From positions 1 to 43,769 of the forward strand of contig JAUYDS010000199.1 of assembly GCA_030691735.1 (NCBI GenBank): DNA of 43,769 nt. Direction: 5' to 3'. The position numbers were made by a program, and so were the translations under genes. The notes beneath the pieces were generated by a model that made no database searches, was not told the origin of the DNA, and worked only from the letters and a program-made list of their open reading frames with translations. Positions 1 through 43,769 of this stretch are shown here, in pieces; the stretch's first letter is position 1; every line of letters begins with the position of its first letter. The DNA comes from Candidatus Aminicenantota bacterium (lineage in GTDB: Bacteria > Acidobacteriota > Aminicenantia > Aminicenantales > UBA4085).

Positions 1-193
1 TCTTTCCGATATTTGGGGCACCAGACCAGATGGTAGGACGTGTCGTAGACCGAATGACTCGTTCGTCGGAGCGTCACCCCCGTAATTTATCATACCCCCG
101 AGCACGGGCCTAGCTGGATAAGGGGGACTTTCCGGTCCCCCTTATAACCCCCTCGGAACGGCATGCATTCTTCCCCGCGGCAAGCCGCGGGGC
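1..193. other. Gene-free left edge with two palindromes
   Basis: No coding region could be supported here. The stretch is richer in G+C than the AT-rich gene that follows it and contains two strong hairpins (listed separately). The frame of the following gene stays open back to 122 but has a stop at 119-121 and no start codon in that extension. The segment may be the end of an inserted element, or simply spacer DNA next to a broken gene. What lies left of the window is unknown. Confidence 0.5.
119..144. repeat. Perfect 10-bp stem hairpin
   Basis: TAAGGGGGAC (119-128) is followed by a six-base loop TTTCCG and its exact reverse complement GTCCCCCTTA (135-144). There is no T-run after either arm, so a simple rho-independent terminator is not supported. 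It could be a structured end of a mobile element or a REP-type palindrome. Confidence 0.6.
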
Positions 194-197
194 ATGC
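161..197. repeat. REP-like palindrome beside the gene fragment
   Basis: CCCCGCGG (173-180), loop CAAG, CCGCGGGG (185-192) form a perfect 8-bp stem. A flanking GCATGC on each side (161-166 and 192-197) can extend the stem across an internal loop. The design resembles bacterial REP/IS200-type hairpins. The start codon of the following gene fragment lies inside the right end of the structure, which suggests the palindrome entered or flanks a break in that gene. Confidence 0.5.
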
Positions 198-1069
198 TGC
201 AAAGGGTTTCGTCAATTAAAATGTTTTCCTTTTCTACCATATATTCCGAACAAGAATTTAATAATGCAAAAGAAGAAATCATTAACAAAAAGGATCTATT
301 GAGAGATCCAGAATGCTTAATGATAATTCATTCATCATTTATCAGGATTATAGATAATATTCGAAAGGAACCCTTTGTTGAACTTGGCAGTATTTGTACA
401 ATCTATCAAGGAATAATCACAGGCGACAATAGTAAATACATCTCGAGCTCTAAATCTGGAAAAAAGTGGGAAAAGATTATAAGGGGTAGAGATATTGATC
501 GCTATTGTTTAAAATTTGGTAATAATTATGTGTATTATGAACCAAAACTCCTTTGGAGTAATACAAATCTTATTATGTTTAATGTTGAAGAAAAGCTGAT
601 AAGTAGACAAACTAGCGATCATTTAGCTGCAACATTTGATCACGAAGCGTATTTTTCTCTCGATAGTACGCACGTTATCCATCTAAGAAAACCTATTTTT
701 TCATTGAAATATTTACTTGGTTTATTTAATAGCCGTCTCATGAATTATATATACTCAAATCGAGTACAAGAAAGCAATCGGGTTTTTGCCCAGGTTAAAG
801 CAATAAATCTCAAACCTCTTCCAATTAGAACCATTGATTTTTCAAACGCTGTCGAGCGAGACACACATAATCAATTAGTGTCCCTGGTTGAAATTATTCT
901 TTCTTTAAATAAAAAAATACAGAAAGTCGCTGGATACGAAAAAGTCCAAATCCAACATCAGATCGAAAAAACCGACCGCGAAATCGACGAGCTGGTATAT
1001 AAACTCTATGGAATTACGGATGCGGAACGCGCTATAATCGAAAAAGAAACGGACAGGAACAAATCATGA
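194..1069 (+). pseudogene. C-terminal fragment of Eco57I/type IIG restriction-modification enzyme
   Basis: The 291-residue product matches, by recognisable motifs, the C-terminal target-recognition part of Eco57I-like type IIG or stand-alone N6-adenine methyltransferases. It shows an IYQGIITGDN strand, a GRDIDRY segment, VYYEPKLLW, the RQTSDHLAATFD block, LLGLFNSRLMNYIYS, and a coiled tail ending ELVYKLYGITDAE. The family's N-terminal nuclease and SAM-binding methyltransferase domains (including the NPPY motif) are absent, and the upstream DNA is a palindrome rather than coding sequence. I therefore read it as a 5'-truncated gene with no catalytic activity of its own. No convincing ribosome binding site precedes the ATG at 194. 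It is strikingly AT-rich compared with the rest of the window, a sign of transfer. Its stop overlaps the hicB start (ATGA). It could alternatively be a separately expressed specificity subunit, but I consider that less likely. Confidence 0.7.
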
Positions 1070-1290
1070 AAGAGTACAACTATACGATCATCTTGGAACG
1101 AGAAGAGGACGGCGGATATCACGCCTTCTGCCCTGCACTCCCCGGTTGTCACACACAGGGAGACAGCTATGATGAGACGATGCATAACATCGAGGATGCC
1201 ATAAAACTATATATCGAAAGCCTTAAAGCCCATCGTGAGCCTATTCCTTATGAGGACATAACGATAAAGCCTTTGAGGGTATCGGTTTGA
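1066..1290 (+). CDS. hicB: HicB-family antitoxin
   Basis: A 74-residue HicB-type protein: the N-terminal strand pattern YTIILEREEDGGYHAFCPALPGCHTQGDSYDETMHNIEDAIKLY is reproduced almost exactly as in the HicB fold (partial RNase H-like). Only the antitoxin core is present, with no added C-terminal DNA-binding helix-turn-helix or ribbon-helix-helix, so its autoregulatory ability is doubtful. HicB antitoxins bind and block HicA, an mRNA interferase. The start codon overlaps the stop of the upstream gene fragment by four bases and its stop overlaps the TTG start of the hicA remnant, giving hicB-hicA order (the reverse of the commoner hicA-hicB). The gene lies at the boundary of the AT-rich island next to tRNA-Asn. 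Since the toxin appears broken, the antitoxin may be orphaned. Confidence 0.85.
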   Translation: MKEYNYTIILEREEDGGYHAFCPALPGCHTQGDSYDETMHNIEDAIKLYIESLKAHREPIPYEDITIKPLRVSV

Positions 1291-1430
1291 CGCCAAAGCT
1301 TCCCAGCCTTAAAGCGAGAGAAATCGTTAAAGTCGCAAAAAAGATAGGGTTCGAATTCGACCGTCAATCTTTCGGCGTGTATAAAAATTGGCTCCCCGGG
1401 ACGGACTCGAACCGCCAACCTATTGGTTAA
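1287..1430 (+). pseudogene. hicA: Truncated HicA toxin running into tRNA-Asn
   Basis: A TTG at 1287 overlapping the hicB stop begins a frame reading MTPKLPSLKAREIVKVAKKI, then GFEFDRQSFGVYKN. The first 28 residues are typical of HicA (double-stranded-RNA-binding-like mRNA interferase). HicA proteins normally continue RQxGSHxxY/F, with the His of GSH needed for RNA cleavage. Here the GSH tripeptide is missing and the frame crosses at 1389 into the 3' end of tRNA-Asn on the opposite strand, ending at TAA 1428-1430 (47 codons). The C-terminal part of HicA is replaced by antisense tRNA sequence. The product is almost certainly non-toxic. The gene was probably cut when the element integrated at, or was remodelled next to, the tRNA. 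Confidence 0.7.
1389..1410. other. Putative attachment-site half at tRNA-Asn 3' end
   Basis: The composition changes from AT-rich foreign-looking DNA to host-like DNA exactly at the CCA end of tRNA-Asn, and a toxin gene is cut at the same base. This is the pattern left when an integrative element uses the tRNA 3' end as its att site. No integrase and no second copy of the tRNA 3' end lie inside the window, so the other boundary, if it exists, must be to the left. This is inference from position and composition. Confidence 0.4.
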
Positions 1431-1464
1431 CAGCCAACCGCTCTGCCAATTGAGCTACCGGGGA
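1389..1464 (-). tRNA. tRNA-Asn (GTT anticodon)
   Basis: On the minus strand a full cloverleaf can be drawn. The acceptor stem is TCCCCGG (plus 1458-1464) paired with CCGGGGA (plus 1393-1399). It has a D-arm beginning GCTCAATTGG, an anticodon loop CTGTTAA giving GTT, a T-arm with the TTCGAGT loop, a discriminator G and a genome-encoded CCA at 1389-1391. Its length is 76 nt including CCA. The 3' end faces the AT-rich HicBA/restriction-modification fragment, the usual orientation for a site used by tRNA-targeting integrases. Confidence 0.95.
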
Positions 1465-1536
1465 GCGATCCGGATTAAATTATCATAAACCGACCTGGAT
1501 TTCAATCTTTGGTCAGCCTCGCTCGGCCCGCCCATT

Positions 1537-1565
1537 TTGACAAAACGGCGCCTCTATGCTATTTG
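1537..1565 (+). promoter_or_regulatory. Promoter of the PEPCK gene
   Basis: A perfect TTGACA (1537-1542) is followed after 17 bp by TATTTG (1560-1565), preceded by an extended TG (TGC). The TTG of the -35 box is also the first start codon in the PEPCK frame, which argues against using that upstream start. The distance to the chosen ATG at 1594 leaves a short leader of about 20 bases. Confidence 0.5.
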
Positions 1566-1593
1566 TGTCCTTCCCTTAAGGAAAGGACCACGT

Positions 1594-3369
1594 ATGACCA
1601 CGCCGCTTGAACGCTGGGTCGACGAGCAGGCCCGCCTCTTCCAACCGAAAGAGATCTACTGGTGCGACGGGTCGGAAGGCGAGGCCCATCGGCTCATCGA
1701 CAAAGGCATCCGCGAAGAGAAGATCGGCGCTAATCCCATCTTCCGCGAGCTGAACCACCGCTCCTGGCCCAAATCCTATCTCCACCGCAGCCACCCCACC
1801 GACGTCGCCCGCACCGAGCATCTGACCTTCGTCTGTCATCCCGAGAAAGAGCAGTCCGGCCCGAACAACAATTGGATGGACCCGGCCGAAGCTAAAACGC
1901 GATTGACCGCGCTGTCCCGCGGGGCCATGCGCGGCCGGACGATGTACGTCCTTCCCTATATGATGGGCCATCCCGATTCGCCCTACGCCCGGGCCTGCAT
2001 CCAGATCACCGACATATCCTACGTCGCCGTCAGCATGAGGATCATGACCCGGATGGGACGGCACACGATCAAGAAGATCGGCAATTCGGAGAATTTCGTC
2101 AAAGGCATCCATTCGGTCGGAGATTTCGATCCGGACCGGCGGTTCATCATGCATTTTCCCCAGGACAGCCTCGTCTGGAGCATCGGCTCGGGCTACGGCG
2201 GCAACGCCTTGCTGGGGAAAAAATGTTTCTCGCTCCGCATCGCCTCCTACCTCGGCCTGCGCCAGATGTGGCTGGCCGAGCACATGGTCATCATCGGCAT
2301 CGAGGACATCAAGGGGAACGTGACCTACGTCACGGCAGCCATGCCCTCGGCCTGCGGCAAGACGAACCTGGCCATGATGGAGTCCGCCCTCCCTGAATAC
2401 AAGGTCTATACCATCGGCGACGACATCGCCTGGATGAACGTCGGCCCGGACGGCCGGCTCTGGGCCATCAACCCGGAAGCGGGATTCTTCGGCGTCGCCC
2501 CAGGCACGTCGATGAAGACCAACCCGAACATGATCCGGACGCTGAAGGTCTCGAACTTTTATCCGACCCTCTTCACCAACGTCGGCCTCGACCTCGACGC
2601 GAACGAGCCCTGGTGGGAAGGATTGGAAGGCCCGCCGAAGAACATGTTGGACTGGCAGGGCCGGCCGTGGGATCCCTCCAAAGGAACGAAGGCGGCCCAT
2701 CCGAACTCGCGCTTCACCGTCTCGCTCTACAACTGCCCGACGCTGTCCAAGCAGTTCGACAACCCGCAGGGCGTGCCGATCTCGGCCATCCTCCTCGGCG
2801 GCCGCCGCTCGCGGGGCGTCCCGCTCGTGACCGAAGCGTTTGACTGGAGCCACGGCGTCTTCATGGGGGCCCGGATGGGATCGGAGACGACGGCTGCGGC
2901 GGCCGGCCAGGTCGGCGTCCTACGCCGGGATCCGTTCGCCATGCTCCCCTTCTGCGGCTACAACATGGGCGATTATTTCCGCCATTGGATCAACATGGGC
3001 GGTTTCATCACCAAACCGCCGAAGATCTACTCCGTCAACTGGTTCCGCACGGACGAGAACGGCAAGTTCCTCTGGCCGGGCTTCGGCGACAACATCCGGG
3101 TCATCAAATGGATCGTCGACCGGGTGAACGGCAAGGCACGGGCCAAGGAAACGCCCATCGGTTTCGTCCCGGACCTGGACGATTTCGACAGGGACGGCCT
3201 GAAGACGTCCCGTCGGGACATGGAAAAGCTTTTAGAGGTCAAGCCCGAGGAATGGCGGGATGAGATCGGGGATATCAAGTCCTTCCTGGATCGGTTCGGT
3301 CGGCACGTGCCCTATGAAATGTGGCAGAACTACGAAACGCTGGCCTCCCGTCTCAAAACCGGATCCTAA
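1594..3369 (+). CDS. pckG: Phosphoenolpyruvate carboxykinase (GTP)
   Basis: Cytosolic enzyme converting oxaloacetate + GTP to phosphoenolpyruvate + CO2 + GDP, at the branch between gluconeogenesis and C4 metabolism; in anaerobes it may also run toward oxaloacetate. The 591-residue length fits the GTP family (about 600), not the ATP family (about 530). The PEPCK-specific P-loop region PSACGKTNLAM is at about residue 251 and the metal-binding GDDIAWM at about 275. NPEAGFFGVAPGTS, GGRRSRGVPLV and the FMGARMGSETTAAAAG loop follow. I chose ATG 1594, with AAGGAAAGGA just upstream, over frame-compatible starts from 1537 because those fall in the -35 box and add a non-conserved leader. Its stop overlaps by 4 bp the stop of the convergent helicase-loader gene. 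Malic enzyme and complex I in the same window suggest a common role in C3/C4 and redox metabolism. Confidence 0.97.
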   Translation: MTTPLERWVDEQARLFQPKEIYWCDGSEGEAHRLIDKGIREEKIGANPIFRELNHRSWPKSYLHRSHPTDVARTEHLTFVCHPEKEQSGPNNNWMDPAEAKTRLTALSRGAMRGRTMYVLPYMMGHPDSPYARACIQITDISYVAVSMRIMTRMGRHTIKKIGNSENFVKGIHSVGDFDPDRRFIMHFPQDSLVWSIGSGYGGNALLGKKCFSLRIASYLGLRQMWLAEHMVIIGIEDIKGNVTYVTAAMPSACGKTNLAMMESALPEYKVYTIGDDIAWMNVGPDGRLWAINPEAGFFGVAPGTSMKTNPNMIRTLKVSNFYPTLFTNVGLDLDANEPWWEGLEGPPKNMLDWQGRPWDPSKGTKAAHPNSRFTVSLYNCPTLSKQFDNPQGVPISAILLGGRRSRGVPLVTEAFDWSHGVFMGARMGSETTAAAAGQVGVLRRDPFAMLPFCGYNMGDYFRHWINMGGFITKPPKIYSVNWFRTDENGKFLWPGFGDNIRVIKWIVDRVNGKARAKETPIGFVPDLDDFDRDGLKTSRRDMEKLLEVKPEEWRDEIGDIKSFLDRFGRHVPYEMWQNYETLASRLKTGS

Positions 3370-4127
3370 AACCGGTAGTTCGCCTGCTTGACGAGGCGGC
3401 GGTAGTCCTTCCCCCACATCTCGACGACCTTGCACATTTCGTAGATCCGCGAGCGCAGGCGGTAACCGATGCGGTCGATCAGGGTGTCATCCCCTTTTTT
3501 GTTCATCTCGGACTTTTTGAACATAGGCTGGCGGGTGTCTTCTTCTTCCGCGGTGTCGAGAAAATTCGAGGTGAAGATCGTCATTTTCTTCTGGTTGTAG
3601 CGGTGGTTGATGATATAAAAAACCGTCTCTTCGACCCAGGAGGACGACCGTTTCGCCCCAAGCTCGTCCAGGACGAGCACCTTGCTCTCGAAGACGGGTT
3701 CCAGGATATCCGATTCGGAGAGGACGGAATCCGGGGTGAATGTGCTCTGGATATCCCGGATGAGATCGCGGAAATCGTAGAACAGGCACGGTGCGCCTTT
3801 ATCCTGCATCAGCTCGCGGATGATCGCCACGGCCAAGTGCGTCTTGCCGACGCCGGGAGGGCCGATGAAGAGGAGGCCGATCTCCTGGACCGGATAATTC
3901 TCGACGATCTTCCTCGAGATTTTGAGCGCGTCGCGGTGCGAATCATCGTGGATCTCGAAATTGGCAAGCGCGCATTTTTCGTATCGTTTCGGGATGCGCG
4001 CTTTTTCGAGCAGGGCCCGGCCCTGGCGGTCAAGGAAGCATCGGCAGCGCCGGGCCTCGGAGCGGCCTTCGACGTTCTCGATGACCCAGCCGGTGTCCTG
4101 ACATAAGGAGCAAGCGGTGTCCGCCAT
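3366..4127 (-). CDS. DnaC/DnaI-like AAA+ ATPase (helicase loader-like)
   Basis: A 253-residue ATPase of the DnaC/IstB group. An N-terminal cysteine cluster (CxxC at 6-9, CRC at 28-30) resembles the zinc-binding head of DnaI-type loaders. The AAA+ core has Walker A GPPGVGKTHLA at about 89-99, Walker B VLVLDELG at about 150-157, a sensor-1-like TIFTSNF and an arginine-rich DRIGYRLRSRIYEM segment. Proteins like this load the replicative helicase DnaB; IstB relatives help transposition, but no transposase is adjacent. The start codon overlaps the stop of the upstream sigma-factor gene by one base (TGATG), so the two are probably translationally coupled, and the gene is last in the dnaK operon. 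Its job in a heat-shock operon is unknown; restarting replication after stress is a guess. Confidence 0.85.
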   Translation of the reverse strand: MADTACSLCQDTGWVIENVEGRSEARRCRCFLDRQGRALLEKARIPKRYEKCALANFEIHDDSHRDALKISRKIVENYPVQEIGLLFIGPPGVGKTHLAVAIIRELMQDKGAPCLFYDFRDLIRDIQSTFTPDSVLSESDILEPVFESKVLVLDELGAKRSSSWVEETVFYIINHRYNQKKMTIFTSNFLDTAEEEDTRQPMFKKSEMNKKGDDTLIDRIGYRLRSRIYEMCKVVEMWGKDYRRLVKQANYRF

Positions 4128-4969
4128 CAGTTCAAGTATCCTCTCAGCTGCCGGAGGGCGCTCGACCGGGACAACCGGTGCATCGCTTTCTGTTCGATCT
4201 GCCGGATGCGTTCCCTTGTCAGGTGGAGCCGGTCGCCGATCTCCTGGAGCGTCCGGGGCTGGTCGTCGTCCAGCCCAAAGCGCAATTTTAGCACAAGAGC
4301 TTCCTTTTCATCCAATCCTTCGAGCATTTCCCGGATCTGGTGCTGGATGGAGTTCTTGATGATCTGGTATTCCACCGAGGGCGAAATCTCGTCGCTGATC
4401 TTCTCTTCGATCTCCAGGTCGTCCTCGTTGAACCGGTCGCTCAGCGAGACGTCCTTCTCGGCGAGCATCTCCAGGTCCTCCAAATCGATCACCGAGATCC
4501 CCATGGTCCCGGCGATCTCCTCGCGGGTGGGGTCCCGGCCGAGATCGGCTTTGAGCTGGGCCGCTTTTCGTTTCATCTGCAGGATCTGATCCGACAGCTT
4601 TTGGGGGATATGGCAGATGCGCGCCGCCTGGGTCAGGGCGTGGATGACGGCCTGGCGGATCCACCACACGGCATACGAAATGAACTTGACGTTCCGCTGA
4701 GGATCGTAGCGTTTGGCCGCTTCGATCAGGCCGAGATTGCCTTCGTTGATGAGGTCGAGCAGGCTCATCCCCATCCCCTGATATTTTTTCACGTAGGAGA
4801 CCACGAAACGGAGGTTGGACTCGATCAGCTCTTTGAGCGCCGCGGGATCGCCCTGGTGGATACGCTGCCCGAGCGTCTTTTCCTGTTCTTCGGCATGGAC
4901 CGGGATTTTGGAGATCTGCTCCAAGTAGAGCCGGAGGTTGCGCGATTCTAAATAATCCTGGTAGTCCAT
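4127..4969 (-). CDS. Sigma-70 family RNA polymerase sigma factor (group 2-like)
   Basis: A 280-residue primary-like sigma factor. Region 1.2/2.1 starts at LRLYLEQISKIP. Region 2 contains NLRFVVSYVKKYQGMGMSLLDLINEGNLGL and the promoter-melting FISYAVWWIRQAV. Region 3 includes PQKLSDQILQMKRKAAQL, and region 4 ends in the helix-turn-helix TLQEIGDRLHLTRERIRQIEQKAMHRL. It lacks the long N-terminal region 1.1 and the non-conserved insertion of housekeeping RpoD, so it is more like an alternative group 2 factor. It lies in the dnaK-dnaJ-hspR transcription unit, 18 bp after hspR, and overlaps the next gene by one base. It could be the heat-shock or stationary-phase sigma of this organism (functional analogue of RpoH/RpoS), or a second copy of the vegetative factor. 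Sequence reading alone cannot decide this. Confidence 0.92.
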   Translation of the reverse strand: MDYQDYLESRNLRLYLEQISKIPVHAEEQEKTLGQRIHQGDPAALKELIESNLRFVVSYVKKYQGMGMSLLDLINEGNLGLIEAAKRYDPQRNVKFISYAVWWIRQAVIHALTQAARICHIPQKLSDQILQMKRKAAQLKADLGRDPTREEIAGTMGISVIDLEDLEMLAEKDVSLSDRFNEDDLEIEEKISDEISPSVEYQIIKNSIQHQIREMLEGLDEKEALVLKLRFGLDDDQPRTLQEIGDRLHLTRERIRQIEQKAMHRLSRSSALRQLRGYLN

Positions 4970-4987
4970 GTCAGGGATGGTTCGGGA

Positions 4988-5389
4988 TCAGATCTTTACG
5001 ATCTTCGTCTGGGTCAGCGGGACCAGGCCGCTGCGCTTGCTCTCGAACTCGTCCTCCCGTCCGGAGAAGAATTCCTTTTTGACGAATTCCAGAAGCTCAT
5101 TGACCTCCGTTTCGATCCGTTCGATCTTCGTCCGCATATTGAGGACGACCTCGACGCCGGCCAGGTTCACGCCCAGGTCGCGGACGAGATTGAGAATCAA
5201 CTCCAACTGCTTGAGATCCTCGTCGGTGTACAGGCGGGTGTTCCCCTCGCTCCTGGACGGCCAAAGCAGGCCTTCGCGTTCATAGAGCCGCAGGGTCTGG
5301 GGATGGATGTTGTAGCGCCGGGAAACACTGCTGATGTGATACGTCGTCCGGTTGTCCTTCTCCTTGGCGCCCGATGTCCGTTTTCTCAT
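4988..5389 (-). CDS. hspR: HspR-like MerR-family heat-shock repressor
   Basis: A 133-residue MerR-family regulator with the winged helix-turn-helix motif YHISSVSRRYNIHPQTLRLYEREGLL at about 17-42, then EGNTRLYTDEDLKQLELI, then a dimerisation helix that is clearly coiled (LNMRTKIERIETEVNELLEFVKKEF). The YNIHPQTLRLYEREGLL core is characteristic of HspR. HspR represses dnaK operons in Actinobacteria, epsilonproteobacteria and others, with DnaK as co-repressor. The location directly after dnaJ (10 bp gap) matches the classical dnaK-(grpE)-dnaJ-hspR order and implies autoregulation from the dnaK promoter. I did not find the canonical HAIR operator upstream of dnaK; an 18-bp tandem repeat is present there instead. 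Confidence 0.92.
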   Translation of the reverse strand: MRKRTSGAKEKDNRTTYHISSVSRRYNIHPQTLRLYEREGLLWPSRSEGNTRLYTDEDLKQLELILNLVRDLGVNLAGVEVVLNMRTKIERIETEVNELLEFVKKEFFSGREDEFESKRSGLVPLTQTKIVKI

Positions 5390-5399
5390 CTCGGTTCCC

Positions 5400-6506
5400 T
5401 CACATCCCCTCCCGGGGGTTCGCGCCGGACAGCTTTTCCAGCTCTTTCATCAGCTCCCGCACCCTCTGGTCGGCGAACGGAGGCGGAACGATGCTCACTT
5501 CGACGTACTCGTCGCCCCGCGCCCTGCCGCCCGGCACGGGCGCTCCCATCTCCCGGATCCTGAATTTTTGGCCCGATTTCGTTCCCGGCGGGATCTTGAT
5601 CGTCGAATGGCCTTCGAGAGTCGGGACGTCGATCTTGGCCCCGAGCGTCGCCTCCGGGACCGTGATCGGGAGTTTGACGTAGATGTTCGAACCTTCCCGT
5701 TTGAAGAGGGGGTGGGCCGTGACTTCGATGGTGATATAGAGATCGCCCTGCGGGCCGCCGTTGTGGCCGGCGTTCCCCCTGTCCGGGATGCGGACTTTGG
5801 AGCCGGTATCCACGCCGGCGGGGATGCGGACGTTGATGAGCTCGGACCGCTGGACAGCGCCTTGGCCCCGGCAGTCCGCGCAGTCCGCTCCCCGAACGGC
5901 GCCGCTGCCGCCGCAGGAAGGGCAGGTCGTGGAGGCCTTCAGAGATCCGCGCTGGATATAGGCCCGGCCGCTGCCGCCGCAAACGGGGCAGGCTTTGGCC
6001 CTCCCGCCCTGGCCCGAGCCCGTCCCTCCGCACGAAGCGCAGTTCGCCGTCCGGCTCAACTTGATCTTGGTCTGCAGGCCGCGAATGGCGTCCTCGAAAC
6101 CGATGGTCATCGTGTAAATGAGATCTTCGCCGCGTTCGGGACGGACCTGGGCCGTCTGACCCGCCCCGGCTCCTCCGAACATGTTCTCGAAGAAGTCGCG
6201 GAACGAGGATGTCCCGGAATCGGAGAAATTGAATCCTTCGAACCCTGAAGAATACGTCCCCCGCGGACCGCCGCCGGCCGGGGGCCTATCGCCCGCGAAG
6301 CCGAATTGATCGTACTGGCTCTTTTTCTTGGGATCGCTGAGGACGGCGTAGGCCCCCTGGATCTCTTTGAACTTGGCCTCGGCCGATTTGTCTCCGGGAT
6401 TGAGGTCGGGGTGATATTTTCGGGCCAGCTTGCGATAGGCTTTTTTGAGCTCGGCGACCGTCGCTTTCCGGTCGACCCCGAGGATATCATAGTAGTCTTT
6501 GTTCAT
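5400..6506 (-). CDS. dnaJ: Chaperone protein DnaJ
   Basis: A 368-residue type I DnaJ. The J domain (1-70) carries the HPD motif at 32-34. A G/F-rich linker runs from about 72 to 125. Four CxxCxGxG-type zinc repeats lie at about 156-216 ([32 protein letters not shown]). The C-terminal substrate-binding domains follow, with the usual [19 protein letters not shown] and MGAPVPG blocks. DnaJ delivers unfolded clients to DnaK and stimulates its ATPase. It sits 55 bp downstream of dnaK and 10 bp upstream of hspR. No grpE separates dnaK and dnaJ, unlike many HspR-type operons, so the nucleotide-exchange factor must be encoded elsewhere. Confidence 0.97.
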
Positions 6507-6561
6507 GGCCGGCCCCCCCGGCGCATTTTATCATACACAAAAACCGGAGGTTCTTGCAGCC

Positions 6562-8490
6562 TTAAGTTTTCTTGCCGTCGTCCACGACCTCGGCGTCGAT
6601 AACCTCGCCGTCGTCGCTGCCGGAGCCGTTGCCCCCCGGGCCTTTCGACGCTTGTTGCTCCGCGCCTCCCCCCGGCTGAGCCTGCTGCTGGGAAGCCTGC
6701 TGATACATCATTTCGGTCAGCTTGTGCGAGGCCCGGGAGAGGTTCTCCGTGGCCTGCTTGATGCGGTCGAGATTTTCGCTTTCGATGGCTTTCTTGGTGT
6801 TCTCCATCTCGCTTCGGACGGGCTCGGCCTCGGCCTCGGGGATCTTGTCTTTGTTCTCGCGGAGGAGTTTTTCCAGGCTGTAGACGAGCTGGTCGGCCTG
6901 GTTCTTGGCTTCGATCACTTCTCGCCGCTTCTTGTCTTCGACGGAGTGGGATTCGGCGTCTTTGACCATGCGGTCAATCTCCTTTTCGTCGAGACCGCTG
7001 TGGCCGGTGATGGTGATCGCCTGCTGTTTGCCGGTCCCTATGTCCTTGGCCGCAACATGAATAATGCCGTTGGCGTCGATATCGAAGGTGACCTCGATCT
7101 TGGGCACGCCCCGGGGGGCCGGCGGAATGCCGTCAAGGTGAAAACGCCCCAAGGTCCGGTTGGCCGAGGCCATCTCGCGCTCGCCCTGGAGGACGTGGAT
7201 CTCAACGCTCGGTTGATTGTCCGACGCCGTCGAGAAGACCTCGGTCTTTTTGGTCGGGATGGTCGTATTCCGGGCGATCATCTTGGTGAAGACGGCTCCG
7301 AGCGTCTCTATGCCCAGGGTCAGCGGGGTCACGTCGAGAAGCAGGACGTCCTTGACCTCGCCGGCCAGGACGGCGCCCTGGATGGCGGCGCCGACCGCGA
7401 CGACCTCGTCCGGATTGACGCCCTTGTGAGGCTCCTTGCCGAAAAGGTCCTTGACCAACTGTTGGATGCGGGGCATGCGGGTCTGGCCGCCGACGAGGAT
7501 GGCCTCGTCGATATCGGAGGCCTTCATATTGGCGTCGGCCAAGGCCTGCTTGACGGGGGCCATGGATCTTTGGATGAGATCTTCCACCAATTGTTCGAGC
7601 TTGGCCCGGGTCATTTTCATCAGAAGATGTTTCGGGCCGGAGGCGTCGGCGGTGACAAAGGGCAGGTTGATCTCGGTTTCTATGGTCGTCGACAGCTCGA
7701 TCTTGGCCTTTTCCGCGGCCTCTTTGAGGCGCTGAATGGCCATTTTATCCTTGGACAGGTCGATCCCCGATTCCTTTTTGAACTCGGTCACGATCCAGTC
7801 CTGAACCCGCTGATCGATGTCGTCGCCGCCCAAGTGCGTGTCGCCGTTGGTCGACTTGACCTCGACGATGCCTTCGCCGACTTCGAGGATGGAGATATCG
7901 AACGTGCCGCCGCCGAAATCATAGACCGCGATCGTCTCGTCCTTTTTCTTGTCCAGGCCATAAGCCAAGGCGGCCGCAGTCGGTTCGTTGATGATGCGGA
8001 CGACCTCCATCCCGGCGATCGTGCCCGCGTCCTTGGTCGCTTTTCTCTGACTGTCGTTGAAATACGCGGGGACGGTGATGACGGCCTTTTCGACCTTTTC
8101 GCCAAGATAATCCTCGGCGGCCTTTTTCAGCTTCTGCAGGATGAGGGCGGAGATCTCCGGAGGAGAGAACTTCTTGCCGAGGGTCTCGATCCTGACGTCT
8201 CCGTTGGAAGCTTCGGTGACTTTGAAAGGGACCTGCTTGATCTCTCCCGGAACCTCCTGATATCGGCGCCCCATGAATCTTTTTATGGAATACACGGTAT
8301 TTTCCGGGTTGGTGACTCGCTGTCGTTTCGCCACCTGGCCAACTAAACGTTCGCCTTTCGGAGTGAAGGCGACGACGGAAGGCGTCGTCCGTCCGCCTTC
8401 CTCATTGGCTATGACCGTCGGATTGTCGCCTTCCATGACGGCAACCACCGAATTTGTCGTTCCTAAATCGATCCCAATTATTTTTGCCAT
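6562..8490 (-). CDS. dnaK: Chaperone protein DnaK (Hsp70)
   Basis: A 642-residue Hsp70. The N-terminal ATPase has the phosphate-1 motif [15 protein letters not shown], phosphate-2 [16 protein letters not shown] and adenosine motif [17 protein letters not shown]. The linker is [16 protein letters not shown]. The substrate domain is followed by a helical lid and an acidic tail ending [17 protein letters not shown], typical of bacterial DnaK. AGGAGGA lies 4-5 bases before ATG. It is the first gene of a five-gene minus-strand operon that also encodes its co-chaperone and repressor. The adjoining control region (8491-8652) contains two sigma-70-type promoters and tandem repeats. Confidence 0.99.
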
Positions 8491-8502
8491 TATGTCCTCC
8501 TA

Positions 8503-8538
8503 ATTTAGTGTCAATACAATATTTAGTGTCAATACAAT
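8503..8538. repeat. Perfect tandem 18-bp repeat in the dnaK leader
   Basis: The 18-base unit ATTTAGTGTCAATACAAT occurs twice, head to tail, at 8503-8520 and 8521-8538. The second copy overlaps the -10 box of the proximal dnaK promoter, and the pair covers the predicted transcription start and leader. The geometry suits a repressor or activator site. Neither HAIR (CTTGAGT-N7-ACTCAAG) nor CIRCE is present here as a match. Confidence 0.8.
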
Positions 8539-8564
8539 ATAAAATATTAGTCTATTATTGTCAA
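8536..8564 (-). promoter_or_regulatory. Proximal dnaK promoter
   Basis: Read on the minus strand, a perfect TTGACA (plus 8559-8564) is followed after 17 bp by TATATT (plus 8536-8541). The start of transcription would fall near 8529, inside the tandem 18-bp repeat, leaving a leader of about 40 bases before the AGGAGGA and the dnaK ATG. Confidence 0.65.
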
Positions 8565-8580
8565 GAATTATTTATAATTC

Positions 8581-8610
8581 ATTATATACCTATTATTATA
8601 TTATTTTCAA
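8581..8610 (-). promoter_or_regulatory. Distal dnaK promoter
   Basis: On the minus strand TTGAAA (plus 8605-8610), an 18-bp spacer and TATAAT (plus 8581-8586) form a second sigma-70-like promoter about 45 bp upstream of the first. The region is very AT-rich, so a chance match is possible. Confidence 0.45.
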
Positions 8611-8652
8611 TATGATGAGAATCTCGAGGTCAATTCTTGACAAATATTGAGG

Positions 8653-9303
8653 CTATTTTTTTGGTTGAAAGATCAGCATGCTTTGTCCATCCAAGAACGA
8701 CCAATAGACGCCTTGGGCGTCCTTTTCGCTGGGCATAACGAGCTCTATTTCCGCGAAAGTCTTTTTCCCCAGGGTGAACCAAATCGTCTTAAGAGGAAGA
8801 AAAATATGCCAGGAAATGGTTTTCCCGACATTTACAAGCGCCTGCCAAAAACGCCTGGTCCTCGATTTAACCGAGATGTGAAGGCTTTGTCCGAAATGAA
8901 GCCTGAAGTGAACGGGCATGTCTTTCAATTCGAGAATGCCCAGGTCGACCTCGTCTATTTTTTCCTTGTCCGCCTTTGGCCGCTCTTCCCTGCCGGGCGT
9001 TATGTTCGGCCGTTCGGGCTGGGCCAAGGCGCTCTTTTTTTCCATCCTATAAATCTTTAAGGGCACGACTTTACCCCAGGAACGCGTCCTCTGGATAGGC
9101 CATTTTCGAAGGACCATGCCTCTTGCCTTTAAGGAGACGGTTCGTTGCTCCAGGTCAATGACCATATAGGTTCCCCGGAGTTTGGCCAGAGAAAGCTCGG
9201 CTTCATAAAACTGGTTCTTTTCGTATAGCTTAGTCCGTTCCTGGGCGAAACCGGACAGACCTTCGATAAAGGCCAGGGTCAGGAAGAGCCAGGTTCTCCT
9301 CAT
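8653..9303 (-). CDS. Exported protein with partial L,D-transpeptidase-like N-terminus
   Basis: A 216-residue protein starting at the signal peptide MRRTWLFLTLAFIEGLSGFAQ, likely cleaved near FA|QE. After a short helix comes RGTYMVIDLEQRTVSLKARGMVLRKWPI, which resembles the first strands of YkuD L,D-transpeptidases and aligns by eye with RGVFIIIDTAENRLYVMNGEKV of the neighbouring enzyme. The catalytic HxG...THGCVR block is not present. The rest is basic and beta-rich, ending in GVYWSFLDGQSMLIF. The start at 9303 is 14 bases after the upstream gene's stop; longer in-frame starts would lie inside that gene and lose the signal peptide. I cannot name a function. A substrate-binding or regulatory partner of the two active transpeptidases is possible. 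Confidence 0.7.
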   Translation of the reverse strand: MRRTWLFLTLAFIEGLSGFAQERTKLYEKNQFYEAELSLAKLRGTYMVIDLEQRTVSLKARGMVLRKWPIQRTRSWGKVVPLKIYRMEKKSALAQPERPNITPGREERPKADKEKIDEVDLGILELKDMPVHFRLHFGQSLHISVKSRTRRFWQALVNVGKTISWHIFLPLKTIWFTLGKKTFAEIELVMPSEKDAQGVYWSFLDGQSMLIFQPKK

Positions 9304-9316
9304 TTTTTTTCCGCCG

Positions 9317-9964
9317 TCAATAAATATAGATCTTCGCTCCCATCGGGACCTGTCTAAAGACCTCTTCCAGGTCCTTGTCGCCCGCACGGACACAACCATG
9401 AGTGACGTTCCACCCCAGCAGCCGAGTGTAAAGCGTCCCATGAATGAAAAATCCATTGCCGAAACCGAGGGCATAAGATCCGAGCGAATCGTTATCGACG
9501 CGCTCGTTGAAATTGGCCGGGGGCTTTTCCCCTTCTTCTATGAACGCCCAATCGGGTTTGATCCAGGTCGGGTTGACGAGCTTCGAGGTGACGCTGAATT
9601 CACCGCGCGGCGTGTCGAAGATCCATTTCCTGGTGCCCCCTGTTTCCTCGAGGATATCGCCCGAACCGCAGGACACGACAACCTCTTTCTGGACCTTTTC
9701 GCCGTTCATGACGTAAAGCCGGTTCTCCGCCGTGTCGATGATGATGAAGACGCCCCTCGTCGCCAACGCTTTCAGCCGGCCGGTCAGGAGCGCATTCTGC
9801 GATTGAAACTCTTTCAGGGTTTTTGTGGCGGCTGTATTGTCCGCGTCTCCAGTCGGCTTCCGCGACCAACCGAAAATTTCGATCCCGTATCCGATCAGCT
9901 CGAGACCGACAAGCAGCCCGGCGAGGACGATCAAAACCAGCCGCCAGTCCTTGATCTTAGCCAT
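9317..9964 (-). CDS. L,D-transpeptidase (YkuD), membrane-anchored
   Basis: A 215-residue periplasmic enzyme predicted to form or remodel 3-3 peptidoglycan cross-links or to attach proteins to peptidoglycan. A transmembrane anchor spans about 8-28, followed by a short helical spacer. The YkuD domain begins at RGVFIIIDTAENRLYVM and carries the catalytic HGT (His about 175) and THGCVR (Cys about 191). I chose ATG 9964, overlapping the upstream gene by 8 bases, because AAGGAG lies about 10 bases before it; a start nine codons earlier has no such site. The gene is second in the cluster of envelope genes and is tightly coupled to another L,D-transpeptidase upstream. Confidence 0.92.
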   Translation of the reverse strand: MAKIKDWRLVLIVLAGLLVGLELIGYGIEIFGWSRKPTGDADNTAATKTLKEFQSQNALLTGRLKALATRGVFIIIDTAENRLYVMNGEKVQKEVVVSCGSGDILEETGGTRKWIFDTPRGEFSVTSKLVNPTWIKPDWAFIEEGEKPPANFNERVDNDSLGSYALGFGNGFFIHGTLYTRLLGWNVTHGCVRAGDKDLEEVFRQVPMGAKIYIY

Positions 9965-11069
9965 TTTTCGCGAACTCCTTGATCTCGGCAAGGATCGTAT
10001 TTTCGATGGACACCGCCCCGACGATCGTTACGGCCGTTCCGACGTTTGCCCATTTGTAGACCTCGTCCATGTCCTTGTTCTCAAGACCGACGCAGCCGGC
10101 GGTCAGGTTGTCTTTTCCTCCCCCGTGAATTTCTATATATCCCCCGATCCCGGCTTGGGCCGGTATCAGACCCTCCTTCTTGGCCAAGGCATAGGTCCGC
10201 TGATCGTCCGCGTTCGGATAATTGATCAAAAGCGCTTTATAAAACTGGCTGGCCGGATATTTTCTGGTGATCTGATACTTCCCCTCCGGCGTCGCCTCAT
10301 CCCCCGAATAGAGCTTGTCCGATAGTCCGTATCGGCCCAAGCCGATATCGAAGCGGGCGATGACCGCGCCCTTTTTATAGATCGTCAGCTTCCGTTCGAT
10401 CTTATTCACGAGAATAGCGACCGTCCCATTGGTTCGGGACTCGGCGACGGTCTCGCCGGCCCATTTTTGCCATTTATCAAGCTCCCGCTTATCCAGATAG
10501 CGGCTGAGGATGCTGGCCAAGGAACGCTCGGCTTCGCGGATGCAGTTCTCGGCGACGGCCAGGGTCTCCCCGACCGCCCCGTACTGTTCCTTACGGAGGA
10601 GCGTTTCCGTCTCGCTCAGTTTGATCTCGGCCTGCGACAGGCTTTTTCGGACAGGACCGTTCTCGTTGAATTGATCGGTCATCCGTTTGAGCCGGACGAC
10701 GCGGCCGGCGAGGTCCGCGGTCTGATCGGTGAAATATTTGGCTTGCGAACCCTTGAGGGTCTCGACCTGGGCTAAAAGATCGTTGCCTTTTTGGAGCAGA
10801 TCGCGGAAATCCGCCTGGAGGGAGGAATAATCGCGAGACCAGCCGAACTTGGCTCTCTCTCGAGCCAGCTTCTCTTTCCCGCTCTTCAGCTCCGCCTTGA
10901 ACCGCTCGTAGCTTTGCTCGGCATAAAAAGAAGCACCGGCCCTCCAGAGCGCCTCTCTCAGGTTTTCGACCTGCTGGGCTTCCGGAGGGACCGGTGGTGT
11001 TTTACAGGCGAAAAAGATCAGGTGAAATCCGAGTAGCAAGACGCCGCCGCTTCTTGACCGAGTCTTCAA
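9957..11069 (-). CDS. Lipoprotein L,D-transpeptidase with helical N-domain
   Basis: A 370-residue probable lipoprotein: signal peptide with lipobox IFFAC (Cys 22). A long charged helical region at about 30-200 is likely coiled-coil. A C-terminal YkuD domain runs from about 215, with PEGKYQITRK, IEIHGGG (His about 315) and AGCVGLENKDMDEVY (Cys about 326). The catalytic motif is the AGCVGL variant rather than HGCVRM. The coiled region resembles the separate coiled-coil lipoprotein encoded just upstream, suggesting they interact or share ancestry. It probably acts at the inner face of the outer membrane or the periplasmic face of the inner membrane. The gene overlaps the next by 8 bases, so co-expression is likely. 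Confidence 0.88.
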   Translation of the reverse strand: MKTRSRSGGVLLLGFHLIFFACKTPPVPPEAQQVENLREALWRAGASFYAEQSYERFKAELKSGKEKLARERAKFGWSRDYSSLQADFRDLLQKGNDLLAQVETLKGSQAKYFTDQTADLAGRVVRLKRMTDQFNENGPVRKSLSQAEIKLSETETLLRKEQYGAVGETLAVAENCIREAERSLASILSRYLDKRELDKWQKWAGETVAESRTNGTVAILVNKIERKLTIYKKGAVIARFDIGLGRYGLSDKLYSGDEATPEGKYQITRKYPASQFYKALLINYPNADDQRTYALAKKEGLIPAQAGIGGYIEIHGGGKDNLTAGCVGLENKDMDEVYKWANVGTAVTIVGAVSIENTILAEIKEFAKNG

Positions 11070-11101
11070 CGGGACTCACTACCGGACGGAAAAAAGGGAC
11101 G

Positions 11102-11701
11102 TTATACGATCTTCTTGCCCGTCACTTTTTCGATCGCGGCCTTGACCTGGGCGGCGATGTCGGCGGCCTTGGTCTTGATCGCGTTGGCCTTGTCCTGGGC
11201 GACGATGTAATCTTTGCCGTCGAGGGCGGTCTGGATCTCGGCGAACGCGGTTTCGGCGCCGGCGAGGTCGGCCTTCAGGGCATCGATGTCTTTCTTCGTG
11301 CCTTTGCCGGTCGGGGCCTTGGCTAAGAGGGCCTTGGCTTCGTCGATGGCCGCTTTGGCCTCGCCTTGGAGCTTGATGGCCTCGTTCTTAGCCGCTTCGA
11401 TCTTGGCCGGGAGAGCGGCCTTGAGGGCTTCGATGTCCGTGCCCAAGTTGGTCAGCATCTCTTTGGCCTTGCCGAATTTCTTGAAGAACTTCTTGTCCTG
11501 GGCGGCGATTTCGTCCAGGGCGGCCGTCAGCTTGTCGTTCAAGTCCTTGAGCTCGGGGACGGGGGCGATGTCGGCGCTGGCCTTCGTGACTTCCTCAAGA
11601 GCTGCCTTCGTCGTGTCGATCTGCTGCGTGGGGGCTTTGCATCCCGCTAAGACAACCGCGATCGCCAGAACCAAGACAAGATTTTTTGTGACACCTCTCA
11701 T
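11102..11701 (-). CDS. Coiled-coil lipoprotein of unknown function
   Basis: A 199-residue protein with a clear lipoprotein signal peptide, MRGVTKNLVLVLAIAVVLAGC, with the modified Cys at 21. The remainder is almost entirely alanine-, lysine- and glutamate-rich amphipathic helix (for example AAIDEAKALLAKAP and TAFAEIQTALDGKDY) with no cysteine or enzymatic motif. It looks like a long helical hairpin or spacer reaching from the membrane toward the peptidoglycan. GAGGAGGT precedes ATG at good spacing, and a strong promoter lies about 120 bp upstream, so this gene heads the envelope cluster with the L,D-transpeptidases. The similarity to the helical region of the next protein is compositional, so it could reflect convergence. 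Confidence 0.8.
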   Translation of the reverse strand: MRGVTKNLVLVLAIAVVLAGCKAPTQQIDTTKAALEEVTKASADIAPVPELKDLNDKLTAALDEIAAQDKKFFKKFGKAKEMLTNLGTDIEALKAALPAKIEAAKNEAIKLQGEAKAAIDEAKALLAKAPTGKGTKKDIDALKADLAGAETAFAEIQTALDGKDYIVAQDKANAIKTKAADIAAQVKAAIEKVTGKKIV

Positions 11702-11897
11702 GATCTGTACCTCCTCTCATGAAATTTGTTTATCTTGAAATTTGTTTATATTGCCGAAATAATAATAGCCTTACTCCTCACGGGTATTGCCGAAGCTAGG
11801 CCCGATAGGCAACTTCGATGTCTTCAATTTATACCATAGCCTCGGCTAAAAGTCAAATCCCAACGTTATTTTTTTTCAGTCTACGAACCACCCGTCA
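11702..11897. other. Gap between lipoprotein and malic enzyme genes
   Basis: The 196-bp stretch carries the promoter of the lipoprotein cluster (11828-11856) and a leader of about 120 bases. TTTGTTTAT repeats (around 11725 and 11740) give the leader an AT-rich end. No RNA gene could be recognised. There is no obvious terminator for malic enzyme. Confidence 0.5.
11828..11856 (-). promoter_or_regulatory. Promoter of the lipoprotein/L,D-transpeptidase cluster
   Basis: Read on the minus strand, TTGACT (plus 11851-11856) and TATAAA (plus 11828-11833) are separated by exactly 17 bp. The predicted start is near 11821, giving a leader of about 120 bases ahead of the lipoprotein gene. No clear operator or riboswitch fold was recognised in that leader. 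Confidence 0.6.
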
Positions 11898-13244
11898 TTA
11901 ATCCGGGTCGGCGATAAAACCTTCCTTCATCAGGAGCTGGACCTCGGCCCGGGCCTGTCGGATGGTCTCTTCGGCCATCTTGAAGCGCTCCGCGGCCGGG
12001 ATGTTCTTGCGGGCCACGCCCTGCTCGATGGCCTTGGATCCGACCGCGACAGCCTCTCGGGGAAACACCGTCCATTCGTCCATGTTCGGAATGATGTATT
12101 CCTCGCTGATCCCCTTGTCATAGGCGACCTGGGCCAGTTCCTTGGCGGCGGCGATGCACATCTCATCCGTGATCGTTTTAGCCCGAACGTCGAGGGCGCC
12201 GCGGAAGATGCCGGGAAAGCCGAGGGAGTTGTTGACCTGGTTGGGGAAATCCGAGCGGCCGGTGGCGACGATGCGCGCCCCGGCTTCCGTCGCTTCCCAA
12301 GGCCAGATCTCGGGGACGGGATTGGCTTCGGCGAAGACGATGGAGTTGGGAGCCATCGTCTTGATCCACTCGGGCTTGATCGTCCCTGGCCCAGGAGTAG
12401 AAACGCAGATGAGCACGTCGGCGCCTTTGACGGCATCGGGGATCGGACCCTGCTTGCATTTGGGATTCGTTCTCAGGCAGATGTCCCATTTCTCCTTGAA
12501 TTTAGCCTGGAGCGTCTCGCGGTCCGCGCGGTCGCGGGAGAGGATACCCTTGGAATCGACCGAGAGCATGTTCTCGGGGCTGGCGCCGGCCGTCATGATC
12601 AAACGGGCGATGTTGATCCCGGAAGCGCCGGAACCGATGACGGTGCACTTGATCTCTTGGATGTTTTTCTTGACGATCTTGAGGGCGTTGAGAAGGCCGG
12701 CCACGGTGACGCAGGCCGTGCCCTGCTGGTCGTCGTGCCAGACGGGGATTTCGCACTCGGCACGGAGCGTATCGAGGATCTTGAAACATTTCGGCTGGGC
12801 GATATCCTCGAGGTTAAAGCCGCCGAAGGTCGGCTGAAGAGCTTTGCAGATCTCGATGATCTTGTCCGGGTCCTTTTCGTCCAGACAGAGCGGGAAGGCG
12901 TCCACGCCGCCCAGGTATTTGTAGAGGAGTCCCTTGCCCTCCATGACCGGCAGCCCGGCCTCCGGGCCGATGTCTCCCAGTCCGAGAACCCGCGTCCCGT
13001 CGCTGATGACGGCGACGTTGTTCCATTTGTTGGTGTACTCATAGACTTTCTCGCGGTCTTTATGGATCTCCTTGCAGACCGCGGCCACGCCGGGCGTGTA
13101 CCAGATGGCGAAATCGTTGAAATCCCGGACCCGGCATTTCACCGAGACGCCGACTTTGCCCTTGTAGAACTTATGAAGACGGGGCGCGTCTTCGGAGGGT
13201 TGCTGGGCCTTTTTGAGCAACTCCTCGACGGTAACCTTTTTCAT
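11898..13244 (-). CDS. NAD(P)-dependent malic enzyme
   Basis: A 448-residue malate dehydrogenase (oxaloacetate-decarboxylating), converting malate + NAD(P)+ to pyruvate + CO2 + NAD(P)H in the cytosol. Visible family signatures are FAIWYTPGVAAVCKEI, DGTRVLGLGDIGPEAGLPVMEGK, VWHDDQQGTA (metal/substrate acidic residues) and the Rossmann motif VIGSGASGINIARL. FAEANPVPEIWPWEA and TGRSDFPNQVNNSLGFPGIFRGALD follow. Length matches the short bacterial form without the phosphotransacetylase domain. I chose ATG 13244 because an AGGAGGT ribosome site precedes it and the upstream in-frame residues are not family-like; the promoter also overlaps that extension. The gene follows nuoI but has its own promoter. 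Together with PEPCK it links C4 acids to pyruvate and PEP. The cofactor preference cannot be read with confidence. Confidence 0.95.
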   Translation of the reverse strand: MKKVTVEELLKKAQQPSEDAPRLHKFYKGKVGVSVKCRVRDFNDFAIWYTPGVAAVCKEIHKDREKVYEYTNKWNNVAVISDGTRVLGLGDIGPEAGLPVMEGKGLLYKYLGGVDAFPLCLDEKDPDKIIEICKALQPTFGGFNLEDIAQPKCFKILDTLRAECEIPVWHDDQQGTACVTVAGLLNALKIVKKNIQEIKCTVIGSGASGINIARLIMTAGASPENMLSVDSKGILSRDRADRETLQAKFKEKWDICLRTNPKCKQGPIPDAVKGADVLICVSTPGPGTIKPEWIKTMAPNSIVFAEANPVPEIWPWEATEAGARIVATGRSDFPNQVNNSLGFPGIFRGALDVRAKTITDEMCIAAAKELAQVAYDKGISEEYIIPNMDEWTVFPREAVAVGSKAIEQGVARKNIPAAERFKMAEETIRQARAEVQLLMKEGFIADPD

Positions 13245-13277
13245 AATATGATACCTCCTAGAAAATGAAAGAAATGT

Positions 13278-13307
13278 ATTATATTTTTGTTCCGGCGCCA
13301 AAGTCAA
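13278..13307 (-). promoter_or_regulatory. Promoter of the malic enzyme gene
   Basis: On the minus strand TTGACT (plus 13302-13307) is followed after 18 bp by a perfect TATAAT (plus 13278-13283). The predicted start is near 13271, with a leader of about 27 bases containing the AGGAGGT site. This separates malic enzyme from the nuo operon as its own transcription unit. Confidence 0.65.
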
Positions 13308-13435
13308 CTTGGTGAGAGAGAATCCTGAGAGGACGGCCGCTTTATCGGGTGCCGGCCGCGGATCGAGGTCAAAATTAATTCAGCCGCACATGATCCCCGT
13401 GTTGCGATCATATCCCAGGGAAAAATCCCGGATGC

Positions 13436-13909
13436 TCACTTCAGGAGCTTGTCGAGTCCGAAGATGAGCGCGTCGTGGGAGGTCTGGGCGAGGTCGATCT
13501 TGGCCGTGTCCATGCGGATGGCGTCCTCCGGACAGGCCTCGACGCAGAACCCGCAGAAACAGCAGCGGTTGAGGTCGATGACGAAGGTCGAGGGATATTT
13601 CTGGATCTCGGGGTCCGGGTCCTCCGTCGCTTCGATGACGATGCATTCCGAGGGGCAGACCGTGACGCACAACATGCAGGCCACGCAGCGCGGCTTCCCG
13701 TCCTCCCGCTTCATCAGCCGGTGCAGGCTGCGATGGCGGGCGGCCAGATCTTTTTTCTGCTCGGGATACTGGATCGTGACCGCCCCTTTTCTCTTGGTCT
13801 TGATGCCGAATAGGTTCAGCGTATGGAACCACATATTGACGACGAAGTGCCGGGTGGTGATCCAGATCCCCCTGAGAAGTTCGACGAAATACCCCAACGC
13901 TTTCAGCAT
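13436..13909 (-). CDS. nuoI: NADH-quinone oxidoreductase subunit I
   Basis: A 157-residue ferredoxin-type subunit of complex I, which carries clusters N6a and N6b between NuoG and NuoB at the membrane interface. Two complete CxxCxxCxxxCP motifs are visible: CVACMLCVTVCP (Cys 75, 78, 81, 85) and CCFCGFCVEACP (Cys 116, 119, 122, 126). The N-terminal amphipathic helix (WITTRHFVVNMWFHTLNLFG) is typical of NuoI. It starts one base after the nuoH stop. It is the last nuo gene here: nuoJ, K, L, M and N do not follow, and the next gene downstream is malic enzyme after about 190 bp. Confidence 0.95.
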   Translation of the reverse strand: MLKALGYFVELLRGIWITTRHFVVNMWFHTLNLFGIKTKRKGAVTIQYPEQKKDLAARHRSLHRLMKREDGKPRCVACMLCVTVCPSECIVIEATEDPDPEIQKYPSTFVIDLNRCCFCGFCVEACPEDAIRMDTAKIDLAQTSHDALIFGLDKLLK

Positions 13910-13910
13910 A

Positions 13911-14984
13911 TTATAAGCTCATCACGATGGCGGTCCCGAGGATGTTCAAAAGGCCGAGGGGAACCAGCCATTTCCAGCCCAGGTCCATGAGCTGGTCGTA
14001 GCGCAGGCGCGGATACGTCCATCGGATCAGAATTTGAAACCAGCAGAAGAAGAAAACTTTGATGTTGAAGGCCGCCACCTGGAAGACGGCGACGAGCCAT
14101 GGGGCGAGGTGCCAGGTCCCGCCCCAGGGAAAATGAAATCCTCCCTCGGCCAGCCCGGGCACCTGCCAGCCGCCGAAAAAGAGGGTTGTCAGCAGGGTCG
14201 AGACGATGAGGATCTCCATGAAATCCGTCATCATGAACATGCCCCATTTCAACCCTCCATACTCGGCGAAGAAGCCGATGATCTCGGATTCCCCTTCCGG
14301 CAGGTCGAACGGGACGCGCTTGGTTTCGGCCATGGCGGCAAATAAAAAGAGGACGAAACCGACCGGCTGGAGGAAGACGCCCCAGGCGGGGAGAAACCCG
14401 AACAGGAGACCGCCCTGGGCCCGGACGATCTCGGACAGCCGCAGGGAGGGATAGACCATGATCAGGCCGACAAGAGAAAGCCCCAGCGCCACCTCGTACG
14501 AGATGAGCTGGGCGGCGCCCCTGACGCTGCCGAGCAGGGCGAACCGGTTGTTCGACGCCCAGCCGCTGAGGATGATACCGTAGATGCCCAGCGAGAGCAT
14601 GGCCAGGACGAACAGCAGGCCGATGTCGGCGTCGAAGATCTGGAGGCTGATGGTCTTGCCGGCGACGCGGATATCGTCGCCGAAAGGAATGGCCGAGATG
14701 GTGATGGCGACGAAAAAAAAGGACAGGAACGGGGCCAGCGTGTGGAGGAACTTGCGGGAAAAAGCCGGCACGAAATCCTCTTTGAAGATCATTTTGATGG
14801 CGTCGGCGAAGGGCTGGAACAGCCCGAAGAGACGAAGGCCGAAGATCTTGGCCCGGTTGGCTCCGATCCGGTCCTGAAGGACCGCGCTTTCCTTGCGCTC
14901 GGCCCAGGTGAGATAAAGCGTTATGACCAGGAACCAGACGAGGGCCAGGACGATCTTGATGAGGACGATGCCGAGGTCCGTCAT
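13911..14984 (-). CDS. nuoH: NADH-quinone oxidoreductase subunit H
   Basis: A 357-residue membrane subunit with about eight transmembrane segments that forms the quinone-access chamber at the heel of complex I. Conserved stretches are YLTWAERKESAVLQDRIGANRA, the loop VPFDLPEGESEIIGFFAEYGGLKWGMFMMTDF and the final helix WTYPRLRYDQLMDLGWKWLVPLGLLN. The E and R residues of the ERKE and RIGANR segments are the usual ones. The start overlaps the nuoG stop by four bases (ATGA) and the nuoI start follows immediately, so it is embedded in the nuo operon. Confidence 0.97.
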   Translation of the reverse strand: MTDLGIVLIKIVLALVWFLVITLYLTWAERKESAVLQDRIGANRAKIFGLRLFGLFQPFADAIKMIFKEDFVPAFSRKFLHTLAPFLSFFFVAITISAIPFGDDIRVAGKTISLQIFDADIGLLFVLAMLSLGIYGIILSGWASNNRFALLGSVRGAAQLISYEVALGLSLVGLIMVYPSLRLSEIVRAQGGLLFGFLPAWGVFLQPVGFVLFLFAAMAETKRVPFDLPEGESEIIGFFAEYGGLKWGMFMMTDFMEILIVSTLLTTLFFGGWQVPGLAEGGFHFPWGGTWHLAPWLVAVFQVAAFNIKVFFFCWFQILIRWTYPRLRYDQLMDLGWKWLVPLGLLNILGTAIVMSL

Positions 14985-16540
14985 GGGAGCGCTCCGAAGA
15001 AGGGAATTTCCTTCACGAGTTCGTGATGGACCGCTTCCGGGGCGCTCAAAGCGCCGAAATAGCTGTCATCGAGACGGATCTCCCTGGCCAGATCGAGGAG
15101 GATCTGGCTTTCGGGCCGGATGTCGAAGCAGGCGCGCGCGATCGCGGCGATCTTCTGGACCCGGCCGTCCGCGTTCGTCAGCGTGCCGTTTTTCTCGGCA
15201 AGGAACGCGGCCGGCAGGACGAAATCCGCGGTCGAGGCGAGCTCGTTCAGATGCGATGTGACGAGGATCTTGACAGGGATTTTCTCCAACGCGGGTTTCC
15301 ATGCGCCGTCATGGGAGATCCCGGCGAAATGGGGGCCGAATATAAAGAGGATGTCCGTGTCCGGGACTAAAGCGTTCAGGTCGGGCGCTTTAAGGTCGAA
15401 TCCCATTTCCCGGGCCCCCCGCCGGTTCGGTGTCCGCTCGGATCGGAGCAGGAAGCCGTCCTCGGGCCCCGGCGCCGGATCGGCGAAAAAGACGTTCCTC
15501 ACGCCCAAGCCATCCTTGAATATCTTCTTGATCAGAAACAGCTCTTCGTTGGTCAGCCACGTCGTGAGGATGAGCGAGATCCGATTGGTCTTGCCGTTCT
15601 CGCGGAGGGCCTTGACCCTCTCCCCGATCGTGATTAGGACCTTGTCCCAGCTCCATTCGGCCGTTCGTTCGCCCTTGTTCCAGACGAGCGTTTGGCAGCG
15701 GTTCTTCTGTTGCAGATCGATGAAACCATACCGTCCGTGGTCGCAGATCCAAGGACCGTTGACCGCGTCGTTTGTCCGCGGCCGGATCCGATAGACTTTG
15801 GCGCTGCCCGGAACGCGCGGAAAGCCCGGATGATAATCGATATATATGTTGCAGCCCCGGCTGCAGAGCGGGCAAATCGATTCGCCCTTCGTCAGGAACC
15901 AGGGTCTCGTCTTGAAGCGGAAATCGGTGTCGGTGATGGCCCCAACGGGACAAAGGTCGACCAGGTTGCCCGAGTACCCGTTCCGGACCGGCTCGTTCTC
16001 ATAGCCGCCGATCTCGGCATGGATCCCCCGCTCGAAGAGGCCGAGTTCGTGGGTCTTGGTGATCTCCGCCAGGAAACGGACGCAGCGCGTGCACAGAACG
16101 CAGCGCTCCCGGTCGAGGATGAGCTTGTCCCCGATCCGGACTTTTTTCTCGCGCTTTTCCTTGAATTCGCGGAAGACGCTCTCGGTAAGGCCGTAATCCT
16201 GGTAATAATCCTGGAGCTTGCATTCCCCGGCCTTATCACAAATGGGACAGTCGAGCGGATGTTCGGCCAAGATGAACTCGAGGACGCCGCGGCGCGCCTC
16301 GCGAACGGTCGGGCTCTGGGTCGAGACTTTCATCCCCTCACGGACGACGGTGGAACACGACAGCTCGAGCTTGGGGCTCCCCTCGATCTCGACGAGGCAG
16401 AGCCGGCAGCTCCCTTCCGGAACGAAGGCCGGATGATAACAGAAATGGGGAATGGCGATGCCCGCCTGCTGAGCGGCCTTGAATACGGTCGTGCCCTCGG
16501 CGACCTCGACCGGTTTTCCGTCCAAAAAGATCTTGGCCAT
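14981..16540 (-). CDS. nuoG: NADH-quinone oxidoreductase subunit G (short form)
   Basis: A 519-residue iron-sulfur subunit of the peripheral arm. The N-terminal [2Fe-2S] domain has Cys at about 34, 45, 48 and 62. HPLDCPICDKAGECKLQ supplies the His-ligated cluster and CVLCTRCVRF the next 4Fe-4S, followed by the molybdopterin-like 4Fe-4S motif CPLCSRGCNIY. The C-terminal part is an abbreviated molybdopterin oxidoreductase-like fold, still showing LNELASTADFVLPAAFLAEKNGT and NADGRVQKI. E. coli NuoG is about 900 residues; short versions occur in several anaerobes. ATG at 16540 follows nuoF by 5 bases. Nothing suggests frameshift: the protein ends cleanly in the overlap with nuoH. Confidence 0.94.
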   Translation of the reverse strand: MAKIFLDGKPVEVAEGTTVFKAAQQAGIAIPHFCYHPAFVPEGSCRLCLVEIEGSPKLELSCSTVVREGMKVSTQSPTVREARRGVLEFILAEHPLDCPICDKAGECKLQDYYQDYGLTESVFREFKEKREKKVRIGDKLILDRERCVLCTRCVRFLAEITKTHELGLFERGIHAEIGGYENEPVRNGYSGNLVDLCPVGAITDTDFRFKTRPWFLTKGESICPLCSRGCNIYIDYHPGFPRVPGSAKVYRIRPRTNDAVNGPWICDHGRYGFIDLQQKNRCQTLVWNKGERTAEWSWDKVLITIGERVKALRENGKTNRISLILTTWLTNEELFLIKKIFKDGLGVRNVFFADPAPGPEDGFLLRSERTPNRRGAREMGFDLKAPDLNALVPDTDILFIFGPHFAGISHDGAWKPALEKIPVKILVTSHLNELASTADFVLPAAFLAEKNGTLTNADGRVQKIAAIARACFDIRPESQILLDLAREIRLDDSYFGALSAPEAVHHELVKEIPFFGALP

Positions 16541-16545
16541 GATCG

Positions 16546-17799
16546 CTAGGCGTTCCCCTTCATGGTGTTTTCGAGCTCCGCTTTGAACTTCCTGGCAATG
16601 GCCAGGACTGGAAGCGCGGCCGCGTCGCCCAGCGGGCAGAGCGTCCGGCCCTTGATATTGGTTGAGAGGCGGACGAGCGTCTCCACGTCGTCCGCCCGGC
16701 CCTTCCCCGCGGCCATGCGTTTGACGATCTTATGGATCCAGGAGGTGCCGAGGCGGCAGGGCGTGCATTGCCCGCAGGACTCGTGGGCGTAGAACTTGGC
16801 GACCTTGGACAGGACATCCAAGATCGGCGTCCGGTCGTCGATGACGATGACCGCTCCCGAGCCGAGCATCGATCCGGCGGCGGCCACGCAATCGCAGTCC
16901 ATCTTGACGTCGACCTCGTCGGCCTTAAAGATGGGGCAAGACATCCCTCCCGGGATGACCGCCTTGAGCGCACGTCCGGGCTTCAAACCGCCGGCATGGG
17001 TGAAAATGATCTCGCGCAGGCTCGTCCCGACCGGGAGCTCATAGATCCCGGGCTTGTTCACCGCACCGCTCACGCCGAAGATCCGCGTTCCCCCGTCCTT
17101 GGGCGAGCCCCGTTCCAAGAACCAGCCAGCTCCGTTCAGGATGATGAAGGGGACATTGGCCAGCGTCTCGACGTTGTTGATGACCGTCGGACTCTGGAAC
17201 AACCCGACGGATGCCGGGAAGGGCGGTTTGAGCCGGGGATTGCCCCGCTTGCCTTCGAGCGATTCGAGCAGACCCGTCTCCTCTCCGCAAATATAAGCTC
17301 CGGCGCCGCGGTGGACGTACAGTTCGAGGTCGAAGCCGATCCCCAGAATGTTCTTTCCGAGATAGCCTTTTGCGTACGCTTCACCGATGGCCCCCTCCAA
17401 ACGGCGGGCGATGAGCTCGTATTCGCCCCGGATATAGATATAAGCCGTATGAATGCCGACGGCGTAAGCGGCGATGATGATCCCCTCGATCAAAAGATGA
17501 GGATCATGGGCCATGATGGACCGGTCCTTGAACGTCCCGGGCTCGCCCTCGTCGGCATTGACGCAGAGATATTTCGGCTTGTCCGTCTTCTGGGGGACAA
17601 AGCTCCATTTGAGACCGGCTGGAAAGCCCGCCCCTCCCCGCCCCCGGAGGCTGGCCTTTTTGACCTCGTCTATGACCTGCTCGGGTTTCCATTCGGTCAG
17701 CGCTTTTTTGACGGCCCGATAGCCTCCCTGTTCGAGATAGACCCCGATCCGGTACAAGTGGTCCAGCCCGAAGTCCTTGGTGAGAACCTTCGTCTCCAT
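16546..17799 (-). CDS. nuoF: NADH-quinone oxidoreductase subunit F
   Basis: A 417-residue NADH- and FMN-binding subunit. Glycine-rich RGRGGAGFPAGLKWSFVP binds NADH/FMN, followed by CVNADEGEPGTFKDR, YICGEETGLLESLEGKRGNPRLKPPFPA and the C-terminal 4Fe-4S (N3) motif ESCGQCTPCR. The start METKVLTKDF at 17799, two bases after the nuoE stop, is preferred because upstream in-frame codons would overlap the whole end of nuoE and encode no conserved residues. NADH is the most likely donor from the motifs. The protein works with NuoE and NuoG at the tip of the peripheral arm. Confidence 0.97.
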   Translation of the reverse strand: METKVLTKDFGLDHLYRIGVYLEQGGYRAVKKALTEWKPEQVIDEVKKASLRGRGGAGFPAGLKWSFVPQKTDKPKYLCVNADEGEPGTFKDRSIMAHDPHLLIEGIIIAAYAVGIHTAYIYIRGEYELIARRLEGAIGEAYAKGYLGKNILGIGFDLELYVHRGAGAYICGEETGLLESLEGKRGNPRLKPPFPASVGLFQSPTVINNVETLANVPFIILNGAGWFLERGSPKDGGTRIFGVSGAVNKPGIYELPVGTSLREIIFTHAGGLKPGRALKAVIPGGMSCPIFKADEVDVKMDCDCVAAAGSMLGSGAVIVIDDRTPILDVLSKVAKFYAHESCGQCTPCRLGTSWIHKIVKRMAAGKGRADDVETLVRLSTNIKGRTLCPLGDAAALPVLAIARKFKAELENTMKGNA

Positions 17800-17801
17800 T
17801 C

Positions 17802-18275
17802 CTATTTCAGCTCTTCCATGATCCGCTCGACCTTCTCCGGGTCGAGGTTCCCGTGATAATCGAAGTTGACCATCATGCAGGGGGCCTGCTCGCAGGCTCC
17901 CAAGCACTCCACTTCGGTGAGCGTGTATTTTCCGTCCGGCGTCGTCTCCCCCACCCCGATTCCCAACTTGGCCTGGAGATGCCGGAGGATCCGTTCTCCG
18001 GCGGCCAGCGAACAACTGAGATTGGAACAGACCTGGAGATGGAACCGGCCGAGGGGCTTTCGGGTGAACATCGTATAGAACGTGACGACCTCGCGGACCT
18101 TGATCGGCGGGAGACCCAGGATCGAAGCGACCGCTCGTTCCTCCTCGGCGGAGAGAAATCCCGTCTCGCCTTGGACGAGATGCAAAACCGGCAGGAGAGC
18201 GGCCTGCCGGCTCGGATAGCGGGCCGTGATCTCTTCGATCCTTTTCTTGAGATCGGCCGTGAATTCGCGGCTCAC
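17802..18275 (-). CDS. nuoE: NADH-quinone oxidoreductase subunit E
   Basis: A 157-residue thioredoxin-like [2Fe-2S] subunit (cluster N1a). The helical N-terminus ITARYPSRQAALLPVLHLVQGETG leads to VCSNLSC and CLGACEQAPCMMVN, which provide the four ligands. It uses a GTG start overlapping the nuoD stop (GTGA), typical of a translationally coupled operon. The end lies two bases before nuoF. The equivalent subunit also occurs in bifurcating hydrogenases, but the flanking nuoD and nuoF make the complex I role clear. Confidence 0.95.
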   Translation of the reverse strand: MSREFTADLKKRIEEITARYPSRQAALLPVLHLVQGETGFLSAEEERAVASILGLPPIKVREVVTFYTMFTRKPLGRFHLQVCSNLSCSLAAGERILRHLQAKLGIGVGETTPDGKYTLTEVECLGACEQAPCMMVNFDYHGNLDPEKVERIMEELK

Positions 18276-19597
18276 CGGTCCAACTCCCCGAGGATGATGT
18301 TCATGGACCCGAAGGTAGGGATGATGTCAGCGAGCATCCGCCCTTTGATCAAATCTTCGAGCGCGGCCAGGAGGGGAAGGCACGGGGCGCGCAGGTGGAG
18401 CCGATAGGGCCGGTCCGTGCCGTCGGAAACGATGTAATAGCCCAGTTCGCCGTTGCCGCCTTCGACCGAGAGATAGGCTTCGCCTTTCGGCGGCCGGATG
18501 CCGTGGCCCTTCATGAAAAACTTGAAATGCGAGATCAATCCTTCGATGGACGTGTACGTCTCTTCTTTCGGGGGGATGGTGACGCGCCGGTCGTCGGCCA
18601 GGATGTCCTTGGTGACGGCCTTCTCCGAACCCTCGAGGTTGGGCGAGAGCTTGATCGGCCGGTCCGGCTTCTGCGTCCGCGCCGCGCGGATCGCTTCGGC
18701 CGGCTCCATGCCGTCGACCATCAGGCCCCGCTCGGCCTTGGGGATCTGGGCCAAGCATTGCTCCACGATCCGCAGGCTTTGTTCCATCTCCCGCATCCGG
18801 ACCATATAGCGGTCGAAATTGTCGCCGCGCTCGCCCGTGGGGATGTCGAAGTTCATCCGGTCATAGAAGAGATACGGGTGGGCCTTTCTGACATCGTAGG
18901 CGATCCCCGTCGAGCGCAGGGCGGGGCCGGTCCAGCCGTAAGACAGCGCGTTCTCCGGCGACATGACCCCGATGTCCCGGGTGCGGTTGAGGAAGATCTT
19001 GTTCTTATCCAAGAGGCCGTGGACGTCCTTGAGGACCTTCCGGGTTTCGGCCAGACCCTTTTGAACGGCCGCTTCGTAATCGGCCTGCAGGTCGGCCCGG
19101 ACACCGCCGATCCGGATATACGAAGTCGTCATCCTGGCGCCCGTCGTGGCCTCGATCACGTCCCAAAGGAACTCTCGGGCCTTCATATTATAAAGAAAGA
19201 CCGTGAACGCTCCGCATTCCATGGCCATGGCGGCAAGGCACGTTAGGTGGTCCGAGATCCGGGACAGCTCGCTCATCAAGACGCGGATATATTGAGCCCG
19301 CTCGGGGATGTTCAGGCCGAGCAGCTTCTCGACCGTCATCACATAGCCGACATTGTTGATGAGCGGAGAGACGTAGTTCAGCCGGTCGGTGTATATCAGC
19401 AAGTTGAAATACGTCCGGTTCTCGCAGGTCTTCTCGAAACCGCGGTGGAGGTAGCCGACCTCGACCTCTGAATTCAGAATGCGTTCGCCGTCGAGCTCGA
19501 GCATGATCCGGACGGCGCCGTGCATGGCCGGATGGGATGGTCCCATATTGATCAGGAGGCTGTCCGGCCGGGCTTGGGTCTGGAGCCGACTCGACAT
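18272..19597 (-). CDS. nuoD: NADH-quinone oxidoreductase subunit D
   Basis: A 441-residue 49-kDa-type subunit related to the large subunit of [NiFe] hydrogenase, which forms the quinone site with NuoB and NuoH. MGPSHPAMHGAVRIMLELDGE opens the protein. RTYFNLLIYTDRLNYVSP, ERAQYIRVLMSELSRISDHL and the C-terminal PCLPLLAALEDLIKGRMLADIIPTFGSMNIILGELDR match the family. NuoD is separate from NuoC, in contrast to the fused nuoCD of enterobacteria. It overlaps nuoE by four bases and starts two bases after the stop of nuoC. Confidence 0.97.
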   Translation of the reverse strand: MSSRLQTQARPDSLLINMGPSHPAMHGAVRIMLELDGERILNSEVEVGYLHRGFEKTCENRTYFNLLIYTDRLNYVSPLINNVGYVMTVEKLLGLNIPERAQYIRVLMSELSRISDHLTCLAAMAMECGAFTVFLYNMKAREFLWDVIEATTGARMTTSYIRIGGVRADLQADYEAAVQKGLAETRKVLKDVHGLLDKNKIFLNRTRDIGVMSPENALSYGWTGPALRSTGIAYDVRKAHPYLFYDRMNFDIPTGERGDNFDRYMVRMREMEQSLRIVEQCLAQIPKAERGLMVDGMEPAEAIRAARTQKPDRPIKLSPNLEGSEKAVTKDILADDRRVTIPPKEETYTSIEGLISHFKFFMKGHGIRPPKGEAYLSVEGGNGELGYYIVSDGTDRPYRLHLRAPCLPLLAALEDLIKGRMLADIIPTFGSMNIILGELDR

Positions 19598-19598
19598 T

Positions 19599-20078
19599 CT
19601 ATTTCCTCAATTGGATCATCGGTTGGCGCTTGCGAAGCGGATAATCTTTGCGCAATGGATGGCCTTCGAAATCGTCGTTCATGAACAGCCGCCGCAGGTT
19701 CGGATGGCCGGCGAAACGGACACCGAACATGTCGAAGACCTCGCGCTCGAGCCAATCGGCGTTCTTCCAGAAACGGACCAACGAGTCCACGACGGCCGCG
19801 CTTTCCGGGACCGACAGTTTGATCCGGAGCCGCTTGTTCGTAACCAGGGAGAACAGGTGATAGACCATCTCGAACCGCTCGGCTCTCTCCGGATAATCGA
19901 CGCAGGTCAGATCGAGGAGCACAGCGAACTCATACGGCTTTTCTTTCAAGAACGGGATGATCGCGAGAAGCGCGTCCCTGCGGATGACGACGGTCGCGTC
20001 GCCCAGCGGAACGGACGCTTCCACCACGCCCTTCGGGAATCGCTCCTTGAGCGCGTCTAGGATTGCTGTTTCTTCCAT
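19599..20078 (-). CDS. nuoC: NADH-quinone oxidoreductase subunit C
   Basis: A 159-residue 30-kDa-type subunit. FAVLLDLTCVDYPERAERFEMVYHLFS and KNADWLEREVFDMFGVRFAGHPNLRRLFMNDDFEGHPLRKDYPL are the diagnostic blocks. The chosen start ATG 20078 overlaps nuoB by 22 bases and has AGGA six bases before it. A longer reading in the same frame would run over nuoB and encode arginine-rich, non-family sequence. The subunit helps connect NuoD to the peripheral arm and has no cofactor. Confidence 0.95.
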   Translation of the reverse strand: MEETAILDALKERFPKGVVEASVPLGDATVVIRRDALLAIIPFLKEKPYEFAVLLDLTCVDYPERAERFEMVYHLFSLVTNKRLRIKLSVPESAAVVDSLVRFWKNADWLEREVFDMFGVRFAGHPNLRRLFMNDDFEGHPLRKDYPLRKRQPMIQLRK

Positions 20079-20533
20079 CGCCAATCCTGTTTCGTTTTCT
20101 GGATCTTGTCCTGGAGCTTGAGCAGTCCGTCGAGGACCATCTCGGGCCGCGGCGGGCAGCCGGGGATGAAGATATCGACGGGGATGACCTGATCGACGCC
20201 TTGGACGACGGCGTAATTGTCGTAAATGCCTCCGCTCACGGCGCACGCGCCGAAGGCGATGACCCATTTGGGCTCGGTCATCTGGTCATAGACGGTCCTT
20301 AAAACGGGGGCCTGCTTCTGGGAGATGGTGCCGATGACGAGGAGAAGGTCGGACTGACGCGGGGAGAACCGCGTCCATCCGGCGCCGAACCGGTCGATGT
20401 CAAAGTGGGCGCAGGCGGCGGACATGTATTCCATGCCGCAGCAGGCCGTGACATAAGGATAGTGGAAGAGCGAGTACTTCCTCCCCCAGCCGAGCATGGC
20501 GTTCAAACGAGTGGTGATGAAATTTCCCTGCAT
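20057..20533 (-). CDS. nuoB: NADH-quinone oxidoreductase subunit B
   Basis: A 158-residue subunit carrying N2, the last Fe-S cluster before quinone. Visible ligands are the tandem cysteines in TACCGMEYM, then FGACAVSGG and IPGCPPRPE. The N-terminal LGWGRKYSLFHYPY is usual. I chose ATG 20533, five bases after the nuoA stop and preceded by GAGG; an alternative in-frame start 12 codons earlier would overlap nuoA. It is coupled to nuoC through a 22-base overlap. Confidence 0.95.
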   Translation of the reverse strand: MQGNFITTRLNAMLGWGRKYSLFHYPYVTACCGMEYMSAACAHFDIDRFGAGWTRFSPRQSDLLLVIGTISQKQAPVLRTVYDQMTEPKWVIAFGACAVSGGIYDNYAVVQGVDQVIPVDIFIPGCPPRPEMVLDGLLKLQDKIQKTKQDWRWKKQQS

Positions 20534-20538
20534 CGGCC

Positions 20539-20880
20539 TCAATCCCACTCGAACGCGCCTTTTTTCCAAGCGTAGATGAAGCCCGCGGCCAGGACGGCGC
20601 CGTACGCCAGCATGATGAAGAGCGCCGGGCCCCGCATCTCCTTGAAGATCAAAGCCCAGGGGAAGAAAAAGACGACCTCGATGTCAAAGAGGAGGAAGAC
20701 GAACGCGACTAGGGAAAACTTGATCGGGAAAGGCTTGATCTCGTTCTGGAGATAGGGGCTGCCGCACTCGAACGGCTTTTCTTTGTCGGGATTCGTTTTC
20801 TTCGGACCAAGAAGCGCGTTCATCGACAGCAGGACGACGCCCAGCAGTCCGAAGATCAGAAAAACGAATACGAGCTCCAT
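20539..20880 (-). CDS. nuoA: NADH-quinone oxidoreductase subunit A
   Basis: A 113-residue membrane subunit with three predicted transmembrane helices (about 2-22, 56-76 and 85-105). The conserved loop KEKPFECGSPYLQNEIKPFPIKFSLVAFVFLLFDIEVVFFFPWAL contains the glutamates and the cysteine typical of NuoA/ND3. It is the first gene of the nine-gene nuo operon. The region upstream contains a possible promoter and a palindromic repeat copy that separates it from the lpd gene. Confidence 0.95.
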   Translation of the reverse strand: MELVFVFLIFGLLGVVLLSMNALLGPKKTNPDKEKPFECGSPYLQNEIKPFPIKFSLVAFVFLLFDIEVVFFFPWALIFKEMRGPALFIMLAYGAVLAAGFIYAWKKGAFEWD

Positions 20881-20904
20881 CGGTATTCTTATCTGCCGGC
20901 TGAA

Positions 20905-20933
20905 ATTTTATATGAATAAAGAAAATTTTGCAA
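20905..20933 (-). promoter_or_regulatory. Possible promoter of the nuo operon
   Basis: Read on the minus strand, TTGCAA (plus 20928-20933) and TAAAAT (plus 20905-20910) are 17 bp apart, with a predicted start near 20898, about 18 bases before the nuoA ATG. The -35 match is modest and the region is AT-rich, so this is a tentative call. Confidence 0.4.
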
Positions 20934-20942
20934 ATAATAATC

Positions 20943-20990
20943 TGCAGACACATACCGAATTCATTCGAATTCGGCAGGTGTCTGCGAATT
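20943..20990. repeat. Palindromic intergenic repeat, copy 1
   Basis: The left arm contains GCAGACACATACCGAATTC (to 20962), the loop is ATTC, and the right arm GAATTCGGCAGGTGTCTGC (from 20967) has two changes from the consensus. It lies between nuoA and the end of the lpd gene, both on the minus strand. It belongs to the same family as copies at 22433, 24621 and 25795. Confidence 0.85.
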
Positions 20991-21016
20991 TGACGGCTTT
21001 CCTCGTCATGGAGATA

Positions 21017-22417
21017 TCAATTCATGATATGGATGGCCTCGCCGTGGACCTTGAGAGCCGCCTCCATGACCGCTTCGCTGAGCGTCGGATGGATATGGAT
21101 CGTGGAGGCCACGTCTCTGACCGTGAGGCCTTTGTGCATGGCCAGCGTCAGTTCGGCGATGAGATCGCTCGCTGATGGGCCGAGGATATGCGCCCCGAGG
21201 ACGCGATCGTCCCGGCCGGCAATGATCTTGACCTGGCCGTCCGGGCTGTCCATGGTCAGGGCCCGGCCGTTCGCCTGAAAAGAAAAGACGCCGACACGGA
21301 CCTGATCCGACTGTTGCCGCGCTTCTTCCTCGGTCAAACCCACGGAGGCGAACTCGGGCTCGGTAAACACGGCCATCGGAAGCGCTCGAAGGTCGACGGT
21401 CTCGCGGCCGCCGCAAGCATTGACCGCCGCGGCCAGGCCCTCATGGGAGGCCTTGTGAGCCAGAAGCTTGCCGCCGATGAGATCGCCAATGGCGTAGACG
21501 CCGGGGACGTTCGTTTCAAGCCTGTCATTGACCTCGACGCATCCGTATTGATTCACAACGACGAACGGCCGGCCGGCGTGGAGCCCCTCGGAATTGGCTT
21601 TTCGTCCCGCCGCCAAAAGGACATGATCGGCCGCGAATTCGAAGGGAGCCTGATTCTTCAAAGATGTCCCTTTGAGCACCACCTTCCCGTCCTCTCTTGC
21701 GCATTGCTCGATCTTCATCTGGGTCAAAACCTTCAAACCCTGCTTCTTCAGGACGAACTCGAGCCGGGATCCCATTTCCTTGTCGCATCCCGGCAGAACC
21801 GACGGCAGGATCTCGAGAATGGTCACCTCGGTTCCAAGGCGGTGGTAAATCGTGCCGATCTCGATGCCGATGGCTCCCGCGCCGACGACGAGGAGGCTCT
21901 TCGGGACATCCAGGAATTCCAGGGCTTCCCGGCTGGTCACGATCGAGGTCCCGTCTGCCTTGAGGAAAGGGAGCTCGGCCGAGCGGCTCCCCGTCGCCAG
22001 GATGATCCTGTCCGCCTCATAGCTCCGGTCGCCGTCCTTGGTCCTGGCGACGACGGTGCGTTCGTCCTTCAGCCCGGCCTTCGCCCGGACCAGCTCGATG
22101 CCGTATCTCTGGAACAGGAATTCCACTCCCCGCACGAGCCGGTCCACCACCTTCTTCTTGTCCTCTTGGACCTTTTTCCAGTTGCAGAGGATCTGGTCAA
22201 TGGGACCGTCCAGTTTTTTGCTGAATTTAAGTTCCTGGTAGAGTTTTGTTTGATGGAGGAGATGCTTGGTCGGGATACAGCCGTAGTTCATACACGTGCC
22301 GCCGACCGCGTCCTCCTCGAACACGACGACCTTCTTCTTGAGCTGCGCGCAGCGGATCGCCGCCGTGTATCCGCCCGGCCCGCCGCCGATGACGGCGATG
22401 TCTTTTTTATTCGTCAT
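21017..22417 (-). CDS. lpdA: Dihydrolipoamide dehydrogenase
   Basis: A 466-residue flavoprotein disulfide reductase that reoxidises dihydrolipoamide with NAD+. It shows the N-terminal FAD motif VIGGGPGGYTAA, the redox disulfide GGTCMNYGCIPTK, the NAD Rossmann motif LLVVGAGAIGIEIGTIY, the second FAD motif GVYAIGDLIGGK and the C-terminal catalytic HIHPTLSEAVMEA (His-Glu pair). These support a lipoamide, rather than mercuric or glutathione, reductase. It does not carry an N-terminal lipoyl domain and no E1 or E2 component or glycine-cleavage gene is nearby, so its complex (pyruvate/branched-chain dehydrogenase or glycine cleavage) is unknown. The start at 22417 is the first ATG before the FAD motif. 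Palindromic repeats lie directly on both sides of the gene. Confidence 0.93.
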   Translation of the reverse strand: MTNKKDIAVIGGGPGGYTAAIRCAQLKKKVVVFEEDAVGGTCMNYGCIPTKHLLHQTKLYQELKFSKKLDGPIDQILCNWKKVQEDKKKVVDRLVRGVEFLFQRYGIELVRAKAGLKDERTVVARTKDGDRSYEADRIILATGSRSAELPFLKADGTSIVTSREALEFLDVPKSLLVVGAGAIGIEIGTIYHRLGTEVTILEILPSVLPGCDKEMGSRLEFVLKKQGLKVLTQMKIEQCAREDGKVVLKGTSLKNQAPFEFAADHVLLAAGRKANSEGLHAGRPFVVVNQYGCVEVNDRLETNVPGVYAIGDLIGGKLLAHKASHEGLAAAVNACGGRETVDLRALPMAVFTEPEFASVGLTEEEARQQSDQVRVGVFSFQANGRALTMDSPDGQVKIIAGRDDRVLGAHILGPSASDLIAELTLAMHKGLTVRDVASTIHIHPTLSEAVMEAALKVHGEAIHIMN

Positions 22418-22432
22418 GACTCGATTTTATCA

Positions 22433-22486
22433 TAATTCGCAGACACATACCGAATTCTCCGGAATTCGGTATGTGTCTGCGAATTA
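22433..22486. repeat. Palindromic intergenic repeat, copy 2 (perfect)
   Basis: Two perfectly complementary 25-base arms (22433-22457 and 22462-22486) are separated by a four-base loop TCCG. The arm includes GCAGACACATACCGAATTC and ends in TAATTCGC. It sits between the starts of the divergent lpd and Fe-S oxidoreductase genes, so it is not acting simply as a downstream terminator. There is no poly-T tract. Confidence 0.9.
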
Positions 22487-22533
22487 TCTGCTGATTCATC
22501 TAGGCTTTTGCTCGCCGTGAGATCGAACGTCCC

Positions 22534-22562
22534 TTGACTTATCGGTGGATTGATTGGAAAAT
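22534..22562 (+). promoter_or_regulatory. Possible promoter of the Fe-S oxidoreductase gene
   Basis: TTGACT (22534-22539) is followed after 17 bp by GAAAAT (22557-22562), a weak -10. The spacing to ATG 22604 would give a leader of about 35 bases. Offered only as the best candidate between the palindrome and the gene. Confidence 0.3.
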
Positions 22563-22603
22563 ACCGCCGCTAAAACCCGCATCCAAGGAATCGAGGAGTC
22601 CCC

Positions 22604-24619
22604 ATGCTTTCGCTTCCGGAAAAGATCATCTTTGCCCTGATCATCCTGGGGACGGCCGCCCTGTTCCTGACGCCCCTGGTCGCCCGTTATAGGATCATCC
22701 GCGCCGGCCTCCCGGAGAACCGCTTCGACCACCTGGCAAAGCGGGTCCTCCATGCCTTGAGCAAGATCCTGTTCCAACGGTGCACCCTGAAGAACGAGCG
22801 GCTGTTCACGGGCTTCATGCACGTCTTCATCTTCTACGGCGCCCTGACCTTCGACACGGTGACGGTCAACCACACGCTCGAAGGATTCATTCCCAGCTTT
22901 TATATGTTCGGCCGCGGCGCCTTCGGCGACTTCTTTTCTCTTCTTGTCGACACGTTCGCCATTCTGGTCCTCGCCGGCGTCTTCTTCTTCGCCTTCAAAC
23001 GATTCATCCTCCGCCCCAAGGCTTACGCGACCACGCCCAAGGATTCAGTCATCATCTATACCGCCCTTATCCTTATCACGCTCAGCTATCTCTACTTCGA
23101 AGCGTTCTCCATCGCCCACCATCCAGACACGATGCGGCTCTCCACCCTGGGTTCGGCCCTGTCCTCCGCCATCCAGGGCTCAGGATTGAGCGCGGCCGCT
23201 GTCGCTGCTCATTTCAAGATCGGCTGGTGGCTCCATATCCTGCTGGTCTACGCCTTTATCGCTTACGTTCCTCATTCCAAATACCTGCACATGATCACGG
23301 GTTCATTGAACCTCGTTTTCCGCGCTCCGGGCATCGGCCGGACCATCCCGGGGTTCAACCTGGAAGGATCGGAAACCTTCGGGATCGAGAAGGCGCTCGA
23401 TCTGACGTGGAAGGACTGCCTCGATGCGCTGGCCTGCATGGAATGCGGCCGCTGCCAGGACGTCTGCCCGGCCTTCCAGAGCGACAAACCCCTGTCCCCC
23501 AAGATGATCCTGTTCAACATGAAACAGCATCTGCTCAAGAACGGACCGGCTCTCCTCAAAAAAAACCGGGACGACCTGCCCGCGCTCGTTCCGCAAATCC
23601 ACACGGAAGGCGAGATCTGGACATGCACGACATGCGGCGCCTGCATGCATGTCTGTCCGGTCGAGATCGAGCACATTCCGAAGATCGTCGGAATGCGGCA
23701 GAGCCAGGTCCTCATGGAAAGCAAATTCCCCGCCGAGCTGAACGCGTTCTTCCGCAACATGGAAACGAACGCGAACCCCTGGGGGATCGGCTTTTCAAAA
23801 CGAATCGACTGGGCGGACGGCTTGGGGATCAAGCTCATCCAGGAGCATCCGGGAACGGAATATCTATTCTGGGTCGGCTGCGCCGGCTCCTACGAAGAAG
23901 AGGGGAAAAAGACCGCCCGTGCTTTTGCCTCCCTTTTAAAAAAGGCCGGAGTGGACTTTGCCATCCTCGGTCTCGAAGAGAAATGCTGCGGCGATTCGGC
24001 CCGCCGTCTCGGGAACGAGTATCTGTTTCAAACGCTGGCCGCAGAGACGATCGATCTCTTCGCCCGCCACAAAATTAAAAAAATTCTCACCATCTGCCCC
24101 CACGGATACAACACCTTCAGGAACGAATATCCGAAATCGCTCGAACTTCTGTCGGCGGTCGGGGCTGAAGCCAAAGCCCACTACCGGACGATCGAGGTCA
24201 CCCACCACGCGGAATTTTTAGCTAAGCTCGTCCGGGAGGGTCGGCTCAAGGTCCGGCCCAACCGGGAAGGGTCCCTCACGTACCATGATCCTTGCTACCT
24301 GGGCCGGCACAACGGCATCCTTGACGAACCGCGTGAGCTGCTATCGGATATCGGCGGCCGGCCGGTCGTCGAGCTCGAGAACAGCCGGGAACATAGCTTT
24401 TGCTGCGGCGCCGGCGGAGGACTGATGTGGATGGAGGAATCCCTCGGCAAACGGATCAACCACATGCGCGCCGATGAAGTGATCCGGGCCGGGGCGAAGG
24501 GCGTAGCCACGGCTTGCCCGTTTTGTCAAACGATGCTCCGCGACGCGTTAAAAGACAAGGCGAAGGATGACATTCAGGTCAAGGATCTGGCTGTCCTGCT
24601 GGCGGAATCGATAGAATAG
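22604..24619 (+). CDS. Membrane Fe-S oxidoreductase, EMR/EtfD-like (ETF:quinone type)
   Basis: A 671-residue fusion of a cytochrome b-like membrane domain and an HdrD-like electron-transfer domain. Transmembrane segments lie at about 7-27, 70-90, 108-132, 148-168 and 206-228; histidines around 73, 90, 211 and 224-229 could bind heme b as in NarI-type anchors. Two ferredoxin motifs follow: CMECGRCQDVCP (Cys 278, 281, 284, 288) and CTTCGACMHVCP (Cys 341, 344, 347, 351). Then come two CCG-type cluster domains (CCGDSARR at 461 and SFCCGAGGGLMW at 599, with GCAGSYEEEG and YHDPCYLGRHN). This architecture is known from membrane oxidoreductases that pass electrons between electron-transfer flavoprotein and menaquinone in anaerobic beta-oxidation. 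GAGGAG precedes the ATG. No etfAB or acyl-CoA dehydrogenase is in the window, so the ETF partner is inferred. Confidence 0.82.
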   Translation: MLSLPEKIIFALIILGTAALFLTPLVARYRIIRAGLPENRFDHLAKRVLHALSKILFQRCTLKNERLFTGFMHVFIFYGALTFDTVTVNHTLEGFIPSFYMFGRGAFGDFFSLLVDTFAILVLAGVFFFAFKRFILRPKAYATTPKDSVIIYTALILITLSYLYFEAFSIAHHPDTMRLSTLGSALSSAIQGSGLSAAAVAAHFKIGWWLHILLVYAFIAYVPHSKYLHMITGSLNLVFRAPGIGRTIPGFNLEGSETFGIEKALDLTWKDCLDALACMECGRCQDVCPAFQSDKPLSPKMILFNMKQHLLKNGPALLKKNRDDLPALVPQIHTEGEIWTCTTCGACMHVCPVEIEHIPKIVGMRQSQVLMESKFPAELNAFFRNMETNANPWGIGFSKRIDWADGLGIKLIQEHPGTEYLFWVGCAGSYEEEGKKTARAFASLLKKAGVDFAILGLEEKCCGDSARRLGNEYLFQTLAAETIDLFARHKIKKILTICPHGYNTFRNEYPKSLELLSAVGAEAKAHYRTIEVTHHAEFLAKLVREGRLKVRPNREGSLTYHDPCYLGRHNGILDEPRELLSDIGGRPVVELENSREHSFCCGAGGGLMWMEESLGKRINHMRADEVIRAGAKGVATACPFCQTMLRDALKDKAKDDIQVKDLAVLLAESIE

Positions 24620-24620
24620 A

Positions 24621-24674
24621 TAATTCGCAGACACATACCGAATTCCAGAGAATTCGGTATGTGTCTGCGAATTA
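24621..24674. repeat. Palindromic intergenic repeat, copy 3
   Basis: Perfect 25-base arms at 24621-24645 and 24650-24674 with loop CAGA, identical in arm sequence to copy 2. It begins one base after the stop codon of the Fe-S oxidoreductase gene. A solitary extra right-arm fragment (24682-24700, GAATTCGGTATGTGTaCGC with one change) follows, showing a partial duplication. Confidence 0.9.
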
Positions 24675-24681
24675 TCACAAG

Positions 24682-24700
24682 GAATTCGGTATGTGTACGC
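24682..24700. repeat. Solo right-arm fragment of the palindromic repeat
   Basis: GAATTCGGTATGTGTACGC repeats the right arm of the adjacent palindrome with a C-to-A type change at position 16 of the fragment. There is no matching left arm. It may be the remnant of a further copy or the result of unequal recombination. Confidence 0.7.
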
Positions 24701-24710
24701 TTTGTTAATT

Positions 24711-25745
24711 CTAGCGGGCTAAAATCGTTTTGAACGCGGCGAAGGCGCGCTCCACATCCTCGTCGTCGACGTCCTTGTGAGTGACGAAGCGGATCCCTCC
24801 CCCCGTAGCCAAGGCCAGGATCCCGCGCTCCTTGAGCTCGGAAAGGAATTGCGCGACCGAATATTTCGGATGGGAAAAGCCGAAGATGATGATGTTGGTT
24901 TCGATTTTGTTCGGATCTAAAGAGACGCCGGGGAGCCCGGCGATCGCCGCGGCCAGTTTCTTAGCCCGTTGATGATCCTCGATGAGACGGGCGGGCATCT
25001 CCGTCAAAGCGATGATGCCCGGCGCCGCCAGCACGCCGACCTGACGCATGCCGCCGCCCAGCGCTTTCCGCAACCGCCGCCCGTATTCGATGAAGTCCTT
25101 CGGACCGACGAGCATCGAGCCGACCGGAGCGGACAGCCCTTTAGACAGGCAGAACATGACCGAATCGACGAGCTTGGCGTATTCCTTCACCGGAACGCCC
25201 GAGGCCGTGCTGGCGTTGAATATCCGGGCGCCATCCAGATGGACCTTGAGGTGATATTTGTCGGCGATCCTCCGAACCTCCTTGAGGTTGTCCAAAGGGA
25301 TCACGGCCCCGCTGTGGTTGTTGTGGGTGTTCTCGACGCAGATGAGCGTTGTCTTCGGCGTATGGACGTTGGGGATCTTGATATTGGCCTCGATGATCTC
25401 AGGCTCCATCGCCCCCCCTTGCGACGGCAGCGGCCGGGGGGTGACCCTCGAGATGAAGGTCATATGGGTGGATTCGAGATTATAGATATGGGAGCGGGCC
25501 TCGACGATGACTTCCTGGAGTTCCTGCGTCCAGGCCTTCACCGCGATTGAATTGCCCATGGTCCCCGAAGGGCAATAAAGGCCGGCCTCCTTGCCCATGG
25601 TCTCGGCGGCCAAAGCCTCGAGCTTTAAGACGGTCGGGTCGTCGCCTAGCACGTCGTCGCCGACGACCGCTTCGGCCATCGCCTGCCGCATCTTCGGCGT
25701 CGGCCGGGTGACCGTATCGCTCCGGAAATCGGAAATCCTGTTCAT
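24711..25745 (-). CDS. ltaE: Low-specificity L-threonine aldolase
   Basis: A 344-residue PLP enzyme cleaving L-threonine or L-allo-threonine to glycine and acetaldehyde. [37 protein letters not shown] is the diagnostic N-terminus. [30 protein letters not shown] and [12 protein letters not shown] follow, and the PLP-binding Lys is in [13 protein letters not shown]. Length and motifs are complete. AAGGAGCGC lies about 7 bases before ATG, and an extended -10 promoter lies just upstream. The neighbouring genes are unrelated, so it looks like a single-gene transcription unit. Glycine supply or acetaldehyde production are the normal roles. Confidence 0.93.
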
Positions 25746-25772
25746 TTTCAGCGCTCCTTTTCGATCCAGTCT

Positions 25773-25781
25773 ATTATATCA
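25773..25781 (-). promoter_or_regulatory. Extended -10 promoter of the threonine aldolase gene
   Basis: On the minus strand TGATATAAT fits the extended -10 pattern TGnTATAAT (plus 25773-25781). There is no good -35 hexamer 17 bp upstream; that position falls in the neighbouring palindromic repeat. Start of transcription would be near 25766, about 20 bases before the gene. Confidence 0.5.
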
Positions 25782-25794
25782 AAAATTAAATTCA

Positions 25795-25860
25795 CAGACA
25801 CATACCGATTCTTGGATTTCAATGAATTTGGCGCGTGTCGGTGAATCCGGTATGTGTCTG
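25795..25860. repeat. Palindromic intergenic repeat, copy 4 (degenerate, composite)
   Basis: A left arm CAGACACATACCGATTC (25795-25811) is followed by a decayed right arm (about 25824-25846: GAATTTGGCGCGTGTCGGTG) and then a better right arm GAATCCGGTATGTGTCTG (25843-25860). The outer arms can still pair, with one extra base. The double right arm mirrors copy 3 with its solo fragment. It lies between the divergent threonine aldolase and PASTA-protein genes. Confidence 0.75.
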
Positions 25861-25881
25861 CAAACGGCAACCTTTTCCCTG

Positions 25882-25910
25882 TTTACTAGGTTATCAATAT
25901 ATGGTATAGA
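25882..25910 (+). promoter_or_regulatory. Possible promoter of the PASTA-rpe gene cluster
   Basis: TTTACT (25882-25887), a 17-bp spacer and TATAGA (25905-25910) make a moderate sigma-70 match, about 30 bases before the ATG at 25940. It is the only reasonable candidate after palindrome copy 4. Confidence 0.4.
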
Positions 25911-25939
25911 TTGAGCTGTATCGAACGGTTTGTGTTTTT

Positions 25940-26656
25940 ATGCCGGATAAAAAGCCTGTGGATTATGCCTTTTATACGTTGATCTTCTTCATCCTTTTTT
26001 TCCTGGCCGCCTACCTGTCGTCCCAGATCATCCTCCGGGGAGAACTCATCTTCTTGCCTGATCTCAAGGGGAAAAGCCTGGAGGAGGCCCGGGCCGAACT
26101 CGCGGTGAAACGGACGTCGATCGCGATGCTGTCCCGCCAATTCGACACCCGGATCGAAAAAGACCGGATCATCTCCCAGGATCCGGGGGCCGGTTCGCGG
26201 GTGAAGACGAACAGGACGGTAAACGTCATCGTCAGCGAGGGAAGCGAACGCGTGCCCGTTCCCCGTCTCGAAGGCCGCTCCTTGGAATTCGCCAGCCAGA
26301 TCCTCAAGTCCGCGGGGCTGCGCAAAGGCCGGGTCGCCCAGATCCACACGCCGCGATACGCCGCCGGCCGGATCATCGCCCAGCAGCCCCCCGCCGAGGA
26401 CGTCGTCGGCCGCAATGCCCCCGTCGATTTTCTCGTCAGTCAGGGCGCCTGGGAAGCCAGGTATATCATGCCCGACCTGATCGAGAAGAACGCGGCCGCC
26501 GTCATCCGGCGGCTCAAAGCGCTCGAATTCCAGGTCGCGGAGATCCATTATTCCTATTATCCGGGCCTGGGGCCGGGCGTCATCATCAAGCAAGCGCCGG
26601 TCGCCGGGACCCGCATCCTCAGGCGCAATCAGATCACGCTCGAGGTGAGCAAGTAA
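25940..26656 (+). CDS. Membrane-anchored triple-PASTA protein
   Basis: A 238-residue protein: short cytoplasmic N-terminus, a transmembrane helix at about 11-31 (TLIFFILFFLAAYLSSQIIL), then three PASTA modules in the periplasm. They start at about 38 (LPDLKGKSLEEARAEL), 104 (VPVPRLEGRSLEFASQIL) and 175 (YIMPDLIEKNAAAVIRRL), each ending in the usual Q-x-P-x-x-G-x-x-V pattern (ISQDPGAGSRV, IAQQPPAEDVV, IKQAPVAGTRI). PASTA domains recognise muropeptides or act as rigid spacers and are usually attached to PknB-like kinases or penicillin-binding proteins; neither kinase nor transpeptidase domain is present. It ends two bases before rpe, in an order (PASTA next to rpe) resembling the prkC/rsgA/rpe cluster of Firmicutes. 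A wall-sensing or structural role is likely but not shown. Confidence 0.85.
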   Translation: MPDKKPVDYAFYTLIFFILFFLAAYLSSQIILRGELIFLPDLKGKSLEEARAELAVKRTSIAMLSRQFDTRIEKDRIISQDPGAGSRVKTNRTVNVIVSEGSERVPVPRLEGRSLEFASQILKSAGLRKGRVAQIHTPRYAAGRIIAQQPPAEDVVGRNAPVDFLVSQGAWEARYIMPDLIEKNAAAVIRRLKALEFQVAEIHYSYYPGLGPGVIIKQAPVAGTRILRRNQITLEVSK

Positions 26657-26657
26657 C

Positions 26658-27326
26658 ATGATCCAGGTCGCTCCCTCCCTTCTTTCGGCGGATTTTACCC
26701 GGCTCGAAGAGGCCGTCAGCCTGATCGAGAAGGCTGGGGCCGACATCGTCCATGTGGACGTCATGGACGGCCACTACGTTCCCAACCTGACCTTCGGCCC
26801 CCGGCTCGTCTCCCTTCTCAAAAAAAAGACCTCGCTTCCCCTCGATGTCCACCTGATGGTCGATAATCCCCACGAGGTCGTCCCGTGGTTCCTCGAAGCC
26901 GGCGCCGACTGGATCTCGATCCACCTCGAGGCCTCCGCCCATCTCCGCCGCGACGTGTCCCTTATCCGGCAGGCCGGCCGGAAAGCCGGCGTGGCCTTGA
27001 ACCCGGCGACACCGCTTCCGGCCTTGAACGATATCCTGGCCGAGCTCGATTTCGTTCTGTTGATGTGCGTCAACCCCGGACGAGGAAGCCAGCCGTTCAT
27101 CGACGCCTCGCATGAAAAGATCCGGAGTCTCCGCCGCCTGCTTCGGGAACGGAACTTGCCGGCCCGGATCGAGATCGACGGCGGCGTGAACTTGCAGAAC
27201 ATGGACGTCCTGATCAAGGACGGGGCCGAAATCCTCGTCGCCGGCAACGCCGTTTTCAACCATCCCGATCCCGGAGAGGCGGTCCGGCTCATGAAGGAAA
27301 CGGCCCGGAGAGCCGATGCCTCATGA
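26658..27326 (+). CDS. rpe: Ribulose-phosphate 3-epimerase
   Basis: A 222-residue TIM-barrel enzyme interconverting D-ribulose 5-phosphate and D-xylulose 5-phosphate in the pentose phosphate pathway. Motifs are APSLLSADF, the metal/catalytic VHVDVMDGHYVPNLTFGP, DVHLMV, IHLEA and EIDGGVN (second catalytic Asp), with GNAVF at the phosphate end. The phosphate-loop segment reads MCVNPGRGSQPFI where most family members have MSVNPGFGGQ. The glycine next to the phosphate is therefore replaced by Ser and the Phe by Arg, an unusual but possibly tolerated change. It starts one base after the PASTA gene and overlaps the epimerase gene by four bases (ATGA). Confidence 0.95.
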   Translation: MIQVAPSLLSADFTRLEEAVSLIEKAGADIVHVDVMDGHYVPNLTFGPRLVSLLKKKTSLPLDVHLMVDNPHEVVPWFLEAGADWISIHLEASAHLRRDVSLIRQAGRKAGVALNPATPLPALNDILAELDFVLLMCVNPGRGSQPFIDASHEKIRSLRRLLRERNLPARIEIDGGVNLQNMDVLIKDGAEILVAGNAVFNHPDPGEAVRLMKETARRADAS

Positions 27327-28291
27327 AGATCATCGTTACGGGCGCCGCCGGATTCATCGGATCACACCTCTGCCGGCGTCTGCTTGAAGACGGGTGCTCG
27401 GTCACCGGCATCGATTGTTTCACCGATTATTATCCCCGTTGGATCAAGGAAAGGAACGTCGCCCCCCTGCTCGAAGCGAGACACTTTAAGCTGATCTCCG
27501 AAGATCTGGATGCGTGGCCTCTGAAAAGGACATTGAAGGCCGCCGACGCCGTCTTCCATCTGGCCGCCCAGGCGGGCGTCCGCGCCAGCTGGGGCGACAA
27601 TTTCTCCGTCTACATCAAGAACAACATCCAGGTCACCCAAAAGCTTCTCGAGGCCGCCAAAGACGTCCCTTTAAAAAAGATCGTGTTCGCCTCTTCGTCC
27701 TCGGTCTACGGGCTGACGCCCGATCTGCCGATGTCCGAGACGAGTCTCCTCCTGCCCTTATCGCCCTATGGGGTGACCAAACTGGCCGCGGAAAAGCTCT
27801 GTTTTCTTTACTATAAGAACTACGGCGTGCCGGCCGTGTCCCTCCGCTTTTTTACCGTCTACGGCCCCGGACAGCGCCCCGACATGGCTTTCCACAAGTT
27901 CTTCAAGGCGATCATGGAGGGACGGAAGATCACGATTTACGGCGACGGCCGGCAGACGCGCGATTTCACCTACATCGACGACATCGTCGCGGCCAACGTC
28001 GCGGCCCTTCATCAAGGCCGGGCCGGCCAGGTTTACAACGTCGGAGGGGGCCACCGCGAGATCCTCGACCGCCTCTTCCCCGTCTTCGAACGCATCTGCG
28101 GAAAGCCCGTCCGCCTCCACCGGGAAGAACGCCAGAAAGGAGATGTCCTGCACACACTGGCCAACATCGACAAAGCCCGGAAGGAACTGGCCTTTCTGCC
28201 GGGCATGCCGCTCGAAGAAGGCCTGCGCAGGGAATGGGAATGGATCCAGGACCTTTATGGGCGCCGCGCTCCCTCTCGAAAAAAAGGATGA
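27323..28291 (+). CDS. NAD-dependent sugar-nucleotide epimerase/dehydratase
   Basis: A 322-residue extended short-chain dehydrogenase. NAD is bound at TGAAGFIGSHL. The catalytic residues are the Ser in FASSSSVYG and YGVTKLAAEK (Tyr-x-x-x-Lys). CFTDYYPRWIKERN, SLRFFTVYGPGQRPDMAFHKF and RDFTYIDDIV resemble UDP-glucuronate or UDP-glucose/N-acetylglucosamine 4-epimerases. The exact substrate cannot be read. It most likely supplies an activated sugar for cell-surface polysaccharide. It overlaps rpe by ATGA and its stop is five bases before the bamD start, so it is within the same transcription unit. Confidence 0.9.
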   Translation: MKIIVTGAAGFIGSHLCRRLLEDGCSVTGIDCFTDYYPRWIKERNVAPLLEARHFKLISEDLDAWPLKRTLKAADAVFHLAAQAGVRASWGDNFSVYIKNNIQVTQKLLEAAKDVPLKKIVFASSSSVYGLTPDLPMSETSLLLPLSPYGVTKLAAEKLCFLYYKNYGVPAVSLRFFTVYGPGQRPDMAFHKFFKAIMEGRKITIYGDGRQTRDFTYIDDIVAANVAALHQGRAGQVYNVGGGHREILDRLFPVFERICGKPVRLHREERQKGDVLHTLANIDKARKELAFLPGMPLEEGLRREWEWIQDLYGRRAPSRKKG

Positions 28292-28296
28292 TCTCG

Positions 28297-29088
28297 ATGA
28301 AAAGATCGCTCGCTCTCATTTTGATCATAGGCGTCGGCCTCTCGGCCGCTTCGTGCGGCTCCAAAAAGGCCGCCCTCGCCCCGGAGGTCGCTTCGTCGGA
28401 CGAGGCCCTGTTCAAAGAGGGTGAAAAATACGTGAAGAAAGACCCGGAACGGGCCCGCCTCTTTTTCCGGCAGGTCATCGATTCGTTCCCCAAGAGTTTT
28501 TACGCCCAACGGGCCAAGCTGGCCGTCGCGGACTCCTATTTCAATGAAGGAGATGAAGGAAACATCATCCTGGCCGCCTCCGAATACCGGGAGTTCATCT
28601 CCCTGCATCCCCTGAGCCCTTCCGCCCCCTACGCCCAATACCGTCTCGGCCTGTGTTTCTACGATAAAAGCGCCAAGCCCGGCCGCGACCAGCAGAAAAC
28701 GATCCAAGCCCTGGCCGAATTCAAGAAGACGATCACCGCGTATCCGCTGACCGAGGAGGCCAAACTGGCCCGCGCAAAGATCAAGGAGTGCGAGGAGCGG
28801 CTGGCCGAACACACCTTCACGATCGGACTGCATTATTACCGGACCGAGGCGTTCAAGGCCTCGACGAGCCGCCTCAACGACATCCTGACCAATTACCCCG
28901 AATATTCGGGAATGGATACGGTCTATTTCTACTTGGGCGATTCCTATTTCAATTGGAAGAAAGCCGACCAGAGCGTCCCGTATTTCAGGAAGCTCATCAC
29001 CGACTACCCCAAGAGCAAATACGCGGCCAAGGCCGCGGCCCGGCTGATAGAGATCGAAAAAGCCCCCCCCGCTATAACGAAAAAATGA
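28297..29088 (+). CDS. bamD: Outer-membrane assembly lipoprotein BamD-like
   Basis: A 263-residue lipoprotein with a lipobox (LSAASC, modified Cys at about 20) and TPR-like helical pairs: ALFKEGEKYVKKDPERARLFFRQVIDSFPKSFYAQRAKLAVADSYF, LAASEYREFISLHPLSPSAPYAQYRLGLCFY, QALAEFKKTITAYPLTEEAKLARAKIKECEERLAEHTFTIGLHYY. The F-x-x-F-P-x-S and the R-L-x-D-I-L-x-x-Y-P-x-Y units are typical of BamD/YfiO, which with BamA inserts beta-barrels into the outer membrane. I chose ATG 28297 (AAAGGA about nine bases before it); ATG 28288 gives three more residues. BamD homologues and other TPR lipoproteins are easily confused, so the name is likely but not proved. Confidence 0.85.
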   Translation: MKRSLALILIIGVGLSAASCGSKKAALAPEVASSDEALFKEGEKYVKKDPERARLFFRQVIDSFPKSFYAQRAKLAVADSYFNEGDEGNIILAASEYREFISLHPLSPSAPYAQYRLGLCFYDKSAKPGRDQQKTIQALAEFKKTITAYPLTEEAKLARAKIKECEERLAEHTFTIGLHYYRTEAFKASTSRLNDILTNYPEYSGMDTVYFYLGDSYFNWKKADQSVPYFRKLITDYPKSKYAAKAAARLIEIEKAPPAITKK

Positions 29089-29099
29089 GGAGGTTCGCC

Positions 29100-29897
29100 A
29101 TGTCCGGAAGAAGGCGTTCGGCCATCCTGGGTCTGATGACCTTGGGAGTGGTCCTTTTCCGGCCGTTTCCCGCCCGAGCGCAGGATGCCGAACAAACGAG
29201 AACCCGCGTCCGGCCAAGCTTGGCCGTCGAATATTTCTCGCGGACGATCGCTTGGGACGAGGGGACGTCCACCTCGATCTTGAGCGCGTCCAGCGCCGTC
29301 CTCCGGGGAGAGGTGGAATTCCAGAAGGCGGGACATCTTGGCCTTTTCCTCGGATATGGCTTCTCGAATTTCAATGGGTTGGTCTTTCGGCAGCTTCCGT
29401 TCTCCCTTGATTACCAGGCAGGAAGCATCGGCAGCCTGATCTGGGGCGGTGATTTCGAAGCGCGCTTCATAAGCCTCGGCGACTTTGAGATCGGGATCGG
29501 GGCTCAGTTCACCATGTCCTTGGGCCGAACGAAGGATTTTGAGATCCCCGCCTTGAACGCCACGGGGAGCCTGGCGGGGAAAGGAACCTGGACGCGAGTC
29601 CTGGCCGGACCCGTCCTCCGATACACGGGCTATGAGAATTTCACGCCTTTCCTTTCCGTCTCATATAATAGGATATGGGGAACATTCACCATGAACGAGA
29701 CGATCGGGGATCTCGTCGGCTCCGAAGAAAAAAAGATCACGGCGCGCGGCCCGATCGGGATCGTGATCGGGACGGTCTTCGAGCCGTCGGACGTGTTCAG
29801 GGTCAAGGCGGAGATCACGGCCGTCCCGTTCAAGAAACTGACGGGGGGCCTGGACACGGACTACGGAGCCTCGGTCAAGGCCGTCGTCTCTTTTTAA
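29100..29897 (+). CDS. Putative outer-membrane beta-barrel protein
   Basis: A 265-residue exported protein. A signal peptide (LGLMTLGVVLFRPFPARAQ) with an ARA|Q cleavage site precedes a sequence of alternating hydrophobic and polar residues with regular aromatic strands. It ends in VKAVVSF, a C-terminal aromatic typical of outer-membrane barrels. Strand-like units such as LGLFLGYGFSNF, GDFEARFISLG, DFEIGIGAQFTMSLG and NFTPFLSVSYNRIW suggest about 10-12 strands. AGGAGG is six bases before the chosen ATG; the ATG at 29085 overlapping bamD is the only other near start. No specific family was recognised. Being directly after a BamD-like gene suits a barrel cargo. Confidence 0.75.
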   Translation: MSGRRRSAILGLMTLGVVLFRPFPARAQDAEQTRTRVRPSLAVEYFSRTIAWDEGTSTSILSASSAVLRGEVEFQKAGHLGLFLGYGFSNFNGLVFRQLPFSLDYQAGSIGSLIWGGDFEARFISLGDFEIGIGAQFTMSLGRTKDFEIPALNATGSLAGKGTWTRVLAGPVLRYTGYENFTPFLSVSYNRIWGTFTMNETIGDLVGSEEKKITARGPIGIVIGTVFEPSDVFRVKAEITAVPFKKLTGGLDTDYGASVKAVVSF

Positions 29898-29912
29898 CGG
29901 AGGACATGATCC

Positions 29913-31205
29913 ATGAGAAAAACGCACTGGGTTCTTGGCGCCGGTGTGATCGCGGGCGTGACGGCCCTCCTGGTTTTTGGAGGTTCCGGTCTTCCCCGTG
30001 CCCAGGATTCTCCGGACCACATGCCCGGAGAGGTCCTCCTAAAATTCAAATCCTCCGTTCCGATCCCGGTGAAAGCGTTGGCCTTGGCCGCCCTGCGCTC
30101 ACGGGCCCAAGCCCGCATCTCCCCTCTTGACGTTTATGTCGTCCGGATCCCGGAGGACGCGACCGTCGAAGAGATGGTCGAAGCCTTCGGCCGGAATCCC
30201 GACGTGGCCTATGTTCAACCGAATTATGTCTATCGCGCCTGTCTGACGCCGAACGACAAGTATTTCGAAGATCAATACGCCTTGTTCAACAAAGGCCAGC
30301 AGGTCGGTTGGGTCCCCGGCAGTCCCCAAGGGAAACCGAGCGCCGACATCAAGGCCACTTCGGCCTGGGAGGAAACCACGGGCGCGGCTGGCGTGGTCAT
30401 CGGCATCCTCGATTCGGGCGTGGACCTCACCCATCCGGATCTAAAGAATAAAATCAAAAGCCCCGGCTACGACTTCGTCAACAACGACGCGGACGCGACG
30501 GACGACTATGGACACGGGACGATGGTCGCCGGCATCGCCGCCGCGGAGACCAATAACTACGAAGGGATCGCCGGAGTTTCCTGGAACTCGAAGATCCTGC
30601 CGGTCAAGGTCTTGAACCAATTCGGGTTCGGCGACACGGTCGCCGTCGTCAACGGCATTCTCTGGGCCGTCGACAACGGCGCTCAGATCCTCAATCTCAG
30701 CTTCGGCACTCCGGCCAGGGACACCGCCCTCGAAGAGGCCTTGAAATACGCCTTTGAAACGAAAGGCGTTTTCATCGCCGCGGCGGCGGGCAACGACAAT
30801 ACGGCGGTCTATTATCCCGCGGCCTATGATCGATATGTCTGCGCGACGGCGGCCACGGACTACAATGACCAGCGGACGACGTGGTCGAACTTCGGCTCCG
30901 AGATCGACGTCGCCGCTCCGGGGGACAAGATCATCTCCACCTACCCCGTCGCCTTGGCCCAGGCGGCCGGGTTCCCGCCTTATAAATTTCAGGACGGCAC
31001 GTCCATGGCCAGCGCCTACGTGGCCGGGCTGGCGGCCCTGATCCGAGGGATCAAGCCCTCCTTGACTCCGAGCGAAATCATGAACATCATCCGGTATTCC
31101 GCCGATGATGTGAACTCCTCGATCTATAAAGGCCAGGACGTATTCCTCGGCTACGGCCGCATCAATATGGAGAAGGCGCTCGTCCCTCTCAAAATCGTCA
31201 AATAG
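29913..31205 (+). CDS. Subtilisin-like serine protease (S8), secreted
   Basis: A 430-residue exported peptidase. A signal peptide or anchor lies at about 6-30, followed by an inhibitor-like propeptide (PGEVLLKFKSSV to VAYVQPNYVYR, about 38-108) and the S8 domain. The catalytic triad is complete: Asp in GILDSGVDLTHPD (about 167), His in DDYGHGTMVAGI (about 201), Ser in DGTSMASAYVAG (about 364). The oxyanion Asn lies in AAAGNDN (about 294). Spacer GKPSADIKATSAWEETTG matches bacterial subtilases. It most likely acts in the periplasm or outside the cell. It is 16 bases after the barrel gene and 16 bases before recN, thus apparently in the same run, although its link to either is not obvious. Confidence 0.95.
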   Translation: MRKTHWVLGAGVIAGVTALLVFGGSGLPRAQDSPDHMPGEVLLKFKSSVPIPVKALALAALRSRAQARISPLDVYVVRIPEDATVEEMVEAFGRNPDVAYVQPNYVYRACLTPNDKYFEDQYALFNKGQQVGWVPGSPQGKPSADIKATSAWEETTGAAGVVIGILDSGVDLTHPDLKNKIKSPGYDFVNNDADATDDYGHGTMVAGIAAAETNNYEGIAGVSWNSKILPVKVLNQFGFGDTVAVVNGILWAVDNGAQILNLSFGTPARDTALEEALKYAFETKGVFIAAAAGNDNTAVYYPAAYDRYVCATAATDYNDQRTTWSNFGSEIDVAAPGDKIISTYPVALAQAAGFPPYKFQDGTSMASAYVAGLAALIRGIKPSLTPSEIMNIIRYSADDVNSSIYKGQDVFLGYGRINMEKALVPLKIVK

Positions 31206-31220
31206 GGGCGGTTCGGCGGA

Positions 31221-32912
31221 ATGATCAAGTTTCTGAGGATCCGCAACCTGGCCACGATCGAGGACATCCGGATGGATCTGTCCGAAGGCTTATCCATCCT
31301 CACCGGCGAGACCGGCGCGGGCAAGTCCATCATCATCGACGGCATCAGGCTGATCTGCGGCGAAAAAGCCTCCCCCGACCTGGTCCGGACGGGACGAGCG
31401 GAGGCCTCGCTCGAAGCGATCTTCTCCCGTCCCGACAGCGGCCCTGAACGGGCAGACTTGATCCGGGATAAGACGAGCGACGATCTTGTCCTCCAAAGAT
31501 CGATCGGCGGAGCCGGAACGGGGAAAGCCTACGGGGACGGCATCCTCGTTCCGGTGAAACGCCTCAAAGAACTGGCCGGCCCGCTCGTCGACATCTATGG
31601 ACAGAACGACCATGTCTTCCTCCTTCGCCTCGACAGCCATCTCGATTATCTCGATCATTTCAGCGGCACGATCCCCCTCCGCGACGATGTGGCGGCCGCG
31701 GCCCGGGAGCTGCGCCGTCTGGGCCGCCTGAAGGTCGAGTGGACGGAGCGCGAGCGCGAGCGCAGCCAGCGCCTCGATTACCTGGATTTTCAGATCCGAG
31801 AGATCGACAAGGCCGGCCTGCGGCCCGACGAAGAGGAGGAACTCCGGGCCCGCCGTCATCTGCTCAAAAACGCGGAGAAGATCTCGGCGCTCGTCGAACA
31901 GGCGCTCGACACGGCCTATGCCGGCGACCCTTCCCTTTTGGCTCTCCTGGCCAAGCTCGAGCACGCTCTGGCCGAACTGAGCGCCTTCGATCCGGCCTTC
32001 ACCGAGATGAACGAGTCGCTCGGACCGCTGGGCATCGTCGTCCGCGAACTCGCCGACGTCCTGATGCGCTATAAGGAAAAACAGGACCTGTCGCCGGAAA
32101 AGACGGAAGAGGTCGAGGCGCGGCTCAGCCTCATCGAAAACCTCAAAAGGAAATACGGCGGCGATATCCGGAACATCCAGTTCTATCTGGAGAACATCAA
32201 GCGCGAGCACGAGGATCTGGTCGGGATCCAGGAGAAACTGGCGCGCGTCGAGGCCGAGATCGCCTCAGCCTTCGCGGTCTATACGGCGAAAGCGACAGCC
32301 CTGTCCGCCGTCCGGAAAAAGGCTGCGGCCGAGCTCGAAAAGCTCATCGAAAAGGAGATCGGGCTGTTGGGCATGAAAAAGGCCCGATTCCACATTCAGA
32401 TCGATCCCTTTCCCTTGACCGAACCGAATCCCGACCGCATCCGGGACACGGGGATGGACGACGTCGAATTCGTCATCAGCCCGAATCCCGGCGAACAGCT
32501 CAAGCCTCTGCGCAAGATCGCCTCGGGCGGCGAATTGTCCCGGATCATGCTCGCCCTCAAGGCCGTCGGCAAGGAAAAGGACGGGGCCAAAACCCTGATC
32601 TTCGATGAGATCGACGCCGGCATCGGGGGCAAAACGGCGGAGTTCATCGCCCAGAAGCTGAAGAGCCTGGCCCGGACCCATCAGATCATCTGCATCACCC
32701 ATCTGCCTCAGATCGCCTCGTTCGCCGACCATCATTTCAGGATCGAGAAGACCGTCGCCAAAAACCGGACGTTCACCGCCGTGAAAAAACTCTCGTTCGA
32801 AGAGCGGGTCGAAGAGATCGCCCGGCTGATGTCGGGCAGCCTCGTCACCCCGGCCGCCCTCGAAAGCGCGCGGGAAATGCTCCGCCACCACGCGGCCGAC
32901 GCCCGGGATTGA
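31221..32912 (+). CDS. recN: DNA repair protein RecN
   Basis: A 563-residue SMC-like ATPase of double-strand break repair. Walker A GETGAGKS is at about residue 31-38. LVDIYGQNDHVFLLRLDSHLDYLD follows. Central coiled-coil arms (ARELRRLGRLKVEWTERERERSQRLDYLDFQIREIDKA and AEIASAF) lead to the ABC signature SGGELSRIMLALK, Walker B TLIFDEIDAGIGG and ITHLPQIASFADHHF switch. All expected elements are present, so it is intact. No LexA box was searched for in detail upstream because the start lies 16 bp after the protease gene. Confidence 0.96.
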   Translation: MIKFLRIRNLATIEDIRMDLSEGLSILTGETGAGKSIIIDGIRLICGEKASPDLVRTGRAEASLEAIFSRPDSGPERADLIRDKTSDDLVLQRSIGGAGTGKAYGDGILVPVKRLKELAGPLVDIYGQNDHVFLLRLDSHLDYLDHFSGTIPLRDDVAAAARELRRLGRLKVEWTERERERSQRLDYLDFQIREIDKAGLRPDEEEELRARRHLLKNAEKISALVEQALDTAYAGDPSLLALLAKLEHALAELSAFDPAFTEMNESLGPLGIVVRELADVLMRYKEKQDLSPEKTEEVEARLSLIENLKRKYGGDIRNIQFYLENIKREHEDLVGIQEKLARVEAEIASAFAVYTAKATALSAVRKKAAAELEKLIEKEIGLLGMKKARFHIQIDPFPLTEPNPDRIRDTGMDDVEFVISPNPGEQLKPLRKIASGGELSRIMLALKAVGKEKDGAKTLIFDEIDAGIGGKTAEFIAQKLKSLARTHQIICITHLPQIASFADHHFRIEKTVAKNRTFTAVKKLSFEERVEEIARLMSGSLVTPAALESAREMLRHHAADARD

Positions 32913-32936
32913 CTAAAGGACGGAAGGAGAAGGACC

Positions 32937-33371
32937 ATGAAAAAAACCGAAAAAGCGGCGGCGCTGTTCAAGGAGGGATTCAGCTGCTCCCAGGCCGTGT
33001 TCGCGGCCTTCAGCGAAGATCATGGCTTGGACCGCGACACCTCCCTCAAACTCGCCCAGGCTTTCGGCGGGGGGATGGCCCACCTCGGAGAAGCCTGCGG
33101 AGCCGTCACCGGAGCGTTCATGCTGATCGGACTCAAATACGGCCGGACGAAGGCCGACGATCTCGAAGCGAGGGATCGAACCTATGCCAAGATGCGCCAG
33201 GTCACCGACCGATTCAAGGCGCTCCATTGTTCGATCCAGTGCCGATGCCTGCTCGGTTTGGACCTGGGGACCGAGGAGGGCATGCGGTTGGCCAAGGAAA
33301 AGAACCTGTTCCAGACGCTTTGCCTCAAATATGTCCAAGACGCGGCGACGATCGTCGAAGAGATCCTCTGA
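32937..33371 (+). CDS. C_GCAxxG_C_C family redox protein
   Basis: A 144-residue cytoplasmic protein. The name-giving pattern is CSQAVFAAF (Cys 17), then a GGGMAHLGEACGAVTGAFMLIG block (Cys 54), then the downstream cysteines in LHCSIQCRCLLG and LCLKYV. Family members of this small domain are thought to handle electrons or metals, but no reaction is established for this one. AAGGAGAAGG precedes ATG. It is between recN and miaB; the gap to miaB is about 30 bp. Confidence 0.9.
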   Translation: MKKTEKAAALFKEGFSCSQAVFAAFSEDHGLDRDTSLKLAQAFGGGMAHLGEACGAVTGAFMLIGLKYGRTKADDLEARDRTYAKMRQVTDRFKALHCSIQCRCLLGLDLGTEEGMRLAKEKNLFQTLCLKYVQDAATIVEEIL

Positions 33372-33400
33372 AAACCCCGGCCCCGATTCATCGTGTTCCC

Positions 33401-34726
33401 ATGACAGACTTGAACGGCCTGGCCGTTTATATTGAAACGTTCGGCTGCCAGATGAACGAGAACGACTCGGAGCGGATCGCCGGTCTGCTCGCCGCGGCCG
33501 GGGCCCGCTTGGCCGACCGGCCGGAAGAGAGCCAGGTAACGATTGTCAACACCTGCGCCGTTCGAGCGAAATCCGAGGAGAAACTGTTCTCCTATCTCGG
33601 CCGCCTGAGGTCCCTGAAAAAAAAGACGGGCCTGGTCGTCGTCCTGGCCGGCTGTGTCGCCCAGCTCCGCCGGGACAAGATCCTGGACAGGAATCCGGAC
33701 GTGGACTTCATCCTCGGCCCGGACAACTACCATCGGCTGCCGGAGCTGCTCGAACGCCGGCTCGGACAGCCGAGGGTCCTCACGGCCTGGTCCAAGGAAT
33801 GGCGGGAGGACGATCGCCGGCATTGCCTGCGACGCAGCCCGGTCTCCGCGTTCGTCACCGTCATGGAAGGCTGCGACAATTTCTGCGCTTATTGCATCGT
33901 CCCGTTCACGCGCGGCCGGGAGAAGTTCCGACCGCTCCGGGCCGTCCTCGACGAGGTCCGGACTCTGGCCGGCGAGGGTTACAAAGAGATCCAGTTCCTC
34001 GGGCAGAACGTCAATTCCTACCGGGACCCGGCGACCGGCGCCGTCTTTCGAGACCTCCTGACGGCGGCGGACGAAATCGAGGGAATCGAATGGATCCGTT
34101 TCATCACCTCCCATCCCAAGAATTTTAACGACGACATGGCTGAGGCCATGGCCCGCTCCAGCCATGTCTGCCGTCAGATCCATTTGCCCCTCCAATCCGG
34201 ATCGTCCGCGGTTCTTGAGCGGATGAAACGAGGTTATTCGCGGGAGTCGTATCTGGAGAAGATCCGGGGGCTCCGTTCGCTCATGCCCGAGATCTGTCTA
34301 AGCACGGATATCATCGTCGGGTTCCCGGGCGAGACCGAGTCGGAGTTCTCGGAGACGCTGGCGGCCCTCCGGGATATCCGGTATGCTAATATCTTCTCCT
34401 TCCGCTACTCGCCACGCCCCGGCACGTCCGCGGCGAAGCTGACCGATGACGTCCCGTTCGAGGTCAAACGGCGCCGGCTGATGGAAGTCCAACAAACGCA
34501 GAAGGCGATCCAAACAGGGATCCACGAAGGATTCATCGGCCGGACGATCCGGGTTCTCTGCCAGGGAAAGAGCAAGAAAGATGGGCGCGTCTATTCAGGT
34601 CGGAGCGAGGGCTATCAGGTGGTCAACTTCCGATCGGAAACCGATGTCATCGGCCGCTTCGTCCAGGTCAGGATCACGTCCTCTGGACCTTACAGTTTGC
34701 GCGGAGAGCTCTCCGGAATTCCATAA
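33401..34726 (+). CDS. miaB: tRNA-2-methylthio-N6-dimethylallyladenosine synthase
   Basis: A 441-residue radical-SAM methylthiotransferase acting on N6-isopentenyl-A37 of tRNAs reading UNN codons. The auxiliary cluster cysteines are in FGCQMNE (16), NTCAVRAKSE (52) and LAGCVAQ (85). The radical-SAM motif is CDNFCAYC (158, 162, 165), followed by PFTRGREKFRP, QFLGQNVNSY, RQIHLPLQSGSSAVLERMKRGY and STDIIVGFPGETE. A TRAM domain (GRTIRVLCQG through VIGRFVQVRITSS) finishes the protein. The QNVNSY version and R-x-x-R-P pattern favour MiaB over RimO. ATG 33401 begins the conserved N-terminus. A longer in-frame run to the left overlaps the preceding genes and is not conserved. No strong ribosome site is visible. 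Confidence 0.95.
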   Translation: MTDLNGLAVYIETFGCQMNENDSERIAGLLAAAGARLADRPEESQVTIVNTCAVRAKSEEKLFSYLGRLRSLKKKTGLVVVLAGCVAQLRRDKILDRNPDVDFILGPDNYHRLPELLERRLGQPRVLTAWSKEWREDDRRHCLRRSPVSAFVTVMEGCDNFCAYCIVPFTRGREKFRPLRAVLDEVRTLAGEGYKEIQFLGQNVNSYRDPATGAVFRDLLTAADEIEGIEWIRFITSHPKNFNDDMAEAMARSSHVCRQIHLPLQSGSSAVLERMKRGYSRESYLEKIRGLRSLMPEICLSTDIIVGFPGETESEFSETLAALRDIRYANIFSFRYSPRPGTSAAKLTDDVPFEVKRRRLMEVQQTQKAIQTGIHEGFIGRTIRVLCQGKSKKDGRVYSGRSEGYQVVNFRSETDVIGRFVQVRITSSGPYSLRGELSGIP

Positions 34727-34782
34727 TCCGGGCGAAATTCCACGTCGATCGGGCAAGCGGCGCGCAACTCCATCCGCGTCGG

Positions 34783-34811
34783 TTGATATTCACGCCTGTT
34801 TCCGCTATAAT
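34783..34811 (+). promoter_or_regulatory. Promoter of the nusA-infB operon
   Basis: TTGATA (34783-34788), a 17-bp spacer and a perfect TATAAT (34806-34811) lie about 40 bases before the nusA ATG. This is the clearest promoter on the plus strand and marks the start of a new transcription unit after miaB. No rimP homolog precedes nusA, which is unusual compared with the common rimP-nusA-infB order. Confidence 0.7.
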
Positions 34812-34850
34812 CAAGTGCTTTTAACGGAACTAACAGAGAAAGCCGAGGGC

Positions 34851-35897
34851 ATGAAGATCAACGTCTGGAACACCATCTTGCAGCTCAGCAAGGAGCGCGG
34901 CGTCGAGTCGTCCCTCATCATCAGTGCCATCCAAGAGTCGCTCAAGGTCGCCGCTTCCAAATACTATACGCGAAACGAAGACATCCACGTCGACTTCCGG
35001 CCGGAAAAAGGCGAGCTCCGGGTCTACGCGCTCAAGCGGGTGGTCGAACATCCCGTCTCCCCCGCCCGGGAGATCTCCCTGGAGGAGGCTCGGAAGTCGA
35101 ATCCCGCGGCGGTCGTCGACGACGCCGTCGAGATCGATCTCCCCTCCGATACCCTGGGGCGGATCGCGGCTCAGGCCGCCAAGCAGGTGATCTTACAGAA
35201 AGTCCGGGACGCGGAACAGGAAAAGATCTATGGCGAGTTCGCCTCGCGATTGGGCGAGATCGTCATGGGCGTCCATCGGCGCGAGGAAAACGACGCGATC
35301 ATCCTCGAGGTCAACAAGACCGATGTCCTCTTCCCCTTCCGCGAAAAGCTCTTCAACGAGGACTTCAAGCGCGGCGACCAGGTCCGGGCGGTGATCATCC
35401 AGGTCAAAAAGGGATATAAAGGCGTGGATCCGCAGGTGATCGTCTCCCGAACGAGCCCCAAGTTCCTGGAAAAGCTCCTTGAACTCGAGATTCCCGAGAT
35501 CGCCAACGGGACGATCGAGATCAAGGACATCGTCCGCCAGCCCGGCGAACGGGCCAAAGTGGCCGTGGCGACCCGCGAGCGTGATGTCGACCCTGTCGGC
35601 GCCTGCATCGGCGTCAAGGGCAGCCGCGTCCTGGCCATCAGCAAGGAGCTGGCCGGCGAGAAGATCGACATCATCGTCTGGTCGCCCAATCCCCTGAGCT
35701 ACGCCAAGGCCGCCCTCAGCCCGGCGCGCGTCGAGAGCATGATCATCGTCAACAATGACGAGAAGACGATGCAGGCAATCGTGGCCAAGGACCAGTTGTC
35801 CCTGGCGATCGGCAAGAAGGGGATCAACGTCAAACTGGCCTCGAAGCTCGTCGGCTGGAAGATCGGGATCCAACAGCCATCCCCTGAATCGACATAG
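34851..35897 (+). CDS. nusA: Transcription termination/antitermination factor NusA
   Basis: A 348-residue NusA without the extra C-terminal acidic repeats of Proteobacteria. The RNA-polymerase-binding N-domain ([29 protein letters not shown]) leads to an S1 domain at about 130-195. KH1 ([35 protein letters not shown], then [11 protein letters not shown]) and KH2 ([27 protein letters not shown]) follow. The start ATG 34851 is where homology begins and where the promoter-leader ends; earlier in-frame codons lie in miaB. NusA modulates pausing and rho-dependent and intrinsic termination and couples to ribosome synthesis. It is 14 bases before infB. Confidence 0.95.
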
Positions 35898-35911
35898 AAA
35901 AGGAACGTCCA

Positions 35912-37720
35912 TTGACGGAAACGAAGACAACCAAAACGACCAAAACGACCAAGACGACAAAAGACGGTCCCAAGGCCCGGCCGGTGATTCTTCTCCGTGA
36001 AGGCTCGACCGTGAAGGAGCTGGCGGACAAGCTGAAAGCCCGGCCGAAGGATATCCTGGAGAAGCTGGCGGCGAAAGGCTTTCGCCTGAACGTCAACGAC
36101 GTCATCGACGAAGCGTTCGCGGCCAAGGTCGCGGCGACGCTCGGCATCGTCCTCGAGAGCGTCTCCGTCGAAAAAGAGATGCGGACCCGCGCCGAGAGCA
36201 AGAAGGCGGACCTCGTGACGCGCCCGCCGGTCGTGACGATCATGGGCCATGTCGACCATGGCAAGACGACGCTGCTCGACGCCATCCGATCCTCTAAGCT
36301 CGTCGACAAGGAATCGGGCGGCATCACCCAGCACATCGGCGCCTATCAGGTCGTCCACAATAAACGGGCGATCACCTTTATCGACACGCCGGGCCACGAG
36401 GCGTTCACCCAGCTCCGCGCCCGCGGAGCGAAGGTCACCGACATCGTCGTCCTGGTCATCGCCGCGGACGAAGCGGTGATGCCCCAGACCAAGGAGGCCA
36501 TCAACCACGCCAAGGCCGCCGGGGTTCCGATGATCGTCGCCATCAACAAGATCGACAAGCCCGAGGCCAATCCGGACAAGATCAAACGGGAGCTGCAGAA
36601 GGAAAACGTCCTGGTCGAGGAATGGGGCGGTGACGTCATCAGCGTCGCGGTCTCGGCTAAGGACAAAAAGAACATCAAGGAGCTCTTGGAGATGATCCTG
36701 CTCCTGGCCGACGTCATCGAGATCAAGGCCAATCCCAAAGGGAAAGCTCAGGGGGTCATCCTCGAGGCCCGCCTCGACGCCAAGAAGGGTCCTCTGGCGA
36801 CCGTGATCATCCAGAACGGAACATTGGCCGTGGGCCAAGCTTTTCTGTCGGGGACGACCTTCGGCAAGGTCCGCGCGCTCAACGACGAACACGGTCGCGC
36901 TCTAAAAGCCGCCGGACCCTCGACCCCCGTCGAGATTCTCGGATTCGCCGGGGTGCCTCAGGCGGGCGATTTTTTCCAGGTGCTCGATAGCCAAGAGGAA
37001 GCCCGGGTTATCGCCGAATATCGCCTCTCCCACGCTTCCAAGAGCGACGTCAAAAAACCCGGACAGGTTACGCTTGACGACCTTTTCAAGAAGATCGAAG
37101 AGGGAGAATCCAAGGAACTGCTCCTCATCCTCAAAGCCGACGTCCAAGGCTCGGTCGAAGTGTTGACCGGGCTTCTCCCCTCCCTCGGCACGGAGAAGGT
37201 GAAGATCAGGCTCATCCAGGCCATGACCGGGTCGATCACGGAGTCGGACATCCTCCTCGCCTCGACCTCGAAGGCCATCATCCTCGGCTATAACGTCAAG
37301 CCCAGTCCCAAGATCCAAGAGCTGGCCCAGAAGGAGAACGTCCAGGTCCTGTCCTACAAGATCATCTACCAGCTGACGGACGACATCAAAAAGGCCGTGG
37401 CGGGGATGCTGGAACCCGTCATCAAAGAGACCTACCTGGGCCGGGCTCAGGTTCGTAAAGTCTTCAAGATCCCCAAGGTCGGCGTCATCGCCGGATGTTA
37501 TGTCCAGGACGGCAAGATCGTGCGCAACGCCGAGGTCAAGGTCCTCCGCAACAAGGAGGTCGTCTTCAAGGGCCGGATCGCCTCGTTGAAGCACTTGAAG
37601 GAGAACGTGACCGAGGTCAAAAAGGACCTGGAATGCGGCATCGGACTGGACCGGTTCAAAGAGATCCAAGAAGGCGACCAGATCGAGGCTTTCATCACCG
37701 AGAAGGTCTATCAAACCTAG
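35912..37720 (+). CDS. infB: Translation initiation factor IF-2 (short form)
   Basis: A 602-residue GTPase that places initiator tRNA on the 30S subunit. A TTG start (AAGGA seven to eight bases before) is followed by a Thr/Lys-rich repeat (TTK units), then the IF2N module ([33 protein letters not shown]). The G domain has [52 protein letters not shown] and SAKDKKNI, followed by domains II, III and the C-terminal fMet-tRNA module ending [21 protein letters not shown]. coli IF2 is 890 residues; the long variable N-terminus is almost absent here. The N-terminal Thr/Lys stretch is encoded by a near-perfect 9-bp repeat. Confidence 0.97.
35927..35962 (+). repeat. Nine-base tandem repeat inside infB
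   Basis: Four in-frame units close to ACGACCAAA encode [12 protein letters not shown] after the first five codons of infB. Tandem units of 9 bases can expand or contract without frameshift, so the length of this tail may vary between strains. Confidence 0.75.
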
Positions 37721-37735
37721 AATAAGGCGCGGACC

Positions 37736-38017
37736 GTGGTCATCGGCTATCTCGAACTGGACATTCATTTTCCTTACGCCCGGTCCCTCAAGGATAAGCG
37801 CAAGGAGCTCAACGGGCTCAAGGACCGCATTCGCCAGAAACACAATGTCGCCCTCGCCGAACTGGACTTCCAGGACGTCTGGCAGCGGACGAAGATCGGC
37901 GTAGTCACCCTCAACAGCCACCAGACCATCGTCGAGCAGGTCCTGTCGCGGATCCGGTCCGACGTCTTCGAGCATGTCAACGGCGAACTTCTCGGCTCCC
38001 GGATCGAGTATTATTAG
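37736..38017 (+). CDS. DUF503 family protein (YlxP-like)
   Basis: A 93-residue small protein with a GTG start. IGYLELDIHFPYARSLKDKRKELNGLKDRIRQKHNVALAELDFQDVWQRTKIGVVTLNSHQTIVEQVLSRI matches the DUF503 family. Members are regularly found between infB and rbfA, as here, and are suspected of helping ribosome assembly or initiation, but the function is not established. It starts 15 bases after infB and its end is five bases before rbfA. Confidence 0.92.
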   Translation: MVIGYLELDIHFPYARSLKDKRKELNGLKDRIRQKHNVALAELDFQDVWQRTKIGVVTLNSHQTIVEQVLSRIRSDVFEHVNGELLGSRIEYY

Positions 38018-38022
38018 GCTCC

Positions 38023-38385
38023 ATGAAAGACGAGAGCCGGCGACAGAAGAAGATCGGCAGCCTGCTTCTCGAGGCGCTCAGCCGGATCCTCATCGAGGAG
38101 CTCCACGAGGTGACGACCGCCCTCGTGACCGTGACGCGCGTGGATGTTCCCGCCGACCTCAAGACGGCTCACGTCTATCTCAGCGTCTTCGGCCCCGACG
38201 ATCCCGCGGCGATCTTCGCTCACTTCGAACGGCGGACGGGATTCATCCGCAAGCGTCTTGCCTCCGCGGTCAAATTGAAGTATAATCCGGTACTATTTTT
38301 TACCTTGGATCCGACCGCGGACATGAGCGAACGGATCGACCGGCTTCTGCAAACGACCAAAACCGATGGACACGACGCCTCTTGA
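38023..38385 (+). CDS. rbfA: Ribosome-binding factor A
   Basis: A 120-residue KH-fold protein needed for late 30S maturation around the 5' end of 16S rRNA, especially in the cold. DESRRQKKIGSLLLEALSRILIEELHE, LVTVTRVDVPADLKTAHVYLSVFG and LKYNPVLFFTLDPTADMSERIDRLL show the family pattern. It is followed by nrnA with a 20-base overlap and preceded at five bases by the DUF503 gene. Confidence 0.94.
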   Translation: MKDESRRQKKIGSLLLEALSRILIEELHEVTTALVTVTRVDVPADLKTAHVYLSVFGPDDPAAIFAHFERRTGFIRKRLASAVKLKYNPVLFFTLDPTADMSERIDRLLQTTKTDGHDAS

Positions 38386-39355
38386 CCTCATCGTCAAAAA
38401 AATCTCCGCCAGCCGCCGTCTGGCGATCACCAGCCACCTTCGGCCCGATGGCGATTCCTTGTGCACCAGCCTGGCCCTGGCCTTCGCCGCCGAGGACATG
38501 GGCAAAGAAGCGGACATCTTCAATACGGACAGAACGCCGGTCCCGTTCCACGCCTTTCCCGATGCCGAGAGGATCCGGATCGGACAGATCCCGCCGGGGG
38601 TTTATGACGCGATCATCCTTCTCGAATGCGCCGACGTTTCCCGGTCCGGCCACGAGCACCTCGACGGTTATTTCAAGATCAATATCGATCATCACTATTC
38701 GAACGACCGCTACGCCGACATCAACTGGGTCGAGCCCACGGCTTCGGCCGTCGGAGAGATGGCCTTTGACCTGTGCCTAAAACTCCCGCTGAGGCTCACC
38801 CCGCGGATCGCCGGCCTCCTCTACTGCGCCATCGTCTCGGACACGGGCTCCTTCCAATTCTCGAACACGACCGCCAAGTGTTTCGAGGTCTGCCACGCTC
38901 TCGTCGAAGCCGGCGCGGACCCCAACCGAACGAGCGAAGCCCTCTTCCATAATAACCCTCCCGAAAAAATCAAACTCCTGGGGCGGGTACTGTCCACCCT
39001 GGATCTCAACCGGGACGGCTCCATCGCCATGATCCATTTGTTCAAAAGGGACCTCCGGAGCTTGAACTTGAGCGCGATCGACACGGAAGACATCACCACG
39101 CTGGCCCGTTCGATCAAGGGCGTGAACGTCGTCCTGTTCTTCAAGGAAATGGACGTGGGCGTCTTCCGTGTCAGCATCCGATCCAAAGGGACCGCCCATG
39201 CCGCGGCGATCGCCGAACATTTCGGCGGAGGCGGCCACGCCCATGCCGCGGGATTCACGGTTTACGGCCCTATCGAGGAGCTGATGAAGAACGTGCTCGC
39301 GACCGTCGAAAAACTTCTCGGCGAGATGGCCCCCGGACGGGCGGCCACGACTTGA
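38366..39355 (+). CDS. nrnA: DHH-family oligoribonuclease/pAp phosphatase NrnA
   Basis: A 329-residue cytoplasmic phosphoesterase. Metal-binding motifs are THS-type SHLRPDGDSLCTSLALA, LLECADVS (motif II Asp), NIDHHYSNDRYADINWV (motif III DHH) and IVSDTGSFQFSNT (motif IV Asp). The C-terminal DHHA1 domain contains GTAHAAAIAEHFGGGGHAHAAGF. NrnA-type enzymes finish degrading 2-5 nt RNAs and can hydrolyse 3'-phosphoadenosine 5'-phosphate. The gene starts inside the end of rbfA (20-base overlap) and ends three bases before truB, giving the common rbfA-nrnA-truB order. Confidence 0.93.
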   Translation: MDTTPLDLIVKKISASRRLAITSHLRPDGDSLCTSLALAFAAEDMGKEADIFNTDRTPVPFHAFPDAERIRIGQIPPGVYDAIILLECADVSRSGHEHLDGYFKINIDHHYSNDRYADINWVEPTASAVGEMAFDLCLKLPLRLTPRIAGLLYCAIVSDTGSFQFSNTTAKCFEVCHALVEAGADPNRTSEALFHNNPPEKIKLLGRVLSTLDLNRDGSIAMIHLFKRDLRSLNLSAIDTEDITTLARSIKGVNVVLFFKEMDVGVFRVSIRSKGTAHAAAIAEHFGGGGHAHAAGFTVYGPIEELMKNVLATVEKLLGEMAPGRAATT

Positions 39356-39358
39356 GGA

Positions 39359-40414
39359 ATGGACGGTCTGATCCTCGTTCGCAAACCCGTTCCTGCGACC
39401 TCCCATGATGTCGTCGCGGCGCTCCGAAAGATCCTGATCCAGAAAAGGATCGGCCATTTCGGGACGCTCGACCCGCTGGCCTCCGGCCTTCTCCTCGCCG
39501 CCGTCGGAAAAGCCACACGCCTTTTCCCCTTCTACAGCAAAATGGACAAGATCTACGAAGGCCGCATCCGCCTGGGCTTTTCAACCGATACCTTCGATGC
39601 CGCCGGCCTTCCCACCTCCGCGGAATGCGGTCTTTTTCCCGCCCGCGCCGCGATCGAGGCCGCCCTTCGGGATTTCGATGGTGAGATCACCCAGATCCCA
39701 CCGCCCTATTCGGCGAAAAAGGTCGGGGGAAAACCCCTTTATGCTTACGCCCGCCGAAAAACGCCCGTCGACGGCCGTCCGTTCCAAGTGCGGATCCACT
39801 CGTTCGAACTCCTGGGGGTTGTCGCTCCTCATATCGATTTCGCGGTGAGATGCGGCTCGGGAACCTATATCCGAGCCCTCGCCCATGACCTCGGCCAAAA
39901 GCTGGGCTGCGGAGCCCACCTTGCGGAGTTGGTCCGGACCGGGATCGGCGAATTCAGCTTGAATGACGGTCTGACCTTGGACGAGATCCGGGTTTTTCAA
40001 GAGATCGGCGCGACCGAGAGATTCCTTTTGCCCATGGAATCGCTTCTGCCCTCTTTGGCCAAGATCCAAATCAGCGAAGAAGGCGTTCAGAGGATCCGGA
40101 ACGGCCGTTCGATCTCGGCCGAACAGGTCAAGGGACGAGCCTTCGCGGCGGAAGTAGACCCCCGGGCAAAGCCCGGGGCACTCACCCGCGATGTAAATAC
40201 GCGGCTGAGTACGGCGGAAACGGATCCCCAGACAAAGCCTGGGGCCCCTGCCGCCGCCCCGGCCGCCGTCGCGGAATCCGAGGGAAACGGGCCTCCGGTC
40301 GTTCAGGCCGACCCGGAGATCGTCGTCCGGCTATTCGGCCCGGACGGCCGGCTGATCGCCCTGGCCCGCCGTGCCGCTCCTCCCGGCCTTTTCGCGCCTT
40401 TCTTCGTCCTCTAA
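39359..40414 (+). CDS. truB: tRNA pseudouridine(55) synthase TruB, with low-complexity insertion
   Basis: A 351-residue enzyme making pseudouridine 55 in the T loop of tRNAs. GLILVRKPVPATSHDVVAALRK starts the protein and the catalytic Asp is in GTLDPLASGLL (Asp 38). YEGRIRLG, PPYSAKKVGGKPLYAYARR and GTYIRALAHDLGQKLGCGAHL follow. In the C-terminal PUA-like region, after ISAEQVKGRAF, the sequence is interrupted by AEVDPRAKPGALTRD...ETDPQTKPGAPAAAPAA (about residues 260-320) before EIVVRLFGPDGRLIALARR resumes. The inserted stretch contains two related palindromic DNA units 66 bp apart, in frame (see the repeat entry). The catalytic domain is intact, so activity should remain. Starts three bases after nrnA. 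Confidence 0.93.
   Translation: MDGLILVRKPVPATSHDVVAALRKILIQKRIGHFGTLDPLASGLLLAAVGKATRLFPFYSKMDKIYEGRIRLGFSTDTFDAAGLPTSAECGLFPARAAIEAALRDFDGEITQIPPPYSAKKVGGKPLYAYARRKTPVDGRPFQVRIHSFELLGVVAPHIDFAVRCGSGTYIRALAHDLGQKLGCGAHLAELVRTGIGEFSLNDGLTLDEIRVFQEIGATERFLLPMESLLPSLAKIQISEEGVQRIRNGRSISAEQVKGRAFAAEVDPRAKPGALTRDVNTRLSTAETDPQTKPGAPAAAPAAVAESEGNGPPVVQADPEIVVRLFGPDGRLIALARRAAPPGLFAPFFVL
40156..40250. repeat. Pair of palindromic units inserted in truB
   Basis: Unit 1 CCCCGGGC-AAA-GCCCGGGG (40160-40178) is a perfect 8-bp stem. Unit 2 CCCCAGAC-AAA-GCCTGGGG (40226-40244) has one mismatch. The starts of the stems are 66 bases apart, so both units are read in the same frame and give DPRAKPGA and DPQTKPGA. 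The flanks are also alike (GA-C/T-CCCC, GGGGC), so they look like two copies of one mobile palindrome carried in coding DNA, comparable in principle to Rickettsia palindromic elements. Confidence 0.75.
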
Positions 40415-40462
40415 CAAGAGATCCTTGAATTTTCGGCCGACCTAGTGTATTTTATAGCCGAC
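40415..40462 (+). other. Short gap before the DUF507 genes
   Basis: Forty-eight bases. TTGAAT and TATTTT with a 17-bp spacing lie here, but both hexamers are poor, so I do not call a promoter with confidence. No terminator hairpin is visible after truB. Confidence 0.4.
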
Positions 40463-40741
40463 ATGAGGCTGAACAAGAATCAAATCGAACACCTGGGATT
40501 CCTCATCCTCCGCAATCTGCGGAAGGACGGGAAAATCCTGGTCGAGGAGAAAACATCGCTCCTCAATGAGACGATCGCTCTGATCACGGAGGAGTTCCAA
40601 AAAGAGGATCAACTCGATCAGGAGGTCCGGGAGCTCCTCGGCAAGCACATGGAAAAGATCCGGCGGGAGAATCTCGAATACCAGACGATGTTCCGGATGA
40701 TCAAGACCAAGCTGGCCAAAGAAAGGAACATCGTCCTGTGA
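40463..40741 (+). CDS. DUF507 family protein, copy A
   Basis: A 92-residue protein with start ATG 40463 (MRLNKNQIEHLGFLILRNL), the usual opening of DUF507 proteins. An earlier GTG at 40445 would add six unrelated residues. The rest is charged and helical (LDQEVRELLGKHMEKIRRENLEYQTMFRMIKTKLAKERNIVL). Function is unknown. It overlaps copy B by four bases (GTGA), so both are likely made together and may form a heterodimer. Confidence 0.85.
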   Translation: MRLNKNQIEHLGFLILRNLRKDGKILVEEKTSLLNETIALITEEFQKEDQLDQEVRELLGKHMEKIRRENLEYQTMFRMIKTKLAKERNIVL

Positions 40742-41028
40742 GCAACCGTCTGTCGCGCGAAAAAATCAATTACCTCTCCAAACGGATCCTCGAGGCGCTG
40801 ACGAAGAACGACCGTGTCGAGTTCCTGGACGATCCTAACGAGATCCGACTGTGCATCGTCCGCTCCATCGAAGAGGAAATGAAACTCTACGACACCCTGG
40901 ACAAGCGGGCCATCGACAAGATCCAATCGCAGAAGAAATCGATCGAAGAAGGCAGCCGGGAGTGGGAGATCCTGTACCGGAAGTATTATAATGACGAACT
41001 CGCCAAGCTCGGCAAGCTCTCCGAATAG
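40738..41028 (+). CDS. DUF507 family protein, copy B
   Basis: A 96-residue relative of the preceding protein with a GTG start overlapping its stop. The similar opening (LSREKINYLSKRILEAL against MRLNKNQIEHLGFLILRNL) shows that the pair arose by tandem duplication. Middle and end parts are helical and charged, without catalytic motifs. The thioesterase start lies inside this gene, 38 bases before its end. Unknown function. Confidence 0.85.
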   Translation: MSNRLSREKINYLSKRILEALTKNDRVEFLDDPNEIRLCIVRSIEEEMKLYDTLDKRAIDKIQSQKKSIEEGSREWEILYRKYYNDELAKLGKLSE

Positions 41029-41461
41029 AGAGTTCCTTCGTCCGCCCGCTCCGCCCGCCGTTCCCCTCGATCTGCGGGTTCGTTATTCCGAGACGGACCA
41101 GATGGGCGTCGCCCATCATAAAGCCTACTTGGACTGGTTCGAGCTCGGCCGGACCGAATTCTGCCGACACCAAGGCCTGACCTACAAGGCCATCGAGGAG
41201 CGAGGCCATTATCTCGTCGTCGTCGAAGCCTTCTGCCGCTACAAGCGGCCCCTCCGCTACGACGATCCGTTCATCGTGCTGACCTCGCTCCGGGAGATCA
41301 CGCCCAAAAAAGCGGCTTTTAGCTACGAACTGAGAATCCCGGACCGCGCCGCCTTGATCGCCGAGGGTTACACCGTGCACATCGCCGTGAATCGCAGCGG
41401 TGCCGTCGCCGTGCTTCCGGACGATATTCTGAAAAAGATCTCCGCGCCCCTCGGCGCTTAG
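40991..41461 (+). CDS. Acyl-CoA thioesterase, YbgC/4HBT family
   Basis: A 156-residue hot-dog fold hydrolase. VRYSETDQMGVAHHKAYLDWFELGRTEFCRHQGLTY is the family's active-site block with catalytic Asp in ETDQMG and the following His pair. RYKRPLRYDDPFIVLTSLREITPKKAAFSYEL continues the fold. Substrates of such enzymes range from 4-hydroxybenzoyl-CoA to short and medium acyl-CoAs, so the actual one is unknown. It starts 38 bases inside the upstream DUF507 gene; the first 20 residues are proline-rich and not conserved, so a later start could be used. It converges with rfbD and overlaps its stop by four bases. Confidence 0.9.
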   Translation: MTNSPSSASSPNREFLRPPAPPAVPLDLRVRYSETDQMGVAHHKAYLDWFELGRTEFCRHQGLTYKAIEERGHYLVVVEAFCRYKRPLRYDDPFIVLTSLREITPKKAAFSYELRIPDRAALIAEGYTVHIAVNRSGAVAVLPDDILKKISAPLGA

Positions 41462-42315
41462 ATCAGTCCCCTTTTCCTCAGATAATCCCTCAAAGCCTCC
41501 CGCCATTCGGAAAAATTCGCGAGGCCGAGGGCTTTGGCCTGCTTGTTCTCCAGCACCGAGAATGCCGGCCTCCTGGCCTTGGCCCCGAAGGAGGCCGAAT
41601 CGACGGCCGTGATCTTCCCGGGCCGGCCGAGAAGCTCGAAGATCGCCGAGGCGAATTCGAACCACGTGCACCGGCCTTCGTTGGTCATATGGTAAAGGCC
41701 GTAGCGGTCGGTCCGGATCAACTCGGCCAGCCGCGCTGCCAGCTCCTCGCACGAGGTCGGCGTCACCCACTGGTCGTTCACGACCCGCAGCGGCCGGCCC
41801 GCCTCGGCGTAAAAGAGCATCGTCTCCACGAAATTCCGGCCTTTTCCCAAACACCCGGCGAGCCCGAAGAGGCCGCAGGTCCGGACCAGGAAATATTTTT
41901 CGCAGACCGCCCGGACGAAATATTCGCCGGCGAGCTTCGAAGCCCCGTAAGCGCTCAGCGGCTGGGGCGGGTCCTCTTCGACATAAGGTCTCGAGCTCCG
42001 GCCGTCAAAAACATAGTCCGTGCTGAAATGAACGAGGGTCGCCTCCAGGTCCCGGCAGATCCGGGCCAGCTCGCGGACGGCGAAGGCATTGACCCGGAAG
42101 GCCTCTTCGACGAGGTCCTCGCAGTCATCGACGCGATGGAAGGCGGCGGTGTTGATGACGACGTCGGGTCGAAGCCCGCTCAGGACGGAGCGGGTCTCCG
42201 CCGGCCGGGTGATGTCGAAATCCGGATAATAAAGAGGGGTGAGGCGCTCGTCCCGCAATGTCCGGAGAAGGTCCGAACCGAGCTGCCCGTCGGCGCCGAT
42301 CAGAGCGATCTTCAT
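41458..42315 (-). CDS. rfbD: dTDP-4-dehydrorhamnose reductase
   Basis: A 285-residue extended SDR reducing dTDP-4-dehydro-L-rhamnose to dTDP-L-rhamnose for surface polysaccharide. LIGADGQLGSDLLRTL binds NADPH. STDYVFDG and YGASKLAGE carry the Ser/Thr and Tyr-Lys of the active site; RTCGLFG, NQWVTPTS and YHMTNEGRCTWFEFA support RmlD. MKIALIG (42315) is the conserved N-terminus. An ATG nine bases further upstream is an alternative. A TACAAT box just upstream would place transcription almost on the ATG (see findings). No other rhamnose genes are adjacent. Confidence 0.9.
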   Translation of the reverse strand: MKIALIGADGQLGSDLLRTLRDERLTPLYYPDFDITRPAETRSVLSGLRPDVVINTAAFHRVDDCEDLVEEAFRVNAFAVRELARICRDLEATLVHFSTDYVFDGRSSRPYVEEDPPQPLSAYGASKLAGEYFVRAVCEKYFLVRTCGLFGLAGCLGKGRNFVETMLFYAEAGRPLRVVNDQWVTPTSCEELAARLAELIRTDRYGLYHMTNEGRCTWFEFASAIFELLGRPGKITAVDSASFGAKARRPAFSVLENKQAKALGLANFSEWREALRDYLRKRGLI

Positions 42316-42368
42316 GGCGAACATTGTATGCGTTTCGGCATCTTAAGGAAACTCAACCCCTGAACCGC

Positions 42369-42406
42369 CAAAAAAAAACGGGCCGGGGAGATGGTCCCCG
42401 GCCCGT
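42369..42406 (-). terminator. Rho-independent terminator of the right-edge gene
   Basis: On the minus strand ACGGGCCGGGG (plus 42396-42406) pairs with CCCCGGCCCGT (plus 42378-42388) around a seven-base loop, followed by nine T's (A-run at plus 42370-42378). The 11-bp GC-rich stem plus T-tract is a textbook terminator for transcripts from the gene ending at 42426, some 20 bases before. Confidence 0.9.
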
Positions 42407-42425
42407 CTTGTGACGGACGATGAAC

Positions 42426-43769
42426 TTAGAAAATATAACGGAACCCGAGCAGGAGCTTATGGTGATCTTCGAAACTGCGGTCCTTGGTGATGACCGGCAC
42501 GCGGATTTCAGCGAAGATCGATCCGGCATTGCTGTAATTATTGAAAATGTTCACACCGAAAGCTCCGATCAAGTCGATTCCGTTCTTGCGGACATTCTGT
42601 TCCTTACCGGTGTATCCCAGCCCGGCATCCAGATAGACCGCGGGTCCGAGATGGAGATTCATGAGGAGATCGCCCATGAAGAAGGCTTTCCAAGGATCAC
42701 CCTGGGTCGGAAAGGCTCCGCCAAACCTGAGGATGAGATCCAGGAGGTCCGGGGACAGGCTCCACAGCATGCCCAGACGGCCAAAAATGTAACCGGTGTA
42801 GGTGCCGCGCGCCAACAGACCGCCGACTTCGGCCAGGAAGAAGAACCTTTTCTGGGTCACGTCGAGCGTGAGGCGACAGGGATCGGTCGAGGCCGATGGA
42901 GCACCCATATCATCGAACACGACGACGTTAACACCATACGTGCCGGCTTTCGTAAAAACCTTTTCCCAAGTGAAAGGCTTTTCGGTATCCATGAAGCTGT
43001 CGATCACCTTGCCGGTCTCATCCGTGATCTCAAAGCTGGCCTTGACGATCTGGCCGTCCGCGTCCGTGGATCCATTGGCGTCGAAAACGATCGGCTTACC
43101 GACATAATCAGGGCAGGGGAGGCAGGACGTCGAGAGCTTACAGATCGGGGGAAAGTTGATGGCGATCTTGGCTTGGCAGGGATTCTCGGAGACCTTACCC
43201 TCCGCGTTCACGGCCTTGGCCCGGAAGACATACTCCCCGGGCTTGTCGAATTTCGTCTGCCATCTCGGCGAGGCGGGGGTAAAGGCGTGCGACGCCACTT
43301 TCGTTCCCTGGGCCGTTAAGATCTCGACGTCCATGGCCGTGGCGTTCTGGGTGCCGCTCATATCGACCGTGATCAGGTCGTTGACGTTAGCCTTGACCGG
43401 GGTGACGAGGAGATTGCAGATGGGAGGAGGCGGAGGCTGGATCCGGGCCTCTGTGATTCGATAAAGAGCGATATTCCCGCAGGGCTTGGGAATGATGAAT
43501 TCATAGTCCTTGTTGTCCTTGTGCGCCGTCAAGGAGAAGACCGGCAGCGGCTGTTTGCCCGCCCATTCGACATCCTCCAAAACCTTGACTTTTCCCTGGG
43601 TACGGAACAACATCCAATAGAACTTGTCGCCGACCGGGATGCTCTTCTCGGTGAACGCGCCCGCGTTCAACTGGTCGAGGAAAGGGAGATAGAGATCGCT
43701 CATCCCGACCTTGTCAAATCCGTATTTGATGTCGCCGGCGTATTTCTCGGCGATGGTCTTCATGACCTG
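42426..43769 (-). CDS. Outer-membrane protein with PKD-like domains and C-terminal barrel (partial)
   Basis: The reading frame is open to the right edge (Q-V precede the first visible Met), so the N-terminus is missing and at least 447 residues are seen. The visible part has a beta-rich start (about 1-110), then two PKD/Ig-like modules: CNLLVTPVKANVNDLITVDMSGTQNA...PGEYVFRAKAVNAEGKVSENPC and CKLSTSCLPCPDYVGKPIVFDANGSTDADGQ...AGTYGVNVVVFDD. Last comes a beta-barrel-like part (FFFLAEVGGLLARGTYTGYIFGRLGM... to the final HHKLLLGFRYIF) ending in Phe, as in outer-membrane proteins. PKD plus barrel suggests a surface or cell-wall-binding role. I do not recognise a named family. The gene is followed by a strong terminator, so it is the end of its operon. 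Confidence 0.78.
   Translation of the reverse strand, partial: QVMKTIAEKYAGDIKYGFDKVGMSDLYLPFLDQLNAGAFTEKSIPVGDKFYWMLFRTQGKVKVLEDVEWAGKQPLPVFSLTAHKDNKDYEFIIPKPCGNIALYRITEARIQPPPPPICNLLVTPVKANVNDLITVDMSGTQNATAMDVEILTAQGTKVASHAFTPASPRWQTKFDKPGEYVFRAKAVNAEGKVSENPCQAKIAINFPPICKLSTSCLPCPDYVGKPIVFDANGSTDADGQIVKASFEITDETGKVIDSFMDTEKPFTWEKVFTKAGTYGVNVVVFDDMGAPSASTDPCRLTLDVTQKRFFFLAEVGGLLARGTYTGYIFGRLGMLWSLSPDLLDLILRFGGAFPTQGDPWKAFFMGDLLMNLHLGPAVYLDAGLGYTGKEQNVRKNGIDLIGAFGVNIFNNYSNAGSIFAEIRVPVITKDRSFEDHHKLLLGFRYIF

Follow-up and report, generated by a model that had tools for sequence, protein, structure and literature searches.

A high-copy palindromic element, probably mobile, in frame within truB and other genes of an uncultured Candidatus Aminicenantes bacterium

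We analyzed a stretch of 43,769 nucleotides (here, the window) from the draft metagenome assembly of an uncultured Candidatus Aminicenantes bacterium (G000; 2.86 Mb; 211 contigs; 92.5% complete). The window contains truB, which includes two palindromes near its 3' end (Table 1). The first (CCCCGGGC-AAA-GCCCGGGG) encodes DPRAKPGA, and the second (CCCCAGAC-AAA-GCCTGGGG) encodes DPQTKPGA; as reported in a preliminary description of this DNA, they are 66 bp apart and both are in the truB frame. That description regarded them as two separate units within a 60-residue loop. Both are instead parts of one composite element, and the net insertion amounts to 47 residues. The truB copy consists of the left cap, CGGCGGAAGTGGAC, palindrome P, a 66-bp repeat unit (i.e., hairpin K and palindrome Q), and the right cap.

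Table 1. Features of the window related to the truB insert and its neighbors
Feature	Positions	Strand	Evidence
Truncated IS200-family insertion sequence end, not part of the truB element	1..225	-	Same sequence ends an IS200-type copy (L142) whose transposase matches PF01797
truB (host gene), 351 codons, encoding tRNA pseudouridine(55) synthase	39359..40414	+	Pfam TruB_N and TruB_C_2; NCBIfam TIGR00431 TruB, E 1e-63
Complete 141-bp putative mobile palindromic element, form LgPKgQR; net 47 codons VKGRAFAAEVDPRAKPGALTRDVNTRLSTAETDPQTKPGAPAAAPAA	40127..40267	+	~40 near-full-length copies in own genome; boundaries from filled/empty pairs of other copies
Left cap GTCAAGGGACGAGCCTTCG	40127..40145	+	158 copies in own genome (G000), 78 in congener (G001), 0 for reversed control; nothing conserved leftward
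Palindrome P, perfect 8-bp stem, AAA loop	40160..40178	+	Genome matches; compensatory changes among copies
Hairpin K ACTCACCCGCG-ATGTAAATA-CGCGGCTGAGT	40180..40210	+	Flank comparison; folding
Palindrome Q CCCCAGACAAAGCCTGGGG, one mismatch	40226..40244	+	Flank comparison
Right cap CCCCTGCCGCCGCCCCGGCCGCC, ending CCCCGGCCGCC	40245..40267	+	Flank comparison; parsed copies
Target-site remnant GTCGC (congener, GTCGA; family consensus, GTSGA)	40268..40272	+	Right-flank logo of 100 copies; empty sites

A third palindrome, at positions 161 to 197 (CCCCGCGGCAAGCCGCGGGG), had been likened to those in truB. It belongs to an IS200-family insertion sequence truncated at the contig edge, of which it forms the terminal hairpin; the same end is found in L142, and the palindrome was therefore rejected as a member of the truB-element family. 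Elsewhere in the window, two perfect 26- to 27-bp inverted repeats (ATAATTCGCAGACACATACCGAATTC...; positions 22432 to 22487 and 24619 to 24676) are separated by ~2.2 kb, and a degenerate copy occupies 20953 to 20976; these are possibly the ends of another mobile element or of a RAYT-type unit.

The insert was absent from TruB in 28 of 30 aligned genomes, all from the same order. Regarding the suggestion that relatives might possess the loop without palindromic DNA, the sole relative with the loop (congener G001, also a Candidatus Aminicenantes bacterium) carries palindromic element DNA there. In G001, the insertion is at the identical nucleotide but is a 102-bp form with other internal modules. 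Because 141- and 102-bp forms occupy one nucleotide, the two TruB proteins differ by 13 residues and the frame is unchanged. The simplest reading of these alignments would be one old insertion followed by in-place module exchange; independent insertions at one site or a mis-assembled interior may also explain the difference. Given that these are draft metagenome assemblies in which near-identical copies break contigs, mis-assembly could affect the interior of any one copy, the 141-bp truB form included. In an alignment with the solved Thermotoga maritima TruB, the insert is bracketed by residues corresponding to positions 254 and 264, which places it in the C-terminal PUA-domain region, at a loop of the PUA domain. 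The loop was placed only via the alignment, since an AlphaFold prediction of TruB (two sequences allowed) was useless (mean pLDDT, 34).

A search of the own genome with the 19-mer palindrome (≤3 mismatches) yielded 173 forward and 186 reverse matches, well above what chance would give, while the reversed control yielded none. An exact copy scores once per strand, which means that there are fewer hairpins than the summed matches suggest; the exact palindrome was present at 98 places among the matches listed. BLAST detected ~40 near-full-length copies (96 to 100% identity). The additional copies that the preliminary description proposed to look for were scattered both inside and outside genes. 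True copy numbers may be higher because many copies are located at the ends of contigs, where repeats would be expected in a short-read assembly.

Base-by-base reading covered approximately 30% of the own genome, picked for holding copies. We parsed 109 complete copies from 861 kb of G000 and ~0.29 Mb of G001; the commonest net lengths were 102 bp (30 copies), 141 bp (19), 63 bp (18), and 180 bp (10). Comparison of these copies showed that the four forms are built by means of optional 39- and 78-bp modules, and all four lengths are multiples of three. An extra 37-bp module was found in 178-bp copies outside confident frames; one copy with this module (L066) is 1 bp shorter (177 bp) and lies, in frame, within a large gene of the glycoside hydrolase type. 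Some copies are nested inside others at AAGT^GGAC, which is itself a GTGGA target. Compensatory stem changes numbered 15, compared with 5.6 in shuffles (maximum, 13), which ignore the relatedness among copies. In hairpin folding, the truB element had a z score of -3.0 and the 102-bp form one of -6.9. One gene region (L073, 2468 to 3794) has two complete and at least two degenerate copies in a 1.4-kb span surrounding an ABC transporter gene. At one intergenic site (L109, 1881 to 2440; L123, 10430 to 10690), both species carry copies, which differ in form and are shifted in position.

Copies are numerous in the own genus and in G006 (36), and G002 has few (6). In another family, some members of one genus also have many copies (G016, 23; G022, 31; G090, 12); most of the 99 relatives searched, the remaining members of this genus among them, have nearly none. 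Across families, the caps are conserved, and the interiors and lengths vary, often not being multiples of three; 1 of ~20 such copies read was in a convincing gene (L183, 138 bp). At three loci in G016 and G022 (L173, L179, and L181), long unrelated palindromic interiors (CCGGCTTCGCCACCGGCTTTGCAGTGCCGGTGCTGG...) lie between the caps, as though these served as a general frame for differing cargo.

Aligned stretches of G000 and G001 were mostly 80 to 91% identical, and they provided pairs of filled and empty loci. The targets in these pairs were GTCGA, GTTGA, or similar. For example, in the ligA pair (net, 180 bp), the empty site reads GGGGGGAG|GTCGAGGTGCGC, and the filled site reads CGGGAG[GTCAAGGG...CCGCC]GTCGAGGTGCGC. 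The right flanks of 100 copies gave a logo (G, 1.00; T, 0.84; C/G, 0.90; G, 0.94; A, 0.73) corresponding to GTSGA, while nothing was conserved in the left flank. Regarding a 2-bp target duplication, the 20 listed copies with a right dinucleotide other than GT nearly all begin with GT regardless; GT is therefore not a duplicated target, and this possibility was ruled out. The locus comparisons show insertion beside GTSGA without target duplication. Read on the reverse strand, the target becomes TCSAC, followed by an element that includes the hairpins and ends in TTGAC.

Because this reverse-strand arrangement (i.e., an element located 3' of TCSAC, with hairpins and a TTGAC end) is the layout of IS200/IS605 elements, we tentatively favor single-strand transposition by a Y1/HUH-type transposase acting in trans, which would be the most likely route, albeit at somewhat less than even odds. 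A search for a mobilizing enzyme found none. The Y1_Tnp genes did not track the element: none were found in G022 and G090, which have copies, while such genes are present in G034, G044, G046, and G058, which have almost no copies. No element cap, palindrome, or end was observed at any Y1_Tnp locus read. With neither linkage nor co-occurrence, a Y1 transposase as a linked mobilizer was unsupported. There was no Y2/IS91 transposase in the own genome and no autonomous copy among the left caps lacking the usual interior (~1.15 Mb). A search for a viral vector did not find the exact left cap in any of 2.9 million viral contigs.

Two resident systems were considered as the source of a transposase. 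The first is the TnpA of IS200 (L142), which would mobilize the element in trans on the basis of its reverse-strand likeness. The hairpins of the IS200 are of the CCCCGCGGC-TT-GCCGCGGGG type; the IS200 and the element both end in TTGAC and both have GC-rich hairpins with T loops. However, the IS200 adjoins TTGAC, whereas the element adjoins TCSAC; their hairpin sequences and spacings differ; and no IS200-type TnpA was found in G001, G006, G016, or G022, all of which have copies. We consider this source unlikely. Slightly less likely still is a RAYT/REP system, in which the palindromes would be REPs moved by a resident TnpA-REP transposase. The perfect 8-bp stem and 3-nucleotide loop have the geometry of Stenotrophomonas REPs (PMC8266576), and RAYT-sized Y1 genes are present in G000 and G001, but the RAYT loci read end in other repeats and lack element caps, the hairpin foot lacks GTAG, and the absence of a Y1 match in G022 and G090 applies here as well. 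RAYT-like Y1 transposase genes at two loci (L159, G000 C144; L157, G001 C113) have their own flanking inverted repeats (GGGGTCGCGTCTACA and GGGGGACGACGCATCCTGTCCCC), which are unrelated to the truB element.

Copies in genes were assessed in two ways. First, a home-made phased Markov coding model was used to find confident open frames. All 25 confidently coding copies were in frame and had a length divisible by three, compared with 64 of 83 copies elsewhere (Fisher P = 0.004). Second, the elements were excised in silico, and genes were called blind on the remaining DNA, likewise with a home-made model. By this test, 33 of 94 testable copies were in genes, and the frame was open in 31 of the 33. 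The element is depleted from genes (~35% of testable copies versus 93% of GTSGA sites). Simulated insertion of these copies into random genic GTSGA sites kept the frame in 69% of cases, which is below the observed 31 of 33 (P = 5e-4). The frame was kept by 73 to 90% of insertions of the canonical forms versus 51 to 52% for shuffled or random genomic DNA of equal lengths (these shuffles also ignore relatedness), which suggests that the stop-free fit of the element is more than a matter of GC-rich composition. The simulation and the observed proportion point to two layers, in that the element itself is compatible with coding DNA and frame-breaking copies are removed. As far as assembled sequences can show it, insertion into genes preserves the frame.

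Regarding codon phase, about 5,000 genic GTSGA sites included 1,892 read as GTS|GA in the sense direction and 2,006 in the matching antisense phase. The 25 coding copies were distributed as 11 and 9 in these two main phases and 4 and 1 in minor ones. In the two main phases, the 63-bp form reads VKGRAFAAEVDPRAKPGAPAA or GGRGPGLCPGVHFRREGSSLD, both of which are stop free. Pfam domains were matched on both sides of many inserts. The host matches include the LigA adenylation domain, phosphoglucomutase domain II, GH94, the C-terminal domain of a UvrD-like helicase, a glycosyltransferase, GH38, HypF, ABC transporters, and a histidine kinase, among others. The single ligA detected in G001 carries a 60-residue in-frame insert.

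The preliminary description had the palindromes translated inside truB. The open frame was confirmed; translation as part of the host protein is what we infer from the open frame and the host domains matched by Pfam on both sides of inserts. The TruB peptide stretch VKGRAFAAEVDPR, like the right junction, would mark translation of the insert. A very improbable alternative is RNA-level excision of the element or its bypass by ribosomes (e.g., as an intron or a mitochondrial byp-like element), so that it is never translated. Its hairpins are strong, and the hosts include conserved enzymes expected to tolerate inserts poorly. However, neither splicing nor bypass needs lengths divisible by three or stop-free frames, yet the copies in genes keep the frame and frame-breaking copies are missing from genes; moreover, no Rfam family matched the element at the gathering score. 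Virtually no credence is left for the idea that Pro/Lys/Gly codons of a low-complexity loop produce the symmetry without any mobile element. The loop does have a high content of P, A, G, and K, and TruB C-terminal loops vary in length among relatives, but near-identical DNA is present dozens of times outside genes, where hairpins are retained without a coding reason, and in both orientations within genes, and clean empty sites exist for other copies.

With high confidence, we interpret the truB feature as one copy of a high-copy non-autonomous mobile element made of palindromic modules between fixed caps and inserted at GTSGA. The in-frame entry of mobile palindromic DNA into truB, as originally proposed, is corroborated by the dispersed copies, the TruB proteins without the loop, and the empty sites at other loci. 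An insertion adjoining GTSGA, bounded by GTCAAGGGACGAGCCTTCG on the left and CCCCGGCCGCC on the right, adds 63, 102, 141, or 180 bp. Its compatibility with coding sequences has three parts: these lengths are multiples of three; in genes, GTSGA lies mostly in two codon phases, which impose element frames without stops in either orientation; and selection removes frame-breaking copies. Whether the element itself evolved harmlessness in genes (i.e., multiple-of-three modules, stop-free reading in both orientations in the frames imposed by the target, and in-place module exchange without frameshift) is a nearly balanced question, on which we lean slightly toward doubt. If true, it would be a frame-neutral transposable element adding loops of 21 to 60 residues to enzymes genome-wide.

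The second description of in-frame palindromic elements (cited in PMC10969869) declared them unique to Rickettsia in its title, and it was only supposed in a 2024 review that a comparable process might exist outside Rickettsia. The Aminicenantes element would represent a second, unrelated case from another phylum, with recent insertions. Its paired empty sites, defined target, and modular grammar allow the adaptation of selfish DNA to coding sequences to be addressed. Furthermore, the hosts again include TruB, DNA ligase, and UvrD-type helicases, which have been reported as hosts in Rickettsia and REP-bearing bacteria; because of these recurrent hosts, it is testable whether some proteins are repeated landing places.

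Our literature search regarding repeats in Aminicenantes found nothing relevant, and we compared the element with systems described in other organisms. A DDE-type MITE was rejected, as the element ends are not inverted repeats of each other and target duplication had been ruled out. PARCELs are likewise palindromic, translated DNA that is probably spreading (PMC2996958), but they consist of 25-residue units repeated in tandem within unassigned ORFs that are often membrane targeted, whereas the truB element is an isolated insert in diverse enzymes. IS200/IS605 elements and their non-autonomous derivatives similarly lack a target duplication and have a short fixed insertion neighbor and subterminal hairpins. 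The truB element, on its reverse strand, likewise follows a fixed target and has end hairpins, and it probably shares the target-like 3' end. Unlike IS200/IS605, it contains no transposase gene, and no partner Y1 transposase with the same ends was found at the Y1 loci read.

Intragenic REPs (GTAG and CGTC superfamilies) are also high-copy palindromes, and some are translated inside genes, including truB, the DNA ligase gene, and uvrD in other bacteria (PMC3733652). However, REP units are 20 to 40 bp, whereas the truB element forms composites of 63 to 180 bp with GTGGAC or ACGGAT at the foot in place of a GTAG or CGTC tag; its stem begins with C-G, while CGTC stems begin with A-T. No RAYT gene flanked by element repeats was present at the Y1_Tnp loci read. 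The Rickettsia palindromic elements (especially RPE-1, RPE-4, and RPE-6), the best-known case of translated mobile palindromes, are likewise short, palindromic, in frame in many unrelated genes, and also present between genes, and RPE-1 is located inside truB of R. conorii (PMC3733652; PMC10969869). The truB element shares the presence of in-frame palindromic DNA in unrelated genes. It differs in belonging to an unrelated phylum, in having fixed caps around exchangeable modules and a defined GTSGA target, and in being used in both orientations and several frames; its insert peptides matched no NCBIfam model, including the RPE domain model (RPE families were compared by protein model only). In these comparisons, the truB element matched none of the families tested, and it works like the RPEs and intragenic REPs.
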